Origin: Streptoalloteichus hindustanus | GTDB lineage: Bacteria; Actinomycetota; Actinomycetes; Mycobacteriales; Pseudonocardiaceae | Direction: 5' to 3' | NCBI RefSeq assembly: GCF_900129375.1 | Contig: NZ_FQVN01000001.1 | Coordinates: forward strand, 496,001 to 560,000 | DNA length: 64,000 bases | Shown: positions 1 through 64,000 of the stretch, in pieces | Numbering within the stretch: the stretch's first letter is position 1 | How the letters are laid out: each line of letters starts with the position of its first letter | Program-made: the position numbers and the translations under genes | The notes under the pieces: generated by a model | The model's input: the letters and a program-made list of their open reading frames with translations, nothing else | The model's database searches: none | Told to the model about the DNA's origin: nothing

Positions 1-680
1 AGACCCTTGTTCGTCCGCCCGAGCGTGTAGGCGACCACCACGAGCAGCACGCCGATGGCGAGCGACGCGATCCCGTCCCAGACCGCCGAGCCGGTGAGGT
101 CGTGCAGGCCGAGGCCGGCGAAGGCGAGGACCAGGCCGACCAGGGCCGCGCTGTCCTCCAGCAGGACGGTCTTGACCGTGGGGTCGTCCGACACGCGCAG
201 GTACCGGAGGACCGAGCGGTTCTCGGCCCGCGCCTCCCGCCGCGTCTGGCGCACCGCCTGCGTCCAGGACACCAGCTCCATCGCGAAGGCCAGCGCCAGG
301 ACGACGTAGCCGACGACGGGGCGCACCTGTTCCTGGCCCTCTCCGGCGAGGGTGCGCCCGCCCTCGACGAAGGCGAAGACCGCACCCGATGCGAAGATCG
401 AGACGGCCGCCATCAGGGACCAGAAGTACCGCTCCTTGCCGTAGCCGAACGGATGGCGGCGGTCGGCGGGGCGGGCCGACCGGCGGAGCGCGGTGAGCAG
501 CAGGCCCTCGGTGAACGTGTCGGCCACCGAGTGCGCCGCCTCGGCCAGCAGCGCCGCCGAGCCGGTGATCACGCCGGCGACCGCCTTCATCACGGCGATC
601 CCGAGGTTGACCACCAACGCGAGCACCACGGTGAGCGAGCTCTCGCCGCCCTCGCCCCGCTTCGGTTGGTCGGCCGCCAC
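1..680 (-). CDS. Cation diffusion facilitator (CDF) transporter, C-terminus cut by window edge
   Basis: Partial gene running off the left edge; the GTG start is at 680. The visible 226 residues begin with a short basic/acidic tail and then show hydrophobic segments typical of a CDF metal/proton antiporter. TM2 carries HSVAD, matching the metal-ligand pattern H-S-x-x-D. The fifth segment carries EDSAALVGL, as in the SLC30A9/ZnT9-like branch, where the usual HxxxD of TM5 is replaced by an acidic pair. The loop HPFGYGKERYFW is also typical. The likely role is efflux of Zn or another divalent metal across the plasma membrane; the substrate cannot be read from the sequence. The cytoplasmic C-terminal domain lies outside the window. 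Confidence 0.85.
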   Translation of the reverse strand, partial: MAADQPKRGEGGESSLTVVLALVVNLGIAVMKAVAGVITGSAALLAEAAHSVADTFTEGLLLTALRRSARPADRRHPFGYGKERYFWSLMAAVSIFASGAVFAFVEGGRTLAGEGQEQVRPVVGYVVLALAFAMELVSWTQAVRQTRREARAENRSVLRYLRVSDDPTVKTVLLEDSAALVGLVLAFAGLGLHDLTGSAVWDGIASLAIGVLLVVVAYTLGRTNKG

Positions 681-775
681 GCGATCACCGTACGTCCGCC
701 GGTCGTCGCGGGCAGCGTGAGCGAACCGCGGCCGCCGACCACGCGTCGCGGGCGGCGCGCCCCGGGCCGGGCCGG

Positions 776-1249
776 CTACAACTCGGTGTGCGTGACCTGC
801 ACCCCGACCGGATGCCGCCAGCGGAGCACGGCCCACTCCGGCCGGCCGCTGAGCGAGTCGAACCAGCGGTCCATGGTCCGCTCCTCGGCGCCGCCGTGGA
901 ACCACCACTCCTCGCACGCCGGGAGCTCCGCGAGCTCCGGGTCGTCGGCGAACCACAGCGTGCAGCGGAACTCCACGCTCCGCTCGGTCCCGCCGCTGGG
1001 CCGCCGCACCCCGAACCGCCGGGCCAGGACCAGGGCGACGGCGGGCCGGCCGACGTAGTCGCCGCGCCCCACCGAGTACCGCAGCCCGTCGCTGCTCGGC
1101 CGGGCCGGCGACTCGAAGTGGACGTCGGCGAAGGTGTGGAACAGCCGCAACGCCGTGTCGGCGCGGAGCTGCTCGACGGTCAACCCCCGTGCGGCGAGCA
1201 GGTGGTGGAAGGTCGTCGACGCGATGTGGAACGGCGGTTGGTCCGACAC
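776..1249 (-). CDS. Hypothetical protein, 157 aa
   Basis: I do not recognise this protein. It uses a GTG start (reading VSDQPPFHIAS); the open frame continues upstream, but that part overlaps the divergent TetR gene and has no protein-like character. It is soluble, without signal peptide or membrane segment, and rich in Trp and Arg near the C-terminus (EEWWFHGGAEERTMDRWF). It is divergent from the TetR gene with 70 bp between the starts, so a shared control region is possible. It may be a target of that regulator, but no operator is obvious. Confidence 0.6.
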   Translation of the reverse strand: MSDQPPFHIASTTFHHLLAARGLTVEQLRADTALRLFHTFADVHFESPARPSSDGLRYSVGRGDYVGRPAVALVLARRFGVRRPSGGTERSVEFRCTLWFADDPELAELPACEEWWFHGGAEERTMDRWFDSLSGRPEWAVLRWRHPVGVQVTHTEL

Positions 1250-1319
1250 CTGACCATCGTGCCCAGATTCCGGCGGCGTGGCCCGGCGGTACCCCGGCGG
1301 CGCTCCGACGGGTGGGAAC

Positions 1320-1910
1320 ATGACCGGAGTGGGAGCCGGGAACGAACAGGGCAGGGTCGACGGCCGCCGGGCCAAGGGGGAGCGCCGGCGCCGGGAGATC
1401 ATCGACGCCACGTTGCGGGTGATCGAGCGCGAGGGCGTGGGCGGGGTGACCCACCGGGTCGTCGCCCGCGAGGCCGAGGTGCCCACCACCGCCACCACCT
1501 ACTACTTCGCCGGCCTGCACGACCTGCTGGTCGCGGCGCTGACGACCGCGGCGGAGGACTACGCCGCGCAGATCCACGAGCTCGCCGCGGCCACGCCGCT
1601 GACCGAGGAGAACGACGTCGACGTGCTGGCGGGTCTGCTCACGGAGGCGGCCGGGCAGCGCCGGGGTCGCACGATCGCCGAGTACGAGCTGCACCTGCTC
1701 GCGGCGCGCCACCCGGCGCTGCGGCCCGCCGCCCGGCGCTGGGTCGAGGTGATGACCGAGATCTGCCGGCCGCTGCTACCGAGCGAGATCGCGTTCCGCG
1801 CGCTGGTGGCGGCGGTGGACGGGCTGATGGTCCAGGCGCTGGTCGCCGACGAGCCGCCGACGGCGGAGGACTTCCGCCCGGTGCTGGAGTACCTCATCCG
1901 CCCCAAGTGA
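1320..1910 (+). CDS. TetR/AcrR-family transcriptional regulator, 196 aa
   Basis: The N-terminal helix-turn-helix is clear: RRREIIDATLRVIEREG, then VTHRVVAREAEVPTTATTYY, the typical TetR recognition helix ending in YYF. The remaining ~130 residues are the helical ligand-binding domain. I chose the ATG at 1320 because the in-frame GTG at 1278 would add a Gly/Pro/Arg-rich stretch with no fold. The gene is divergent from the unknown gene at 776-1249, the most likely target besides itself. The ligand is unknown. Confidence 0.88.
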   Translation: MTGVGAGNEQGRVDGRRAKGERRRREIIDATLRVIEREGVGGVTHRVVAREAEVPTTATTYYFAGLHDLLVAALTTAAEDYAAQIHELAAATPLTEENDVDVLAGLLTEAAGQRRGRTIAEYELHLLAARHPALRPAARRWVEVMTEICRPLLPSEIAFRALVAAVDGLMVQALVADEPPTAEDFRPVLEYLIRPK

Positions 1911-1950
1911 TCTCCCCGCGCGCCGCGGGCGGCGACTCGTCCCACGGACT

Positions 1951-1963
1951 GTCCACTGTGGAC
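1951..1963. repeat. GTCCACTGTGGAC palindrome, copy 1
   Basis: Perfect 13-bp inverted repeat (arms GTCCAC/GTGGAC around T) in the intergenic region between the TetR and DUF4097 genes. The same word recurs at 26807-26819 and 27041-27053, with one-mismatch copies at 13135-13147 and 40012-40024. Confidence 0.6.
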
Positions 1964-2208
1964 ACGCCACCGGGTGGCGACCGGGGGGCGGACCGGGCTG
2001 TGGATCGACAGGACGGGCGCCGGCTGACGGCGCCCCGACACCACGCCGCGGGTCTGTCCGGAATCGTCCCGGTTGTTACGCGGCACGCGGCATCCGACCG
2101 CTGGGGGTGGGGCTTACCCCACCTCCGACCTCGGGGTAGGCCCTGATGTGCCACCGCCGCCTGGTCTCTACCGTTGGGCGCGTTCACAGGGTGACAGGGG
2201 GAGAAGCG

Positions 2209-3039
2209 GTGCGTCGGACTGCATTGTTCGTGGTCGCAATGGCCACAGGCGCGAGTCTGCTGTCCAGCTGCGGCTGGGAGCGGTTCTCGACCTTCGAGGA
2301 CGACGCGCAGGTGAAGGAGAGGGTCCGCCACGTGCGGATCGAGGACGGCAGCGGCGACGTCCGGATCCGGGTCGCGGCCGGCGACGCGTCGGCGGTGCAC
2401 CGCCGGATCACCCACCGGGAGTCCAAGGACCGGCCCGGCGCGTCGCACCGGGTCGAGGGGGACACCCTGGTGCTCACCCGGCGCTGCGGGGACTTCTGCA
2501 CCATCAACTACGACATCACCGTGCCCCGCGACGTCGACGTGACCGGCGGTGACGGCTCGGGGAACATCGAGGCGACCGGCGTGAGCGCGGTCAACATCGT
2601 GGTCAGCTCCGGCGACGTGACCGCCCGCGACGTGGCGGGGGCGGTCAACGTGCGGACCAGCTCCGGCAGTGTCCGGGTGCAGCGCGCCAGCGGCAGCGTC
2701 CGGGTGCGGAGCGGCTCGGGCGACGTGCAGCTCGACGACCTCCCCGGCGCGGTGGACGTGGACGACGACTCGGGCCGCGTCCGCGGCCAGGGGCTGCGGG
2801 GGGACACCGTCGTGCGCTCGGGCTCCGGCGACGTCGAACTCACGCTCACCGAGCCGCGGTCGGTGCGGGCCCACGCGACCAGCGGTTCGGTCACCGTCAG
2901 GGCGCCGCAGGGCAAGTACCGGGTGAACGCCACGACCAACAGCGGGAACCGCAACGTGAACGTCACCGAGGACCCGTCGTCGAGCGTGATGCTGGAGGCC
3001 ACGACCACCAGCGGGGACGTCACGATCACGACGGGGTGA
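2209..3039 (+). CDS. DUF4097-family lipoprotein, 276 aa
   Basis: The GTG start at 2209 follows a GGGGAGAAG ribosome-binding site. The N-terminus is a lipoprotein signal (RRTALFVVAMATGASLLSSC) with lipobox LSSC, so the mature protein should be membrane-anchored outside the cell. The rest is a right-handed repeat of short beta strands with recurring SGSVRV / SGDVQL / SGNIEAT units, the pattern of DUF4097 (putative adhesin) proteins. No enzymatic residues are visible. The function is unknown; family members are often found near envelope or stress genes. The ~300 bp upstream are noncoding and hold one GTCCACTGTGGAC palindrome. Confidence 0.8.
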   Translation: MRRTALFVVAMATGASLLSSCGWERFSTFEDDAQVKERVRHVRIEDGSGDVRIRVAAGDASAVHRRITHRESKDRPGASHRVEGDTLVLTRRCGDFCTINYDITVPRDVDVTGGDGSGNIEATGVSAVNIVVSSGDVTARDVAGAVNVRTSSGSVRVQRASGSVRVRSGSGDVQLDDLPGAVDVDDDSGRVRGQGLRGDTVVRSGSGDVELTLTEPRSVRAHATSGSVTVRAPQGKYRVNATTNSGNRNVNVTEDPSSSVMLEATTTSGDVTITTG

Positions 3040-3152
3040 GCGGGCGGGGTGGCCCGTCGTGGGGGCGACGGGCCACCCGCCCTCTCCGGTCGTCCGACTT
3101 CCCGGACGACGCCCAGTGCGAACCAGTGCACGCCAGCGCAGGCCGGGGCCGT

Positions 3153-3659
3153 TCAGTGCCGCGCGTGGGCGGCGTGGTGGTACCGGTGCGCCACCGCGTG
3201 GCCCCTGCCCCTGGCGATCAGCCAGCGGTTCACCGGAACGGTGAGCACGAACGCGACGAGCAGCGAGCCCGCGAGGCTGACCCAGAACAGCCAGTGCGCG
3301 AGCCCGGCGTCCATCGCGCCCGGGACGAGCAGCATGACGGCGTTGTCCACGATCTCCATGACCGCGATCGACACCGTGTCGCTGGCCAGCGCGATCGGCA
3401 GCGCCGCGGCGAACGCGACGCCCGAGCGCAGCACCGGGCGGAGGGTCAGCGAGTAGCCGAACACGAACGCCAGCGCCACCGACAGCACGATCGTCGCGAG
3501 GTTCGACAGGCCGAGGGCGGTGCCGAGCACCATGCCGAGCACCTCGCCGACGGCGCAGCCGGTGAGGCAGTGCAGCGTGGCCGCGATCGCGGTTCGGGTC
3601 AGCGCCCGGCCGCCGGCGGTCGGGGTGTGGTGATGGGGGTGGTGGTCGTGCGCGGCCAT
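3153..3659 (-). CDS. DUF4396 membrane protein, probably copper-responsive, 168 aa
   Basis: The ATG start at 3659 has a strong GGAGG site 6 bases upstream. The N-terminus is His-rich (MAAHDHHPHHH). Several hydrophobic segments follow, including the DUF4396 hallmark LHCLTGCAVGEVLGM, where two Cys and one His could hold a soft metal. The C-terminus is again His-rich (HAVAHRYHHAAHARH). The longer open frame upstream is not credible because it contains the operators. Two CsoR-like inverted repeats lie 36-90 bp upstream, so induction by copper is a reasonable inference. The biochemical function of DUF4396 is not established to my knowledge. Confidence 0.8.
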   Translation of the reverse strand: MAAHDHHPHHHTPTAGGRALTRTAIAATLHCLTGCAVGEVLGMVLGTALGLSNLATIVLSVALAFVFGYSLTLRPVLRSGVAFAAALPIALASDTVSIAVMEIVDNAVMLLVPGAMDAGLAHWLFWVSLAGSLLVAFVLTVPVNRWLIARGRGHAVAHRYHHAAHARH

Positions 3660-3694
3660 CGTTCGCCTCCTTGAGCGGTTCGCTCGCCCACTTA

Positions 3695-3711
3695 ATACCC
3701 CCCGGGGGTAC
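3695..3711. promoter_or_regulatory. CsoR-like operator, proximal
   Basis: ATACCCCCCGGGGGTAC is a near-perfect inverted repeat matching the TACCCC...GGGGTA core known from CsoR/RcnR-family copper repressor sites. It lies 36 bp upstream of the DUF4396 start. Confidence 0.65.
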
Positions 3712-3732
3712 CCGGGCAACGTGACGTGAAAC

Positions 3733-3749
3733 ATAACCCCGTGGGGTAT
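3733..3749. promoter_or_regulatory. CsoR-like operator, distal
   Basis: ATAACCCCGTGGGGTAT is a second 17-bp inverted repeat of the same type, centred 38 bp from the first. It sits between the DUF4396 gene and the divergent ABC-F gene, so it could serve either. Confidence 0.6.
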
Positions 3750-3850
3750 CGGTCGGCGGCGGTCGAGGCCGGGCCGGCGCACGCGGGAGCCGGGTCGACG
3801 CGGGACGCCGGACGGAGCCCGCCCCACCCGCCGCTAGCATCGACGTCCTC

Positions 3851-5488
3851 ATGAGCGCCACACTCGTCGCGAAGGACCTCGCCGCCGGACACGGCGAACG
3901 CGTCCTGTTCTCCGGGCTGGAGCTGGTCGTCGCGCCCGGGGACGTCATCGGCCTGGTCGGGGTCAACGGAGCCGGCAAGTCCACGCTGCTGCGGATGCTG
4001 GCCGGGCTGGTGCGCCCGGAGCGGGGCAGCGTCCGGCTCAGCCCGCCGACCGCGACCGTCGGCTACCTCCCGCAGGAACGCGAGCGCCGGCAGGGCGAGA
4101 CCGTCCGCGAGTTCCTCGCCCGCCGCACCGGGGTGGCCGCGGCCCAGGCCGACCTGGACGCCGCGACCGAGGCGCTGACCGCCGGCCGGCCCGGGGCGGA
4201 CGACGCCTACGCGCTCGCGCTGGACCGCTGGCTCGCCCTGGGCGGGGCGGACCTGGACGAGCGGACCGAGGAGGTCCTCGCCGACCTGGGCCTCGCGGTC
4301 GACCCCGGGCAGCTCACGACCGCGCTGTCCGGCGGGCAGGCCGCCCGAGCCGGAATGGCGTCCCTGCTGCTCAGCCGCTACGACGTCTTCCTGCTCGACG
4401 AGCCGACCAACGACCTCGACCTCGACGGGCTCGACCGCCTGGAGCGGTTCGTGACCGGGCTGCGCACGGGCACGGTGCTGGTCAGCCACGACCGCGAGTT
4501 CCTCGCCAGGACGGTGACCAGCGTCGTCGAGCTCGACCTCGCCCAGCAGCAGGTGCGGGCCTACGGCGGTGGCTACGAGGCGTACCTGCAGGAACGCGAG
4601 GTGGCCCGCCGCCACGCGCGCGAGGAGTACGAGGAGTACGCCACCACCCGGGCCTCGCTGGAGGCGCGGGCGCGCACCCAGCGCGCCTGGATGGAGAAGG
4701 GCGTCAAGAACGCGCGGCGCAAGGCCGGCGACAACGACAAGGCCGGCCGGAAGTTCCGCAGCGAGTCGACCGAGAAGCAGGCGGCCAAGGCGCGGCAGAC
4801 CGAACGACTGATCGAACGCCTGGAGGTCGTGGAGGAGCCGCGCAAGGAGTGGGAGCTGCGGATGCGGATCGCCGCCGCGCCGCGCTCCGGCTCGGTGGTC
4901 GCCGCGCTGCGGGGCGCGGTGGTCCGCCGGGGCGAGTTCACGCTCGGCCCGGTCGACCTCCAGATCGACTGGGCGGACCGGGTGGCCATCACCGGCGCGA
5001 ACGGCGCGGGCAAGTCGACGCTGCTGGCGGCGCTGCTGGGCCGGGTCCCGCTGGCCGAGGGCCACGCGTCGCTCGGCTCCGGCGTGCTGGTGGGCGAGGT
5101 CGACCAGGCGCGGGCGCTCTTCGTCGGCGACCAGCCCCTGTTGGACGCGTTCGGCGCCGAGGTGCCGGAGTGGGCCCCGGCCGACGTCCGCACCCTGCTG
5201 GCGAAGTTCGGGCTGGCGGCGGCGCACGTGCTCCGGCCGGCCGGCACGCTCTCGCCGGGCGAGCGGACGCGGGCCGCCCTGGCGCTGCTCCAGGCCAGGG
5301 GGGTGAACCTGCTCGTCCTCGACGAGCCGACGAACCACCTCGACCTGCCGGCGATCGAGCAGCTCGAGTCGGCGCTGGCCGCCTACACCGGCACGTTGCT
5401 GCTGGTCACGCACGACCGGCGGATGCTGGACGCGGTGCACACGACCCGCCGCGTCGAGGTCGACGCCGGTCGCGTCGTCGACCGCTGA
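3851..5488 (+). CDS. ABC-F family ATPase (two nucleotide-binding domains), 545 aa
   Basis: Two complete ABC ATPase domains and no membrane segment, the ABC-F arrangement. Domain 1 has Walker A GVNGAGKST, signature LSGGQ and Walker B VFLLDEPTNDLDL. Domain 2 has GANGAGKST, LSPGE and LLVLDEPTNHLDL. A charged helical linker near residues 240-320 is rich in Arg, Lys and Glu. ABC-F proteins act on the ribosome E site, either as translation factors or as antibiotic-resistance ribosome-protection proteins. Which applies here cannot be decided from sequence alone. The ATG at 3851 is preceded by TAGCAT, which could be a -10 box giving a very short leader. Confidence 0.9.
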   Translation: MSATLVAKDLAAGHGERVLFSGLELVVAPGDVIGLVGVNGAGKSTLLRMLAGLVRPERGSVRLSPPTATVGYLPQERERRQGETVREFLARRTGVAAAQADLDAATEALTAGRPGADDAYALALDRWLALGGADLDERTEEVLADLGLAVDPGQLTTALSGGQAARAGMASLLLSRYDVFLLDEPTNDLDLDGLDRLERFVTGLRTGTVLVSHDREFLARTVTSVVELDLAQQQVRAYGGGYEAYLQEREVARRHAREEYEEYATTRASLEARARTQRAWMEKGVKNARRKAGDNDKAGRKFRSESTEKQAAKARQTERLIERLEVVEEPRKEWELRMRIAAAPRSGSVVAALRGAVVRRGEFTLGPVDLQIDWADRVAITGANGAGKSTLLAALLGRVPLAEGHASLGSGVLVGEVDQARALFVGDQPLLDAFGAEVPEWAPADVRTLLAKFGLAAAHVLRPAGTLSPGERTRAALALLQARGVNLLVLDEPTNHLDLPAIEQLESALAAYTGTLLLVTHDRRMLDAVHTTRRVEVDAGRVVDR

Positions 5489-5535
5489 CGCCGGGGGCGC
5501 GGGGACGGGTCCGGGGGACGGAAGGGGGCGGGCGG

Positions 5536-5763
5536 TCAGGCCGGCGAGGCGACGACGAGCCGCGCCTTCTCGTCGCCGACCGCGACCACGTCCCCGTTCC
5601 GGAGCTGCCGCCCCCGGCGCGTCTCGCCGCGCCCGTTGACGGTCACCTCGTCGGCCTCCAGCAGGGCCCTGGCGTGCCCGCCGTCCTCGGCCAGCCCCGA
5701 GAGCTTGAGGAACTGCCCGAGTCGGATGCTGTCGTCGGAGATCTCCACGTTCCGGATGCGCAC
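5536..5763 (-). CDS. S4-domain RNA-binding protein, 75 aa
   Basis: A stand-alone S4 domain. The stretch IRLGQFLKLSGLAEDGGHAR is followed by EADEVTVNGRGETRRGRQL and then a VGD-type turn, the typical alpha-L RNA-binding fold of YbcJ/RqcP-like proteins. It probably binds rRNA or tRNA in the cytoplasm. The start is GTG at 5763. It faces the ABC-F gene tail to tail (47 bp), and lies 27 bp downstream of the S1 protease on the same strand. Confidence 0.85.
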   Translation of the reverse strand: MRIRNVEISDDSIRLGQFLKLSGLAEDGGHARALLEADEVTVNGRGETRRGRQLRNGDVVAVGDEKARLVVASPA

Positions 5764-5790
5764 CCCCGCATCGTCCCCGGGCGCCCCCGC

Positions 5791-6828
5791 TCACGCCGAA
5801 TCGGGACCGGACCGGCGCGTGGTGCGCAGCCGGTAGCTGCCGGCGAGGTCGGGCAGGACGTCGCTGGCCAACGGCTCGGCCACCGCCAGGTTCGCCCCGC
5901 CGGACCGGGACGGGCAGCGGCCGTCGGCCCCGGACCGCCCGCCGTGCGTGATGCCCACGGCCCACGGGCCGCTCATGACCGGTCCGCCGCTGTCGCCGGC
6001 CTCGGTGCACGCGTCGTGGGCGAAGACCTCCAGCACACTGCCGACCCCGCCGACCGGCTGGCTCCGGACGCGCGCCCGGACGGCCAGCACCCGGCCGCAG
6101 GTCCAGCCGGTGGTCCGGCCGGACTTGCAGACCGGCGCGCCGGGCACCGGGTCGACCACCCCCTCGACCGGCACCGCGCCGCCGCGGTGGTCCACGACGT
6201 CCGGCTTCGACCCGCCCTCACCCCGCACGAGGTGGACCACCGCGTAGTCGTCCCCCTGGCCGCCCCGGTCGAGGTCGTCCGAGACGACCCGGGCGAACTC
6301 GCCGACCCGCCGCCCACGGGAGAACACCTGTTCTCCAGGTCGACCGCAGTGCCCGCTGGTCAGCACCCCCGGGCTCCCGTCCGCCGCCTCCAGCGCGAAG
6401 CCGGCAGTGCACCGCCCGAACCGGTCGTCCCGCGAGGTCGAGATCGTCTCCCCCGCCCGCAGGAAGGGCTCCACCGCCGGCAGCTCCCCGGGCTCCCCGA
6501 CGAGGTCATCCCCGCCGGGACTCACGCGCACCCCGACCCCCGCCACCGGGTCCAGTCTCGTCACCCCTTCCGGGGGCACCCACAAGTGCAGAGTCCGCGT
6601 CGCGCCGTCGAACCAGGCGCGACGCACGTCCACCCGCTCCCGCAGCCCGGCGAGCAGGTGGGCGGCGGCACGGGCGGCGCCCGCCCGCGCCCGGTACTCC
6701 TCGGGCGTCAGCCCCAGGTCGCGGCGGACCGCCTCGGCGAGGCTCCCCGGCGGCGCCGCGTCGGCCGGCGGGGCCAACCCGACGCCCAGCAGGAGGCCCA
6801 CCACGAGGCCCAGCCGTGTTCGGCGCAC
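5791..6828 (-). CDS. Secreted S1-family (streptogrisin/alpha-lytic type) serine protease, 345 aa
   Basis: The start is GTG at 6828, chosen because GGAGAG precedes it and it begins directly with a signal peptide (RRTRLGLVVGLLLGVGLAPP, cut near ADA-APP). The open frame continues 13 codons further upstream. A pro-region with LTPEEYRAR follows. The trypsin-like domain has the full triad: His160 in LTSGHCG, Asp194 in GDDYAVV and Ser280 in EAGDSGGPV. Paired Cys residues support an extracellular, disulphide-bonded enzyme. Substrate specificity is unknown. Confidence 0.88.
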   Translation of the reverse strand: MRRTRLGLVVGLLLGVGLAPPADAAPPGSLAEAVRRDLGLTPEEYRARAGAARAAAHLLAGLRERVDVRRAWFDGATRTLHLWVPPEGVTRLDPVAGVGVRVSPGGDDLVGEPGELPAVEPFLRAGETISTSRDDRFGRCTAGFALEAADGSPGVLTSGHCGRPGEQVFSRGRRVGEFARVVSDDLDRGGQGDDYAVVHLVRGEGGSKPDVVDHRGGAVPVEGVVDPVPGAPVCKSGRTTGWTCGRVLAVRARVRSQPVGGVGSVLEVFAHDACTEAGDSGGPVMSGPWAVGITHGGRSGADGRCPSRSGGANLAVAEPLASDVLPDLAGSYRLRTTRRSGPDSA

Positions 6829-6902
6829 GTCTCTCCGCGGTGCTCGGCGAACGGGGGCGGCGGCCACGCTAGCGACGCGTGGCCCTCACCCTGTCCAGCG
6901 AC

Positions 6903-7379
6903 TCAGCCGTTCTGCTCGTAGGCCGCCCTGAGCAGGAACTCCACCTCGACGTCCACCTCGACCGGACCGCGCAGCACCACCCGGTGGGTCGCCTGGCCGG
7001 GCGCCTTCGCCGGCTCCAGGCGCGCGCTCGCCGGCGGGTCGTCGAACCGGAGCCCCAACTCCACGCGAGCGGCGCGCCGGTCGTAGATCGGCCGCAGGGC
7101 GGCCCTGGTCCCCGCGTACTGGGCGTCGACGTGCTCCTCGAACGTCGGTTCCCGCCAGCCCGCGGCCCTCGCCGCCTCGCCGGCGATCGCCCACCGGGTG
7201 TTCTGCTTCACCCCGTGCGCGTCCCGGAGCCCGGCCCGCACCGCATTCCGGTCCAGCGGGTCCGGGCCGGCCGCGCGCACCAGCTCGACCCACTCGGCCA
7301 GGATTCGCCCCGTGCGCTCGGCCATCGACCCGGCCAGTGCCGCCGACATGTCGGCCGGCGACCTCCTCGGCTCGGACAT
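6903..7379 (-). CDS. DUF4287/DUF5655-like protein, 158 aa
   Basis: The ATG start is at 7379. The N-terminal half (RTGRILAEWVELVRAAG ... DAHGVKQNTRWAIA) resembles the DUF4287 pattern of a Trp-containing helix followed by HG(V/L)..NT..AIA. The C-terminal half (ALRPIYDRRAARVELGLRF ... VDVEVEFLLRAAYEQNG) fits the DUF5655 pattern. It is a small soluble protein without catalytic motifs that I can name. It is divergent from dnaK, with the HAIR-bearing region between them. The domain assignment is by resemblance only. Confidence 0.6.
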   Translation of the reverse strand: MSEPRRSPADMSAALAGSMAERTGRILAEWVELVRAAGPDPLDRNAVRAGLRDAHGVKQNTRWAIAGEAARAAGWREPTFEEHVDAQYAGTRAALRPIYDRRAARVELGLRFDDPPASARLEPAKAPGQATHRVVLRGPVEVDVEVEFLLRAAYEQNG

Positions 7380-7461
7380 GCCGCCCGGGTAGGACGGCGC
7401 GACGGCCGTCACCGGGGGGCGGGAACACGGCGCCGGACTCGCTCGTTGGGCAGTGCGAAAG

Positions 7462-7482
7462 GTTGAGCGCTCCTGACTCAAG
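7462..7482. promoter_or_regulatory. HAIR element (HspR operator), distal copy at dnaK
   Basis: GTTGAGC, 7-base spacer, ACTCAAG: two mismatches to the HspR inverted repeat CTTGAGT-N7-ACTCAAG. It is centred 55 bp upstream of the second copy. A TTGACG hexamer at 7489-7494 between the two could be a -35 box. Confidence 0.8.
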
Positions 7483-7516
7483 TCGGGTTTGACGAGCGGA
7501 GCCGGGCGCGCCCAAA

Positions 7517-7537
7517 CTTGAGCTGAGGCCACTCAAG
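7517..7537. promoter_or_regulatory. HAIR element (HspR operator), proximal copy at dnaK
   Basis: CTTGAGC, spacer TGAGGCC, ACTCAAG: a single mismatch to the HspR consensus. It ends 55 bp before the dnaK ATG and overlaps the place where a -10 box would fall, consistent with repression by HspR. Confidence 0.9.
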
Positions 7538-7592
7538 GTCAGCACGAGGGCAGCGGCTCACGTGCACCACCCGAGCAGTTGGAGGAAGATCC

Positions 7593-9448
<1,856 letters not shown>

Positions 9449-9452
<4 letters not shown>

Positions 9453-10192
9453 CGCAGCCACAGCACGAGGGACACGAGGACGAGCCGCGCGTGGTGGTCA
9501 GGGACCGCCGCCGCATCGACCCGCAGACCGGTGCCGTGCGCACCCCGGACCCCGACGCGGACGCCGCTCCGCAGGGCGACTCGGGTGCGGGTGCCCCGCA
9601 GGGCCACGGTGCGGGTGCCCCGCAGGGTTCGGGTGCGGGCGCCCCGGCGGGCTCCGGTGAGCCCGCCGGGCCGGCGGTCGACGACGCGGCCACCGCGGAC
9701 CTGCGGCGTCAGCTCGACGAGCGCACGGCCGACCTGCAGCGGGTGACCGCGGAGTACGCGAACTACCGCAAGCGGGTCGAGCGGGACCGGGAGCTGGTCG
9801 TCACGACCGCCAAGGCCCAGGTGGTGGCCGAGCTGCTGTCCGTGCTCGACGACTTCGAGCGGGCCGAGCAGCACGGCGACCTGACCGGCGCGTTCAAGGC
9901 GGTCGCCGACAAGATCGCGAACACGCTGCAGAAGGCCGGGCTGGAGCCGTTCGGCGCCGAGGGCGACGAGTTCGACCCCTCGGTGCACGAGGCGGTCCAG
10001 CACAACACCTCGCCGGAGGTCAGCGGCCCGACGGTGACCATGGTCCTGCGCCGCGGCTACCGGTTCGGTGAGCGGGTGCTGCGTCCGGCGCTGGTCGGGG
10101 TGACCGACCACGAGCCGGGGCCGTTCACGCCGGAGGCGCCGGTCGCACCGGGCATCCCGGAGCGGCCGGACGCGGCGAACGGCGCGGACTGA
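9449..10192 (+). CDS. grpE: Nucleotide exchange factor GrpE, 247 aa
   Basis: The GTG start at 9449 overlaps the dnaK stop (GTGA), so translation is probably coupled. Residues ~1-75 are disordered and include three tandem octapeptides of the AGAPQG type. The coiled coil ([20 protein letters not shown]) and KRVERDRE follow. The C-terminal beta domain has [18 protein letters not shown] and a [14 protein letters not shown] ending. It releases ADP from DnaK. The repeated N-terminus is a lineage oddity, not needed for the core fold. Confidence 0.97.
9581..9652 (+). repeat. Three 24-bp in-frame tandem repeats inside grpE
   Basis: Units at 9581-9604, 9605-9628 and 9629-9652 encode eight-residue repeats of the form xGAGAPxG. 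The first two units differ at four positions; the third is more diverged. They lie in the disordered N-terminal arm and keep the frame. Confidence 0.85.
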
Positions 10193-10220
10193 GCGGAACG
10201 AGCGGAGGGAGGGACGTCCG

Positions 10221-11405
10221 ATGAGCGCGCGGGACTGGATCGAGAAGGACTTCTACGCGGAGCTGGGCGTCCCTCCCGACGCCTCCGCCGAGGAGATCAA
10301 GAAGGCGTACCGGAAGCTCGCCCGTGAGCTGCACCCGGACGCCAACCCGGGCGACGCGCAGGCGGAGGCCCGGTTCAAGTCGGTGTCCGAGGCCTACGGG
10401 GTGCTCTCCGACGCGGAGAAGCGCAAGCAGTACGACGAGGCGCGGCGGCTGTTCGCCGGCGGGGCGTTCCGGCCCGGCGGCGGGTTCGGCGGCTTCGGCA
10501 CGGGCGGCGGGTTCGACTTCGGCGACCTGCTCGGCGGCACGGCCGCCGGGGGCGCCGGCGGAGGCGGGGGCGGTGGGCTCGGTGACCTCCTCGGCGGCCT
10601 GTTCGGCCGACGGGGCGGCGCGAGCGCGGCGAACCGCCCGAAGCGCGGCGCCGACGTGGAGACCGAGGTCCACATCGACTTCCTCGACGCCGTCCGGGGG
10701 GCCACCGTGCCGTTGCGGCTGACCAGTCCGGCCTCCTGCGGCACCTGCGGCGGCACCGGCGCCCGGCCCGGCACCTCGCCGCGCCAGTGCGGCGGCTGCG
10801 GCGGCAGCGGGCTGGTCACCAGGAACCAGGGCGCGTTCGCGTTCAGCGAGCCGTGTCGGGACTGCCGGGGAACCGGCCAGATCATCGACGACCCGTGCCT
10901 GGAGTGCGCGGGCGAGGGCGTGAGCACCAGGACCCGGACCCTGACCGTCCGCATCCCCGCCGGGGTCGACGACGGCCAGCGCATCCGGCTGGCCGCCCAG
11001 GGCGAGCCGGGCCGCAACGGCGCGGCCGCCGGCGACCTGTACGTGCGGGTCCACGTCGACCCGCACCCGGTGTTCGGCCGGTCCGGCCACGACCTGACGG
11101 TCGCGGTGCCGGTGACCTTCCCCGAGCTGGTGCTGGGAACCACGTTGACGGTGCCCACGCTGGACGGGAAGGTGTCGGTGCGGGTGCCAGCGGGCACGGC
11201 CAGCGGCCGGGTCCTGCGGGTGCGCGGCCGGGGCATCCCCCGGCGCGACGGCGGCAGCGGTGACCTGCTGGTCACGCTGCGGGTCGACGTGCCGAGGGAC
11301 CTCGACGACAGGGCCAGGGAGGCGCTGGAGGCGTACGCGGCGGCGACGAGCGACCACGACCCGCGAGCCGACCTCACCGCGCTGTTGGAGCACGGCAAGG
11401 GGTGA
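10221..11405 (+). CDS. dnaJ: Chaperone DnaJ (Hsp40), 394 aa
   Basis: Type I Hsp40. The J domain spans ~1-75 with [13 protein letters not shown] (HPD motif). A Gly/Phe-rich linker includes a long Gly run near residues 90-125. Four zinc-finger repeats follow ([32 protein letters not shown]), then the two-lobed client-binding C-terminal domain. It stimulates DnaK ATPase and delivers clients. The ATG at 10221 follows GGAGGGAGG. It lies 28 bp after grpE and 3 bp before hspR, in the same operon. Confidence 0.97.
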
Positions 11406-11408
11406 CCC

Positions 11409-11885
11409 ATGACCAGCCGACACGACAGGCCGGGCATTCCGTTCCCACCGGGCGCCGACGAGGACACCCCGGTCTTCGTGATCTCGGTGGCCGCCCAGCT
11501 CGCCGGGCTGCACGCGCAGACCCTGCGCAGCTACGACCGGCTGGGCCTGGTGTCGCCCGGCCGCACCCCGGGCGGGGGCCGGCGGTACTCCGCGCGGGAC
11601 ATCGCTCTGCTCCGCGAGGTGCAGCGGCTCTCCCAGGAGGAGGGCGTCAACCTCGCCGGGGTGAAGCGGATCATCGAGCTGGCGCGGGAGGCGGAGGCGC
11701 TGCGGGCGCAGGTCGCCGAGCTCACCGCGCGCCTCGCCGAGGCGCAGGAGGACCTGGCCCACGCCCACGCGGCCGCCGAGCAGGCGGCCGCAGCGGTGCA
11801 CGCCTCCTACCGGCGTGAGCTCGTCCCGCTGCGGCCGCGCCACCAGCAGACCGCCCTCATGATCTGGCGGCCCGACCCCCGCTGA
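11409..11885 (+). CDS. hspR: Heat-shock repressor HspR (MerR family), 158 aa
   Basis: MerR-type DNA-binding domain: VFVISVAAQLAGLHAQTLRS with YDRLGLVSPGRTPGGGRRYS and RDIALLREVQRL, then a coiled coil (ELAREAEALRAQVAELTARL). This is the HspR pattern, encoded as the last gene of the dnaK operon. Established work in Streptomyces and Mycobacterium shows HspR binds HAIR sites with DnaK as co-repressor. HAIRs are present here upstream of dnaK and clpB. The C-terminal ~40 residues are Ala/His-rich and less conserved. Confidence 0.95.
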   Translation: MTSRHDRPGIPFPPGADEDTPVFVISVAAQLAGLHAQTLRSYDRLGLVSPGRTPGGGRRYSARDIALLREVQRLSQEEGVNLAGVKRIIELAREAEALRAQVAELTARLAEAQEDLAHAHAAAEQAAAAVHASYRRELVPLRPRHQQTALMIWRPDPR

Positions 11886-11936
11886 CCCCCGGGCGTCGAC
11901 TTCCCCGTCCGCGGTGGGTCAGCTCGGCGTGGACGT

Positions 11937-12572
11937 TCAGCGCTTCACCGGAGCGGGGGCGGCGGCGAGCAGCTCGCGGAGGCTCTGGCGGGCCGCCGCC
12001 AGGGCCGAGTCGTCCGGGGTGGGGTTCCCGTTCTCCACCAGCTCGTGGGCCACGTCCAGGAGGCGCTCCACATCGCGCGGAGCCGGAGCGCCGACCTGGT
12101 CGAGCCCCGACAGCACGCGGTTCACGAGCGCGGCCAGCTCCTCCCTCGTGCGGCCCCGGGGGAGCGGGGCGTCCAGCACGACCAGCACCGCGGCGCCGAA
12201 CTCCCGGCCGTGCTCCGCCAACCACTGCCGCAGCCGCCCGGCGTAGGCCAGGCCTGGCCAGCGGTCGTCGGCCTCCAGCCGGGTTCTCAGCCCCGCCCAC
12301 CGGGTCACCTCCCCGCCGGAGGCGCCACGCAGGGCCGCCTCCTGGACGGAGAGGTCCACCATGTGCGGCACGCACTCCTCGATCTCCCGCCACACCGCCA
12401 CCTTGGCCAGGTGCAACTCGCGGTCCTGGTCGGGGGTCAGGTCCTCCGGACCGTCGAGGTCGTAGCCGGTGAAACTCTCCGCGACCCCCTCGACCAACCT
12501 CCGCAAACCACGCCAAACGAACATTTGCGTGCTCGCGTTCAAAAGCGGAGCGCTCTCCATCCCCCTGGCCAT
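11937..12572 (-). CDS. Hypothetical protein, 211 aa
   Basis: I do not recognise a family. It is a soluble, largely helical protein with many Glu and Arg, two Trp pairs and Leu-rich helices (LAALVNRVLSGLDQVGAPA; VERLLDVAHELVENGN). No signal, membrane segment or catalytic motif is visible. Starts at 12587, 12572, 12560 and 12524 are possible; I prefer 12572 because GGGGAG lies 7 bases upstream. It converges on hspR (51 bp between the two stops). The upstream region is the gene-poor 12.6-13.5 kb segment. Confidence 0.6.
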   Translation of the reverse strand: MARGMESAPLLNASTQMFVWRGLRRLVEGVAESFTGYDLDGPEDLTPDQDRELHLAKVAVWREIEECVPHMVDLSVQEAALRGASGGEVTRWAGLRTRLEADDRWPGLAYAGRLRQWLAEHGREFGAAVLVVLDAPLPRGRTREELAALVNRVLSGLDQVGAPAPRDVERLLDVAHELVENGNPTPDDSALAAARQSLRELLAAAPAPVKR

Positions 12573-12707
12573 TCCCCGACTCCCCATCGACTCATTGAGA
12601 AAATAGTGGATAATTTTGGCACGGGCGGCATCGAGAACGTGCCGAACGTGCCCCGACCCACGCTGTCATGATCATGACTCTTCGCGGCGACCACAGGAGG
12701 GCAGACC

Positions 12708-13004
12708 GTGCCCAACCTCACAACCAGCCGCGGGGACGGTGATGGTCCGGCTCGCCGGCTAGCGGCGACGGGGCGGGGCCGAGAAGCCACGGGGCCGCAT
12801 CGGCGCGCGGTTCGCCCCCGTGACGGGCGGAGCGCTCATGCCTGGAGAAACTCCGGCAGACGTCCCGTTTTCACCCTGACCTCACCAATCCGAATGCGGC
12901 GAAAAACAGCCGTGCTGGTTCCAACGGCGATGGGTACGCCGCCGGCGGGACTTGATCAACCGGTCGGTGTTCGTGGCTCCAGGAAGCCGATCGAACTCTC
13001 GTGA
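12708..13004 (+). CDS. Possible small protein, 98 aa (doubtful)
   Basis: GTG start preceded by AGGAGGG at an ideal distance, which is the only support. The product is basic and low in structure (NLTTSRGDGDGPARRLAA at the start, ending GSRKPIELS). It has no recognisable domain. It could equally be a decayed gene or chance. Confidence 0.25.
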   Translation: MPNLTTSRGDGDGPARRLAATGRGREATGPHRRAVRPRDGRSAHAWRNSGRRPVFTLTSPIRMRRKTAVLVPTAMGTPPAGLDQPVGVRGSRKPIELS

Positions 13005-13207
13005 TCCGCAAAAGGCTCGGGAGCTCCTGAAGTGAGCACCGCCAGGCCTGGACGCCCCAGTACGGGCCCCGGCAGCCTGGACCTCGACACAAGATCGCTT
13101 GTCGGACCCCCCACGCGGACCGCCCCACCTAACCGTCCATTGTGGACTTATGACCCGATGGGTGGACCTCGGCCATGACCGCCCATCCGGGCGACAGGCG
13201 TGCGCGC

Positions 13208-13258
13208 GTTTCTGTCAGACCCACATGAGATGTTTGAGATGGGGGTTCCCCCATTACA
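13208..13258 (+). repeat. Dispersed 52-bp repeat, copy A
   Basis: Begins GTTTCTGTCAGACCC, then a variable block, GATGTTTGAGATGGGGG and the palindrome core GGGGGTTCCCCC followed by ATTACA. Shared with copies B (13359-13410) and C (31311-31362). Confidence 0.75.
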
Positions 13259-13358
13259 TAACACTGATGTCCGCAAGAGACTGTGTCGGGCGTTCCCGGG
13301 GTGGCGCATGGGCCCGAGTGGCTCGGTTTCCCTTCGTCCGGGTGAGCCCGAACTGCCC

Positions 13359-13410
13359 GTTTCTGTCAGACCCGTGTGGGATGTTTGAAGTGGGGGGTCC
13401 CCCTACTACA
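13359..13410 (+). repeat. Dispersed 52-bp repeat, copy B
   Basis: GTTTCTGTCAGACCC, variable block GTGTG, GGATGTTTGAAGTGGGGGG, TCCCCC and TACTACA. It lies 151 bp downstream of copy A in the same orientation; the first 15 bases are identical to A. Confidence 0.75.
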
Positions 13411-13457
13411 GCTCTCGGGCGCGCCGGCCCAGCCGGTTCGAGGCGTGCGCGAAGCGC

Positions 13458-13497
13458 GAGGCCCCGCACCTCCCGGGCGTCCGGGGTGCGGGGCCTC
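13458..13497 (-). terminator. Strong hairpin after the flavohemoprotein gene
   Basis: 13-bp perfect stem: GAGGCCCCGCACC (13458-13470) pairs with GGTGCGGGGCCTC (13485-13497). It lies 9 bp beyond the stop of the minus-strand gene at 13506. Confidence 0.75.
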
Positions 13498-13505
13498 CGC
13501 CGTGA

Positions 13506-14675
13506 TCAGTCGAGCGTGAACGGGTCGTACTTGATGCGGTCCAACGGGGTGCCGGCGACGAGCATCCGCGACACCGTCGCGCGGATCATCCCGGGGGAGC
13601 CGCAGACGAGGACGTCGCGGTCGGACCACGCGCCGTGGCGGGTCACCGCGTCCGCCAGGGTTCCGTGCTCCACCCCGGGCAGCCGCTCGTTCTCCAGCAC
13701 CGGAACCACGGTGAGCCACGGGTTGCCCATGGCGATCCGCCGCAGGTTCTCCAGGTCGTAGAGGTCCTCGTGGCTCCGGCCGCCCAGGAAGACGTGCACC
13801 TGGGGGTTCTCGCCCCAGCCCGCCATCTCGTCCAGGATCGCGCGCATCGGCGCGACGCCGGTGCCGCCGGCCACCATCAACAGGTCGCGGCGGGTCCGCC
13901 GGTCGTAGCCGAGCCGCCCCATCGGCGGGCCGATGCGCCAGACGTCACCGAGCCGGGTGTGGCCGACGACCGACCGGCTCACCCACCCGTCGGCCACCGA
14001 GCGCACGTGGAACTCGATGACGCCGTCGGCGCGCGGCGCGTTGGCTGGCGACAGGTAGCGCCAGAGGCGGGGGCGTTGCGGCACCTCGACGCTGAGGTAC
14101 TGCCCGGCGCGGTAGGGGACCTGGTACTCCGGCTGCACGCGGACCACGGCCAGGTCCCAGCTCAGCCGCTGGTGGTCGACGACCTGGGCCGGCCACCACG
14201 CCGGGTTGTCGTCGGCCGCCGCGGCGTCCTGCATGGTCCTGGCCATGATCTTGTACGCCTCGGCCCACGCGCGTTCCACGGTCGGGCTCCACGCGTCGCC
14301 GCAGAAGCGCTTCAGCGCGCCGACGAGGGCGGTGCCCACCGCCTCGTAGTGCGCGCTCACCACACCGAACTTGCGGTGGTCGCGGCCGAGTTGGCGGAGG
14401 AAGGGGATCAGGTCGTCGGGGCGGTCCACCATCTGCACGACGTGGACCAGTGCGCGCAGCAGTCGGCTGCGCTGCACCTCCATGTTCACCGGGAACAGCT
14501 CGCGCGTCGCGGGCGCGATGCTGAACAACATCCCGTAGAAGAACTTGGCGACTTCGTCCGCCCGCGGCTCGACCACCGCGAAGCTCTCGCGGATCATGCG
14601 CACCATGGCGCTGACTCCCGACGGGGGCTCGCGGCGTGGCGGCGGGACTGGGGTAAGCACGGCGTTCGCGGTCAT
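13506..14675 (-). CDS. Flavohemoprotein (globin + FAD/NAD reductase), probable NO dioxygenase, 389 aa
   Basis: The ATG start is at 14675. The globin domain (~25-160) has FFYGMLFSIAP with the B-helix Tyr, and the proximal-His helix LGRDHRKFGV. The reductase follows with a FAD-binding RYLSPAN segment (a variant of RxYS), GQYLSVEVP, and the NAD-binding GGTGVAPMRAI and LVCGSPGMI. Such proteins oxidise NO to nitrate using O2 and NAD(P)H. The FAD motif is not the canonical one, so activity may differ. It is divergent from a PPOX flavoprotein across 194 bp containing a palindrome. Confidence 0.85.
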   Translation of the reverse strand: MTANAVLTPVPPPRREPPSGVSAMVRMIRESFAVVEPRADEVAKFFYGMLFSIAPATRELFPVNMEVQRSRLLRALVHVVQMVDRPDDLIPFLRQLGRDHRKFGVVSAHYEAVGTALVGALKRFCGDAWSPTVERAWAEAYKIMARTMQDAAAADDNPAWWPAQVVDHQRLSWDLAVVRVQPEYQVPYRAGQYLSVEVPQRPRLWRYLSPANAPRADGVIEFHVRSVADGWVSRSVVGHTRLGDVWRIGPPMGRLGYDRRTRRDLLMVAGGTGVAPMRAILDEMAGWGENPQVHVFLGGRSHEDLYDLENLRRIAMGNPWLTVVPVLENERLPGVEHGTLADAVTRHGAWSDRDVLVCGSPGMIRATVSRMLVAGTPLDRIKYDPFTLD

Positions 14676-14744
14676 GGTCCGGGCGCAGTCTTCTCCAGGT
14701 TGTCCGGTGCGCCGACGAGGCGCGCCGTTGCTGACGTCATGCAT

Positions 14745-14757
14745 CCCCCGACGGGGG
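14745..14757. promoter_or_regulatory. Palindrome in the flavohemoprotein/PPOX divergent region
   Basis: CCCCCG-A-CGGGGG is a perfect 6+1+6 inverted repeat, 70 bp upstream of the flavohemoprotein start and 113 bp upstream of the PPOX start. It could be an operator for a shared regulator. I do not recognise which one; it is not an NsrR-type site. Confidence 0.4.
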
Positions 14758-14869
14758 TGGACACTAACTCCTCGTCGAGGCCTCCAGCTCCTTGATGCCA
14801 CCTTCGGATGCACTTGTGCTACTGCCAGTAGATCACTGCTGCGAAGGACGGGGGAACAAGCGGGACGAG

Positions 14870-15769
14870 ATGTGCACGAGTGGACCTGTTCATGACACGG
14901 TGGGGCACGTGACCCCCGACACCCTCGTCCCGACTGGCGTCGCCAGTCCCGAGTTGTTGGATCTGGAACTGGCCGAGGGCGCGCCCCGGGTTCCCCCCGC
15001 ACCGGTCGTCCCCACACCAGTGATCTCCACACCGGTCGTCTCCGCGCCCACCACCTCCCCACCGGACGGCGGCTCGGCGGACGGCGCCTCGACCCCGCTC
15101 CCCGACCCCCTGCGGGACATGCAGCACGGAATGCCCGGCTCACAGGGCGAACACCTGTTGCAGTGCGCGTACGGGACCCAGGACCGGGCGCGCCGCTTCT
15201 ACACCCAGCAGGTGCTCGACCGCCTGAACCCGACGATGGTCGAGTTCATCGGCAGGATGGACATGGCGTTCGTGGCCACCTCCGACTCCCAGGGCGAGTG
15301 CGACGCGTCCCTGCGGTGCGGCCCGCGCGGGTTCGTCCAGGTGATCGACGAGCGGCACCTGGCCTACCCGGAGTACCGGGGCAACGGGGTGCTGGCGAGC
15401 CTGGGCAACATCAGCGAGAACCCGCACGTCGGCATCCTGATGGTCGACTTCGTCACCGACCTGATCGGCCTGCACGTCAACGGGCGCGCCCGGATCATGG
15501 AGGACGCCGACCTGCGCGGCGCCTACCCCGAGCTGCCGGACGACTTCGAACGCGGGCGCACGCCGGAGCGCTGGGTGGTGGTCGAGGTCGAGGAGGCCTA
15601 CATCCACTGCCGCAAGCACATCCCGCGCATGGTCCCGGTCGTGCGCAACCGCCCGTGGGGCACCGACGACACCAGGCGCAAGGGCGGTGACTACTTCAAC
15701 GCGAAGGCCGAGACCCGTCCGTGGGACTCGCCCGTGGCGGCCGACCAGCCGGTCGGGAGCCAGCTCTGA
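14870..15769 (+). CDS. Pyridoxamine 5'-phosphate oxidase (PPOX) family flavoprotein, 299 aa
   Basis: The N-terminal ~80 residues are a Pro/Thr/Val-rich linker with repeats such as VVPTPVISTP. The folded part has MVEFIGRMDMAFVATSDSQG, CGPRGFVQVIDERHLAYPEY, NGVLASLGNISENPHVGILM and LHVNGRARIM, the split-barrel FMN-binding pattern of PPOX-class oxidoreductases. The substrate is unknown. The start is uncertain: ATG at 14870, GTG at 14909 or ATG at 14795 are possible, and none has a strong ribosome site. Divergence from the flavohemoprotein suggests co-regulation. Confidence 0.8.
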   Translation: MCTSGPVHDTVGHVTPDTLVPTGVASPELLDLELAEGAPRVPPAPVVPTPVISTPVVSAPTTSPPDGGSADGASTPLPDPLRDMQHGMPGSQGEHLLQCAYGTQDRARRFYTQQVLDRLNPTMVEFIGRMDMAFVATSDSQGECDASLRCGPRGFVQVIDERHLAYPEYRGNGVLASLGNISENPHVGILMVDFVTDLIGLHVNGRARIMEDADLRGAYPELPDDFERGRTPERWVVVEVEEAYIHCRKHIPRMVPVVRNRPWGTDDTRRKGGDYFNAKAETRPWDSPVAADQPVGSQL

Positions 15770-16032
15770 GCGGCGAGCGCTGACCGGGAACGGGAGCGGG
15801 TGGGTCGCGGGCGCGGCGCGGCGCGCCCCACCCGCGACCGGGCGCCTCCTCTGATCTCCCGCGAGCGTCCGAACGGTTGCCGCCCCTCGCCCTAACCTCG
15901 ACGTGACCTGGTCGGACACACTGGACCCCGCACCGGACCGGCCCGCGCCGTCCCCGAGGAGGGACGGACCGCGACGGGGTGGGCCCGGGTGACTACGGTT
16001 CCCGGGTGTCGAGTGGCGGGGAGGGTGAGCTG

Positions 16033-16485
16033 GTGACCAGCGGTAGCGGCGACGCGGGGCGCCGGACGGCGTTGGACTCCGTGGAGCGGGAGCTCGCGGT
16101 GCTGTTCCGGCGGGCGCGCAGCGCGTCGATGGCGCTGGCGGCGAAGGTCCACCCCGGCCTCGACTCGGCCGCGTACGGCCTGCTGGTCCTCATCGACGAC
16201 GCGGGCCCGCTCCGGGGCGCCGACGTGGTCGAGCGCCTGGGGCTGGACAAGTCGACGGTGAGCCGGCAGATCGCCGACCTCGTCACGCTGGGCCTCGCCG
16301 AGCGGGTGCCGGACCCGTCGGACGGCCGCGCCCGGCTCGTCCAGCTCACGGAGGTGGGCCGGGACCGGCTGCACCAGGTGCGGTCCGAGCGCCGCCGCCG
16401 GGCGCGGGAGCGGTTCGCGAGCTGGCCGACGGACGACCTGGAGCAGCTCGCCCGTCTGCTCGCCCGCCTGCACGACGTGCTCTGA
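16033..16485 (+). CDS. MarR-family transcriptional regulator, 150 aa
   Basis: Winged-helix MarR protein: SVERELAVLFRRARSASMAL, then the recognition helix GLDKSTVSRQIADLVTLGL and wing PSDGRARLVQLTEVGR. I chose GTG at 16033 because GGAGGG lies 7 bases upstream; the open frame continues to 15979. It sits alone between the PPOX gene (263 bp) and the second MarR gene (283 bp). Its target is not evident. Confidence 0.88.
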   Translation: MTSGSGDAGRRTALDSVERELAVLFRRARSASMALAAKVHPGLDSAAYGLLVLIDDAGPLRGADVVERLGLDKSTVSRQIADLVTLGLAERVPDPSDGRARLVQLTEVGRDRLHQVRSERRRRARERFASWPTDDLEQLARLLARLHDVL

Positions 16486-16712
16486 GTTCCCCCGGTTCGT
16501 CGCGGGACCCCGGGCTTCGCCGAGTCTCCGAGTTCGCCAGGTCCCCGAGATCGCCGTCCTACCGGCCTCCAGGCCCGTCGCCGAGCGCCCCGGCGAGCCT
16601 TCGCGCACCGCGGGCTCCACCGCTTCCACCCTCGTCGGCGGTATCCACCGGACGGGGGGTGTGACCACCATGGGTGACGCACGTCTCCTCGGCGGGCCAC
16701 CCCATCTCCCAT

Positions 16713-16729
16713 GGTTGTGGAATACAACC
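16713..16729. promoter_or_regulatory. MarR-type operator, distal
   Basis: GGTTGTGGAATACAACC is a perfect inverted repeat (GGTTGT / ACAACC around GGAAT), 39 bp upstream of the MarR ATG at 16769. Confidence 0.7.
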
Positions 16730-16740
16730 AACATCCTTAC

Positions 16741-16757
16741 AGTTGTGTGTAGCAACT
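16741..16757. promoter_or_regulatory. MarR-type operator, proximal
   Basis: AGTTGTGTGTAGCAACT is a 17-bp inverted repeat (AGTTG / CAACT) centred 28 bp from the distal site. It ends just before the AAGGAGG ribosome site, so occupancy would block transcription of marR-MFS. Confidence 0.7.
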
Positions 16758-16768
16758 AAGGAGGTGCC

Positions 16769-17260
16769 ATGGGTCCGACGAACAACGAGTGGGTCGAGCT
16801 CGTGCGCCAGCTGCGCGCGCTCGGCCAGCTCTCCCAGACCGCCCTGCACCGCACCTGGCGCAACGACCTCGGGCTGCACCCGGCCGCCGCCGGCCTGCTC
16901 GCCGAACTGGCGCGCCGCGGCGAGTGCCGGATCACCGAGCTGGCCCACCGGCGCATGGTCGACGTGTCGGTCATCAGCCGCCAGATCGCCCAGCTCGAAC
17001 GCGTCGAGCTGGTCGCACGGCGACCGGACCCCGGCGACCGCCGGGTCGCGCTGGTGCACGCCACCGAGCACGGCCTCCAGACGCTGGACCGCTGGCGTTG
17101 CGAGCAGGTCGACGCGCTCCGCGAGGCGCTCGACGACTGGGACGAGCCGGCGGTGCGCGAGGCCTGCGCCACGCTCGGCGCGATCAACGACCAGCTCCGG
17201 CGATCCCTCACCCGCACGACCGAACCCGCCCAGAACGACCTCCTGGAAGGAGCTCGATGA
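16769..17260 (+). CDS. MarR-family repressor of the downstream MFS exporter, 163 aa
   Basis: MarR winged helix: ELARRGECRITELAHRRMVD, SVISRQIAQLERVELVARRP and a wing with DPGDRRVALVHATEHG. AAGGAGG lies 4 bases before the ATG. Its stop overlaps the MFS start (ATGA, 17257-17260). Two 17-bp inverted repeats lie in its promoter. This is the classic layout of a ligand-responsive repressor controlling itself and an efflux pump; the inducer is unknown. Confidence 0.92.
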   Translation: MGPTNNEWVELVRQLRALGQLSQTALHRTWRNDLGLHPAAAGLLAELARRGECRITELAHRRMVDVSVISRQIAQLERVELVARRPDPGDRRVALVHATEHGLQTLDRWRCEQVDALREALDDWDEPAVREACATLGAINDQLRRSLTRTTEPAQNDLLEGAR

Positions 17261-19596
17261 GCAGCGCGTCCACCGCTTTCCACCCGCCGGGCGCCCACCG
17301 CGCCCCCCAGGAGCTCGGGGGCGGGCACGAGCGCCCGATGGGGCACCGCGAGGTGCTGGAGGCGCTGAGCGGCCTCCTCCTGGCCCTGCTGGTCGCCATC
17401 CTCAGCTCGACGATCGTGTCCAACGCCCTGCCCACGATCGTCGCCGACCTGCACGGCACCCAGGGGCAGTACACCTGGGTGGTCACCGCCACCCTGCTCG
17501 CCTCCACCGCGACCACGCCGATCTGGGGCAAGCTCGCCGACCTGTTCAGCAAGAAGATGCTGTACCAGGTGGCGATCGCCGTCTTCACCCTCGGCTCGGT
17601 GCTGTCCGGCCTCTCCCAGTCGATGGGCACGCTGATCGGCTTCCGCGCCCTGCAGGGCGTGGGCATGGGCGGGCTCCAGGCCCTCGCCCAGGTGATCATC
17701 GCCGCGATGGTCAGCCCCCGGGAGCGCGGTCGGTACAACGGCTACACCGGCGCGGTGATGGCCGTCGCCACCGTGGGCGGGCCGCTGGTCGGCGGTGTCA
17801 TCGTCGACACCTCGTGGCTCGGCTGGCGCTGGTGCTTCTTCGTCGTCGTACCGCTGGCCGTGCTCGCGTCGGTCGTGCTCAGCCGCACGCTGAACCTGCC
17901 GGTGATCCGCAGGAAGGCGCGCATCGACTGGGCGGGGGCCACGCTGATCACCGGTGGCGTGAGCCTGCTGCTGATCTGGGTCTCCTTCGCCGGCAAGGAC
18001 TTCGGCTGGTGGTCGCTGTCGACGCTGGCCTACCTGGCGGGCGCGCTGGCCTGCGTGGCGCTCGCGCTGGTCGTGGAGTCCCGGGTGGCCGAGCCGGTCA
18101 TCCCGCTGCACCTGTTCCGGAACCGGACGACGGTGCTCGCCGTCGTGGCGAGCATCGCGGTCGGGACCGCGATGTTCGGCTCCTCGGTGTTCCTCGGGCA
18201 GTACTTCCAGCTCTCCCGCGGCTACTCGCCGACCGCCGCCGGCCTGCTGTCGCTGCCCATGGTGGCCGGGCTGTTCGTGGCCTCCACCGTCTCGGGCCAG
18301 GTCATCACGCGGACCGGGAAGTGGAAGGCGTTCCTCGTCGCGGGCTCGCTGCTGCTGGTCACCGGTCTCGGCCTGCTGGGCACCATCGACCACGCCACCA
18401 GCCTGTGGGTGATCGGCGCCTTCCTGGTGCTGGTCGGGCTCGGGATCGGCATGTCCATGCAGAACCTCGTGCTCGCGGTGCAGAACACCGTCGGCCCCAG
18501 GGACCTGGGCGCGGCCAGCTCGGTCGTGACCTTCTTCCGCTCGCTCGGCGGCGCCGCCGGCGTCTCGGTGCTGGGCTCGGTGCTCGCCACCCGGGTGACC
18601 GAGCTGGTGAACGAGGGGCTGTCCCGGCTGCCGAGGCGGCCCGGCGCGGCGGCCGCGTCCGCCGGCGGCGGGCTGGACATCGGGCACCTGCCGGAGCCGG
18701 TGCGGGAGATCGTGCGCGCGGCCTACGGCGACGCGACGGGGCTGATCTTCGTCATCGCGGCGGTCGTGGCGGCGGCGACCGTGCTGTCGGTGATCTTCAT
18801 CAAGGAGGTCCCGCTCCGGTCCTCGACCACCGGTAACCCGGCCGAGGCGACCACCGGGGACGCGCGGAGCGCGGCGAGCACGCCAGTGACGGCAGACGGC
18901 GTCGACGGGACCGTTGTGCACAACGTTGTCCACAGGCCTGTGGATGAGTTCCAGGGGAATGTGGACAACTTGACCTCGGCTGTGGACAACTCGATGCGAC
19001 ATGTGGGTGAACTGGGGGTAACTCGGGAGACCGCCCAGCTCAGCCCGACCGGGCATCCCGGACGGGTGGCGGCGGAGAACGCCGCGCGGCTGGACGACTG
19101 GTACGCCCGGCTGCACGACCACCTGGCGGAGTTCACGACCTCCCTGGCGCGGGCCGGTCAACAGCTGACCGAGCAGGCCACCGCGCTGCGGGCCGAGCTG
19201 GCCGCGGCCGCACCGGCCCGGATCGCCGAGGCCGAGCCGGCCGAGCCCGTCGAGTCGCCGGCCGACCGGGCGCGGCGCGAGCAGCTCCTGGTCGGCGCCC
19301 GCCACGAGGCCGAGCGCATCGTGGCCGCGGCCCGCGAGCAGTCGGAACGGCTGCGGCAGGACGCCGAGCGCCAGGCGCGGGAGACGCTGGCGGCGACCCC
19401 CGTCCAGCCGGGCGCCGAAGCGGGCGTCGAGGTGGGCGCCGAGACGGCCCTGGCGCCCCCACCGGCCCGGATCGACGTGCCCAGGGCGGCCACCCGCCGC
19501 GCCGCCTCGATCAGCGGCGAGCTGCGGTCACTGCTCGGGTATCCCGACGGATCGGCGAACGGCCAGCACAGCCCACGCCACGCGGCGGGGAACTGA
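17257..19596 (+). CDS. DHA2-type MFS exporter fused to a coiled-coil C-terminal extension, 779 aa
   Basis: Residues ~30-520 are a 14-helix MFS drug exporter: LLALLVAILSSTIVSNALP, GKLADLFSKKMLYQ (motif A), FRALQGVGMGGLQAL (motif B) and IGMSMQNLVLAVQNTVGPRD. The usual end of the family, VIFIKEVPLR, is near residue 515. The frame then continues without a stop for ~260 residues. That part is a Ser/Thr/Val linker (VVHNVVHRPVDEFQGNVDN), a helical segment (RLDDWYARLHDHLAEFTTSL), then a strong coiled coil near 665-710 (REQLLVGARHEAERIVAAAR) reminiscent of DivIVA-like proteins. The linker DNA contains a DnaA-box cluster. The role of the extension is unknown. Confidence 0.88.
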   Translation: MSSASTAFHPPGAHRAPQELGGGHERPMGHREVLEALSGLLLALLVAILSSTIVSNALPTIVADLHGTQGQYTWVVTATLLASTATTPIWGKLADLFSKKMLYQVAIAVFTLGSVLSGLSQSMGTLIGFRALQGVGMGGLQALAQVIIAAMVSPRERGRYNGYTGAVMAVATVGGPLVGGVIVDTSWLGWRWCFFVVVPLAVLASVVLSRTLNLPVIRRKARIDWAGATLITGGVSLLLIWVSFAGKDFGWWSLSTLAYLAGALACVALALVVESRVAEPVIPLHLFRNRTTVLAVVASIAVGTAMFGSSVFLGQYFQLSRGYSPTAAGLLSLPMVAGLFVASTVSGQVITRTGKWKAFLVAGSLLLVTGLGLLGTIDHATSLWVIGAFLVLVGLGIGMSMQNLVLAVQNTVGPRDLGAASSVVTFFRSLGGAAGVSVLGSVLATRVTELVNEGLSRLPRRPGAAAASAGGGLDIGHLPEPVREIVRAAYGDATGLIFVIAAVVAAATVLSVIFIKEVPLRSSTTGNPAEATTGDARSAASTPVTADGVDGTVVHNVVHRPVDEFQGNVDNLTSAVDNSMRHVGELGVTRETAQLSPTGHPGRVAAENAARLDDWYARLHDHLAEFTTSLARAGQQLTEQATALRAELAAAAPARIAEAEPAEPVESPADRARREQLLVGARHEAERIVAAAREQSERLRQDAERQARETLAATPVQPGAEAGVEVGAETALAPPPARIDVPRAATRRAASISGELRSLLGYPDGSANGQHSPRHAAGN
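18914..18989. other. Cluster of DnaA boxes inside the MFS-extension coding sequence
   Basis: Three perfect actinobacterial DnaA boxes occur within 64 bp: TTGTCCACA at 18926-18934 (+), and TGTGGACAA at 18960-18968 and 18981-18989 (-). They are accompanied by the one-mismatch palindrome TTGTGCACAA at 18914-18923 and a weaker TGTGGATGA at 18939-18947. The last two perfect boxes are 21 bp apart, two helical turns. The stretch is coding throughout. Confidence 0.75.
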
Positions 19597-19597
19597 C

Positions 19598-19633
19598 GAA
19601 CACGCCCGCGGGGAACTTTCCGCGGGCGTGTTC
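19598..19633 (+). terminator. Hairpin terminator after the marR-MFS operon
   Basis: 14-bp perfect stem: GAACACGCCCGCGG (19598-19611) with CCGCGGGCGTGTTC (19620-19633), followed by TTCTCC. It starts 2 bases after the stop codon. Confidence 0.85.
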
Positions 19634-19701
19634 CTTCTCCTGGCGCCGCGCGGGCGCGACCTCTCGGGGGTTCCGTGGCACGGGCCACCGAGAAAGGCTA
19701 G

Positions 19702-19722
19702 GTTGAGTGGAACTGGCTCAAC
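19702..19722. promoter_or_regulatory. HAIR element (HspR operator) at clpB
   Basis: GTTGAGT, spacer GGAACTG, GCTCAAC: a near-consensus HspR inverted repeat, 91 bp upstream of the clpB ATG. Confidence 0.85.
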
Positions 19723-19813
19723 TTTTCTGACGTTGTGCTGGGTGAGCGGCCGCTCCTGCACCCCGGCGTGCGCGACGGCCCGCGCCCCAGTGGACGTGCC
19801 GATGAGGTGAGGG

Positions 19814-22420
<2,607 letters not shown>

Positions 22421-22430
22421 GCCACCCCGG

Positions 22431-22462
22431 GACGCGGCGCCCCCGGTCAGGGGCGCCGCGTC
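22431..22462 (+). terminator. Hairpin terminator after clpB
   Basis: 13-bp perfect stem: GACGCGGCGCCCC (22431-22443) with GGGGCGCCGCGTC (22450-22462), starting 11 bp after the stop. Confidence 0.8.
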
Positions 22463-22549
22463 GCCGTCCGGCCCGGCGCCGCGGGAAGGAAGTCGACAGG
22501 GCGCCGAAGTCGTGACAACTTTTCGGATCTCGCCGGCGTCATCCAGAGC

Positions 22550-24715
22550 GTGCGACGTGTTCACCCTTCGGGACACTCGATCGACGTCGACCGCCGGCTG
22601 CGCCGCCGCAGACGCCTGGTCCTGCTCGTACGCGTCGCCGGCATCACCGCGTTCGTCGCGGTCGGGGGCCTGATCGCCGCGTTCCGGCTCGCCTACGCCC
22701 TCTGGGACGTGCCGGAGCCGGCGGAGATCGCCGCGAGCCAGAACCAGACCGTGACGTTGTACTTCTCGGACGGCAAGACCGAGTTGGCCCGCATCCACCC
22801 CGAGGGTGGGGCGCGCACGCTCGTCCGGTTCGAGGACATCCCCCGGTCCGTGCAGAACGCGGTGTTATCCGCGGAGAACGCGTCGTTCTGGAACGACGAG
22901 GGCTTCTCCGTGCGGGGGTTGCTCGGCGCGGTCTACAACAACATCCGCGGCGACGACGGCGGCGGTTCGACGATCACCCAGCAGTACATCAAGAAGGCGA
23001 CCGGGAAAGAGGACCTGAGCATCACCCGGAAGCTGAAGGAGCTGGTGCTGGCCAAGAAACTCACCGACACGCACTCCAAGCAGGAAATCCTCACCGCCTA
23101 CCTGAACACCATCTACTTCGGACGCGGCGCCAACGGCATCCAGGCCGCGGCCAAGGCCTACTTCGCCAAGGACGTCCGGGATCTCGACGTGAGCGAGGCC
23201 GCCGTCCTCGCCGGGGTCATCCAGCGCCCCACCTTCTGGGACCCGGCGGTGGACAGGGAGAACTCCGAGCAGCGCTGGAACTACGTGATGGACCACATGG
23301 TGGAGAACGGGTTCCTGAAAGCGGAGGAACGCGCGCGGGCGAAGTTCCCCACCGTGGTCGCCAAGGTCGCCGAGCCCGGAGCGCGCTGGCACATCAGGAC
23401 CCGGGTCCTCGCCGAGCTGGAGGAGCGGGCCCAGCTCGGGCTCGACGAGGCCCAGCAACACGGCTACCGGATCGTGACCACCCTGGACAAGAACGCGCAG
23501 TCCGCAGCAGAGACCGCCACGCGGGAGGTCATGACGGGGCAACCGGACTACCTGCGCACCGCCCTGACCGCGATCGACCCCCGCACCGGCGGGGTGGCCG
23601 CCTACCACGGCGGGTCCGACAGCTCGGGCATGGACTACGCGCAGAGCCTCCAGGAGCCGGGCACCGCGTTCGCCCCGTTCACCGCCGTGGCCGCCGCCGA
23701 GCGGGGCCAGAACCCGGCGCGGGCGGTCGGGCCCCGGTCCAGCGAGGGCGACCTCGTCGCGCTGGCGAAGCGGATCGGCCCGGAGAACGTGGCCGCGGCG
23801 GCCCACGCCGCCGGCGTTCCCCGCGAGGTGCGGGGCCGACGCACGATCGTCGACCCGGACGAGCAGATCGGCGTGGGCGGCGGCCGAACGGCGGTCCGCC
23901 CGCTCGACCTCGCGGTCGCCTACGCCGCCCTCGTCGACGGCCAGCGCTCCCGGCCGCACTTCGTCGACCGGGTCCTGACCGGCTCCGGCGAGAGCCGGTA
24001 CCAGTTCGCCGAGACCAGGAGCGCCGGCTTCGACATCGACACGCGGTTCAGCGCCAACACCGCGCGGGTGGTGACCTCCCTGCTGGAGGCCAACGGGGCG
24101 CGCAACGACATCCCCGTGCCCGGCAACACCCCGGTCGCCGTCCAGGCCGGGGTGCTGCGCTACGGCGGGGAGGGGCAGGTGGCCAAGGCGTGGACCGCCG
24201 GCTACACCCCGCAACTGGCCACCGTCGTCTGGGTCGGGGCCGACAAGTTCCAGCCGATCAAGGGCAGGTACCAGGAGAGCGGCGGCGCGGAGCACGACAT
24301 CAACGGCCGGCGGGAACCGGCGGTGATCTGGAGCGCCGTGATGGGCGCCTACCACGAGAACCGCGAGCTCCAGCCGTTCCCCGCGCCCAACCCGCAGGCC
24401 AGGCCGGTGCCGACCATTCCCCAGCGGGTGCCGCAGTCACCGCCGGCCAAGCCGAGGAGCTCGCGGACGTCGCCCACCAAACCCCGGCAGACCGAACAGC
24501 CGCCCGCGAAGCCGCAGCCCGAATCCCAGCCGCAGCCGCAGCCACAACCTCAGCCGCAGTCCCAGCAGCCGCCCACCAAACCCCAGCCCGAATCCCAACC
24601 CCAGCCAACCCCCAAGCAGAACCAAAGCAACTCTCCCAAGCCCTCGGGAGGCGAAAACCCGCCGACGAAACCCGGCGGGTCGAGCGGCATCCCCATCCCG
24701 GGAAGAAACAACTGA
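22550..24715 (+). CDS. Class A PBP-like protein: intact glycosyltransferase, degenerate transpeptidase, 721 aa
   Basis: GTG start. A basic cytoplasmic tail and one TM helix (~23-50) precede the GT51 domain (~85-240). That domain has catalytic Glu109 in SAENASFW (Asn replaces the usual Asp), GGGSTITQQYIKKA, SKQEILTAYLNTIYFGRGA and AAKAYFAKD. The transpeptidase-like part (~300-600) keeps fold landmarks (IDPRTGGVAA, AWTAGYTPQLATVVWVG) but not the active site. The expected GSTFK is GTAFA (371-375), the SxN segment is missing, and KTG reads QAG (532-534). It should therefore polymerise glycan without cross-linking. The tail is Pro/Gln/Lys-rich (PQPQPQ repeats), probably wall-spanning. Confidence 0.85.
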   Translation: MRRVHPSGHSIDVDRRLRRRRRLVLLVRVAGITAFVAVGGLIAAFRLAYALWDVPEPAEIAASQNQTVTLYFSDGKTELARIHPEGGARTLVRFEDIPRSVQNAVLSAENASFWNDEGFSVRGLLGAVYNNIRGDDGGGSTITQQYIKKATGKEDLSITRKLKELVLAKKLTDTHSKQEILTAYLNTIYFGRGANGIQAAAKAYFAKDVRDLDVSEAAVLAGVIQRPTFWDPAVDRENSEQRWNYVMDHMVENGFLKAEERARAKFPTVVAKVAEPGARWHIRTRVLAELEERAQLGLDEAQQHGYRIVTTLDKNAQSAAETATREVMTGQPDYLRTALTAIDPRTGGVAAYHGGSDSSGMDYAQSLQEPGTAFAPFTAVAAAERGQNPARAVGPRSSEGDLVALAKRIGPENVAAAAHAAGVPREVRGRRTIVDPDEQIGVGGGRTAVRPLDLAVAYAALVDGQRSRPHFVDRVLTGSGESRYQFAETRSAGFDIDTRFSANTARVVTSLLEANGARNDIPVPGNTPVAVQAGVLRYGGEGQVAKAWTAGYTPQLATVVWVGADKFQPIKGRYQESGGAEHDINGRREPAVIWSAVMGAYHENRELQPFPAPNPQARPVPTIPQRVPQSPPAKPRSSRTSPTKPRQTEQPPAKPQPESQPQPQPQPQPQSQQPPTKPQPESQPQPTPKQNQSNSPKPSGGENPPTKPGGSSGIPIPGRNN

Positions 24716-24725
24716 CCGGTCCTTC

Positions 24726-24769
24726 GCGCCCGTGCGGACGTCGCCGACCGAGCGACGCCGCACGGGCGC
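24726..24769 (+). terminator. Hairpin terminator after the PBP gene
   Basis: 12-bp stem GCGCCCGTGCGG (24726-24737) with CCGCACGGGCGC (24758-24769), plus an inner CGTCG/CGACG pairing. Confidence 0.75.
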
Positions 24770-25259
24770 TCACTATTCAGGGGAAAACATCGGGCTCGCT
24801 GGCCGGCAGTCCACGATCTTCCGCTCTGCCGGCTCCGCATCTTCCGGTTCCCGAGCAGCTGACACCTTCAGATGGTGGGTGGGCTGTCGCAGACGAATGC
24901 TGTCCGACCAGCCGCGGACAGCGATGTCGGGAACAATGGCGACAAAAGCGCCTTCCCGCCCACCCTGGAACGCACAGCCACTCTCGCGCGCGACTACTGA
25001 GTATAGTATAGGGGAGCCCCCATTCTTATTATCGCGCGCGGGGCTGACATTTTTGCCGGCGGTGCGCCGGCGGTGGGGATGATTGACACGATTTGATGGA
25101 GTTCGGTGGCGCCTGTTGACCTGACGGCGGCGGGCTCGGTCCCGGGTTCGGGGCCGTGAACGGCGAGGCCAGGGTGGCGCAGGGCGCACGTGTGCCCGGT
25201 GCCGGAGGGGCGTACCGTCACTCGGGTGGGTGGACTTGTGTCCCACGCCACAGGTGGTC
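24770..25259. other. Noncoding segment of ~490 bp before the GH38 operon
   Basis: No credible gene. It holds an AT-rich island near 24994-25031 framed by a 9-bp inverted repeat and a GGGGAGCCCC core. A TTGACA word is at 25083-25088. No clear promoter for the GH38 gene could be assigned. Confidence 0.5.
24985..25040. repeat. 9-bp inverted repeat framing an AT-rich island
   Basis: CGCGCGCGA (24985-24993) and TCGCGCGCG (25032-25040) are perfect complements. The 38 bp between are unusually AT-rich (ACTGAGTATAGTATA ... TTCTTATTA) around a GGGG-AG-CCCC core. Confidence 0.6.
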
Positions 25260-28200
25260 ATGGTCGTAGGTATGCCGATGCGCCTGCTCGCCGTCGAGCC
25301 GACCGAACTCTTCATCGGTCGGGAGACCGCGCCCCTCCAGGTGGTGCGGGTGGTCGCCGACGGCGCGGCCGGCATCGACGGCGCCGCGTGCCCGGCCCGC
25401 GTGCACGTCGCGGGCCGGGGGCTCGACACTCCGGCGCCGGTCAGCACGCGCGCGGCAGGGCGGACGACGGTGGAGATCGGGGTCGCCACCGGCGACCACC
25501 GCCCCGGCTGCCGCGTGCCGGCCCGGGTCGTGGCGGTCTCGGAGGGCGCGGAGGAGACCCTCGACTTCGACCTGGTCGTCGCGGAGCCGGGCTGGACCGT
25601 GCACATGGTCAGCCACTTCCACTACGACCCGGTCTGGTGGAACACCCAGGGCGCCTACACCGCGGACTGGGACCGGCTGGACTTCCCCGGCTCGGGCAGG
25701 TCGAGCTTCCAGATGGCCGGTTTCGACCTGGTCCGCGCGCACCTCGACCTGGCCCTGCGCGAGCCGGAGTACCGGTTCGTGCTGGCCGAGGTGGACTACC
25801 TCAAGCCCTACTGGGACGCCCACCCCGAGGACCGCGCGCTGCTGCGCCGGCTGCTGGCCGAGGGCCGCGTGGAGATCATGGGCGGCACCTACAACGAGCC
25901 CAACACCAACCTGACCAGCCCGGAGAGCACGATCCGCAACTTCGTGCACGGCATGGGCTTCCAACGCCACGTGCTCGGCGCCGACCCCCGAACCGCGTGG
26001 CAGCTCGACGTGTTCGGGCACGACCCCGCCTTCCCCGGCATGGCCGCCGACGTCGGCCTGTCGGACAGCGCGTGGGCCCGCGGCCCCTTCCACCAGTGGG
26101 GGCCGATGGAGGTCAGGGACGGGGTGAAGGGCGACCCGACGCGGATGCAGTTCCGCAGCGAGTTCGAGTGGCTCTCCCCGTCGGGGCGCGGGGTGCTCAC
26201 GCACTACATGGCCGACCACTACTCCGCCGGCTACTGGATGGACTCCTCGCCCTCCCTGGAGGCCGCGGAGGAGGCCACCTACGAGCTGTTCAAGGGCCTG
26301 CGGAAGGTGGCGACCACCCGCAACGTGCTGTTGCCGGTGGGCACCGACTACAGCCCGCCCAACAAGTGGGTCACCCGGATCCACCGGGACTGGAACTCCC
26401 GCTACACGTGGCCGCGGTTCGTCTGCTCGCTGCCGAGGGACTTCTTCGCCGCGGTCCGCGCCGAGATGGCCGAGCGCGGGGTTGCCGCGGCCCCGCAGAC
26501 CCGGGACATGAACCCGATCTACACCGGCAAGGACGTCTCCTACATCGACACGAAGCAGGCGCAGCGCGTGGCCGAGGACGCCGTGCTCCAGGCGGAGCGG
26601 TTCGCCGTGTTCGCCGCGCTGCTGACCGGCGCGCGCTACCCGGACGCCGCGTTCGCGAAGGCGTGGGCGCAATTGGTGTACGGAGCGCACCACGACGGCA
26701 TCACCGGCTCGGAGAGCGACCAGGTCTACCTCGACCTGCTGACGGGGTGGCGGGAGGCCAGGGACCTCGCCGTGGGCGCCAGGGACGCGGCGCTCCGCGC
26801 CCTCTCGTCCACTGTGGACACCAGTGGCCCCGCGGGGGGCCCGGTCGTGGTGTGGAACCCGCTCACCCGCGACCGCACCGACCTGGTGACCGTCCGGCTC
26901 CCCGAACCACACGGCGGCGCAAGGGTTCTGGACGAGGAGGGACGCGCCCTGCCGTGCCTCGTGGAGCACGACGGCACGACCGTGTCGTTCCTCGCCGGGG
27001 ACATCCCCGCTCTGGGCTGGCGCGTCTTCCGCGTCACTCCGTCCACTGTGGACTCACCCGGCTGGGCCGAGATCGACGGGGTGGAGATCGCCAACGACCA
27101 CCACCGGCTCACGGTCGACCCAGCCAGGGGCGGTGGCGTGTGCAGCCTGGTCGAGCTGGCGACCGGACGCGAGCTCGTCGCGACCGGACGGCTGGGCAAC
27201 GAACTCGTCGTCTACCGCGAGTACCCGGCGCACCCCCGGTTCGGCGAGGGGCCGTGGCACCTGCTGCCCCGCGGGCCGGTCACGACCGCGGGCAGCCGAC
27301 CGGCCGCGTCGGTGCGGGCACTGCGCTCGCCGTTGGGCGAACGCGTCGAGGTGCGCGGCCAGGTCGGGCCCGTGCGCTACACCCAGCGGATCACGCTGTG
27401 GCACGGCGTCCCGAGGGTCGAGTGCTCGACCACCGTGGAGGAGTTCACCGGCTCCGACGAGCTGCTGCGCGTCCGGTGGCCCTGCCCCGTGCCCGGTGGA
27501 CTGCCGGTGAGCGAGGTGGGCGACGCGGTGATCGGCCGCGGCCCCGGCTTCCCGGACGTGGACGCCGGCACGCACCCCTGGACGTTGGACAACCCGGCCC
27601 ACACGTGGTTCGGGCTCGGCTCGACGGCGCGGGTCCGGGTCAACGGGGCGGCCCGCCCGCTCGGGGTGGCCGAGGTCGTGGTCCCGCGCCGGGACGAGGC
27701 CGCCGAGTTGGCCCGCGACCTGGTGTGCGCCCTGGCGCGCTCCGGCGTGACCGCCACGACCGGCGAGGCCGACGGCGCTCGCTACGGGAACCTGGACGTC
27801 GACTCCAACCTGCCCGACTTCCGGATCGCCCTCGGCGGGCCGGCCCGCAACGCCCTCACCGCCGAGGTGATCGGCCGGGCGGGGCTCGCCTGGCACGCCG
27901 AGCTGGAACGCCAGCTCGACGAGACCGGCCGCGCGGTGCTGTGGGTCCCGGCCGAGCACGCGTTGCCCGAGGTCTGGGTGCCCGGCGCCGACCTCACCGA
28001 CGCCCGCGCGCTGCCCACGCTGGTCCTGGCCGCGCGCGACGAGGCCGACCTGCCCTCGGTGGTCGCCGCCGTCGTCGCCGACCTCGACGACCACGAGATC
28101 ACCGTCGAACAGCGGGGGCCGGCGACGGGGCATGGCATGGAGGAGCGCACGGTCGCGCTGCTCAACCGCGGGATCCCGGGGTTCGTGGTCGACGCGCACG

Positions 28201-29669
28201 GCACCCTCCACGCGTCGTTGCTGCGCTCGTGCACCGGTTGGCCCTCCGGGGTCTGGATCGACCCCCCGCGACGCGCCACCCCGGACGGCTCCGGGTTCCA
28301 GCTCCAGCACTGGACCCACGTCTTCGAGTACGCGTTGGTCTCGGGCGAGGGCGACTGGCGCGCGGTCGGTGTTCCGGAGGCGAGCGCGGCGTACGCGCAG
28401 CCCCTGCTCGCGGTCCCGGTTCCGGACCCAGTTGCCAACCTGGGCTCGGGCCTGTCCCCGGCTCCGGACTCGGTCCCGGGCCGCGCCGGGGACCGCCCCC
28501 TCCTCGCGGCCAGCGGCTCGCTGCTCCGGGTCGAGCCGGCCGACCGGGTCCGGCTCGGCGCGTTGAAGGTCGCGGGCAACCCGCTCACGCAGGGACGCGC
28601 CGAGGCCGCCGACCCCACCGCGGGCATCGCCCTGCGGCTGGTCGAGACCCGGGGCGAGCGCACGAGCGTCACCGTGACCTCACCGGTGCTGCGGTTCGTC
28701 GACCCCGCCCACGCCGACCTGCTCGAACAACGCGGGGACAGCCTGCCCGGTGACGGCGAGCTGGCCGCCGAGCTCACCGGGTACGAGACCGCGACGTTCG
28801 TGGCCAAACCGGAGCTCGTCGTGCCGAACACCGCCGTCCGCCCCGGGAGCTCGCTCGCGCCGGATGCGGAGGACGCGCAGCCGCTCTCCGCCCGGTACTG
28901 GCTGCACAACCGGGGACCGGCCCCGTTGGGCGGTCTTCCCGCCTCGGTGCACGTGGACCCCGTCCAGGCCGAGGTGGAACCGGGAGGACGCCTCACCCTG
29001 ACCGTCTCCGTCGCCTCCGACCGCACCGACGGCGACCTCCACGGCACCGTGCGCCTCGTGACCCCGCCGCACTGGGTCGCCGAGCCGGCCGAGTTCGACG
29101 TGACCCTGCCGCCGTGCGGCCACGTGGCGGCCGAGGTGCGGGTGCACGCGCCGCCCTGCCGCGCCGGCGACCCCGTCCCCCCGCCGGGCCGGCACCCGGT
29201 GCGCGCGCGGTTGACGCTGTCCGGGGCGGACCTGCCGCCGAGCTGGACCCAGGCCGTGGAGGACGTCGCCGTGCTCGGCGTCCCGGAGTGGGAGGCCGGC
29301 GTCTTCGCGCTGGAGGGGGTGGTTGACGAGGCGGACCCGGTGCCCGGCCGGCTGCTGCGCCTCGTCCGCGGTCCCGAGCCGGTGCGGGTCGCGCGCGGCG
29401 GCCGGGGCCGGCTCGCGGTCGTCGTCGGCACCGACGCGCACGCCCCGATCGCGGTGGAGGCGCGGCTGGTGAGCCCCTGGGGCACCTGGGAGGCCGTCCC
29501 CTCCGCCGCGCTCGGGGTGGAGCTGCCGGCGCGCGGCGAGGCGGAGATCGCGTTCGACGTCGCGCCGCCGCGCTGGGCGGAACCGGGCACGTGGTGGGCG
29601 CTCGTGAAGGTCGCGGGCGCGGGTCGGCTGCTGTACTCGCCCGCCGTTCCGCTGGAGGTGACGGAATGA
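25260..29669 (+). CDS. Glycoside hydrolase family 38 alpha-mannosidase, ~1469 aa
   Basis: The GH38 catalytic region lies near residues 110-520: SHFHYDPVWW (His-x-Asp zinc ligands), EVDYLKPYW, WQLDVFGHDPAFPGM (nucleophile Asp) and YGAHHDGITGSESDQVYLD (third zinc His). A middle helical and beta-sandwich region follows, and the last ~350 residues are beta-rich with NEW3-like modules. No signal peptide, so cytoplasmic, despite being longer than most bacterial GH38 enzymes (~800-1000). Starts at 25260, 25272 and 25278 are all possible. It overlaps the next gene by 4 bases. With a ROK kinase downstream, it probably degrades imported mannosides or mannoglycans. Confidence 0.88.
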   Translation: MVVGMPMRLLAVEPTELFIGRETAPLQVVRVVADGAAGIDGAACPARVHVAGRGLDTPAPVSTRAAGRTTVEIGVATGDHRPGCRVPARVVAVSEGAEETLDFDLVVAEPGWTVHMVSHFHYDPVWWNTQGAYTADWDRLDFPGSGRSSFQMAGFDLVRAHLDLALREPEYRFVLAEVDYLKPYWDAHPEDRALLRRLLAEGRVEIMGGTYNEPNTNLTSPESTIRNFVHGMGFQRHVLGADPRTAWQLDVFGHDPAFPGMAADVGLSDSAWARGPFHQWGPMEVRDGVKGDPTRMQFRSEFEWLSPSGRGVLTHYMADHYSAGYWMDSSPSLEAAEEATYELFKGLRKVATTRNVLLPVGTDYSPPNKWVTRIHRDWNSRYTWPRFVCSLPRDFFAAVRAEMAERGVAAAPQTRDMNPIYTGKDVSYIDTKQAQRVAEDAVLQAERFAVFAALLTGARYPDAAFAKAWAQLVYGAHHDGITGSESDQVYLDLLTGWREARDLAVGARDAALRALSSTVDTSGPAGGPVVVWNPLTRDRTDLVTVRLPEPHGGARVLDEEGRALPCLVEHDGTTVSFLAGDIPALGWRVFRVTPSTVDSPGWAEIDGVEIANDHHRLTVDPARGGGVCSLVELATGRELVATGRLGNELVVYREYPAHPRFGEGPWHLLPRGPVTTAGSRPAASVRALRSPLGERVEVRGQVGPVRYTQRITLWHGVPRVECSTTVEEFTGSDELLRVRWPCPVPGGLPVSEVGDAVIGRGPGFPDVDAGTHPWTLDNPAHTWFGLGSTARVRVNGAARPLGVAEVVVPRRDEAAELARDLVCALARSGVTATTGEADGARYGNLDVDSNLPDFRIALGGPARNALTAEVIGRAGLAWHAELERQLDETGRAVLWVPAEHALPEVWVPGADLTDARALPTLVLAARDEADLPSVVAAVVADLDDHEITVEQRGPATGHGMEERTVALLNRGIPGFVVDAHGTLHASLLRSCTGWPSGVWIDPPRRATPDGSGFQLQHWTHVFEYALVSGEGDWRAVGVPEASAAYAQPLLAVPVPDPVANLGSGLSPAPDSVPGRAGDRPLLAASGSLLRVEPADRVRLGALKVAGNPLTQGRAEAADPTAGIALRLVETRGERTSVTVTSPVLRFVDPAHADLLEQRGDSLPGDGELAAELTGYETATFVAKPELVVPNTAVRPGSSLAPDAEDAQPLSARYWLHNRGPAPLGGLPASVHVDPVQAEVEPGGRLTLTVSVASDRTDGDLHGTVRLVTPPHWVAEPAEFDVTLPPCGHVAAEVRVHAPPCRAGDPVPPPGRHPVRARLTLSGADLPPSWTQAVEDVAVLGVPEWEAGVFALEGVVDEADPVPGRLLRLVRGPEPVRVARGGRGRLAVVVGTDAHAPIAVEARLVSPWGTWEAVPSAALGVELPARGEAEIAFDVAPPRWAEPGTWWALVKVAGAGRLLYSPAVPLEVTE
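26807..26819. repeat. GTCCACTGTGGAC palindrome, copy 2
   Basis: Perfect copy inside the GH38 gene, read as Ser-Ser-Thr-Val-Asp. Confidence 0.6.
27041..27053. repeat. GTCCACTGTGGAC palindrome, copy 3
   Basis: Perfect copy inside the GH38 gene 234 bp after copy 2, in the same reading frame (Pro-Ser-Thr-Val-Asp). Confidence 0.6.
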
Positions 29670-30256
29670 CCACGAGGACCACGGCGGCGGAGGTGGCCGC
29701 CTGGGTGGACGGACGCCCCGTGGCCGTCGCCGAGGTGGACGAGGCCGAGCGGGTGTTGCGGACCGGGCGCGCCGCGTCCGCGCTGCCCGCGCCGGAGACG
29801 AGCGAGGGTCGGCAGGTGCGGCGCTGGCTGGTCCAGGTCCTCACCGCCGAGCGCCTGGTCGCGGCCGAGGCGCACCGCCGGCGGCTGGCCGACGACGACG
29901 CGCCCGCGGTGACCGACCTCGCGCCCGAACGGCACCACCTGCTCGAACTGGGCAGCGCCACGGCCGCGCTGCTGGCGCGGAACGCGCTCGCCAGGGCGGT
30001 GTTCGCCGCGGTCACCGCCGAGGTGGACGTGCCGGAGGCGGAGGTGACGGCCTACCAGGCGCGCAACGGCGACGTGCTCGGACCGGCCCCGGCGGACCGG
30101 GCCCGGGAGCGGATCGGGGCCCTCCTGCGGGGCGCGGCCCGGCGGCGGGCCTTCGTGGAATGGCTCGACCGCGCCCGGGCGACGCGGGTCCGGCTCGCCC
30201 CCGGCTACGAGCACCCGGGCGACCCGCGCCAGCCGGACAACACCCACCGGCACTAG
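29666..30256 (+). CDS. Unknown protein in the GH38-ROK operon, 196 aa
   Basis: The ATG at 29666 overlaps the GH38 stop (ATGA). It is a soluble helical protein opening with AAWVDGRPVAVAEVDEAERV, which faintly recalls the N-terminal arm of SurA/PrsA-type peptidyl-prolyl isomerases. It continues with RQVRRWLVQVLTAERLVAAE. No PPIase catalytic domain is seen. I do not assign a function. Its fixed position between the mannosidase and the sugar kinase suggests a role with one of them, perhaps assembly of the very large hydrolase; that is inference. Confidence 0.75.
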   Translation: MTTRTTAAEVAAWVDGRPVAVAEVDEAERVLRTGRAASALPAPETSEGRQVRRWLVQVLTAERLVAAEAHRRRLADDDAPAVTDLAPERHHLLELGSATAALLARNALARAVFAAVTAEVDVPEAEVTAYQARNGDVLGPAPADRARERIGALLRGAARRRAFVEWLDRARATRVRLAPGYEHPGDPRQPDNTHRH

Positions 30257-30300
30257 GGTCCGTTCCCACGGGGCGGCCCGCCCCCGGGAAGGGAGACCGC

Positions 30301-31206
30301 GTGAGCGACCTGGTGCTCGCGATCGACGTCGGCGGCACCAAGATCGCCGCGGGGGTCGTGGACGGTGACGGCAGCCTGCTGCGGAGCGCGATCCGCCCCA
30401 CGCCGGCCGACGACGCGGAACACGCGTGGGCGCAGGTGCGGTCGGCGGTGGACGAGGTGCTGGCCGGCACGCCCTCGGTGCGGGGCGTGGGCATCGGCTG
30501 CGCGGGGCCGATCGACACCGCGCGCGGCACGGTCAGCCCGATCAACATCGGCGGGTGGCGGCACTTCCCGCTGCGGGCGCGGGTCGCCGACCTCGTGCCG
30601 GGGGTTCCGGTCCAGCTCGCCGGCGACGGCGTGTGCACGGCGCTCGGCGAGCACTGGCGCGGGGCCGGGCAGAGCAGCCGCTACCTGCTCGGCATGGTCG
30701 TCTCGACCGGGGTCGGGGGCGGGCTCGTGCTCGACGGCCGCGCCTACGGCGGCCGGACCGGCAACGCGGGGCACATCGGGCACCTGGTGGTGGAGCCGGA
30801 CGGCGAGCCGTGCACCTGCGGTGGCCGCGGCTGCGTGGAGACCGTGGCCAGCGGGCCGCGCATGGTGCGCTGGGCCCGCGAGCGCGGCTGGCAGGCGCCT
30901 GCCGGGGCGGACGCCGCCGTACTCGCCGACGCCGCGCGCTCCGGCGACGCGGTCGCGGCGGCGGCGTTCGAGCGGGGCGGGCACGCGGTGGGCCTGATGA
31001 TCGCCGCCGTCGCGGCGGTCTGCGACCTCGACCTGGTGGTGGTCGGCGGCGGGGTGGCGCAGGCCGGTCCGCTCCTGTTCGACCCCGTGCGTCGCGCGCT
31101 CGACGTCCACGCGGGTCTGTCGTACCTGGCGGACCTGCGCGTCGTTCCGGCGGAGCTCGGTGGCGAGGCCGGCCTCATCGGCGCCGCGGCGCTCCTGCGC
31201 CCCTGA
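30301..31206 (+). CDS. ROK-family sugar kinase, 301 aa
   Basis: GTG start at 30301 after GGGAAGGGAG. The ATP phosphate-binding loop is DLVLAIDVGGTKIAAGVVDG. The ROK zinc motif is GHIGHLVVEPDGEPCTCGGR followed by GCVE, and a second glycine loop is VVSTGVGGGLVLDG. No helix-turn-helix precedes it, so it is an enzyme rather than a ROK repressor. The substrate is probably glucose, mannose or an N-acetylhexosamine; mannose would fit the GH38 two genes upstream. It ends the operon, 44 bp after the unknown gene. Confidence 0.88.
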   Translation: MSDLVLAIDVGGTKIAAGVVDGDGSLLRSAIRPTPADDAEHAWAQVRSAVDEVLAGTPSVRGVGIGCAGPIDTARGTVSPINIGGWRHFPLRARVADLVPGVPVQLAGDGVCTALGEHWRGAGQSSRYLLGMVVSTGVGGGLVLDGRAYGGRTGNAGHIGHLVVEPDGEPCTCGGRGCVETVASGPRMVRWARERGWQAPAGADAAVLADAARSGDAVAAAAFERGGHAVGLMIAAVAAVCDLDLVVVGGGVAQAGPLLFDPVRRALDVHAGLSYLADLRVVPAELGGEAGLIGAAALLRP

Positions 31207-31310
31207 CGAGCGCTCCTGGCCCACGTGCGGCGGGGCACTCGGCGGCCCTGGCCTCACCCGAAGGAGGCGAATCCCGCTCCTTCACCCTCCCGGGTGAGCT
31301 CACCGCACCC

Positions 31311-31362
31311 CGTTCTGTCAGTCCCGCATGCGATGTTTGAAGTGGGGGTTCCCCCATACTCA
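31311..31362 (+). repeat. Dispersed 52-bp repeat, copy C
   Basis: CGTTCTGTCAGTCCC, variable block, GATGTTTGAAGTGGGGG, TTCCCCC and ATACTCA. It is 18 kb from copies A and B, in the ROK/AhpD-like intergenic region and in the same orientation. If translated from its internal ATG it would read MFEVGVPPYSGVVVGETP and stop. Confidence 0.75.
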
Positions 31363-31479
31363 GGAGTTGTAGTGGGCGAAACACCGTGATCGCCCACGAT
31401 CAGCCGAGAAACGACACTCGTGGCCTGACGCCCTCCGGTGAAAGGGCGATCTGGCCGGAGAATCCGGGGTGTACGGCGC

Positions 31480-32079
31480 TCAGCCGCGCGGGAGCCGCCC
31501 CATCAGGTGGAACTCCGGGTTGGGGCGGAGGGCCGTGAGGTGGGCCAGGCGGTTGGACAGCGCGAAGAACGCGGTGATCGCGCCGACCTGCCAGATCTCC
31601 TCGTCGTCGAGGCCGGCGGAGCGGGCCGCGTCGAGGTCGTCCTCGGCCAGCAGGGCCGACTCTCCGGCGAGCACGAGCGCGAGGTCGACGATGGCCCGCT
31701 GCCTCGGGGGCAGCTCGGCCGACCACGGGTTGGTGGCCACGTGGTCGGCCAGGTGCGCGTCCTTGCTCCTGATCCGCAGCACCGCGCCATGAGCCACGAC
31801 GCAGTAGGTGCAGTGGTTCGCGCCGGATGTGGCGACGACGACCAGCTCGCGTTCGGCCTTGCTCAGTCCGCCCTCGGACTCCATGAGCGCGTCGTGGTAG
31901 TCCATGAACGCGCGCAGCTCGTCGGGCCGGTGGCCCAGTGCCCGGAAGATGTTGGGGACGAAGCCGGTCTTCTCGACGACGGCGGCGACCCGGAGTCGGA
32001 GGTCCTCGGGGAGCTCCTCGGGCTCGGTGACGCCGAACCTGCTCACCGACTCGGGGAGGTCGGGGTGGGAGGCGGACAT
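31480..32079 (-). CDS. AhpD-superfamily peroxidase-related enzyme, 199 aa
   Basis: Carboxymuconolactone decarboxylase/AhpD fold. The redox motif is SGANHCTYCVVAHG, with a CxxC pair and a nearby His. The surrounding helices (LSKAERELVVVATSGANHC; LPPRQRAIVDLALVL) are typical of the 'uncharacterised peroxidase-related' branch of ~190 residues. It probably reduces alkyl hydroperoxides using a thiol relay; the partner is unknown. ATG at 32079. Single gene, 38 bp from the next gene on the same strand. Confidence 0.85.
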   Translation of the reverse strand: MSASHPDLPESVSRFGVTEPEELPEDLRLRVAAVVEKTGFVPNIFRALGHRPDELRAFMDYHDALMESEGGLSKAERELVVVATSGANHCTYCVVAHGAVLRIRSKDAHLADHVATNPWSAELPPRQRAIVDLALVLAGESALLAEDDLDAARSAGLDDEEIWQVGAITAFFALSNRLAHLTALRPNPEFHLMGRLPRG

Positions 32080-32117
32080 GTCCGCACGCTAGTCGCGCGC
32101 ACCCCCGCCGGCCAGAC

Positions 32118-32657
32118 CTAGTTCGTGAGGATGATCGTGATGCCACCGGTGGCGCGGTCGATGCCCCGGGCGGTCGCGCAGCTCTCCCCGTGCTCCCGCG
32201 CGCTGACCGGGAAGCCGGCCTCGACCTGGTGACCGGCGAAGTCCCCCTCGGTGACCACTCCCCTCATGGCCAGCAGCCGCACCCCGGACACGTCGTGCAC
32301 CTGGGACTCCGCCACGTGGAAGGTCGTGGTGGCGTTGTCGCTCCAGGTGATTTGCCCCGCCATGCCGGTCCTGCCGGTGGAGCACGAGAGCTGGTTGGGC
32401 AGACCCGCGTTGCTGAAGGTGATCCGGCCCCTGGTGTGCGGCGCGGGCTCGACGGGACACGTGATCGAGCCGACGCCGCTCACGCCCACCGGCTTCTCGA
32501 CGTCGTTGAGCCCGCCGTCGTAGGTGGTCTGGACGGTGCCGGCGCACACGTGCCGCGTCAGGGCGTGCGTGGGGGTCGCGGGGACGGCGAGGGCGGCCAG
32601 GACGGTCACTCCGGCGAGGGCCGTCCACCAGCTTTCGGGGCGACGCAGGCGCTTCAT
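32118..32657 (-). CDS. Secreted hypothetical protein, 179 aa
   Basis: ATG at 32657. The signal peptide is clear: basic KRLRR, a hydrophobic core TALAGVTVLAALAVP and cleavage near THA. The mature part is a small beta-rich protein with four Cys (HVCAGTVQTTYDGGLN; GSITCPVEP; LSCSTGRTG; ESCATARGI), likely two disulphides. I do not recognise a family. It may be transcribed just ahead of the AhpD-like gene, which lies downstream on the same strand. Confidence 0.72.
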   Translation of the reverse strand: MKRLRRPESWWTALAGVTVLAALAVPATPTHALTRHVCAGTVQTTYDGGLNDVEKPVGVSGVGSITCPVEPAPHTRGRITFSNAGLPNQLSCSTGRTGMAGQITWSDNATTTFHVAESQVHDVSGVRLLAMRGVVTEGDFAGHQVEAGFPVSAREHGESCATARGIDRATGGITIILTN

Positions 32658-32776
32658 CACCGCCGACGCATCGGCAGCGCGCCACCCGATCCCCACCTCA
32701 TGTCACCCGGGCGAGTGGGGCCGGCCCTCCCGCCGTAGCCGGCCTCACCGCGGCCGGCCTCGCGCGTGGCCAGCGC

Positions 32777-32809
32777 CGGGAACAGCACTGGAACAGCACT
32801 GGAACAGCA
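32777..32809. repeat. 11-bp tandem repeat, three units
   Basis: GGAACAGCACT repeated at 32777, 32788 and 32799 (the last unit ends in C rather than T), in the intergenic region upstream of the secreted protein and next to the mctP terminator. Confidence 0.8.
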
Positions 32810-32841
32810 CCGGGCCGGGTCCCGCGTTCAGGACCCGGCCC
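32808..32841 (-). terminator. Hairpin terminator after the mctP-type transporter
   Basis: 13-bp perfect stem CCGGGCCGGGTCC (32808-32820) with GGACCCGGCCCGG (32829-32841), 41 bp beyond the stop of the minus-strand transporter. Confidence 0.75.
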
Positions 32842-32882
32842 GGTGAGGGGACGTCAGGGGGCGGAGCGACCGCGGGCGGTCG

Positions 32883-34526
32883 TCAGTGCGAGCCCACCGG
32901 CTTGAGCGACGGGTCGCCCTCGTCGGCGTGGTAGTCGCCCGGCCTGGTCTCGTCCGTGCCGTTGAGGACCCGCATCCGGCGCAGCACCAGGGTGACCAGG
33001 GCCGCCACCAGCAGGTTCGCCACCAGCGCCACGAACCCGACGTAGATCTGCACCTGCGAGCCGGCCAAGGGCCGCCAGCCGAACAGCGACAGCTCGCCGA
33101 AGGTCAGCGCCGAGCCGCCGAAGTGCGCCTTGCCGGCCGCCGGGTTCGGGATGCCGTAGAGCATCACGAACCCCCAGGCCATGCCGACGACCCAGCCCGT
33201 GACCAGGCCCCAGAGGTGGAACCACCGGGTGTAGAGCGAGATCGCCACCGCCGGCAGCGTCTGCAGGATGATCACGCCGCCGATGAGCTGGAGGTCGATG
33301 GAGAACTGCGGGTCGACGAACACGATGAACGCGATCGCGCCGAACTTCACCACCAGCGAGGCGAGCTTGGCCTGCTTGGCCTCCTGCGCCGGCGAGGCGT
33401 CCCTGCGCAGGTACTCCTTGTAGATGTTGCGGGTCCACAGGTTCGCCGCCGCGATCGACATGATCGCCGCGGGCACCAGCGCGCCGATGCCGATGGCGGC
33501 GAAGGCGATGCCGGTGAACCAGCCGGGGAACTGCTGCTCGAACAGCACCGGGACGATCGTGTTCGAGTCCGGCCGGCCGGTCGCCTGGTTGGTGAGCGGC
33601 GTGGAATTGGCGCTGATGGCGACGTACCCCAGCAACGCCAGCATGCCGAGCAGCAGCGAGTACGCCGGCAGCGCCACCATGTTCCGCTTGATCACGTTGC
33701 GGCCCTTGGAGGCGAGGATGCCGGTCAGCGAGTGCGGGTAGAGGAACAACGCCAGCGCGGAGCCGAGCGCGAGGGTGGCGTACTGGAGCTGGTTGTTGTG
33801 GTTCAGCAGGATGCCGTCCGACGGGGTCCTGCTCGCGTCGAACTTGGCCTGCGCCTGGTCGAAGATCGTGTCCCAGCCGCCGAGCTTGCTCGGCAGGTAG
33901 AACACCGCGACCAGGATGACGATGTAGATCAGCGTGTCCTTGACGAACGCGATCAGCGCGGGCGCGCGCAGCCCCGACTGGTAGGTGTAGAGCGCGAGGA
34001 TCAGGAACGCGATGAAAAGCGGCGCGTGGCCCATCACGCCGGAGCCGTTGAAGCCCATGGTGCGCAACACGGCCTCCAGCCCGACGAGCTGGAGCGCGAT
34101 GTAGGGCATCGTGGCGATGATCCCGGTCAGCGCCACGAGCAGGGCCAGCAGCGACGAGCCGTAGCGCCCCCGCACGTAGTCGGCGGGGGTGACGTAGCCG
34201 TGCACGCGGGACACCGACCACATGCGCAGCAGCGGCAGAAAGACGATCGGGTACAGGATCACCGTGTACGGCAGGGCGAAGAAGCCCATCGCCCCGGCGC
34301 CGAAGATGAGGGCCGGCACGGCGACGAACGTGTACGCCGTGTAGAGGTCACCGCCGACCAGGAACCAGGTGATCCACGACCCGAACTTCCGGCCGCCCAG
34401 ACCCCACTCGTCGAGGTGGTCCAGGCTGTCGCCGGCCCGCCACCGGGCCGCGACGAACCCCAGCACGGTGACGAGCAGGAACAGCGCGCTGAAGACGACG
34501 ATCTCGGTCCACTGCAGGTCGTTCAC
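32883..34526 (-). CDS. mctP: Sodium:solute symporter, MctP-like monocarboxylate transporter, 547 aa
   Basis: About 13 hydrophobic segments of the SSS family, from VVFSALFLLVTVLGFVAARW onward, with ITWFLVGGDLYTAYTFVAVP, GYVTPADYVRGRYGS, LYPHSLTGILASKG and AAIGIGALVPAAIMSIAAAN. This is closest to the MctP/PutP-like transporters for lactate, pyruvate and related acids. The GTG start at 34526 overlaps the stop of the DUF3311 gene by 4 bases, a common pairing. It imports monocarboxylates with Na+ or H+; the precise substrate is inference. Confidence 0.87.
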   Translation of the reverse strand: MNDLQWTEIVVFSALFLLVTVLGFVAARWRAGDSLDHLDEWGLGGRKFGSWITWFLVGGDLYTAYTFVAVPALIFGAGAMGFFALPYTVILYPIVFLPLLRMWSVSRVHGYVTPADYVRGRYGSSLLALLVALTGIIATMPYIALQLVGLEAVLRTMGFNGSGVMGHAPLFIAFLILALYTYQSGLRAPALIAFVKDTLIYIVILVAVFYLPSKLGGWDTIFDQAQAKFDASRTPSDGILLNHNNQLQYATLALGSALALFLYPHSLTGILASKGRNVIKRNMVALPAYSLLLGMLALLGYVAISANSTPLTNQATGRPDSNTIVPVLFEQQFPGWFTGIAFAAIGIGALVPAAIMSIAAANLWTRNIYKEYLRRDASPAQEAKQAKLASLVVKFGAIAFIVFVDPQFSIDLQLIGGVIILQTLPAVAISLYTRWFHLWGLVTGWVVGMAWGFVMLYGIPNPAAGKAHFGGSALTFGELSLFGWRPLAGSQVQIYVGFVALVANLLVAALVTLVLRRMRVLNGTDETRPGDYHADEGDPSLKPVGSH

Positions 34527-34846
34527 CGCGCGTCGCTCCCGTCCTGGCGCCGCCCGGCGGCGCCGGCGCTGTCGAGGTCGTCCACCGACAACCGGTCCGG
34601 TCGGTCCGTCCGCACCGGCTCGTCCCTGGTCCTGAGGTAGACCAGCCCCACGCAGAGGACGCCGAGGGGCACGAAGAGGAACTGGCACCAGTAGAAGAAC
34701 GGCAGCCCGAACAGCCGGGGGCGGTCCTCGTTGTACAGCGCGGTGGCCAGCATCAGCAGCGGGACGAGGAGCAGCAGGTTCCAGGCGTTCCAGCGCAGCC
34801 CGTTGCCGCTGTGGCCGGCGCGTGGCGGCGGCGAACCAGTGGACAT
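34523..34846 (-). CDS. DUF3311 membrane protein, small partner of the symporter, 107 aa
   Basis: Two TM helices (WNAWNLLLLVPLLMLATALY and FFYWCQFLFVPLGVLCVGLV) separated by NEDRPRLFGLP, the DUF3311 pattern. It usually sits immediately upstream of SSS symporters, as here (GTGA overlap), and is thought to be an accessory subunit; its molecular role is not established. Confidence 0.85.
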   Translation of the reverse strand: MSTGSPPPRAGHSGNGLRWNAWNLLLLVPLLMLATALYNEDRPRLFGLPFFYWCQFLFVPLGVLCVGLVYLRTRDEPVRTDRPDRLSVDDLDSAGAAGRRQDGSDAR

Positions 34847-35222
34847 CGGTCTCCCTCTCGGTGGCGTGGCGACCCGGTGCGGGCTGCCACGCGGCGGCGA
34901 CCAGCCGGGGGGTTGCCCGGCCCACCCGTCGGGGCGGGTGTGTCGCGGATGTTAAGCCGACATGTTGGCCTCGTCACCCGTTTAGGTGGATGCCACCACC
35001 CGTTTGATGCCCAAATTGTGACAACAGGCGTCCGATATCTGAGACAGAGGGGCCATGCTCACCCGAACCGGGTAGCGCGGACCGCCACGAGAACCAAGGC
35101 ACGTCCCGGCCGCGCCGGCTCTGCTCACCCGCTCGCGCTCCGGGCCCGGAACGGGCGTGCCGGCCGCCCGGGATCCGGACGGCCGGCACGCTGTCACCTG
35201 TCGGGAACAGACGCCGACGCGC
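34847..35222. other. Noncoding segment of 376 bp
   Basis: Contains the promoter area of the DUF3311-mctP operon on one side and the M4 peptidase terminator on the other. No gene seen. A direct repeat, CACCCGTTT, occurs twice near 34976-35000. Confidence 0.5.
35157..35189 (-). terminator. Hairpin terminator after the M4 metalloprotease
   Basis: 10-bp perfect stem GTGCCGGCCG (35157-35166) with CGGCCGGCAC (35180-35189), 34 bp after the stop of the minus-strand gene. Confidence 0.75.
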
Positions 35223-36857
35223 TCAGCCGCGCGACTGCAGCCTCTTGGTCATCTCGGTGGCGGTGACCGCCTTGGCGACCTGGGCGCAGTCGTCCCTGGT
35301 CGTGCCGGCGACGCCGCCCTCGGCGTTCTGCCGGCACGCACTGTTGAGCACGGTGCCCAGCTCCGCGTAGTCCGCGCCGGAGGTCAGCAGGTTCTGCACC
35401 GACCACCACAGCGAGGCCGACTTGTCGATGCCGATGCCCCGGATCCGCTGCCCGTTGAAGCTGCCCCCGTCCGCGATCAGCGCGGCGGCCTTGTTGCCCA
35501 CCCCGCTGTTGCGGTGGACGAAGATGCTGTTGTCCCGCGCGGTCTGGTAGCGCGGGTACCACAGGGAGCTGCCCTTGCGGTCCGGGTCGTTGTGCGCGGG
35601 CGGGTTCGCCATGTCGCGGATGACGCCCAGAGCCGAGCCCTCACCCATCTTCCACCGGTTGCCCGCGGTGTCGTCCGAGCTGCCGTTGGTCAGGTCGACG
35701 AACTCGCCGAAGATGTCCGACAGCGACTCGTTGATCGCGCCCGACTCGCCGCGGTACACCAGCCCGGAGATGTGCTCGGTGACCCCGTGGGTCAGCTCGT
35801 GCCCGGTGACGTCGTCGGTGGTGACGCCCTCGCCGAAGACCATCTGCTGGGCCTGCGGCGACCAGAAGGCGTTCTGGTACGGGCACTTCTCGCCGGAGAC
35901 GCAGACGCGGACCGTGGCCCGGAGCGCCTTGCCCGCGCCGTCGCCGTAGTCCACGCCGATCAGGTCGGTGAGGTCCGCGTCGACCTTGCTGGCGTAGAAC
36001 TTCGAGGTGTCCCCGAAGAAGTCGTAGACCTTGTTGACGTCCGCGACCGACGAGGGGCGGCCGCCCTCACGACGGCTGACCCGGAACGCCGTGCCACAGC
36101 GGAACGCGCTGTCGTCGTTGCCGTCCACGGTCGTGCGGTTGGCGTCGCAGACCGCGCGGTTGACCGCCTCGTGGGTGTCGGACCAGGTGGCCAGCGCGGC
36201 CCGGGAGCCGGCGTCGACCACGACGGTCCACCGGTCCTCGGCGCCCTTGCCGGCGACCGTGACCTGGAACGCCGGAACCGCGTCGGTCGCGCCCTCGGCG
36301 CCGAGCAGGCTCGCGTCGTACCAGTAGGGCCGGGACTCGGCGACCCGCAGGTCGGTGACGCCCTGGCCGGACTCGCCGGCCACCCGGTCGAGCGCGGACC
36401 GCGCGGCGCCCTCAGCCGCGGCGGTCCGGTCGGCGGGGAACGACCCGGCGCGCCCGCGCGCCGTCCGGCCGTGCGCGGAGACCAGCGCGCCGGACCGGTC
36501 GAGCACCTCGACGACCTGGCCGCCGAGCACCGGGACGCCGTCGATGGTCTGCTGCAGCCTGACGACCCCGCCCGCGGGCGTCGTCCGGCTGCTCAGGACC
36601 TCCAGCGCGCCCACACCGGCGCCGAACTGCTGGGCCAGCCGCGCCGAGTGCGCCGCGCCGGCGGCCCGCAGGTCGGTCTGGCCCGACGGCGCGGGCTTCG
36701 GGGAGCGCGGGGTGACCTCGCGGGTGCGCCCGAGGTCGTCGACCTGGACGTCCACGTCCTGGCCGGGTGGGGCGGCGAGCGCGGGCTCCGCGGCCGCGAC
36801 GACGCCGAGGGCGAGGGCCGCCGCGAAGAGCGCGGCACCTCGTCGTGCGTGGGACAT
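35223..36857 (-). CDS. Secreted M4-family (thermolysin-like) metalloprotease, 544 aa
   Basis: Signal peptide at the N-terminus (RRGAALFAAALALGVVAAAE). An FTP/PepSY-type propeptide of ~190 residues follows (VVRLQQTIDGVPVLGGQVV). The mature enzyme has the zinc motif GHELTHGVTEHISG near residue 352, and the distal Glu in GAINESLSDIFGEF. HRNSGVGNKAAALIADGG carries the C-terminal substrate-binding region. The domain order is standard for neutral proteases of the GluZincin group, exported to degrade extracellular protein. It is a single gene with a strong terminator. Confidence 0.93.
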   Translation of the reverse strand: MSHARRGAALFAAALALGVVAAAEPALAAPPGQDVDVQVDDLGRTREVTPRSPKPAPSGQTDLRAAGAAHSARLAQQFGAGVGALEVLSSRTTPAGGVVRLQQTIDGVPVLGGQVVEVLDRSGALVSAHGRTARGRAGSFPADRTAAAEGAARSALDRVAGESGQGVTDLRVAESRPYWYDASLLGAEGATDAVPAFQVTVAGKGAEDRWTVVVDAGSRAALATWSDTHEAVNRAVCDANRTTVDGNDDSAFRCGTAFRVSRREGGRPSSVADVNKVYDFFGDTSKFYASKVDADLTDLIGVDYGDGAGKALRATVRVCVSGEKCPYQNAFWSPQAQQMVFGEGVTTDDVTGHELTHGVTEHISGLVYRGESGAINESLSDIFGEFVDLTNGSSDDTAGNRWKMGEGSALGVIRDMANPPAHNDPDRKGSSLWYPRYQTARDNSIFVHRNSGVGNKAAALIADGGSFNGQRIRGIGIDKSASLWWSVQNLLTSGADYAELGTVLNSACRQNAEGGVAGTTRDDCAQVAKAVTATEMTKRLQSRG

Positions 36858-37056
36858 GCGTCACTCCAGAAAGACAGCAGGGAGTCACCATTCGTGACGT
36901 GGGAGTGATCCTGTCCAGCCTTTCGGGGTAAGCACACCCGCCATTCGTCGGGCTAATTGCGACAAAAGGGGTAAGAGAGCGGGAAGGGGTCACGATCTGT
37001 CGTCACCCGTTATGCCCCGTTCGAGGCCACCGAGGCGGGAGTACGGTCGACCCGGC

Positions 37057-37953
37057 ATGATCGCGGCGCTGCGTCTCCCCCCGGTCCCCGCCGTGGCCGC
37101 GGTGCTGGTCACCGTCCTGGCCACGGGGCTCGTCGGCGGCTGCACGGGTCCGGTCAGCGGAACGCCGACCGCCGGCACCCGGGAGAGCGGCCCGGCCTCC
37201 GGGCAGACCTCCGGCCCGGCCACACCCACCTCGGGCATGGGCGCGGCGCCGCCCCGGGTGGGGGCCTGCGTCCGGGGGGCGGAGTACGACGAGGTCGCCT
37301 GCGACCAGCCGCACGAGGGCGAGGTGACCGCGACCGACACCCTGCCGGCGACCCTGCCCGCCACCCCGGACGAGAGCGTGGTGCGGCAGGCCGCGCTGCC
37401 CCGCTGCCGGCAGGCCGCCGTCGGGTACCTCGGCAGCGGCGACGTCGACGCCACCCGGCTGCGGTCGTGGGCGTTCTGGCCCTCCGCCCGCGACTGGGCC
37501 GCCGGCCAGCGGTGGCTGGTGTGCGCGGTGTTCGAGGCCGGCCCGGACGACCGACCGGTCGCGCGCACCGGCTCGCTGCACGGCGCGCTGGCCAACGGCC
37601 TCGACGCCTACCAGCAGTGCGCGGCCGGCTCCCCCAGTCGGGACGACCGCCTGGTCACGGTGCCCTGCGACCAACCACACCTCGCGGAGGCGGTGCCCGG
37701 CGTGCTCGCCCTCGGCGCGCCCCACGACCCGCCGCCGAGCCCCGAGCAGATGACCCAGGCCGCGCAGCCGCACTGCGCCCAGGCGGTGACGGGCTACGTG
37801 GGCGCGGCGCGGCCGGACGTGCTGGTCTCGTGGCGGCTGCCCAGCCCGGCGAGCTGGTCGGAGGGCTTCTCGGTGGCCGTCTGCTACGTGGAGACGACCA
37901 CCGCGGTGAAGTCCCGCCTCCGGGGCATCGGCACGAACCCGCTGCCGAGCTGA
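37057..37953 (+). CDS. Septum-formation family lipoprotein, 298 aa
   Basis: ATG at 37057. The lipoprotein signal ends with LVGGC, followed by a Ser/Thr/Gly/Pro linker. The mature part repeats a module: VGACVRGAEYDEVACDQPHE ... and later QCAAGSPSRDDRLVTVPCDQ with PH. Paired Cys and the C-D-x-PH signature are typical of the actinobacterial 'septum formation' domain (Pfam Septum_form). It is probably anchored outside the membrane. The name comes from family annotation; direct evidence of a division role is limited. Confidence 0.78.
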   Translation: MIAALRLPPVPAVAAVLVTVLATGLVGGCTGPVSGTPTAGTRESGPASGQTSGPATPTSGMGAAPPRVGACVRGAEYDEVACDQPHEGEVTATDTLPATLPATPDESVVRQAALPRCRQAAVGYLGSGDVDATRLRSWAFWPSARDWAAGQRWLVCAVFEAGPDDRPVARTGSLHGALANGLDAYQQCAAGSPSRDDRLVTVPCDQPHLAEAVPGVLALGAPHDPPPSPEQMTQAAQPHCAQAVTGYVGAARPDVLVSWRLPSPASWSEGFSVAVCYVETTTAVKSRLRGIGTNPLPS

Positions 37954-38166
37954 CCGCGCCCCCTGCCCTGGCCGGCCCCTTCACCCACACGCCGGGATCG
38001 CACCGCCCGAACGGGTCACGCGGCGACAGCTGGTCGTCCGGAAAGGGACCACTTGGCCGATCGCGGCTCACTCTTCCGGGGCTGGCTCCGGCTGACCTTC
38101 CCCCGATGAGCTGAGACCGCGCCCGGTCGCCCGACCGGCGCGCCGAGCCGAGGTCGAGGGGAGACC

Positions 38167-39855
38167 ATGCGGAGACTTCTGCTGGCCACCGGCGTGGTGG
38201 CCGTCCTGAGCGCCCTCGTGACCACCGCGCACCCCGCGGTGGCCGCGCCAGCCGCCCCGCCGACAGTGCCGGAGCGCCACCTCACCCAGAAGATCGACTG
38301 GAAGCCGTGCTTCCCCGGGAAACTCCCCGACGGGTTACCCCCGGGCTCGGAACGCCTGGAGTGCGGCTCCTTCACCGCTCCGCGCAACTGGAACCGACCG
38401 AACGACAAGATCGACATCGTGGTCGCGGTCAGTCGGCTGCGCCCCGCGAAGGGTGAGCCGAAAGGCACCGTCCTGACCAACCCCGGCGGCCCTGGCGCCC
38501 CCGGCCGAACCCTGCCCCTGCTGTTCCTCCAGCAGAACCGCGCCAAGCTCCTGGACGCCGTGGAGGTCGTGGGCGTCGACCCGAGGGGCACCGGCGAGAG
38601 CAGCAACGTGAGCTGCGGCGGGGGAGCCAACATCGGGGCCGAGCTGGACCCGAGGGACCGCAGCCAGGGCAACCTCGACCTCATGCTGGACTCGGCGGCG
38701 CTGACCGCCAGGTTCTGCCAGACCAAGTCCGGCGAGTTGGGCCGGTACGTCACCACCGAGCAGACCGTGAAGGACCTCGACCTCCTGCGGCGCCTGCTCG
38801 GCAGGGAGAAGGTCAGCTACGTCGGCTACTCCGGGGGAAGCTGGATGGGCGCGTACTACGCGACCTACTTCCCGAACCGGGTGGACAGGTTCGTGCTCGA
38901 CTCGAACACGGAGTTCACGACCACCTGGCAGAAGTCCTTCTCCTGGCAGCCGCTCGGCTTCGAACGCCGCTTCCGCGAGGACTTCCTGCCGTGGGCCGCG
39001 CGCCACGACGCGCACTACCACCTGGGCACGACCGGCGAGGACGCGCGGCAGACCTACGAACGGCTGCGCGCCCGGCTGGCCGAGCAGCCGGCCGACCTCG
39101 GCCAGGGCCGGACGATGACCGCGGTGGGGCTGGACGAGGTCATCGCGACGTCGATCTACTCGAAGGCGTTGTTCGTCGGGCTCGCCGAGACCCTGACCCG
39201 GGTCCGCACGGTCGTGGAGCAGCCCGGGACCGACCAGGCCAGGGCCGCGGCCGCGGCCGTCCGCGAGTCGCTGGACCGGCTGACCCGCTCCGCGCTGCCC
39301 GGCGTGGCCCCGTTCCCCGCGGACGCGGAGGCGGCGACCTCCTACAGCATCCGCTGCAACGACACCCCCACCACCGGGGACCGCGCGTCGCTGGTCCAGC
39401 GGTCCGAGCGCGAAGGCCGGAAGTACCCGCTGATCGGCTGGTGGCGGATCTCCGACCCGTGCGTCTTCTGGAAGCGGCCCGACGTGCACATGCCGACGCC
39501 GAACGGCAGGAACGTCCCGCCGGTGCTGATGGTGCAGTCGGTCAACGACCCGGCCACCCCGCTTGAGGGGGCGAAACGGGCGCACGAGGCGTTCGCCAAC
39601 TCCCGACTGCTCACCGTGACGGACGAGGGCGACCACGGCCTCTACTCCACCGGCAACGCCTGCGTCGACGACGTCGTGGAGAAGTACCTGGTGGACGGCG
39701 TGGTGCCGGACCGCGACCTGTCGTGCACCGGAACGCCGCTGCCCGAGCCGCGGCGCGCCGGCCACGCGGAGGAGCACGTCGCGGAGCCCCAGGGGGTCAA
39801 CCCGCTCACCCTGAACGCCCAGTTCCGACGGCTCATCGGTCCGATGCCGCGCTGA
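38167..39855 (+). CDS. Secreted alpha/beta hydrolase, tripeptidyl aminopeptidase-like, 562 aa
   Basis: Signal peptide (RRLLLATGVVAVLSALVTTA) ending near VAAPA. The alpha/beta-hydrolase fold has the oxyanion segment LTNPGGPGAPG, the nucleophile elbow VGYSGGSWMGAYYA (Ser near residue 222), the acid in VNDPATP and the catalytic His in DEGDHGLY. It matches the SlpD/SlpE mycelium-associated proteases of Streptomyces, which remove tripeptides from extracellular proteins. The elbow GYSGGS differs from the more usual GVSYGT. Single gene with a hairpin after the stop. Confidence 0.87.
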   Translation: MRRLLLATGVVAVLSALVTTAHPAVAAPAAPPTVPERHLTQKIDWKPCFPGKLPDGLPPGSERLECGSFTAPRNWNRPNDKIDIVVAVSRLRPAKGEPKGTVLTNPGGPGAPGRTLPLLFLQQNRAKLLDAVEVVGVDPRGTGESSNVSCGGGANIGAELDPRDRSQGNLDLMLDSAALTARFCQTKSGELGRYVTTEQTVKDLDLLRRLLGREKVSYVGYSGGSWMGAYYATYFPNRVDRFVLDSNTEFTTTWQKSFSWQPLGFERRFREDFLPWAARHDAHYHLGTTGEDARQTYERLRARLAEQPADLGQGRTMTAVGLDEVIATSIYSKALFVGLAETLTRVRTVVEQPGTDQARAAAAAVRESLDRLTRSALPGVAPFPADAEAATSYSIRCNDTPTTGDRASLVQRSEREGRKYPLIGWWRISDPCVFWKRPDVHMPTPNGRNVPPVLMVQSVNDPATPLEGAKRAHEAFANSRLLTVTDEGDHGLYSTGNACVDDVVEKYLVDGVVPDRDLSCTGTPLPEPRRAGHAEEHVAEPQGVNPLTLNAQFRRLIGPMPR

Positions 39856-39865
39856 CGGCGAAGGG

Positions 39866-39888
39866 GCTCCCACCATCGCGGTGGGAGC
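39866..39888 (+). terminator. Hairpin after the secreted peptidase (also usable from the other strand)
   Basis: GCTCCCACC (39866-39874) with GGTGGGAGC (39880-39888), extended by AAGG/CCTT. It lies between two convergent genes. Confidence 0.7.
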
Positions 39889-39925
39889 TCCTTCCCAAGC
39901 CCCTTCCCGGCCGGGGACTCCGGGA

Positions 39926-40555
39926 TCAGAGCAGGCGGCGGGCAACCCGCCCATGGAGATCGGTCACCAGGCGGACGAGCCAGGGCGCCAGAACCGCCGC
40001 GGCCAGCCCGATTCCACTGTGGACAATCACGGCGCCGGTCCAGGTCGGGCCGCCCCACGCCGAGGAGATGTCCTCGCCCCACATGGCGAACGGGTAGGTG
40101 GCGCCCCGAACCACCATGGCTCCCAACAGGAAGACCACGGCGGACGACAGCGCGCCCATGGGCAGGACCAGCGCCAGGTACAGCGCCTCCCGCCACCGCC
40201 GGCGGTCGCCCAAGCGTCGCCACAGCCCCCCGTGGGGCTTCGGCGGGTCGGGAAGGGAAACCCGCAACAGCACGCGGACCCGAGCTCGCTCGACCTTCGC
40301 CATCAACCGCGCGAACGCCAGCACCGCCAGGAAACCGGCCACGCCAACCAGAACGACGGAGGTGGCCGCGCTGACCCCCAGCCCGACCACGACCAACGGG
40401 AACCACACCAGCCCGAGCGGCAGCGAGAGCAGGGCGAAGAGCACGCGCCCGCCGAACGCCCGCACACCAGCCCGCTGCCAGACGTAGGTGTCGGTCCGCA
40501 CCAACGGCCAGTACCACATCGACACCGCTTCCCCCCACGTGTTCGCCTCGCTCAC
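39926..40555 (-). CDS. Sensor-domain membrane protein, 209 aa
   Basis: Four hydrophobic segments in two pairs: VLFALLSLPLGLVWFPLVVV, VVLVGVAGFLAVLAFARLMA, ALYLALVLPMGALSSAVVFL and GAVIVHSGIGLAAAVLAPWL. A cytoplasmic basic loop lies between them. This is the arrangement of the 'Sensor' domain normally found in front of actinobacterial histidine kinases, here alone without a kinase. Function unknown. The start is ATG at 40555. Confidence 0.65.
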   Translation of the reverse strand: MSEANTWGEAVSMWYWPLVRTDTYVWQRAGVRAFGGRVLFALLSLPLGLVWFPLVVVGLGVSAATSVVLVGVAGFLAVLAFARLMAKVERARVRVLLRVSLPDPPKPHGGLWRRLGDRRRWREALYLALVLPMGALSSAVVFLLGAMVVRGATYPFAMWGEDISSAWGGPTWTGAVIVHSGIGLAAAVLAPWLVRLVTDLHGRVARRLL

Positions 40556-40714
40556 ACGCTAGGAATCCGGTGCCACCACGGGAACCCGGCTGGCTTCGGC
40601 GCCCACCGGGGGTCAACCCCCGGCTCACCCCGGGGTGAACCCGCCGGCTGGCCCACCCCGTCGGTTGCGGCCCGTCGGTCCCGGCCCGCCGGTCCCGGCC
40701 GCCGGACGCGACGC

Positions 40715-40755
40715 GGCGTCGGAGTGCCCCTCCCCCTGACGGGCACCCCGACGCC
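40715..40755 (-). terminator. Hairpin downstream of the 48-residue membrane peptide gene
   Basis: GGCGTCGG (40715-40722) pairs with CCGACGCC (40748-40755), with GTGCCC/GGGCAC pairing inside. It lies 22 bp beyond the stop of the minus-strand small gene. Confidence 0.6.
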
Positions 40756-40777
40756 GCCTCCGCTCCCGGTACTCGGC

Positions 40778-40924
40778 TCAGGCGCACCAGGCGCTGGGCC
40801 GCCCCCTGTCCGGGACGCGGTCTCGGTCCTCGTCCTTCCTCCGGTCGCCGCTGTCGGACGTGACGATCACCATCACGACGGCCGCCACGGCCAGGACCAG
40901 CATCGCCAGCCCCGCACTGACCAT
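40778..40924 (-). CDS. Small membrane peptide, 48 aa
   Basis: ATG at 40924, preceded by a perfect GAGGAGGT ribosome site 6 bases upstream. One hydrophobic helix (SAGLAMLVLAVAAVVMVIVT) is followed by a highly charged tail (SGDRRKDEDRDRVPDRGR) and a C-terminal Trp-Cys. It is followed by its own hairpin. I do not recognise a family. The strong ribosome site, clean membrane topology and terminator make a real gene likely. Confidence 0.6.
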   Translation of the reverse strand: MVSAGLAMLVLAVAAVVMVIVTSDSGDRRKDEDRDRVPDRGRPSAWCA

Positions 40925-41056
40925 GGCGCACCTCCTCGCGGGTCTCGTGCCGATCCTCCGCTGACTGCGTTCCCCGGGGGTTGGTGAGGACCTTCCCCCG
41001 GTAGGGAAGAGCGTGCCCCCGCGCGCTGGATACGTCCGTGACGCAGGTCACGAAAA

Positions 41057-41097
41057 GGGGGACGCCCCGGGGCCTGGTCGGGCCCGGGGCGTCCCCC
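41057..41097 (-). terminator. Strong intrinsic terminator of pckG
   Basis: 15-bp perfect stem GGGGGACGCCCCGGG (41057-41071) with CCCGGGGCGTCCCCC (41083-41097). Read on the minus strand it is followed by CTTTTC, a short T tract. Confidence 0.88.
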
Positions 41098-41148
41098 TCT
41101 CCCACGCGCGCGCCGGCGGGAGTCACCGCCCGCGACGCGTGGCGTCAC

Positions 41149-42960
41149 TCAGCCGAGGCGCTGCTTCAGCGCCTCCAGCTCGTCCCGCAGCGAGCTCGGC
41201 AGCTTGTCGCCGATCTTGGCGAACCACTCCTCGATCAGCGGGATCTCGGCCTTCCACTCCTCGACGTCGACGCCCAGCGCGGCCTCGATGTCGGCCACCG
41301 GGGTGTCCAGGCCGGACAGGTCGATCGCCTCGGCGGTCGGCACGTGGCCGATCGGGGTCTCCACCGCCGGGGCGGTGCCCTCCAGCCGCTCGACGATCCA
41401 CTTCAGCACGCGCGAGTTCTCGCCGAAGCCCGGCCACAGGAAGCGCTTGTCCTCACCGCGGCGGAACCAGTTGACGTAGAAGATCCTCGGCAGCTTAGCG
41501 GCGTCGGCGCCCTTGCCGGTGTCGATCCAGTGCTGGAAGTAGTCGCCGGCGTGGTAGCCGATGAACGGCAGCATCGCCATCGGGTCGCGCCGCACGACGC
41601 CCACCTGGCCCACGGCCGCCGCGGTGGTCTCCGAGGACAGCGTGGCGCCCATGAACACGCCGTGCTGCCAGTCGCGGGACTCGGTCACCAGCGGGACGGT
41701 GGTGGCGCGCCGGCCGCCGAACAGGATCGCCGAGATCGGCACGCCCTTCGGGTCCTGCCACTCCGGGGCGACGATCGGGCACTGCTCGATCGGCACGCAG
41801 TAGCGGGAGTTCGGGTGCGAGGTCAGCTCCTCGCTGCCCGGCGTCCAGTCCCGCTTCTTCCACGAGGTGAGGTGCTCGGGCGCCTCGCCCATGCCCTCCC
41901 ACCAGATGTCGCCGTCGTCGGTGAGGGCGACGTTGGTGAACACCGAGTTGCCCAGCTCGATGGTGCGCATCGCGTTGGGGTTGGTCTTCCAGTCGGTGCC
42001 CGGAGCGACGCCGAAGAATCCGTTCTCCGGGTTCACGGCGTACAGCCGGCCGTCCTCGCCGAAGCGCATCCACGCGATGTCGTCGCCGAGCGTCTCGACC
42101 TTCCAGCCCGGAATGGTCGGCTCCAGCATCGCCAGATTCGTCTTGCCGCAGGCGCTCGGGAAAGCGGCGGCCACGTAGTAGACCTTGTTCTCCGGCGAAA
42201 TGAGCTTCAGGATGAGCATGTGCTCGGCGAGCCAGCCCTCGTCCCTGCCCATCACCGAGGCGATCCGCAGCGAGTAGCACTTCTTGCCCAGCAGGGCGTT
42301 GCCGCCGTACCCGGAGCCGAAGCTCCAGATCATGCGCTCCTCGGGGAAGTGCGAGATGTACTTCGTCTCGTTGCACGGCCACGGGACGTCCTGCTGGCCG
42401 GGCTCCAGGGGCGCGCCCAGCGAGTGCAGGCACGGCACGAAGTCGGCGTCGTCGCCGAAGCGCTCCAGCGCCTTCGCGCCCATCCGGGTCATCACCCGCA
42501 TCGAGACGACGACGTATTCCGAGTCGGTGAGCTCCACGCCGAGCATCGGCTTTTCCGCGTCCAGCGGACCCATGCAGAACGGGATCACGTACATCGTCCG
42601 GCCGCGCATCGAGCCCCGGTAGAGCTCGGTCATCGTGGCCTTCATCTCGTCCGGCCGCATCCAGTTGTTGGTGGGGCCGGCGTCACCCGGGTCCTGCGAG
42701 CAGATGAAGGTCCGCTCCTCCACCCTGGCCACGTCGCTGGGGTCCGAGGCGCACCAGAACGAGTTCGGCTTCCGCTCCAGCCGCACGAACGTTCCGGCCT
42801 CGACCAGCTTCGCCGTCATCCGCTCCCACTCGTCGTCCGAGCCGTCGCACCAGACGACCTGGTCGGGGGTGGTGAGCTCGGCGACCTCACGCACCCATGC
42901 AAGCAGGCGCTGGTGCGTGGTCGGTGCTTGGTCGAGACCGGGGATGGTCAGCGCGGTCAT
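41149..42960 (-). CDS. pckG: Phosphoenolpyruvate carboxykinase (GTP), 603 aa
   Basis: Full-length GTP-type PEPCK. Visible are [20 protein letters not shown], the P-loop [16 protein letters not shown] with the reactive Cys, the metal/kinase motif [33 protein letters not shown], and the guanine-site region [12 protein letters not shown]. It converts oxaloacetate and GTP to PEP, CO2 and GDP, the gluconeogenic step. ATG at 42960 after AGGAGA; the open frame continues upstream but without similarity. Monocistronic, with a strong terminator. Confidence 0.97.
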
Positions 42961-43321
42961 CTCGTCTCGTCTCCTGACTGGGCGCCACAGCCCGTGCCAC
43001 ACGCCGGCTCCACCCCGGGGGAGATCGACGGGCCCGCCGAAATCACCGAAAGCTTCGCCCCGCCCGGGTGGTACGGGCGTGCTGGGAAAGGGATGTTCTG
43101 CAGGTTAGCCCCGGTCGCACCGGAAAACGCACGGCCGCCCTGTCGCTTCTCTCACAAGAACGATCAGGGAATCGATTCAGGGCCACTCGGATGACTGAGA
43201 ACGGGTGAACCCCGAATGGGTGCGAGAAGCAACACATACCGTGCGCGGCAAGAGAGAAAGCGTTTGCGGGTACTCCCCGAGGTGGTCCCCCGGGTGACCG
43301 CGGACCGGTCCGAACGCGCCG
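42961..43321. other. Noncoding leader/promoter region of pckG
   Basis: About 360 bp without a gene, less GC-rich around 43140-43260. It should contain the pckG promoter. No operator could be identified with confidence. Confidence 0.5.
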
Positions 43322-43358
43322 GGGCCCCGGCCATGGCGGTGCGCCGTGGCCGGGGCCC
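43322..43358 (-). terminator. Hairpin terminator after the DUF6802 gene
   Basis: 12-bp perfect stem GGGCCCCGGCCA (43322-43333) with TGGCCGGGGCCC (43347-43358). Confidence 0.75.
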
Positions 43359-43394
43359 GAACCCCTCACGTCCGCGGGGCGACGTCCTGGCGGA

Positions 43395-44138
43395 TCAGCT
43401 CCACCGGCCGGTGGCCGGGTCGATGCTCACCACCGAGGGGCCACTCGCGGCGCCGGTGGCCGGTGCGGCGGCGCCGGAGGCGGGGTCGGACCACGCCGCG
43501 TCCGACCAGGCGGCGTCCCCTGCCGGCTCCGCGCCGCCCTCGCCGACGAACGAGTCCTTGCTGTAGGAGCCGTCCTTGTTGATGTGCCCCTGCTCCACGA
43601 CCTTCCAGTCACCGTGCCCCTGGTGCTGGCGGATCGTGACCTTGCCGTCCTTGCCGATCTCGGTCGCGGAGTCGGCGTCGCCGTCGCCGTCGGTGTCCGT
43701 GAACAGGATGACGTCGCCGTCGGAGTCCTTCACCACCGCGGTGTCGGCCTTGCCGTCCTGGTTGAGGTCCTCGGTGGCCGGGCCCACCGTGCGCTCGCCG
43801 TCCCTGGTCTCCACGAGCATCTCGCCCCCGCCGCGGCTGGCGGTCTCGCGGTGGTCAGCGCCGCCACCGGCCTTGCCGGTGGTGTCGACCCACTGGCCGC
43901 TGTGCGCGTCGAACTTCGCCTGGCCGATGACCTTGCCCCGGCTGTCGAGCTTGGTCAGGACGTCGGCGTCGCCGTCGTGGTCGGTGTCGGTGTAGGCCAG
44001 GAACCCGTCCTCGGTCTGCACCATCGCGGTGTCGTCGACCCCGTCGTGGTCCTGGTCGTAGTTGGCCTCGGCCGTGTACTCCTCGCCGTCCACGGTGATC
44101 TTGAGGTCGCCGTTTCCGCCGTCGTTCTCGATGTACAC
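43395..44138 (-). CDS. DUF6802-type acidic repeat protein, 247 aa
   Basis: The GTG start at 44138 follows GAGGGG at a good distance; the open frame upstream is a Pro/Arg-rich artefact. The protein is built from Asp-rich loops reminiscent of dockerin/EF-hand calcium sites: DQDHDGVDDTA, DTDHDGDADV, DLNQDGKADTA and DTDGDGDADS. These are separated by short beta segments (GYLKITVDGEEY-like, FDAHSGQWVDT). No signal peptide, so its location is unclear. Similar proteins in Pseudonocardiales are annotated DUF6802. Calcium binding is inferred from the loops. Confidence 0.72.
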   Translation of the reverse strand: MYIENDGGNGDLKITVDGEEYTAEANYDQDHDGVDDTAMVQTEDGFLAYTDTDHDGDADVLTKLDSRGKVIGQAKFDAHSGQWVDTTGKAGGGADHRETASRGGGEMLVETRDGERTVGPATEDLNQDGKADTAVVKDSDGDVILFTDTDGDGDADSATEIGKDGKVTIRQHQGHGDWKVVEQGHINKDGSYSKDSFVGEGGAEPAGDAAWSDAAWSDPASGAAAPATGAASGPSVVSIDPATGRWS

Positions 44139-44271
44139 CAGGTCCCCCTCAGGGCGTCGGGCACCACGCCGCCGGGTGCGTTGTCGTCCTTGCTCCGCGG
44201 TTGGACTCACGGTAGGGGGCGCCGGTTCCCCCGTGGGGCGGGGGGCGGCCACCTCACCCGTGCGGCGGCGG

Positions 44272-46131
44272 TCAGGCCGACGCCGGGGCCCGGTCGCGCA
44301 GCTCGCGGATCCGGGTGAGCAGCGCCTCGACGCGCTCGCGCCCGGCCTCCACCTCGCCGAGCCGGCGGTTGACGACCTGGAGCTCCCTGCTGCGCTCGGC
44401 GGCGTCCATCTTCAACGCCTTGTCCACGTCGCGCAGCTCGGCCTCGATCGCGTCGATCCGCCGGCCCAGCGCCTCGTCCAGCGCCAGCGACAACTGCTGC
44501 TCGGCCTCGATGAGCTGCTCGGCCACCAGCTGGTCCAAAGTGGACCGCGCGTCGGCGATCGCCTCGGTGAGCCACTGCTTCATGTGCTGCTTGTCCGCGG
44601 CGTGCCGCCGGGTGCGGGCCATCCACCACCCGGCCCCGAGGCCGAGCGCGATGGTCACCGGCAGCACGAACGGGTTGAGCGCGGCGACCCCGAGCCCGGC
44701 CAACGGCAACGCGGCGACCCGCCCGACGCCGAGCCCGCCCGAGATGCCCATGAACACGAGGAGCTTGTCCTCCGCCGTGGGCGGCCGCTTCTCCGGGGGC
44801 CGCAGCACGACCGGCGGCTGCGACGCCCTGGCGAGCTGGGCGCGGATCACCGCCAGCTCGTCGGCGGAGAACAGCTCGGCCAGCGCGGCGTCGGCCACCC
44901 CGCTCAACCGCGTGGCCAGCGCGCCGCTGACCCGCGCCGAGGCCATCTGCAACGCGGCGTCGACGTGGTAGGGAAGCTGCGCGAGCTGCTCCCGGTCGGC
45001 GCCCTCGATGGCGCGGCGGAACCAGGACTGGACGTCGAGCATCTGCCGGGCGACCTCGTGGCTGGTCTCGACCCGGCACCGCTGCACGGCGGCCCGCAGC
45101 TTCACGCTCCAGCCCCGGGTGGAGGAGCGCCGCTCCGAGGTCAGCTCGTCCCGCCGGGCGCGCAGCGCCTCGGCCTCGTCCTCGCCCGTGGTCAGCACGC
45201 GGCGGTCGGCCTCCAGCCGCACCACCAGCTCGTCCAGCGCGGTGGAGAGCGCGCGCAGCGCGTTGGCCTCGTTGAGCATCACGGAGCGGCCGACGACCAG
45301 CTCCTGCAACGCGGTCTGGAGCTCGGCCACGCCGGAGCGCTCGCGCAGCGTCGCGGCCGCCTCGGGGCTGGGCGCCCGTCCGGCCATCTCGGCCATCCTG
45401 GCCGAGACCGGGTGGAAGGCGGCCCCGGCGAACCGGGGGGCGTGCTCGGCGAGCAGCGCGCGGTCGGCCTCCAGCACCTGCCGCCAGCCGCGGTACTGGT
45501 CCGTCTTGGTCATCGCGAAGACGACCGTCTCGACCCGCTCGCCCACGTTCCGCAGGAACCGCAGCTCGCCCTGGGTGAAGGGGGCGGACGCGTCGACCAC
45601 GAACAACAGCGCGGTCGCGTGCGCCGCGGCCTCGGCGGCCAACTCGCCGTGCACCTCGTCGAGCCCGCCGACACCCGGCGTGTCGATCAGCCGCAGCCGC
45701 TCCAGCAGCGGGATCGGGGCCTCGACCCGGACGTGCCGGGGCGGGAGCTGGCCCTCGGGGAGCTCCTGGCCCGCCGACACCCACGCCGGCAGCTGCTCCA
45801 GCTCGAACGGGACCGGCTCGACGTCGCCCGGGTAGCAGGCCCGCGCTCCCCACTGGGCGGCGTGCTCGAACACCAGGTAGACCGCGGTGGCGACGTCCGC
45901 GTCGACGGGCGAGAGGTTCGGGGTGGCCAGCAGCGCGTTCACCAGCGAGCTCTTGCCCCGGTTGGTCTCGCCGACCACCACCACGGTGGGCAGGGCCGGC
46001 CGGGCGGCGCGCACCTCCTCCACCCAGTCGGCCGACGCCGCCCCGGCCTCCCGGAGCAGCCCGACCAGGCGTTCCCTGGTCTGCCGGACGACCTGCGGCA
46101 GGGACGGCGCGTTCGGGGCGGGCGCGGTCAC
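44272..46131 (-). CDS. Dynamin-like GTPase, 619 aa
   Basis: GTPase domain: P-loop VVGETNRGKSSLVNALL, G3 LRLIDTPGVGGLD, G4 AMTKTD. Long helical regions follow (LRARRDELTSERRSSTRG), with a hydrophobic hairpin near residues 465-515 (VAALPLAGLGVAALNPFVLP) that would insert into the membrane. The C-terminal coiled coil contains EAEQQLSLALDEALGRR. This is the bacterial dynamin layout (IniA/IniC, DynA/DynB), membrane-remodelling GTPases. GTG at 46131, overlapping the upstream GrpE-like gene by 4 bases. Last gene of the operon. Confidence 0.88.
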   Translation of the reverse strand: MTAPAPNAPSLPQVVRQTRERLVGLLREAGAASADWVEEVRAARPALPTVVVVGETNRGKSSLVNALLATPNLSPVDADVATAVYLVFEHAAQWGARACYPGDVEPVPFELEQLPAWVSAGQELPEGQLPPRHVRVEAPIPLLERLRLIDTPGVGGLDEVHGELAAEAAAHATALLFVVDASAPFTQGELRFLRNVGERVETVVFAMTKTDQYRGWRQVLEADRALLAEHAPRFAGAAFHPVSARMAEMAGRAPSPEAAATLRERSGVAELQTALQELVVGRSVMLNEANALRALSTALDELVVRLEADRRVLTTGEDEAEALRARRDELTSERRSSTRGWSVKLRAAVQRCRVETSHEVARQMLDVQSWFRRAIEGADREQLAQLPYHVDAALQMASARVSGALATRLSGVADAALAELFSADELAVIRAQLARASQPPVVLRPPEKRPPTAEDKLLVFMGISGGLGVGRVAALPLAGLGVAALNPFVLPVTIALGLGAGWWMARTRRHAADKQHMKQWLTEAIADARSTLDQLVAEQLIEAEQQLSLALDEALGRRIDAIEAELRDVDKALKMDAAERSRELQVVNRRLGEVEAGRERVEALLTRIRELRDRAPASA

Positions 46132-46655
46132 GACCCGGTCCTGGCGCGGTAGACGGTGACGACCGGCGCCCGCAGGAGCTGGCCGCGGTCGAGGAAGCCG
46201 ACCACCTCGGTCTCGGCGATCACGCCGTCCAGCGCCGGGTCGTCGGTGGGGGTGGTGCCGCCGGCCTCGTGGTGGGCCGGGTCGAACCGCTCGCCGTCGG
46301 GGCGCACCGCGGCCACCCCGATCCCGGCGAGCCCCTCCTCGATCCGCTCGGCCACGCCCGCGCTCCGGGCGCGGTCCCACGCGTAGACGCAGAGCCGGAC
46401 CAACGCGCGGCGCTCGGCCAACGCCTGGTTCACCAGCTCGTTCTGGTCCGTCGGCCCGTCCACCACTTCACCCCGCCGCATGTCCCGCACCTCGCGTTCG
46501 ACGCCCCGAACGGGGGACGCGTTCCGCTCGCCGACGTTCCCGGCACTCCCCGCGTTCTCGCCGGCGTTCCCCTCGACCCTCTCCGTGGGGTTCTCCGCGG
46601 CTTTCCCGTCGACGGCCTCCCGGCGGTCCTCACGCCGGCGGAACCACGCGCTCAC
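46128..46655 (-). CDS. GrpE-like nucleotide exchange factor between two dynamins, 175 aa
   Basis: GTG at 46655, overlapping the upstream dynamin stop by 4 bases. Residues ~1-70 are charged and disordered. A helix (VNQALAERRALVRLCVYAWD) is followed by a clear GrpE C-terminal beta domain: GIGVAAVRPDGERFDPAHHE and EVVGFLDRGQLLRAPVVTVY. The long paired coiled coil of true GrpE is missing. It should bind an Hsp70 nucleotide domain, but no Hsp70 lies beside it; the only one in the window is DnaK at 7.6 kb. The operon context suggests Hsp70-assisted handling of dynamin GTPases. Confidence 0.8.
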   Translation of the reverse strand: MSAWFRRREDRREAVDGKAAENPTERVEGNAGENAGSAGNVGERNASPVRGVEREVRDMRRGEVVDGPTDQNELVNQALAERRALVRLCVYAWDRARSAGVAERIEEGLAGIGVAAVRPDGERFDPAHHEAGGTTPTDDPALDGVIAETEVVGFLDRGQLLRAPVVTVYRARTGS

Positions 46656-48214
46656 GACGCCCCCCGTCCCCTCAGCTGCTGCCAGATCAGGAAGTACGCG
46701 CGGTGCACCACGTGCGCGATCCGGCTCTGCGCCGGGGTCGCGCCGAACGCCGCGAACGACCGCCACCAGCCCGCCCGCTCCAGGGCGTACGCCTCCCACT
46801 CGTGCGGCGGGCGGCCGGGCAGGCCGAGCTGCTCGCCGGCGTCGGCGCTGCTGCCCACGCGCAGCACCTCCTCGGCGAGGTCCTCCGGCATGACGACGGC
46901 CCCGGCCGCGACCAGCGTCAACGCCTCCAGCAGGCGGAGCTGGTGCGCCTCCGGCTTGGCCAGCAGCACCTCGATCGCGTCGTGCACCCGCTGCCGCTCC
47001 CCGGGGTCGCCGGAGGCGTGCGCCAGCGCGGTCACCGACGCGAGGGCGGCCGCGGCCTTGATGCCGTCGGCGCGGGCGCGGAACACGGCGTCGAGCCGGC
47101 TCCACACCCCGTCCAGGCCGGAGGCGTCGAGCAGCCGGCGGCGCAACGCGCCCGCGGTGATCTGCGGGTCCTCGTCGATGGCCGCCAGGGCCTGCCGGAC
47201 GCCGTGCAGGTCGAGGCGTTCCAGCAGCCGGGCCCTGGTGCCGGCGGGCACCGCGCACTCCCAGGTGGCGAACAGGTCCGCGGAGATCAACATCATCTCG
47301 CGGGTGTCCTCGTCCAGGGCCGCGAGCTGGCGCAGCGCGTCGGCGTCGGCGGAGGTGAAGCCGCCGGTCTCCGCCGTCTCGGCGAGCAGGCCGATCACCG
47401 GCAGCACGTCGGCCACCCTCGGCTTGAGGGTGAGGGCCTGCTTCTCGGCGAGCAGGGTCGCCGCCCGCCACACGTCGCCGTCGGAGCCCTCGACCGACTC
47501 GGGCGCGACGGTGTCCGCCTTGTTCAGCACCGCGATCGCGTTGACCGGGCCGGCCTCCCTGCTGGCCGTGGCCGCGGTGAAGGCGGCGAGCACCTGGTGG
47601 TCGTCCGAGCGGACGGCCTGCGTGACGACGTAGAGCACGGCCTCCGCGCCGGCCACCGCGTTGCGCGAGACCGGGTCCAGTTCGTCGTCCCCGTCGCCGG
47701 ACTCCTCGGCCCGCGCGGCGCCGAGCAGCTGCTCGGTCCTGGCGACCGAGGCCGCGTCGAGGGAGCCCAGGCCCGGGGTGTCGATCACCGTGAGGTCCCG
47801 CAGCACCGCGTTGGTGAGGTACGCCTCCAGGTGGGAGACCTCGTCCACGGCCACGCCCAGGTCAGCCGGGATCATGCCGTGCGCGTCGAACGGGAGCACC
47901 TGCTTGCGCCCGTCGGTGAAGACCACCTCGACCCGGTCCACGGTGCCGTACTGGAACCGGGTCACCAGGCGGGTGCACTCGCCCACGTCGGTGGGCGCGA
48001 CGCGCCGACCGATCAGGGCGTTGACCAGGGTGGACTTCCCGGACTTGATCCGGCCGGCGACCGCGACCTGCAACGGCGCGGACAGCCGGCGCAACACCTC
48101 GCGGAACCCGGCGGCGGTGCGCTCGCAGACCTGCGGTCGCAGCCGCTGGCAGAGGTCGGCCACCGCGGCCGACAGCGGGCCGGCGAAACGCTGCTGGTCG
48201 GTTGCCGTGCTCAC
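46652..48214 (-). CDS. Dynamin-family GTPase, 520 aa
   Basis: First gene of the operon. GTPase motifs: P-loop VAVAGRIKSGKSTLVNALIG, switch-I Thr in GECTRLVT, G3 LTVIDTPGLGSLD, G4 AVLNKAD. The remainder is helical without an obvious membrane hairpin, as in the IniC-type partner of dynamin pairs. It probably assembles with the downstream dynamin on the inner face of the membrane. Its stop overlaps the GrpE-like gene. The start is not certain. Confidence 0.87.
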   Translation of the reverse strand: MSTATDQQRFAGPLSAAVADLCQRLRPQVCERTAAGFREVLRRLSAPLQVAVAGRIKSGKSTLVNALIGRRVAPTDVGECTRLVTRFQYGTVDRVEVVFTDGRKQVLPFDAHGMIPADLGVAVDEVSHLEAYLTNAVLRDLTVIDTPGLGSLDAASVARTEQLLGAARAEESGDGDDELDPVSRNAVAGAEAVLYVVTQAVRSDDHQVLAAFTAATASREAGPVNAIAVLNKADTVAPESVEGSDGDVWRAATLLAEKQALTLKPRVADVLPVIGLLAETAETGGFTSADADALRQLAALDEDTREMMLISADLFATWECAVPAGTRARLLERLDLHGVRQALAAIDEDPQITAGALRRRLLDASGLDGVWSRLDAVFRARADGIKAAAALASVTALAHASGDPGERQRVHDAIEVLLAKPEAHQLRLLEALTLVAAGAVVMPEDLAEEVLRVGSSADAGEQLGLPGRPPHEWEAYALERAGWWRSFAAFGATPAQSRIAHVVHRAYFLIWQQLRGRGAS

Positions 48215-48405
48215 CCCTACGAACCCCTCGCGATCCGGCCACCCGTGGCGTCTGCGAGGGGCATCGTGCCACGTCCGGCCCGGCGCGCGGGCCGGTCCCC
48301 GGAGATCGCCACCGGGTGACGGCGGGCCGGCGCGGGTTTGTCCCGCCGGTCGCTCCGGGTAGTCACCTGGCGACGCATCTCCCTCGACCCGGGTTGGAGG
48401 CCGTC

Positions 48406-48951
48406 GTGGACGACGCGAGCACCGGTTACCTCCTCTTCCTCCTCGTCGGCGTGGTCCTGGTCCTCGCCGTCGGCCGCCTGCTCGCCAGGAGCGGCCGCAC
48501 GGTGCTGCACGAGGTGTTCCCCGAGCGCGACGCCGCCCGGTCGGTCAGCCGGCTGATCGCGGTGCTGTTCCACCTCGTGACGCTCGGCGTGCTGGCGCTG
48601 ATCGCGACCTGGGACCCCTCGGCCGACGACCCGGTCCAGCGCCTCCTCGCGAAGTTCGGCGTCCTGCTCCTGGCGCTGGGCCTCAGCTACGGCGTCACCC
48701 TGGTGGTGCTGAGTCGGGTGCAGGTGCGGCGGCGCGACCAGCTGCTCGCCGAGCACCTCACGTCGCAGACCGAGGCCGCGCTGGAGCTGGAGGAGCGCGC
48801 GCACGCCGAGGGCGCGACGCGGGCCGCCGAGACGACCGCGGTCGTGCGGCCGGTCGCCGACCCGACGCACTCCGCCCCGCAGGCCGCCCCGCGGCCCGGG
48901 CCGGCGCCGGGGCGCCGCACCCTCCCGCCGGACCTGGCGCCGCCCACCTGA
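48406..48951 (+). CDS. Membrane protein of unknown function, 181 aa
   Basis: GTG at 48406 after TTGGAGG. Three hydrophobic segments (YLLFLLVGVVLVLAVGRLLA, LIAVLFHLVTLGVLALIATW and LAKFGVLLLALGLSYGVTLV) are followed by a cytoplasmic charged helix (RRRDQLLAEHLTSQTEAALE) and a Pro/Ala tail. Divergent from the dynamin operon. No family recognised. Confidence 0.7.
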   Translation: MDDASTGYLLFLLVGVVLVLAVGRLLARSGRTVLHEVFPERDAARSVSRLIAVLFHLVTLGVLALIATWDPSADDPVQRLLAKFGVLLLALGLSYGVTLVVLSRVQVRRRDQLLAEHLTSQTEAALELEERAHAEGATRAAETTAVVRPVADPTHSAPQAAPRPGPAPGRRTLPPDLAPPT

Positions 48952-49016
48952 GGGGTCGGGGTCAGGTGGTCCGACGGGGGTCGTAGCCCATCTCAGCCCG
49001 TGGACCGACGCACCGT

Positions 49017-49057
49017 CTCAGCCTCCGCACCTAACCTCGAGGGGTGCGGAGGCTGAG
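49017..49057. promoter_or_regulatory. 15-bp inverted repeat spanning the histidine kinase start codon
   Basis: CTCAGCCTCCGCACC (49017-49031) is the exact complement of GGTGCGGAGGCTGAG (49043-49057), which contains the GTG start and the first four codons. The 11-base loop holds TAACCT, a plausible -10 box that would start transcription at or next to the GTG. Confidence 0.7.
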
Positions 49058-50252
49058 CTTGTGGTTGCGCGCCCACCCCTGGGTGGGTGACTCGCTGCTG
49101 GCTCTCTTGTTGTTCCTCTTCGACTCGGCGAGCAGCCGCGGCCGGTACGACCCGGTGAGCGAGACCTTCGTCCAGGCCGTCAGCTCCAGCGACTACACGC
49201 TCGGCTCGCTCCTGATGATCACCCCGCTCGTCGTGCGGCGGCGAAAACCGGTCCTCGCGGCCTACGTCACGCTGTTCGGCGGCGTCTTCGTGCTGGTCAC
49301 GCACGGGCCGTACGCGGTGCACCCCGGCTCGTTCGCCCTCGCGATCATGCTCTACACCCTGCTCACGTGCTCGACGCGCCGGGTGGCCGTGGCCTACGCC
49401 ACCTGGTTGCTGATCGGCACGGTGCTCTTCGCGTTCGTGATGAGCAGGGAGCACGGCGTGGCCGTGTTCCCGTTCGTCGTCTTCGGCCCGGTCGCCGTGT
49501 TCGCGGTGTTCTGGATGACCGGCGAGTTCGTCGGCGCCCGCCGGGCCTACCACTCCGAGGTGGAGCAGCGCCTGCGGCTGCTGGAGCACGAGCGCGACCA
49601 GCAGGCCAAGATCGCGGTCGTCGAGGAGCGCAACCGGATCGCCCGCGAGCTGCACGACGTGGTCGCGCACGCGGTGAGCGTGATGATCGTCCAGGCCGAC
49701 GGCGCCTCGTACGCGATGAAGACCAACCCGGAGATCGCCAGCAAGGCGCTCGGCACGATCTCCGACACCGGCAGGAAGGCGCTCGGCGAGCTGCGCCGGC
49801 TGGTCGGCGTGCTCCGCAACGACAGCGAGACCAACGCCGAGTACGCGCCCCAGCCCGACGCGTCCGCGCTGGGCGAGCTGGTGGAGAAGATGCGCCAGGT
49901 CGGCCTGCCGGTGCGGCTGACCATGACCGGCGACCTCGCCGACCTGCCCACCGGCGTCGGGCTGACCGTCTACCGCCTGGTGCAGGAGGCGCTGACCAAC
50001 ACGCTGAAGCACGCGGGCCCCGGCGCGTCCGCCCAGGTGGTGGTGGCCCGCGCCGAGAACCAGATCGAGGTCGAGGTGACCGACGACGGCCTGGGCCGGG
50101 TGAACGGCTCGCTGGTCTCCGGCGGCAACGGGCTGATCGGCATGCGCGAGCGCGTGGCGGTCTACAACGGGGTGCTGGAGGCCGGGCCGCGGCTGGGCGG
50201 CGGCTGGCGCGTGCGCGCGGTACTGCCCCTGCCGGGGGAGTCCGCCCCGTAG
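49044..50252 (+). CDS. Two-component sensor histidine kinase, NarL-system type, 402 aa
   Basis: N-terminal membrane domain with about five helices (LLALLLFLFDSASS, LMITPLVVRRRKPVLAAYV, YATWLLIGTVLFAFVMSREH). The HisKA_3 dimerisation helix has the phospho-acceptor in IARELHDVVAHAVSVMIVQA (His near residue 203). The HATPase has VYRLVQEALTNTLKHAGPGA, VTDDGLGR and GNGLIGMRERVAVYNG. The signal is unknown. It is followed 10 bp later by its response regulator. No ribosome site precedes the GTG, which fits leaderless translation. Confidence 0.92.
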   Translation: MRRLSLWLRAHPWVGDSLLALLLFLFDSASSRGRYDPVSETFVQAVSSSDYTLGSLLMITPLVVRRRKPVLAAYVTLFGGVFVLVTHGPYAVHPGSFALAIMLYTLLTCSTRRVAVAYATWLLIGTVLFAFVMSREHGVAVFPFVVFGPVAVFAVFWMTGEFVGARRAYHSEVEQRLRLLEHERDQQAKIAVVEERNRIARELHDVVAHAVSVMIVQADGASYAMKTNPEIASKALGTISDTGRKALGELRRLVGVLRNDSETNAEYAPQPDASALGELVEKMRQVGLPVRLTMTGDLADLPTGVGLTVYRLVQEALTNTLKHAGPGASAQVVVARAENQIEVEVTDDGLGRVNGSLVSGGNGLIGMRERVAVYNGVLEAGPRLGGGWRVRAVLPLPGESAP

Positions 50253-50262
50253 GCTGCTGGTC

Positions 50263-50919
50263 ATGGTCCGGGTGCTGCTGGTGGACGACCAGGAACTGAT
50301 GCGGATGGGCTTCCGGATGGTGCTCGACGCGCAGGAGGACCTCCAGGTCGTCGGCGAGGCGGGGGACGGGGCGGAGGCGGTGCGGATGGCCGCCGAGCTG
50401 CGTCCCGACGTGGTCCTCATGGACGTCCGGATGCCGGTCCTGGACGGGGTGGAGGCGACCAAGCGGATCGCCGAGGAGGGGACCGCCAAGGTCCTGGTGA
50501 TGACCACCTTCGACCTCGACGAGTACGCGCTCGCGGCGCTGCGCAACGGCGCGAGCGGGTTCATGCTCAAGGACACCCCGCCCGCCGACCTGGTGTCGGC
50601 GGTGCGCGCGGTGGCCAGTGGCGACGCCGTGGTCTCCCCGAGCGTCACCAAGCGGCTGCTGGACCGCTTCCTCGGGGCCGGCGGCGGCGAGCTGCGCGAC
50701 GCCAACGTGCTGGACGTGCTCACCGAGCGGGAGCGCGAGGTGCTGGTGCTGATCGCCAAGGGGCTGTCCAACACCGAGATCGCGGTCAAGCTCTTCCTGT
50801 CCGAGGCCACCGTGAAGACACACGTCGGCCGCATCCTGTCCAAGCTGGACCTGCGCGACCGGGTGCAGGCGGTGGTGCTGGCCTACGAGACCGGCCTGGT
50901 GCGGCCCGGCGAGAGCTGA
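50263..50919 (+). CDS. NarL/LuxR-family response regulator, 218 aa
   Basis: Receiver domain with VLLVDDQELMRMGFRMVLDA, the phospho-Asp in DVVLMDVRMPVLDG (near residue 54), Thr in VLVMTTFD and Lys in FMLKDTPP. The C-terminal LuxR helix-turn-helix is LTEREREVLVLIAKGLSNTE, IAVKLFLSEATVKTHVGRIL. It is the partner of the kinase immediately upstream, cotranscribed. Target genes are not evident, apart from possible autoregulation at the inverted repeat at 49017-49057. Confidence 0.94.
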   Translation: MVRVLLVDDQELMRMGFRMVLDAQEDLQVVGEAGDGAEAVRMAAELRPDVVLMDVRMPVLDGVEATKRIAEEGTAKVLVMTTFDLDEYALAALRNGASGFMLKDTPPADLVSAVRAVASGDAVVSPSVTKRLLDRFLGAGGGELRDANVLDVLTEREREVLVLIAKGLSNTEIAVKLFLSEATVKTHVGRILSKLDLRDRVQAVVLAYETGLVRPGES

Positions 50920-50921
50920 CG

Positions 50922-50956
50922 CCCCCGCGCCCGGCCGTCGGGCGCGAACGCGGGGG
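50922..50956 (+). terminator. Hairpin after the two-component operon
   Basis: CCCCCGCG (50922-50929) with CGCGGGGG (50949-50956), and GCGCCCG/CGGGCGC pairing inside. Confidence 0.65.
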
Positions 50957-50965
50957 AGGGCAGTG

Positions 50966-51007
50966 CTTGCGAAGGAGTACTTGCGAAGGAGTGCTCGTGA
51001 AGGGCGA
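50966..51007. repeat. 14-bp tandem repeat
   Basis: CTTGCGAAGGAGTA at 50966-50979 and CTTGCGAAGGAGTG at 50980-50993, with a diverged third unit to 51007. It lies between the response regulator and the SDR gene. Confidence 0.75.
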
Positions 51008-51124
51008 GCGCACGAAGGGCGGTGGGCGGGGAGGAACCCGCCCCCAGGTCCCTCCCCGCCGCACCCTTCCCCCAGGGCATGGCCCCCTGTTCTGTTGTGC
51101 TCCCGTCCCGGTCCGGCTCCGCCG

Positions 51125-52030
51125 TCAGCGGTAGTCGTCGGGGTCGACGTCGACGGCCTGCCGGAAGGCGACCTCGCTGTAGGCGCCCCAGTCCGGCCGC
51201 GAGCCGTCCAGGTCGGTGAAGCCGTACTCGCGCATCAGCTCCCAGGACGAGGTGATCCGCCCGCCCCAGCGGGTCGCCCTCGGGTCGGCCGCCACCGCGG
51301 CGATCCCCCTGGCCACGTAGGACGGCGTCTCGGAGAGCGCGAAGTGCTCGTCCTTCGCGATCGCCTCCCGCCAGGTCTCCTCGGTCACCCCGAAGTGGTC
51401 GAGCATCGCCTCGGAACGCAGGAAGCCGGGCGTCACGGTCAGCGCGGTGATCCCGCGCGGCCGCAGCTCCTGGGCCAGCGCCTGCCCGATGCGGCGGATG
51501 CCGGACTTCACCAGGAAGTACGGCAGCGCGCCCGAGTACCGGTCGGTGTCCCCGTCGGTCACCTCGACGACGAGCCCCGCCCGCCGCCGCACCATCAGCG
51601 GCAGCAGCCGGTGCAACGCGATGAGGTGGGTGTCCAGGCCGTTGTGCACCAGGCGCAGCGCCTTGTCCAGGTCGCCCTCCCAGTAGGTGTGGCCCCACTC
51701 CACCCACGGGTCGCCGCCCCAGACGTCGTCGACCAGGACGTCCAGCCGGCCGCCCTGCTCCGCCTCGATCCGCTCGACCAGGGCGTCCACGTCGGAGACC
51801 GTGGTGAAGTCCACCCGGACCGGGATGCCCACCCCGCCGGCGGCGTCGACGAGCTCGGCGGTGCCCTCGATCGTCTCCGGCCGGTTCATCTCGCTGCGCC
51901 GGTCCCTGGTGGTCCGCCCGGTCACGTACACCGTCGCGCCCAACCGGCCGAGCTCCACGCTCACGGCCCGGCCGCAGCCCCGCGTCGCGCCCGTCACCAC
52001 CGCGACCGAGCCGGTCAACGGTCCACTCAC
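51125..52030 (-). CDS. Short-chain dehydrogenase/reductase, 301 aa
   Basis: Rossmann fold with VAVVTGATRGCGRAVSVELG (TGxxxGxG-type) and YVTGRTTR. The catalytic Tyr-Lys is in ALPYFLVKSGIRRIGQALA, written YFLVK instead of the usual YxxxK-Ser context, and VVEVTDGD stands where the Ser motif normally lies. VDVL-type structural Asn is replaced by LDVLVDDVWGG. This is the 'SDR family oxidoreductase' branch with an atypical active site; activity is uncertain. GTG at 52030, overlapping the TetR stop by 4 bases. Confidence 0.85.
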   Translation of the reverse strand: MSGPLTGSVAVVTGATRGCGRAVSVELGRLGATVYVTGRTTRDRRSEMNRPETIEGTAELVDAAGGVGIPVRVDFTTVSDVDALVERIEAEQGGRLDVLVDDVWGGDPWVEWGHTYWEGDLDKALRLVHNGLDTHLIALHRLLPLMVRRRAGLVVEVTDGDTDRYSGALPYFLVKSGIRRIGQALAQELRPRGITALTVTPGFLRSEAMLDHFGVTEETWREAIAKDEHFALSETPSYVARGIAAVAADPRATRWGGRITSSWELMREYGFTDLDGSRPDWGAYSEVAFRQAVDVDPDDYR

Positions 52031-52668
52031 GACTCGCCCCTTCCCGCTGTGCCCCGCGGCACGTCCCCCATCGGTTCCCCGGGAGATGGACGCCGCCACC
52101 CCCAGATGACGGCGTCCAAGTCCGTCGCCATGCGCTCCCGCAGGCTGCCGTGCGGTCTGATCGACCAGAGCACGGCCGTCCCGTTCGCCAGCGTGGTGAT
52201 CACCCGGCCGGCGATCTCCGGTGGCGGGGCGGCGCCGAGCTCTCCGGCCGCCACCGCCGCGCGCACCATCTCGACGAACTCCCGCTCGACGCCCCCGTAG
52301 AAGTCGCCGAGCACCTCCCTGAGGTCGGGATCGACCAGGTCCATCCCGAGCTGCCCGAGGTTGTTCACCGCGACCTCGGGGTCCTCCATCCAGGCGAACC
52401 AGGCCAGCGCCGCGGTTCTGAGCGCCTCGACCGGTCCGTCCGCCTCGGCCGCGGCCGCCCGCAGCCCCTGCAACACCACCTCGGTGGTCACCTTGGTCTG
52501 CGCCGCCAGCAGGCCCCGCTTGGAGCCGAAGCGCTGCACCAGGGTCGCGGCCACGACGCCGGCCTCCTCGGCCACCTGGGCGAGGGTGAAGCCGGGTCCC
52601 ACCCGGTTCACCACCCTGGCCGCGGCGGCCAGGAGCTGTTCGTCGCTGATCTTCCTCGGCCGCGCCAC
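52027..52668 (-). CDS. TetR-family repressor of the SDR gene, 213 aa
   Basis: Helix-turn-helix: ISDEQLLAAAARVVNRVGPG, FTLAQVAEEAGVVAATLVQR, FGSKRGLL. The ligand domain follows (AWFAWMEDPEVAVNNLGQLG). GTG at 52668. Its stop overlaps the SDR start (GTGA), so the two form one operon. Two inverted-repeat operators sit just upstream of the start, pointing to autoregulation. It could sense the substrate or product of the SDR. Confidence 0.9.
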   Translation of the reverse strand: MARPRKISDEQLLAAAARVVNRVGPGFTLAQVAEEAGVVAATLVQRFGSKRGLLAAQTKVTTEVVLQGLRAAAAEADGPVEALRTAALAWFAWMEDPEVAVNNLGQLGMDLVDPDLREVLGDFYGGVEREFVEMVRAAVAAGELGAAPPPEIAGRVITTLANGTAVLWSIRPHGSLRERMATDLDAVIWGWRRPSPGEPMGDVPRGTAGRGES

Positions 52669-52677
52669 GGGGGTTAG

Positions 52678-52691
52678 TGAACCACCGTTCA
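52678..52691. promoter_or_regulatory. TetR-type operator, proximal
   Basis: TGAACCACCGTTCA: arms TGAAC (52678-52682) and GTTCA (52687-52691) around four bases, 10 bp before the TetR start codon. Confidence 0.6.
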
Positions 52692-52700
52692 GAAACTTTG

Positions 52701-52714
52701 TAAACAACCATTCA
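52701..52714. promoter_or_regulatory. TetR-type operator, distal
   Basis: TAAACAACCATTCA, the same pattern with two changes, centred 23 bp from the proximal site. Confidence 0.5.
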
Positions 52715-53049
52715 CATATTGCCAGCTCGACGGCGTCGCGCACACCCCCTCCGGACCACACCCCGGGGTGAACACGGAGCCCGTGCGAGGACGGAAACCC
52801 GGTCGTGCCAACCTGTTCCCGCGCGAGCGGATCACCACCCGCGGTCCCGCCCCAGCACGGCCCCACCGTCCCCGAGACGTCTCCCCGGTCCTCCCTGACA
52901 CCCCGCGCCGGCCGGCACCGAACCCGGCGGCGCGACGCGGACCGGGCGGCGCCACCCGGACGTGGGCTGTCGTGTTGATCTGCTTGTCCGGGGCCCGGGG
53001 TGGTGGTGGGCTGGCCGGAGCACGTCGTGTCGCCCGAACCGGGGGTGTG

Positions 53050-54015
53050 ATGATCGAGGCTGTCGGGTTGACGAAGCGCTACGGACGCACCGTGGCGGTG
53101 AACGAGCTGTCGTTCACCGTGAAACCGGGGCGGGTGACGGGTTTCCTCGGCCCCAACGGGGCCGGCAAGTCCACCACCATGCGCATGATCCTGGGCCTGG
53201 ACCGGCCGACCGCCGGGGACGTGCTCGTCGACGGCAGGCACTACCGGGACCTGCCCCGGCCGTTGCGCCACATCGGCGCGTTGCTGGACGCGAAGTGGGT
53301 GCACCCCAACCGGACCGCGCGCGCCCACCTGCGGTGGCTGGCGAAGTCCAACAACCTGCCCCGGCAGCGGGTGGACGAGGTGCTCGAGCTCGTCGGGCTG
53401 GGCAGCGTGGCGCACCGCAACGCGGGCGCGTTCTCCCTCGGCATGGCGCAACGGCTCGGCATCGCCGCCGCGCTGTTGGGCGACCCGCAGATTCTGCTCT
53501 TCGACGAGCCGGTCAACGGCCTCGACCCCGAGGGCATCCACTGGATCCGCCAGCTCATGAAGCGGCTGGCCGCCGAGGGCCGCACCGTCTTCGTCTCCAG
53601 CCACCTGCTGTCGGAGATGGCGCAGACCGCCGACGAGCTGGTGGTGATCGGTCGCGGCCGGCTGATCGACCAGTCCAGCACGGCGCGGTTCGTGGAACGC
53701 GCCAGCGGCACGGCCGTCCGGGTGCGCAGCCCCCAGCTCGAACGCCTGCGCACGGCGCTGGCCAGCACCTCGGGCGCGGGCGTGCGGGCCGAGGACGGGG
53801 CGCTCGTCGTGACCGGGCTGACCAGCGACCAGGTCGGCGAGGTCGCCGCCGCGCAGGGCGTGGTGCTGCACGAGCTGTCCCCCCAGCGGGGGTCCCTGGA
53901 GGAGGCGTTCATCCGGATGACCAGCGGGGCGGTCGAGTACCACGCCGAGGAGAGCGGCGAGCACCTGCACCTGCGCGGCGCGCGGGGGGCCGAGGGGACG
54001 GAGGGGACCCGGTGA
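53050..54015 (+). CDS. ABC transporter ATP-binding protein (module 1), 321 aa
   Basis: Walker A GFLGPNGAGKSTTMRMILGL, signature FSLGMAQRLGIAAALLG, Walker B ILLFDEPVNGLDPEGI, switch His in VFVSSHLLSEMAQ. It is of the BcrA/DrrA-like type with a C-terminal ~100-residue regulatory extension (QGVVLHELSPQRGSLEEAF). It pairs with the permease that overlaps its stop (GTGA). Very similar to the ATPase at 55043, so the two modules are probably a tandem duplication. The substrate is unknown; an export role (antibiotic or lipid) is typical. Confidence 0.92.
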   Translation: MIEAVGLTKRYGRTVAVNELSFTVKPGRVTGFLGPNGAGKSTTMRMILGLDRPTAGDVLVDGRHYRDLPRPLRHIGALLDAKWVHPNRTARAHLRWLAKSNNLPRQRVDEVLELVGLGSVAHRNAGAFSLGMAQRLGIAAALLGDPQILLFDEPVNGLDPEGIHWIRQLMKRLAAEGRTVFVSSHLLSEMAQTADELVVIGRGRLIDQSSTARFVERASGTAVRVRSPQLERLRTALASTSGAGVRAEDGALVVTGLTSDQVGEVAAAQGVVLHELSPQRGSLEEAFIRMTSGAVEYHAEESGEHLHLRGARGAEGTEGTR

Positions 54016-54761
54016 ACCTGCTGGCGGTCGAGCGGATCAAGTTCTTCTCCACCCGGTCCCCGTGGTGGACCGCGGTGACGGCGTTGGCGCTGATGCTCGG
54101 GATGAGCGCGTTGTTCGCCTCGGTGCTCGAACCCGACCAGCTCGCGGTGCCCGCCACCCAGGCCGGGTACGACCTCGCGCTGGTGGTGGTCATGGTGATG
54201 GCGACCCTGGCGATCACCACCGAGTACCGGTTCAACACCATCAAGGTCGCCTTCCAGGCCGAACCCCGGCGCACGCGGGTGCTGCTGGCCAAGACCGCCA
54301 TGGTCGCGCTCGTGGCCGGCGTGCTCGGCGAGGTCGCGGCCTTCGGGTCGTGGGCGCTGGCGAAGGTGATCAGGCCGGCCGCGGACCTGTCGATCGACAG
54401 CGGGACCGAGTGGCGGCAGGTCGCCGGGGTCGGCCTGGTGTGGGCGCTGGGCGCGGTGCTGGCCGTGGCGGTGGGCGCCCTGCTGCGCCAGACCGCCGGC
54501 GCGGTGACGCTCCTGCTGGTCTACGCGCTGCTCGTGGAGAACCTGGTCGGGTTGATCCCCGAGGTCGGCCCGGACGTCCAGCGCTGGCTGCCGTTCACCC
54601 ACGCCAACCACTTCGTCCGGGGGACCGGCGGCCAGCCCGCCGGGGCCGAGGTGGCGTCGGCGCCGCCGTTCGGCCCGTGGGGCTCGCTCGCCTACTTCGC
54701 CGGGATCGTCCTGGCGGTCCTCGTCATCGCCCTCGTGACGGCGAACCGCCGCGACGCCTGA
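54012..54761 (+). CDS. ABC transporter permease (module 1), 249 aa
   Basis: Six hydrophobic segments of the ABC-2 type. It starts NLLAVERIKFFSTRSPWWT, with LALVVVMVMATLAITTEYRF, TAMVALVAGVLGEVAAFGSW and VTLLLVYALLVENLVGLIPE. The motif AITTEYRFNTIK is shared with the second permease. GTG at 54012, overlapping the ATPase stop by 4 bases. It forms the membrane channel of the module. Confidence 0.88.
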   Translation: MNLLAVERIKFFSTRSPWWTAVTALALMLGMSALFASVLEPDQLAVPATQAGYDLALVVVMVMATLAITTEYRFNTIKVAFQAEPRRTRVLLAKTAMVALVAGVLGEVAAFGSWALAKVIRPAADLSIDSGTEWRQVAGVGLVWALGAVLAVAVGALLRQTAGAVTLLLVYALLVENLVGLIPEVGPDVQRWLPFTHANHFVRGTGGQPAGAEVASAPPFGPWGSLAYFAGIVLAVLVIALVTANRRDA

Positions 54762-54900
54762 GCCGACCACGTCGAACACCCCCGGACTGGGGTTCTCCCC
54801 ACCCCGGTGGCCGGGTTCTCCGCAGTGCCCGCTCTGGGGTCTCGCCCATCCCGTCAGCCCGTGGGATGAGGGACGGTACGACCGCAAGCCGACCAGAAGT

Positions 54901-54917
54901 GTCGACCCCAGGTCGAC
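54901..54917. promoter_or_regulatory. Inverted repeat between the two ABC modules
   Basis: GTCGACC-CCA-GGTCGAC, perfect 7-bp arms, 126 bp upstream of the second ATPase. Possible operator; no regulator can be named. Confidence 0.4.
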
Positions 54918-55042
54918 GCGGCCCACCCCGTTCACCCGGCAGGGTTGGTGTCGCGCCGGTCGGGTGGACCGGCGGGGGGACGTCCCAGTCGGGCCCCTGC
55001 GGGGACCACGGGGCAGACCACGGGGCAAGGGGGAGCGGAGCA

Positions 55043-56014
55043 ATGATCGAGGCTGTCGGCCTCACCAAGCGCTACGGCCGCACGGTCGCGGTGGACAACC
55101 TCTCGTTCACCGTGAAACCGGGGCGGGTGACGGGTTTCCTCGGCCCCAACGGGGCGGGCAAGTCCACCACCATGCGCATGATCCTGGGCCTGGACCGGCC
55201 CGACGCCGGCCGGGTGCTGATCGACGGCCGGCCCTACCGCGAGCTCGACCGTCCACTTCGGACGGTTGGCGCGCTGCTGGACGCGAAGTGGGTGCACCCC
55301 AACCGATCCGCGCGCGCCCACCTGCAGTGGCTGGCGAAGTCCAACGCGCTGCCGGCGCGCCGGGTCGACGAGGTGCTGGAGCTGGTCGGCCTGTCCGGGG
55401 TCGCCGGGCGCCGCGCCGGCGGGTTCTCGCTGGGCATGGCCCAGCGGCTGGGCATCGCCGCCGCGCTGCTGGGCGACCCGGAGATCCTGCTCTTCGACGA
55501 GCCGGTCAACGGCCTCGACCCCGAGGGCATCCTCTGGATCAGGCAGTTCATGCGGCGGCTGGCCGCCGAGGGCCGCACCGTCTTCGTCTCCAGCCACCTG
55601 CTGTCGGAGATGGCGCTGACCGCCGAGGACCTCGTCGTGGTGGGCCGCGGCCGGCTGATCGCCCAGTGCAGCACCGCCGAGTTCGTCGACAATGCCAGCG
55701 AGTCGAGCGTGCGCGTGCGCAGCCCGCAGCTCGACCGGCTGCGGACCGCGTTGCTGCACAAGGGTTTCACCGTGCACACCGAGCCGACGGCTGAGGGCAA
55801 CGCCCTGGTCGTCAGCGCCGCGACCAGCGACCAGGTGGGCGAGATCGCCGCCGCGCAGGGCGTGGTGCTGCACGAGCTGTCCCCGCAGCGCGGCTCGCTG
55901 GAGGAGGCGTTCATGCAGCTCACCAGCGACTCCGTGCAGTACCGCACCGACGTGTCCCCGGTGGCCGGGGACGGCGCCGCCCAGAACGACCGCCTCGTCC
56001 CGGCCGGGAAGTGA
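55043..56014 (+). CDS. ABC transporter ATP-binding protein (module 2), 323 aa
   Basis: Same architecture as module 1: IEAVGLTKRYGRTVAVDNLS, GFLGPNGAGKSTTMRMILGL, FSLGMAQRLGIAAALLG, ILLFDEPVNGLDPEGI. Long stretches of identical amino acids and DNA link it to the ATPase at 53050, while the C-terminal ~90 residues diverge (HKGFTVHTEPTAEGNALVVS). ATG at 55043 after GGGGGAGCGGAG. The permease follows 4 bp after its stop. Confidence 0.92.
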   Translation: MIEAVGLTKRYGRTVAVDNLSFTVKPGRVTGFLGPNGAGKSTTMRMILGLDRPDAGRVLIDGRPYRELDRPLRTVGALLDAKWVHPNRSARAHLQWLAKSNALPARRVDEVLELVGLSGVAGRRAGGFSLGMAQRLGIAAALLGDPEILLFDEPVNGLDPEGILWIRQFMRRLAAEGRTVFVSSHLLSEMALTAEDLVVVGRGRLIAQCSTAEFVDNASESSVRVRSPQLDRLRTALLHKGFTVHTEPTAEGNALVVSAATSDQVGEIAAAQGVVLHELSPQRGSLEEAFMQLTSDSVQYRTDVSPVAGDGAAQNDRLVPAGK

Positions 56015-56018
56015 ACCG

Positions 56019-56774
56019 ATGAGCCTGCTCGCCGTCGAACGCATCAAACTGCTCTCCACCCGCTCGCCGTGGTGGTGCGCCCTGGTCGCCCTGGCGCTGA
56101 CCACCGGCTTCGCCGCGCTGGTCTCCGCGACCCTGTCCGACGCCTCCGGGCTGACGGTGGCGCTGACCCAGACCGGCTCGAACTTCGGGCTGATGGTGGT
56201 CATGGTGATGGCCGCGTTGGCGATCACCACGGAGTACCGGTTCGGGACCATCCGGTCCACCTTCCAGGCGGTGCCCAACCGCTCCCTGGTGCTGCTGACC
56301 AAGACCACCGTGGTCGCGCTGCTCGCCGGCGTGATCGGCGAGCTGGCCGCGTTCGGCTCGTGGGGCGTGGCGAAGCTGGTCCAGCCCGCGTCCGACCTGG
56401 GCCTGGACAGCGCCGCCGAGTGGCGGCAGGTCGCGGGCACCGGCCTGATCTACGCGTTGGCCGCGGTGGTCGCCGTCGCCGTCGGCACGCTGGTCCGGCA
56501 CTCGGCGGGAGCGATCACACTCGTGCTGATCTGGTCCCTGCTGGTCGAGAAGATGGTCATGCTGATCCCGAAGGTCGGCGGCGACATCTACCGGTGGATG
56601 CCGTTCAACATGGCCGGCCACTTCCAGTCCTCGGGCCTGTCGTCCGGGGGCGACGGGACGAACCCGGCGGGGGACATGCCGCTGGGCCCGTGGGCGTCGC
56701 TGGGCTACTTCGCGGCCTTCGCCGCGGTGGTGATGACTGTCGCGCTCGTGGTGACCCACCGCCGCGACGTGTGA
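56019..56774 (+). CDS. ABC transporter permease (module 2), 251 aa
   Basis: Paralogue of the module 1 permease: SLLAVERIKLLSTRSPWWCA, FGLMVVMVMAALAITTEYRF, TTVVALLAGVIGELAAFGSW. Six hydrophobic segments. It ends with VALVVTHRRDV, matching VTANRRDA in module 1. ATG at 56019. A strong hairpin follows. The duplicated modules may have different substrates or form mixed complexes. Confidence 0.88.
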   Translation: MSLLAVERIKLLSTRSPWWCALVALALTTGFAALVSATLSDASGLTVALTQTGSNFGLMVVMVMAALAITTEYRFGTIRSTFQAVPNRSLVLLTKTTVVALLAGVIGELAAFGSWGVAKLVQPASDLGLDSAAEWRQVAGTGLIYALAAVVAVAVGTLVRHSAGAITLVLIWSLLVEKMVMLIPKVGGDIYRWMPFNMAGHFQSSGLSSGGDGTNPAGDMPLGPWASLGYFAAFAAVVMTVALVVTHRRDV

Positions 56775-56827
56775 CACCAGGACGATTCGACGAGCGGAAA
56801 ACGGGGCCGCTGTCGGGTCGGGGGAAG

Positions 56828-56864
56828 GGAGCCCGGGTCACCTTCGGGGGGTGACCCGGGCTCC
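56828..56864 (+). terminator. Strong hairpin terminator after ABC module 2
   Basis: 15-bp perfect stem GGAGCCCGGGTCACC (56828-56842) with GGTGACCCGGGCTCC (56850-56864). Confidence 0.85.
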
Positions 56865-56903
56865 GGCACTTCCGGAGTCCGGTGCTCCCGGAGTCCGGTG
56901 CTC

Positions 56904-56983
56904 CCGTACTTCCGTACTTCCGTAGTTCCGTACTTCCGTAGTTCCGTACTTCCGTAGTTCCGTACTTCCGTACTTCCGTACTT
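56904..56983. repeat. 8-bp tandem repeat (VNTR), ten units
   Basis: CCGTACTT or CCGTAGTT repeated ten times without interruption. Units 3, 5 and 7 are the G variant and the rest the C variant. It is flanked on the left by an older ~16-bp repeat (GGAGTCCGGTGCTCCC-like, three units from 56873). Noncoding, between the ABC terminator and the subtilase stop. Confidence 0.92.
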
Positions 56984-57039
56984 ACGGAGTCCGGCGCTCC
57001 CGGAGCGACAGGTCCGCGCCGGACGAGCGGGGGCGCGGG

Positions 57040-58368
57040 TCAGGACCCCACCGCGGGCGAGTGGTCGGGACACCGGCACCGCACGGTGGCGGAGGCGTCG
57101 GCCGCCGGGCGGTCCACCCACGACTCCCCGAACTCCTCCTTCTCCGGCACCGCGGCCGAACCGGGCGAGGAGCACGCGGGCGCCACGGCCGGCGCGACCG
57201 CGGCCGCGGCCCGGCGCCGGCTCGCGACCCCGCGCCACAGCGCGGCCAGCGCCAGGAGCGGGCCGAGCACGAGGATCGCCGCCACCGCGACCAGGGGCAG
57301 GCGCACCGGGCCGACGCCGACCTCGCGCCACCAGGAGCCGCCTCCCGCGCCGCCGGCGAACAGGGCGGCGTCGCCGTCGGCGGGCAGCAGCGGGTTCTCC
57401 GCGACGGCCGGCACGTCGGCGGTGACGGCGGCGACCGGGTTCACCACGCCGAAGCCGGTCTGCTCGTCCCGGCCCGGCGACCCGACGTCCCTGGCGGTGC
57501 GCACGAGCCGGTTGACCACGTTGGCCGCGCTGAGCCCGGGGTGGGCGGACCGGACGAGCGCCGCCACGCCCGAGACGATGGCGGCCGCCGAGCTGGTGCC
57601 GCTGGTCAGCGCGTAGCCGCTGGCGAACACCGAGGTGGGCGCGGTGCTGATGACCTCGGCGGCGGGCGCGGCCAGCACCACCTCCGGGCCGCGCGCGGAG
57701 CCGGACCACGGCTGGCCGGACCGGTCGAGACCGGCGACGGTGAGCACGCCGGGGATGTTGCCGGGCTGGGTGACCCGCTGGCCGGTGCGCTCGGCGTTGC
57801 CGGCCGCGGCCACCACAACCACGTCCTTGTCCAGCGCGTACCGCACGGCGGCGACCACCTCCGGGGACGGCTCGCCCTCGCCGCCGACCGACAGGTTGAT
57901 CACGGAGGCGCGGTGGTCGGCCGCCCAGCGGATGGCGTCGGAGAGCCGGTGCACGCCGTACTTCCGCTCGCTGCCGAGCGCGACGGGGAGCACCTTCGCG
58001 GCGGGCGCGACCCCGAGCAGCAGGTCGGGTCGGCCGCCCCTGCCGACGATGAGGCCGGCCATCGCGGTGCCGTGCCCCTCGGCGCCGCGGTCGTGCCGCC
58101 CGTCGTCGCCCTCGGAGTCGCCGAACCCGGTGCCCGGCAGGACCCGGTCGGCGAGCGCGGGGTGACCGGCGTCGACCCCGGAGTCGACCACCGCGACGAC
58201 GACGCCCTCTCCCCGTGCTCGGGTCTGGGCGGCCGGGACGTCGAGGGTGTCGAGGTGCCACTGCCGTTCCCGGATCGTCTCGCCGGCCGCCGCGGGTCCG
58301 GCCAGCAGGGAGACCAGGGCGACGACGAGTACCGACAGGAGCAGGCGGCCTGGCAACGGCGACCACAT
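57040..58368 (-). CDS. Membrane-anchored subtilase, mycosin-like, 442 aa
   Basis: ATG at 58368. Signal peptide (LLLSVLVVALVSLLAGPAAA), then the S8 catalytic domain with Asp62 in VVAVVDSGVDAGHP, His99 in GAEGHGTAMAG and Ser259 in LTSGTSSAAA. One C-terminal TM helix (LPLVAVAAILVLGPLLALAA) and a cytoplasmic tail complete the mycosin (MycP) layout. Mycosins normally work with ESX type VII secretion, but no ESX gene is in the window. The tail is Ala/Pro-rich and ends with two Cys. Confidence 0.88.
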   Translation of the reverse strand: MWSPLPGRLLLSVLVVALVSLLAGPAAAGETIRERQWHLDTLDVPAAQTRARGEGVVVAVVDSGVDAGHPALADRVLPGTGFGDSEGDDGRHDRGAEGHGTAMAGLIVGRGGRPDLLLGVAPAAKVLPVALGSERKYGVHRLSDAIRWAADHRASVINLSVGGEGEPSPEVVAAVRYALDKDVVVVAAAGNAERTGQRVTQPGNIPGVLTVAGLDRSGQPWSGSARGPEVVLAAPAAEVISTAPTSVFASGYALTSGTSSAAAIVSGVAALVRSAHPGLSAANVVNRLVRTARDVGSPGRDEQTGFGVVNPVAAVTADVPAVAENPLLPADGDAALFAGGAGGGSWWREVGVGPVRLPLVAVAAILVLGPLLALAALWRGVASRRRAAAAVAPAVAPACSSPGSAAVPEKEEFGESWVDRPAADASATVRCRCPDHSPAVGS

Positions 58369-58497
58369 GGGCGACCCGATATCCCTCAGAAGAGTGACGT
58401 TCGGGCGATCGTAGTGCCTGCGCGCCACCCGGAGGGCGGATTCGCCGGACCGGTTCCCGCCGGTTGGCGGAGCGGGTCGGCGTGGGGCGGCGTGGCC

Positions 58498-58998
58498 TCA
58501 GATGTTGGGCCGGACCACGAGGACCGGGCAGCGGGCGTGCCGGACGCACTGGTCGGCGACCGACCCCAGAACCAGCCCGGCGAACCCGCCGCGCCCGCGG
58601 TGGCCGACGACCAGCAGGGCGGCGTGCGTCGAGGCCGCGATCAGGCCCTGGGGGGACGGCGAGTGGATGGCGTGCACCCGGACCGCGACGCCGGGCGCGG
58701 GGCCGAGGTGCTCGGTGACCAGCTCCTCGGTCTGCTGTCCCACGTAGTCGGAGTACTCGCGCAGGCTGGGCACGGCGCCCGGCGGGCAGTCGGGCGGGCG
58801 CGGGGCGGTGCGCAGCGTCCACGCCCGCACCACGTGCAGCACGCACCCGCGCAGGCGCGCCTCCTCCGCGGCCGCGCGCAGGGCCCGCAGCGACGACGCC
58901 GAGCCGTCCACTCCCACCACGACGCCGTCCGGGACGTCGGCCCGTTCCAGGACGTGCTCGCCCACCTCGTCCACGTGTTCCACGGAACCGCGCCCCAT
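58498..58998 (-). CDS. Universal stress protein, 166 aa
   Basis: Single UspA domain: VVVGVDGSASSLRALRAAAE at the start, and the ATP-binding loop LLVVGHRGRGGFAGLVLGSV (GxxGxxG...G[S/T]) near the C-terminus, ending CPVLVVRP. It is probably an ATP-binding stress or dormancy protein in the cytoplasm. ATG at 58998; the N-terminal ~20 residues are extra relative to most family members. Confidence 0.88.
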   Translation of the reverse strand: MGRGSVEHVDEVGEHVLERADVPDGVVVGVDGSASSLRALRAAAEEARLRGCVLHVVRAWTLRTAPRPPDCPPGAVPSLREYSDYVGQQTEELVTEHLGPAPGVAVRVHAIHSPSPQGLIAASTHAALLVVGHRGRGGFAGLVLGSVADQCVRHARCPVLVVRPNI

Positions 58999-59151
58999 CC
59001 CGCTTGTCGAGCCGAAACCGCCGACCGGCCCCGGGATCTGCCCATCCGTGACCCTCGGTCACCACAAACGGGGCGTGACCTGCCCCACATCCGCATGACA
59101 CCCGCGAGATCGGGTACCTCCCTATCCCAGACACCGGTGCGCAGGGAGGTG

Positions 59152-59442
59152 GTGTTCGCGGTGTTCGCCCTCGTCCACCGCTTGGCGCGGTGGCTCAGCG
59201 ACCGGTTGCTCCGCCGCTCGGGGTCCCGCTCGCGCCTCCTAGCCAGGTTCCTGCCGACCGCGCTGACCGCCGTACTGATGGCGGTCCTGCGCCGCCTGAG
59301 CCGGCGGAGGCGGCGGGAACGGTCCCGGTACCCCGGAGCACGTCCAGAATCACGCGCAGGAACACGCACGGAAGCACACCCCGAAGCACGCACAGACGAC
59401 GTCACCCGCCGCACGCGGCGGCGGCGAGTGGGAGAGCGATGA
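59152..59442 (+). CDS. Small, highly basic protein, 96 aa
   Basis: GTG at 59152 after CAGGGAGG; an ATG at 59095 is also in frame. The N-terminal half is amphipathic (FAVFALVHRLARWLSDRLLR, LPTALTAVLMAVLRRLSRRR), the rest is Arg/Glu/Thr-rich. The strong ribosome site and the ATGA overlap with the next gene are the main support. No family recognised. Confidence 0.45.
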   Translation: MFAVFALVHRLARWLSDRLLRRSGSRSRLLARFLPTALTAVLMAVLRRLSRRRRRERSRYPGARPESRAGTRTEAHPEARTDDVTRRTRRRRVGER

Positions 59443-60101
59443 CCCGAACGATGGTGGACCTCGCGCCGAACGAAGCCGAAGTCGCGCCGCCGATCCACAC
59501 CCGGCGCCCGGTCGTGGCCCCGCGCCGGCCACCGACCCGGCTCGTGCTGGCGCGCCCCAGGGTGGAGCCGCTGCCGGAGCTGGAGTGGGCGCTGGCGACG
59601 GAGCCCGGCGTGGAGATCGTGCACGCCGGCGAGCCGGCTGAGCTGCGCCGGGCGTGGATCCACGGCGCGGACGAGCACCAGGTCGTCGCCCTCTTCCAGG
59701 AGACCGTCGGGCCCGGCGGGCAGGTGGCCGCGCCGTGGTGGCTGACAGCGCTGGCCGCGCACCGCCTGCCCTCCCGGACCGCCGGCTTCGAGTTCGAGGA
59801 CGCGGTGCACGCGCTGCTGCACGCCCGCCGCGGCTGGGTGTACGTCCCGTGGGTCTGCGAGGGCGAGGACGGGTACTGGGAGTTCGCGCCGTCCGAGCCG
59901 GACAGCCCGGCCGGCGGGCACCCCACGACGGTCACGCTCACCGCCGCCCACGACGGGTGGTTGGACGTGGCGCCGGCGGGCGAGGACGCCGTGCGGTTGC
60001 CGTTGGCCGGGGTGGCGGGGCTGGCCGAGCGGATCGACGAGATCGAGTCGTGGCGGGCCGACCTGCCCCGGCAGCGGGCGTGGACCGGGCGCGACCGCTG
60101 A
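59439..60101 (+). CDS. Hypothetical protein, 220 aa
   Basis: ATG at 59439, overlapping the upstream small gene. A disordered Pro/Arg N-terminus is followed by a folded, Trp-rich soluble domain (AAPWWLTALAAHRLP, GWVYVPWVCEGEDGYWEF, IDEIESWRADLPRQRAW). I do not recognise it. No signal peptide or membrane helix. Confidence 0.6.
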   Translation: MTRTMVDLAPNEAEVAPPIHTRRPVVAPRRPPTRLVLARPRVEPLPELEWALATEPGVEIVHAGEPAELRRAWIHGADEHQVVALFQETVGPGGQVAAPWWLTALAAHRLPSRTAGFEFEDAVHALLHARRGWVYVPWVCEGEDGYWEFAPSEPDSPAGGHPTTVTLTAAHDGWLDVAPAGEDAVRLPLAGVAGLAERIDEIESWRADLPRQRAWTGRDR

Positions 60102-60114
60102 CCCGGCCGGGCCC

Positions 60115-60438
60115 TCAGGGCAGGTTCGCCACCCTGGCCGGGGCGGGCTCGGGCCGCCTCGGCCGGACCTGGATGCGGGGGCCCGGCTCCTCCCGGCGCC
60201 GGGCGGGAGGGGCGACCGGGGCCGTCGGCCACCTCCGGCGGATCCGCTCGGTGGTGCGGTGGCACCGCCACGCGCGATAGGGACCGCGCACCACCCGCTC
60301 AAGGCGGAGCACGGCGAACCCGAGGGACACCAGGAAGAGCGGCAGCGCGCCGAGGCGCACCGCCTCTCCGACGAACGCGAGCACGTCATCACCCCGACAA
60401 CGTCGTGCCGCTACCGACCTTCTCAGGATGTCACTCAT
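60115..60438 (-). CDS. Possible small membrane protein, 107 aa
   Basis: ATG at 60438. One hydrophobic helix (GALPLFLVSLGFAVLRL) is followed by a strongly basic, Pro-rich tail. No family recognised. Composition is plausible but support is only the open frame and start. Confidence 0.4.
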   Translation of the reverse strand: MSDILRRSVAARRCRGDDVLAFVGEAVRLGALPLFLVSLGFAVLRLERVVRGPYRAWRCHRTTERIRRRWPTAPVAPPARRREEPGPRIQVRPRRPEPAPARVANLP

Positions 60439-60464
60439 TCGGGTGAGGTTGCACCACAAAGCAG

Positions 60465-61055
60465 TTACTGTTCGTCACGAGTTTGCGCGCGCAGCTCGGC
60501 GATCCGCCGCCTGGTCCGCCGCCGCGCCGCGACCAGCAGCTCGGCCAGCGCGTACACGCCGAGCGCGGCCAGGGCGCCGGCCAGGCTCGCGCCCCGGAAC
60601 GCCGGCGCCTCCACGTCCATGATCCGCTCCCCGGCGTGCGCCGCGCTCCCGGCGCCGAGCACCACCGCCAGCGTGAGCAGGTTCGGCAGCGCCAGCACCA
60701 CCGCGAGCAGGCCGAGCAGCGCGCGGGCCCGCCAGGACATCGGTCGGCGGGCGGCCAGGCTCACCACCGCCAGCGGCAGCACCGTGAACAGGAAGCCGAG
60801 GAAGAGGCCGAAGAAGGTGCCGGTGGTGAACCGCTGCCGCACCACGTCGCCGACGCGCTGCGCCCACCACCTCGGCAGGAACGTCACCAGGAACAGGTAG
60901 ACGAGCAGAACGACGACGAACGACAGGCCGCCGACGAGGAGCCAGCGCCACCACGTTCTCGGCGCCCCCGGCGCCTTCGGCGGCCTGGGACCGCCACCCG
61001 CCCGCCGGGACCGGTGCGTGCCACCCGTCGGCCCGGGCGCGGGATCCTGGCCCAT
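60465..61055 (-). CDS. Membrane protein, 196 aa
   Basis: ATG at 61055. A basic Pro/Gly-rich cytoplasmic N-terminus precedes four hydrophobic segments: WLLVGGLSFVVVLLVYLFLV, GLFLGFLFTVLPLAVVSLAA, LLGLLAVVLALPNLLTLAVV and SLAGALAALGVYALAELLVA. A basic coiled C-terminus (RRRTRRRIAELRAQTRDEQ) follows. It resembles 'permease'-annotated actinobacterial membrane proteins; function unknown. Divergent from trmB. Confidence 0.7.
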   Translation of the reverse strand: MGQDPAPGPTGGTHRSRRAGGGPRPPKAPGAPRTWWRWLLVGGLSFVVVLLVYLFLVTFLPRWWAQRVGDVVRQRFTTGTFFGLFLGFLFTVLPLAVVSLAARRPMSWRARALLGLLAVVLALPNLLTLAVVLGAGSAAHAGERIMDVEAPAFRGASLAGALAALGVYALAELLVAARRRTRRRIAELRAQTRDEQ

Positions 61056-61202
61056 GCCGCGATGCTGACACCCCGCAGGGGGTTTCGCCCGCCTCGCGCG
61101 GCTTCGGACCCGAAAGGGAACACCCACGCTGGCGCGGTGGGCCGGCGGGACGCCCCAGCCCGGTAGGCGACCGGACCAGCGGGTTTGGCAGAGTCGACGG
61201 CT

Positions 61203-61913
61203 ATGGAGCAGTCCGAGCAGCGGCCGCACATGCGCACCGTGGTCAGCTATGTGCAGCGTGGTGAACGGATGACCACCGGCCAGCAGCGGGCCTGGGACCA
61301 GTACTGGCCGACGCTGGGCCAGGAGGTCGCCTCGCTGCCGGACGGGCCGCTCGACACCGACGCCTGGTTCGGCCGCTCCGCGCCGGTGCTGCTGGAGATC
61401 GGCTCGGGGATGGGCGAGACCACCTCGCGGCTCGCGGCGGCCGCCCCGGAGGTGAACTACCTGGCGGTCGAGGTCTACAAGCCGGGCCTCGCCCAGCTCC
61501 TGCTGCGCGCCGAGAAACTGGGGCTGACGAACCTGCGGCTGCTGCGGGGCGACGCCGTCGAGCTGATGCGGTCGCACGTCGCCCCCGACTCGCTGGCCGG
61601 CATCCGGATCTTCTTCCCCGACCCGTGGCCCAAGAAGCGGCACCACAAGCGGCGGCTGGTCCAGCCGGACTTCGTGGCGCTGGCCGCCTCCCGGCTGGCG
61701 CCGGGCGCGACCCTGCACCTCGCGACGGACTGGGAGCACTACGCCGGGCAGATGCTCGCCGTGTGCGACGCCGAACCCCTGCTGCGCAACCGGCACGCCG
61801 ACGAACCCGGTCGCTGGGCGCCCCGTCCGGAATGGCGACCGGTCACCAAGTTCGAGAACCGCGCCGAGGAGGAGGGACGCGTCTCCCACGACCTGGTTTT
61901 CGAGCGGGTCTGA
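61203..61913 (+). CDS. trmB: tRNA (guanine-N7-)-methyltransferase TrmB, 236 aa
   Basis: Class I SAM methyltransferase of the TrmB family. SAM motif I is PVLLEIGSGMGE, then YLAVEVYKPGLAQLLLRAEK, and the family signature IRIFFPDPWPKKRHHKRRLV. TDWEHYAGQML follows, and the last motif is VTKFENRAEEEGR. It methylates G46 of the tRNA variable loop. ATG at 61203; the N-terminus (RTVVSYVQRGERMT) is conserved in actinobacterial TrmB. Confidence 0.96.
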   Translation: MEQSEQRPHMRTVVSYVQRGERMTTGQQRAWDQYWPTLGQEVASLPDGPLDTDAWFGRSAPVLLEIGSGMGETTSRLAAAAPEVNYLAVEVYKPGLAQLLLRAEKLGLTNLRLLRGDAVELMRSHVAPDSLAGIRIFFPDPWPKKRHHKRRLVQPDFVALAASRLAPGATLHLATDWEHYAGQMLAVCDAEPLLRNRHADEPGRWAPRPEWRPVTKFENRAEEEGRVSHDLVFERV

Positions 61914-62074
61914 CCCCGGTTCGGACTCGACGCCGGGCGTCCGGCGGGAATTCTCCCCTCGCCCGGGAAAAAGGGAGAGAACAGGCGAATCGGACCGGGC
62001 AAAAACGTTCGACGACCAAGATCCACAGAACTACGGTGACGGGCCGTGTCACCGGAGAAGACTGGGAGATCGAC

Positions 62075-63067
62075 GTGACCGAAGGCAACAACGGCGGCCG
62101 GCGCCGGATCGTGCTCGACACCGATCCGGGAATCGACGACTCGATCGCTTTCCTCTACCTCGCCGCCCAGCCCGACGCGGAGATCGTCGCGGTGGGCAGC
62201 GTGCACGGCAACGTCTCCTCGCGGCTCACGGCCGAGAACGCCCTGCGCCTGCTGGATCTCGTCGACCTGCCCCACGTGCCCGTGGCCGTGGGCGCGCAGC
62301 GCCCGCTCGCGCAACCGCTCCTCCGCGGCGGGGAGGCCGTGCACGGGGTGGACGGCCTCGGCGGTGTCGCCGGGCCGCCCTCCCCGCGTCAGCCCGTCCC
62401 GGAGTCCGCCGCCGAACAGCTCGTGCGCCTCGCCCGGCAGCATCCCGGCGAGCTGTCGGTGCTCGCGCTGGGACCGCTGACCAACGTCGCGCTCGCGTAC
62501 CTGCTCGAACCCGAGCTGCCCCGGCTGCTGCGCGAGGTCGTGTGCATGGGCGGGGCCGTCGCGGTCCCCGGCAACATCACCCCGCACGCCGAGGCCAACA
62601 TCTGGCACGACCCGGAGGCCGCGGAGGTCGTGCTCGGCGCGGGCTTCGACCTGACCCTGGTGCCGCTGGACGTCACGCTGCGGACGTGGGCCGGCGCGGC
62701 CTGGTGGAACGCGGTCGCCCAGGTCGACCACCCGCGCGCCCGGTTCGCGTGCGAGGTCACCGCGCACTACATCGACTTCTACAAGATCCACCCCTCGGAC
62801 GAGCCCGGCTGCCCGCTGCACGACGCGCTCGCCGCCGCGGTGCTGCTCGACCCCGCCCTCGTGCGCTGCGAGGAGCACCGGGTCACGGTCGAGCTGACCG
62901 GCGCCCAGACCCGCGGCGCGACCCTGGCCGACCGCCGTGGCTTCCCGTCACCGGAGGACCCGGCGGCGCGACCGCCGATCCGGGTGGCGACCGAGGTGGA
63001 CGCGCCCGAGGTGCTCGCCCGCATCCACCGCGCCCTGGGCGTGGCGGAGGCCCGGATCGCGCGCTGA
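62075..63067 (+). CDS. Inosine/uridine-preferring nucleoside hydrolase family protein, 330 aa
   Basis: GTG at 62075 after GGGAG. The calcium-binding Asp cluster is near the N-terminus: RIVLDTDPGIDDSIAFLYLA. VHGNVSSRLTAENALRLL, ALGPLTNVALAYL, VCMGGAVAVPGNITPHAEAN (with the EANIWHDPEAA motif) and the distal ligand region DEPGCPLHDALAAAVLLDP follow. It cleaves ribonucleosides to base and ribose for salvage. It is the full usual length. Substrate preference is not assigned. Confidence 0.92.
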   Translation: MTEGNNGGRRRIVLDTDPGIDDSIAFLYLAAQPDAEIVAVGSVHGNVSSRLTAENALRLLDLVDLPHVPVAVGAQRPLAQPLLRGGEAVHGVDGLGGVAGPPSPRQPVPESAAEQLVRLARQHPGELSVLALGPLTNVALAYLLEPELPRLLREVVCMGGAVAVPGNITPHAEANIWHDPEAAEVVLGAGFDLTLVPLDVTLRTWAGAAWWNAVAQVDHPRARFACEVTAHYIDFYKIHPSDEPGCPLHDALAAAVLLDPALVRCEEHRVTVELTGAQTRGATLADRRGFPSPEDPAARPPIRVATEVDAPEVLARIHRALGVAEARIAR

Positions 63068-63206
63068 GACCACCCGGAAGGGGGATCAAGGCGCGCGGGG
63101 CCGCGCCCCCGGTCGCCGAGGGTGCGGGACGGCGGGCGCCGAGGGGAGCGGAAACCCCACTGTCCAGCGATCACCGTTCACCGCGGCCACGGGCTAGGTT
63201 CGCGAC

Positions 63207-64000
63207 GTGACCGCCCACCGTGCACCGGTGATCACCCTTCCGGAGGCGCGCCCGGCAACGTCGGCGCGGGTTCCGGACGTCGCGGTGGACCTCGCCGCGG
63301 CCGAGGAGTTCCTGCGGCTCTTCCACGACGAGCACCCGGAGACGGGGAGCCTCACCGCCCGGCTGGCCCAGGTCCGCGCCCAGGTCGACACGACGGGTAC
63401 GTACCGGCACACCGGGGCCGAACTCGTCTTCGGCGCCCGGATGGCGCTGCGCGACGTCGCCCCGTGCGCCACGCGCCTGCCGTGGCGGGCGATCCGGGTG
63501 CGCGACCTGCGCCGGGTGCGGAGCGCGGCGGCCGTCGCCGACGCGTGCTTCGAGCACCTGCGGGTCGCCACCCTCCGCGGCCGCGTCACCCCCGTGGTCA
63601 CGGTGTTCGCCCCGGACGCGCCCGGCCGGCCCGGCCCGTGCCTGTGGAACGAGCAGCTCGTCCGCTACGCGGGCTACCGGGACCGGGCCGGCCACGTCCT
63701 CGGCGACGCCCGCTACACCGGGTTCACCGAGGCGGTGCGGGGGCTGGGCTGGCAACCGCCGGCCCGGCGCGGCCCCTTCGACCCGCTCCCCCTGGTCGTC
63801 GAGACCGTCGAGGACGGGCCCCGGGTGTTCCCGGTGCCGGGGGACGTGGTGCTGGAGGTCCCGCTGGGCCACCCCCGGCTGGACTGGTTCGCGGAGCTGG
63901 GCCTGCGGTGGCACGCGGTGCCGGCGGTGTCGAACATGAGCCTGGTGATCGGCGGCGTCCGCTACCCGGCCGCGCCGTTCAACGCGTGGTTCGTCGACAG
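63207..64000 (+). CDS. Divergent bacterial nitric oxide synthase oxygenase, 3' end outside window
   Basis: GTG at 63207; 264 codons are visible. Clear NOS oxygenase fold: VDTTGTYRHTGAELVFGARM, CLWNEQLVRYAGYRDRAG, LEVPLGHPRLDWFAELGLRW, VPAVSNMSLVIGGVRYPAAP, FNAWFV. The haem-ligand region is unusual. Canonical AWRN..RCIGR appears as ALRDVAPCATR: the proximal Cys (87) and the last Arg (90) are kept, but the Trp six residues before the Cys, which stacks on the haem, is Leu81, and the Arg before the Cys is Pro. FNGWYM is FNAWFV. The Arg-binding Glu would lie just past the window. It is either an altered NOS or a relative with another reaction. Confidence 0.85.
   Translation, partial: MTAHRAPVITLPEARPATSARVPDVAVDLAAAEEFLRLFHDEHPETGSLTARLAQVRAQVDTTGTYRHTGAELVFGARMALRDVAPCATRLPWRAIRVRDLRRVRSAAAVADACFEHLRVATLRGRVTPVVTVFAPDAPGRPGPCLWNEQLVRYAGYRDRAGHVLGDARYTGFTEAVRGLGWQPPARRGPFDPLPLVVETVEDGPRVFPVPGDVVLEVPLGHPRLDWFAELGLRWHAVPAVSNMSLVIGGVRYPAAPFNAWFVD

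Follow-up and report, generated by a model that had tools for sequence, protein, structure and literature searches.

The window, a 64,000-nucleotide stretch covering positions 496001-560000 of contig NZ_FQVN01000001.1 (C19) in the 7.28-Mb genome of Streptoalloteichus hindustanus (G000), harbors a forward-strand gene for an MFS transporter with a C-terminal extension (17338-19596), the start of which was placed at 17338 on the basis of the conserved peptide MGHREVLEA. The transporter domain matches Pfam MFS_1 (1e-47) and is joined to the extension within a single frame, which agrees with the sequence-only reading that had located a cluster of DnaA boxes in the linker of an MFS fusion protein. 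The linker peptide is a seven-residue repeat, VDEFQGN VDNLTSA VDNSMRH VGEL, and the frame stays open through the cluster in both S. hindustanus and S. tenebrarius, so that the cluster is intergenic in neither species. The extension (19024-19593), which by eye resembles a DivIVA-like charged coil and was seen only in the genus Streptoalloteichus, remained under all Pfam cut-offs, its best hits scoring 19.7 bits for NNH7 and 11.4 bits for DivIVA (cut-offs 27 and 28). It was sought in 41 genomes, and a true relative was found in one other genome, that of S. tenebrarius (L001 in G001), a member of the same genus; two weak candidates (G008 and G015) were rejected as unrelated, their loci containing no match to clpB, the MFS part or the extension. 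The gene clpB is situated 0.8 kb downstream.

Three exact copies of the DnaA box TTGTCCACA were located in the linker, one on the forward strand (18926-18934) and two on the reverse strand (18960-18968 and 18981-18989), the latter two 21 bp apart. According to Table 1 of PMC4285127, S. coelicolor and M. tuberculosis have TTGTCCACA as their high-affinity box, and E. coli has TTATCCACA. The boxes are accompanied by the palindrome TTGTGCACAA at 18914-18923, a near-box in both directions, and by a weaker reverse-strand site at 18939-18947 (TGTGGATGA, reverse TCATCCACA) with one mismatch to TTATCCACA; all five sites had been named from the sequence beforehand and were found in place. The near-box at 18939 and the two reverse-strand exact boxes at 18960 and 18981 follow one another in 21-bp steps. 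The unusual stretch extends to about 19023, being marked by A/T-ending codons (12 of the 37 codons in 18913-19023, forward strand, a feature kept in both species) and by two reverse-strand near-boxes with two mismatches each. One of these possible weak boxes, TCACCCACA at 19002-19010, emerges from the alignment and is placed 21 bp from the box at 18981, while the other, the putative site TTACCCCCA at 19013-19021, is similar to GGGGATAACT in a second cluster at 834.6 kb of the contig.

A fourth exact copy of TTGTCCACA in the window is isolated (40018-40026, reverse strand). The four copies observed compare with a mean of 0.13 in dinucleotide shuffles, none of 100 shuffles reaching four, and the initial estimate that a 9-base word should occur by chance once or twice per 64 kb was too high. 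The genome-wide count that had been suggested as a check gave 228 exact copies of TTGTCCACA (114 per strand) versus 32 for the reversed word; the box is common because of a dispersed intergenic module, and box counts alone therefore do not single out the window site. The full cluster scan covered contig C19 (1.187 Mb or 16% of the genome, 1040 called frames, 81.3% coding), with frames called by a crude ORF caller of our own that was trained on three window genes and later retrained on long frames. The contig carries 72 copies of TTGTCCACA and nine of TTATCCACA, with six of the reversed word. Module copies, 29 in number, account for 52 of these 81 boxes; the remaining 29 boxes comprise 21 intergenic and eight coding ones, and three of the eight make up the window cluster. 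With a cluster defined as at least three TTRTCCACA whose starts are no more than 60 bp apart, four were found on C19, namely the modules at 353.6 kb and 644.1 kb, an intergenic five-box cluster at 834.6 kb and the window cluster. The last is the only coding cluster of at least three boxes on this 1.187-Mb contig, and the many similar clusters that had been named as evidence against the site did not appear there. The seven other coding copies of TTGTCCACA, including two in modules that called frames overlap, give a rate at which 1.6e-5 triples within 64 bp are expected in the coding part of C19. This expectation, together with the shuffles, rules out a chance origin, and the locus contains several consensus boxes within a short stretch beyond chance, as is characteristic of a chromosomal DnaA-box cluster outside oriC.

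The sole match to the DnaA C-terminal family was obtained at C19:652223-652423, within a frame at about 650816-652505. Since the cluster lies at C19:514926-514989 on the same contig, the two are separated by about 136 kb. The earlier statement that the site is far from any dnaA or oriC holds inside the window, but on the contig the site is oriC-proximal. In the oriC candidate region downstream of the dnaA frame (C19:653168-653391), exact boxes occur only at 653168, 653256 and 653391, three in about 230 bp, which is a lower per-base density than that of the window cluster; the oriC of Kutzneria albida is described in PMC4210621 as having no classic DnaA boxes. The 834.6-kb cluster (C19:834585-834664, L169) displays five exact boxes in 80 bp. 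In S. tenebrarius 66 of its 72 aligned bases are kept, including four exact TTRTCCACA, and the differences are partly G/A exchanges at the box position; it was seen in two of 200 family genomes, those of S. hindustanus and S. tenebrarius. Both clusters are found in the same genome, each less than 200 kb from oriC on opposite sides, and have GGGGRTAACTCGG in common, whereas the 834.6-kb cluster is intergenic, contains more boxes and is otherwise arranged.

The gene neighbours in S. tenebrarius are alike (upstream regulator frame 86%, MFS 91%, clpB 95%), and the cluster is conserved in this one sister species. The two reverse-strand exact boxes are identical, and the forward box reads TTATCCACA (Val to Ile), still a DnaA box, the substitution falling on the G/A position at which DnaA boxes vary. 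The weaker site at 18939-18947 and TTACCCCCA are identical as well; beside the weak box at 19002-19010 one base differs, at 19001. The palindrome has become CTGTGCACAG, both arms being substituted with the palindromic symmetry retained, and in the spacer at 18970-18981 four consecutive codons each specify an altered amino acid. Loss of the boxes by synonymous change, which had been set down as counting against the site, was not seen in S. tenebrarius, the sole close relative compared.

Codon alignment of the two species gave 453 of 496 identical residues for the MFS part, with the same codon at 361 of 433 and agreement at 254 of 323 four-fold sites. The corresponding values were 28/37, 27/28 and 14/15 for the cluster (18913-19023), and 115/177, 69/114 and 44/80 for the downstream part. 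The cluster differs from the downstream part (p=9e-5 for codons, p=0.0075 for four-fold sites) but not significantly from the MFS part (p=0.10 and p=0.32), and the pooled same-codon comparison gave p=0.017. Of the 37 codons of the stretch, S. hindustanus has 12 that end in A/T and S. tenebrarius 13, with 11 common to both, as compared with 8/525 and 7/516 upstream; within the boxes A/T-ending codons amount to 6/15 versus 6/22 outside, with no significant concentration (p=0.49). Base differences affect 12 of the 111 positions in the stretch, 1/36 in the four box footprints (at the G/A position) versus 11/75 outside (p=0.10), and two of those 11 fall one in each palindrome arm. The identity of the stretch (99/111 bases) is not above that of the MFS part (1355/1488), and the downstream coding sequence is more diverged (391/531). 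These several lines, not all of them significant, point to selection at the DNA level on the cluster, which is likely rather than proven because only two genomes were compared.

An explanation at the protein level, in which a conserved seven-residue linker repeat creates the boxes, deserves to be weighed before the others, improbable as we judge it. Val-Asp-Asn written as GTG GAC AAC yields the reverse box and seven codons yield the 21-bp spacing, so repeat and spacing coincide, and the repeat accounts for the spacing equally well as two helical turns account for the repeat. The partial conservation of the peptide (28/37 residues) and the lack of significance in most codon-conservation tests against the MFS part suit this explanation too. 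It is contradicted by the second repeat of S. tenebrarius, VDNSAPT, which has a proline and no hydrophobic residue; that proline also speaks against a coiled coil in the linker. Moreover, the repeat includes neither the forward box nor the palindrome, both species avoid the preferred G/C-ending codons, and the exchange of Val for Ile at the forward site still gives a DnaA box.

In the dispersed module, a promoter-like TANNNT is preceded at fixed distances by DnaA boxes and succeeded by a conserved GC-rich core; examples are L003 1501-1610, L007 1501-1610 and L071, and none occurs in the window. Tandem box pairs number 49 in the genome, 27 on one strand and 22 on the other (control 0), and are mostly 19 bp apart; among 30 fetched pair loci the downstream core was recognized by pattern in 27 and by eye in one more (L024), L022 and L023 being one module. 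A core-only search returned 86 places (48 and 38 by strand; control 0), with TANNNTGG upstream of the core in all 86 (TAGGCT in 84); 82 of them also have one or more exact TTRTCCACA boxes upstream in the same orientation. These 86 places and three copies derived from box pairs constitute a census of 89, in which TANNNTGG is invariant because the census required it; a further copy, L193, shows the census to be a minimum. The 89 copies hold no box (4), one (22), two (58) or three (5), and the box starts are found at -48/-49 (74), -66 to -68 (52), -99 to -102 (15) and -120 to -122 (9) from TANNNT, one box being on the opposite strand. A TTGG-like -35 element at -24 is weakly conserved. Conservation is absent from the sequence that separates boxes from promoter, and the modules are therefore not fresh transposition copies. 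One core of the 89 overlaps a frame that was called. For 85 copies the genes on both sides were called, and the spaces between convergent genes are strongly enriched: 48 of the 85 lie there, 34 in tandem gaps and 3 in divergent gaps, as against 4 convergent, 20 tandem and 18 divergent among other gaps of at least 110 bp at the same loci (p=1.5e-7 for convergent, p=7e-8 for divergent). The idea of a structured or hairpin RNA in the core was dropped, since four folded cores were no better than shuffles (z-scores 0.05, 0.72, 0.48 and 1.46) and no Rfam family was found in ten module loci or the window.

Within the own family, which we take by genus to be the Pseudonocardiaceae, the Streptoalloteichus-type core was matched with at most three mismatches in 32 of 150 genomes; the reversed control also matches at this level, once each in 10 genomes, and therefore only the multi-copy genomes count, namely G001 (131), G045 (27) and G080 (10), the module being multi-copy in other genera of the family as well. 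Of 45 cores in loci from other genomes, nine of these loci being from G001, 43 were accompanied by TANNNTGG, in the forms TAGGCT, TAGACT, TAGAAT, TACGCT, TAAAAT and TAGCCT, and by an upstream box in 40. Of 397 genomes of the order, 25 carry the box pair combined with TANNNTGG (controls 0); the own family, represented by 79 genomes, accounts for 23 of the 25. GGG..CCCC adjoins this combination at 25 of 30 loci examined, the five misses including both loci from other families. Among 394 genomes of the class, the core together with TANNNTGG was present in three, the same three that represent the own family in that sample; this pattern recovers only 8 copies in S. hindustanus itself, so that absence elsewhere is not proven. 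At L066, L067 and L068 (G080) and L087 (G146), a GAACGGACCGTTC palindrome stands in place of the DnaA boxes, and these copies may represent the same promoter core with a different operator. In S. tenebrarius, module copies were also observed in direct tandem, about 200-270 bp apart (L071-L074).

In other bacteria, genes are regulated through DnaA boxes close to their promoters, and boxes in this genome recur at set distances from promoter-like sequences, which gives some appeal to the idea that DnaA at the window site controls transcription of the extension or clpB and not replication. We regard this as quite unlikely: the module core with TAGGCTGG is missing from the window, no promoter-like sequence is recognizable by eye at the module distance, and S. 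tenebrarius has not kept the TTGACC at 18970. Another reading, which we hold to be a little more doubtful still, regards the site as a relic, an intergenic cluster that joined the MFS frame when a stop codon was lost and that now only drifts. Low third-position G+C is what a captured non-coding stretch should exhibit, and no intact matching element exists elsewhere in the genome; when 171 bases were searched against the own genome, only the site itself and box-sized matches came back, the best other being a box pair (3e-4 over 34 bases), by which a copy of oriC or of another element was also rejected. Drift is opposed by the boxes having stayed while spacer codons were substituted, and by the greater divergence of the surrounding coding sequence. 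A degenerate copy of the dispersed module, despite the tandem same-strand boxes that place the site among the 49 tandem pairs, is highly improbable, for the spacing is 21 and not 19-20, the site is coding whereas the modules are intergenic, no TANNNTGG with GC-rich core follows the boxes, and TAGGCTGG, CTCGCCCCCC and GGGTGGGGGCTG are absent from both strands of the window.

We hold, with slightly better than even confidence, that the window cluster is no by-product of the protein but a chromosomal DnaA-binding site that delays re-initiation and is maintained by selection at the DNA level. The three strong boxes would be bound by DnaA, as suggested by the known actinobacterial box, with the near-boxes probably assisting; as 21 bp corresponds to about two turns of DNA, all the bound molecules would sit on the same side of the helix. 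Its distance of about 136 kb from oriC means that the site would be copied soon after initiation, and the newly copied site may take up DnaA and thereby delay re-initiation, an effect that has been proposed for datA and for the oriC-proximal clusters of B. subtilis and S. coelicolor. The tolerant linker between transporter and extension would host the site, with selection acting on the DNA. The interpretation offered by the sequence-only reading is upheld insofar as a non-chance box cluster outside oriC resides in a coding linker, is kept in the sister species and bears signs of DNA-level constraint; its remoteness was not upheld, the site being oriC-proximal.

DnaA-box clusters that damp initiation outside oriC are known, and the described examples are intergenic. 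A conserved in-gene cluster, if true, would mean that replication control can be overlaid on a protein code and can shape a peptide. A literature search, with subscription papers mostly outside its reach, returned no description of the module or of coding DnaA-box clusters, and the dispersed module is apparently undescribed. It represents a bolder lead than the window cluster, and it would provide a natural system for the old question of initiator titration. We raise, as a speculative and rather doubtful proposal, that this lineage may possess a genome-wide DnaA-responsive system, in which about ninety intergenic modules with boxes phased upstream of their own promoters and a few oriC-proximal clusters, one of them dictating a transporter linker peptide, would jointly titrate DnaA and make transcription a readout of its level.

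In our best reading, the site resembles the oriC-proximal DnaA clusters of Bacillus and Streptomyces, with binding of DnaA presumed, but is located in coding sequence. The DnaA-box clusters of B. subtilis and S. coelicolor, presented in PMC5742627 as datA-like and as repressing untimely initiation, likewise have consensus boxes grouped outside but near oriC. The Bacillus clusters are found in eight intergenic regions according to PMC4451416, whereas the window cluster is inside an open reading frame. The datA locus of Escherichia coli is also a box cluster near yet outside oriC that is copied early, and early copying near oriC matters for it (PMC5742627). Unlike the window cluster, datA is non-coding; it has a minimum of 262 bp, requires an IHF site and promotes ATP hydrolysis. 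Intergenic location would appear to describe how the reported cases lie rather than how they act, and the window site is best filed as a variant of them.
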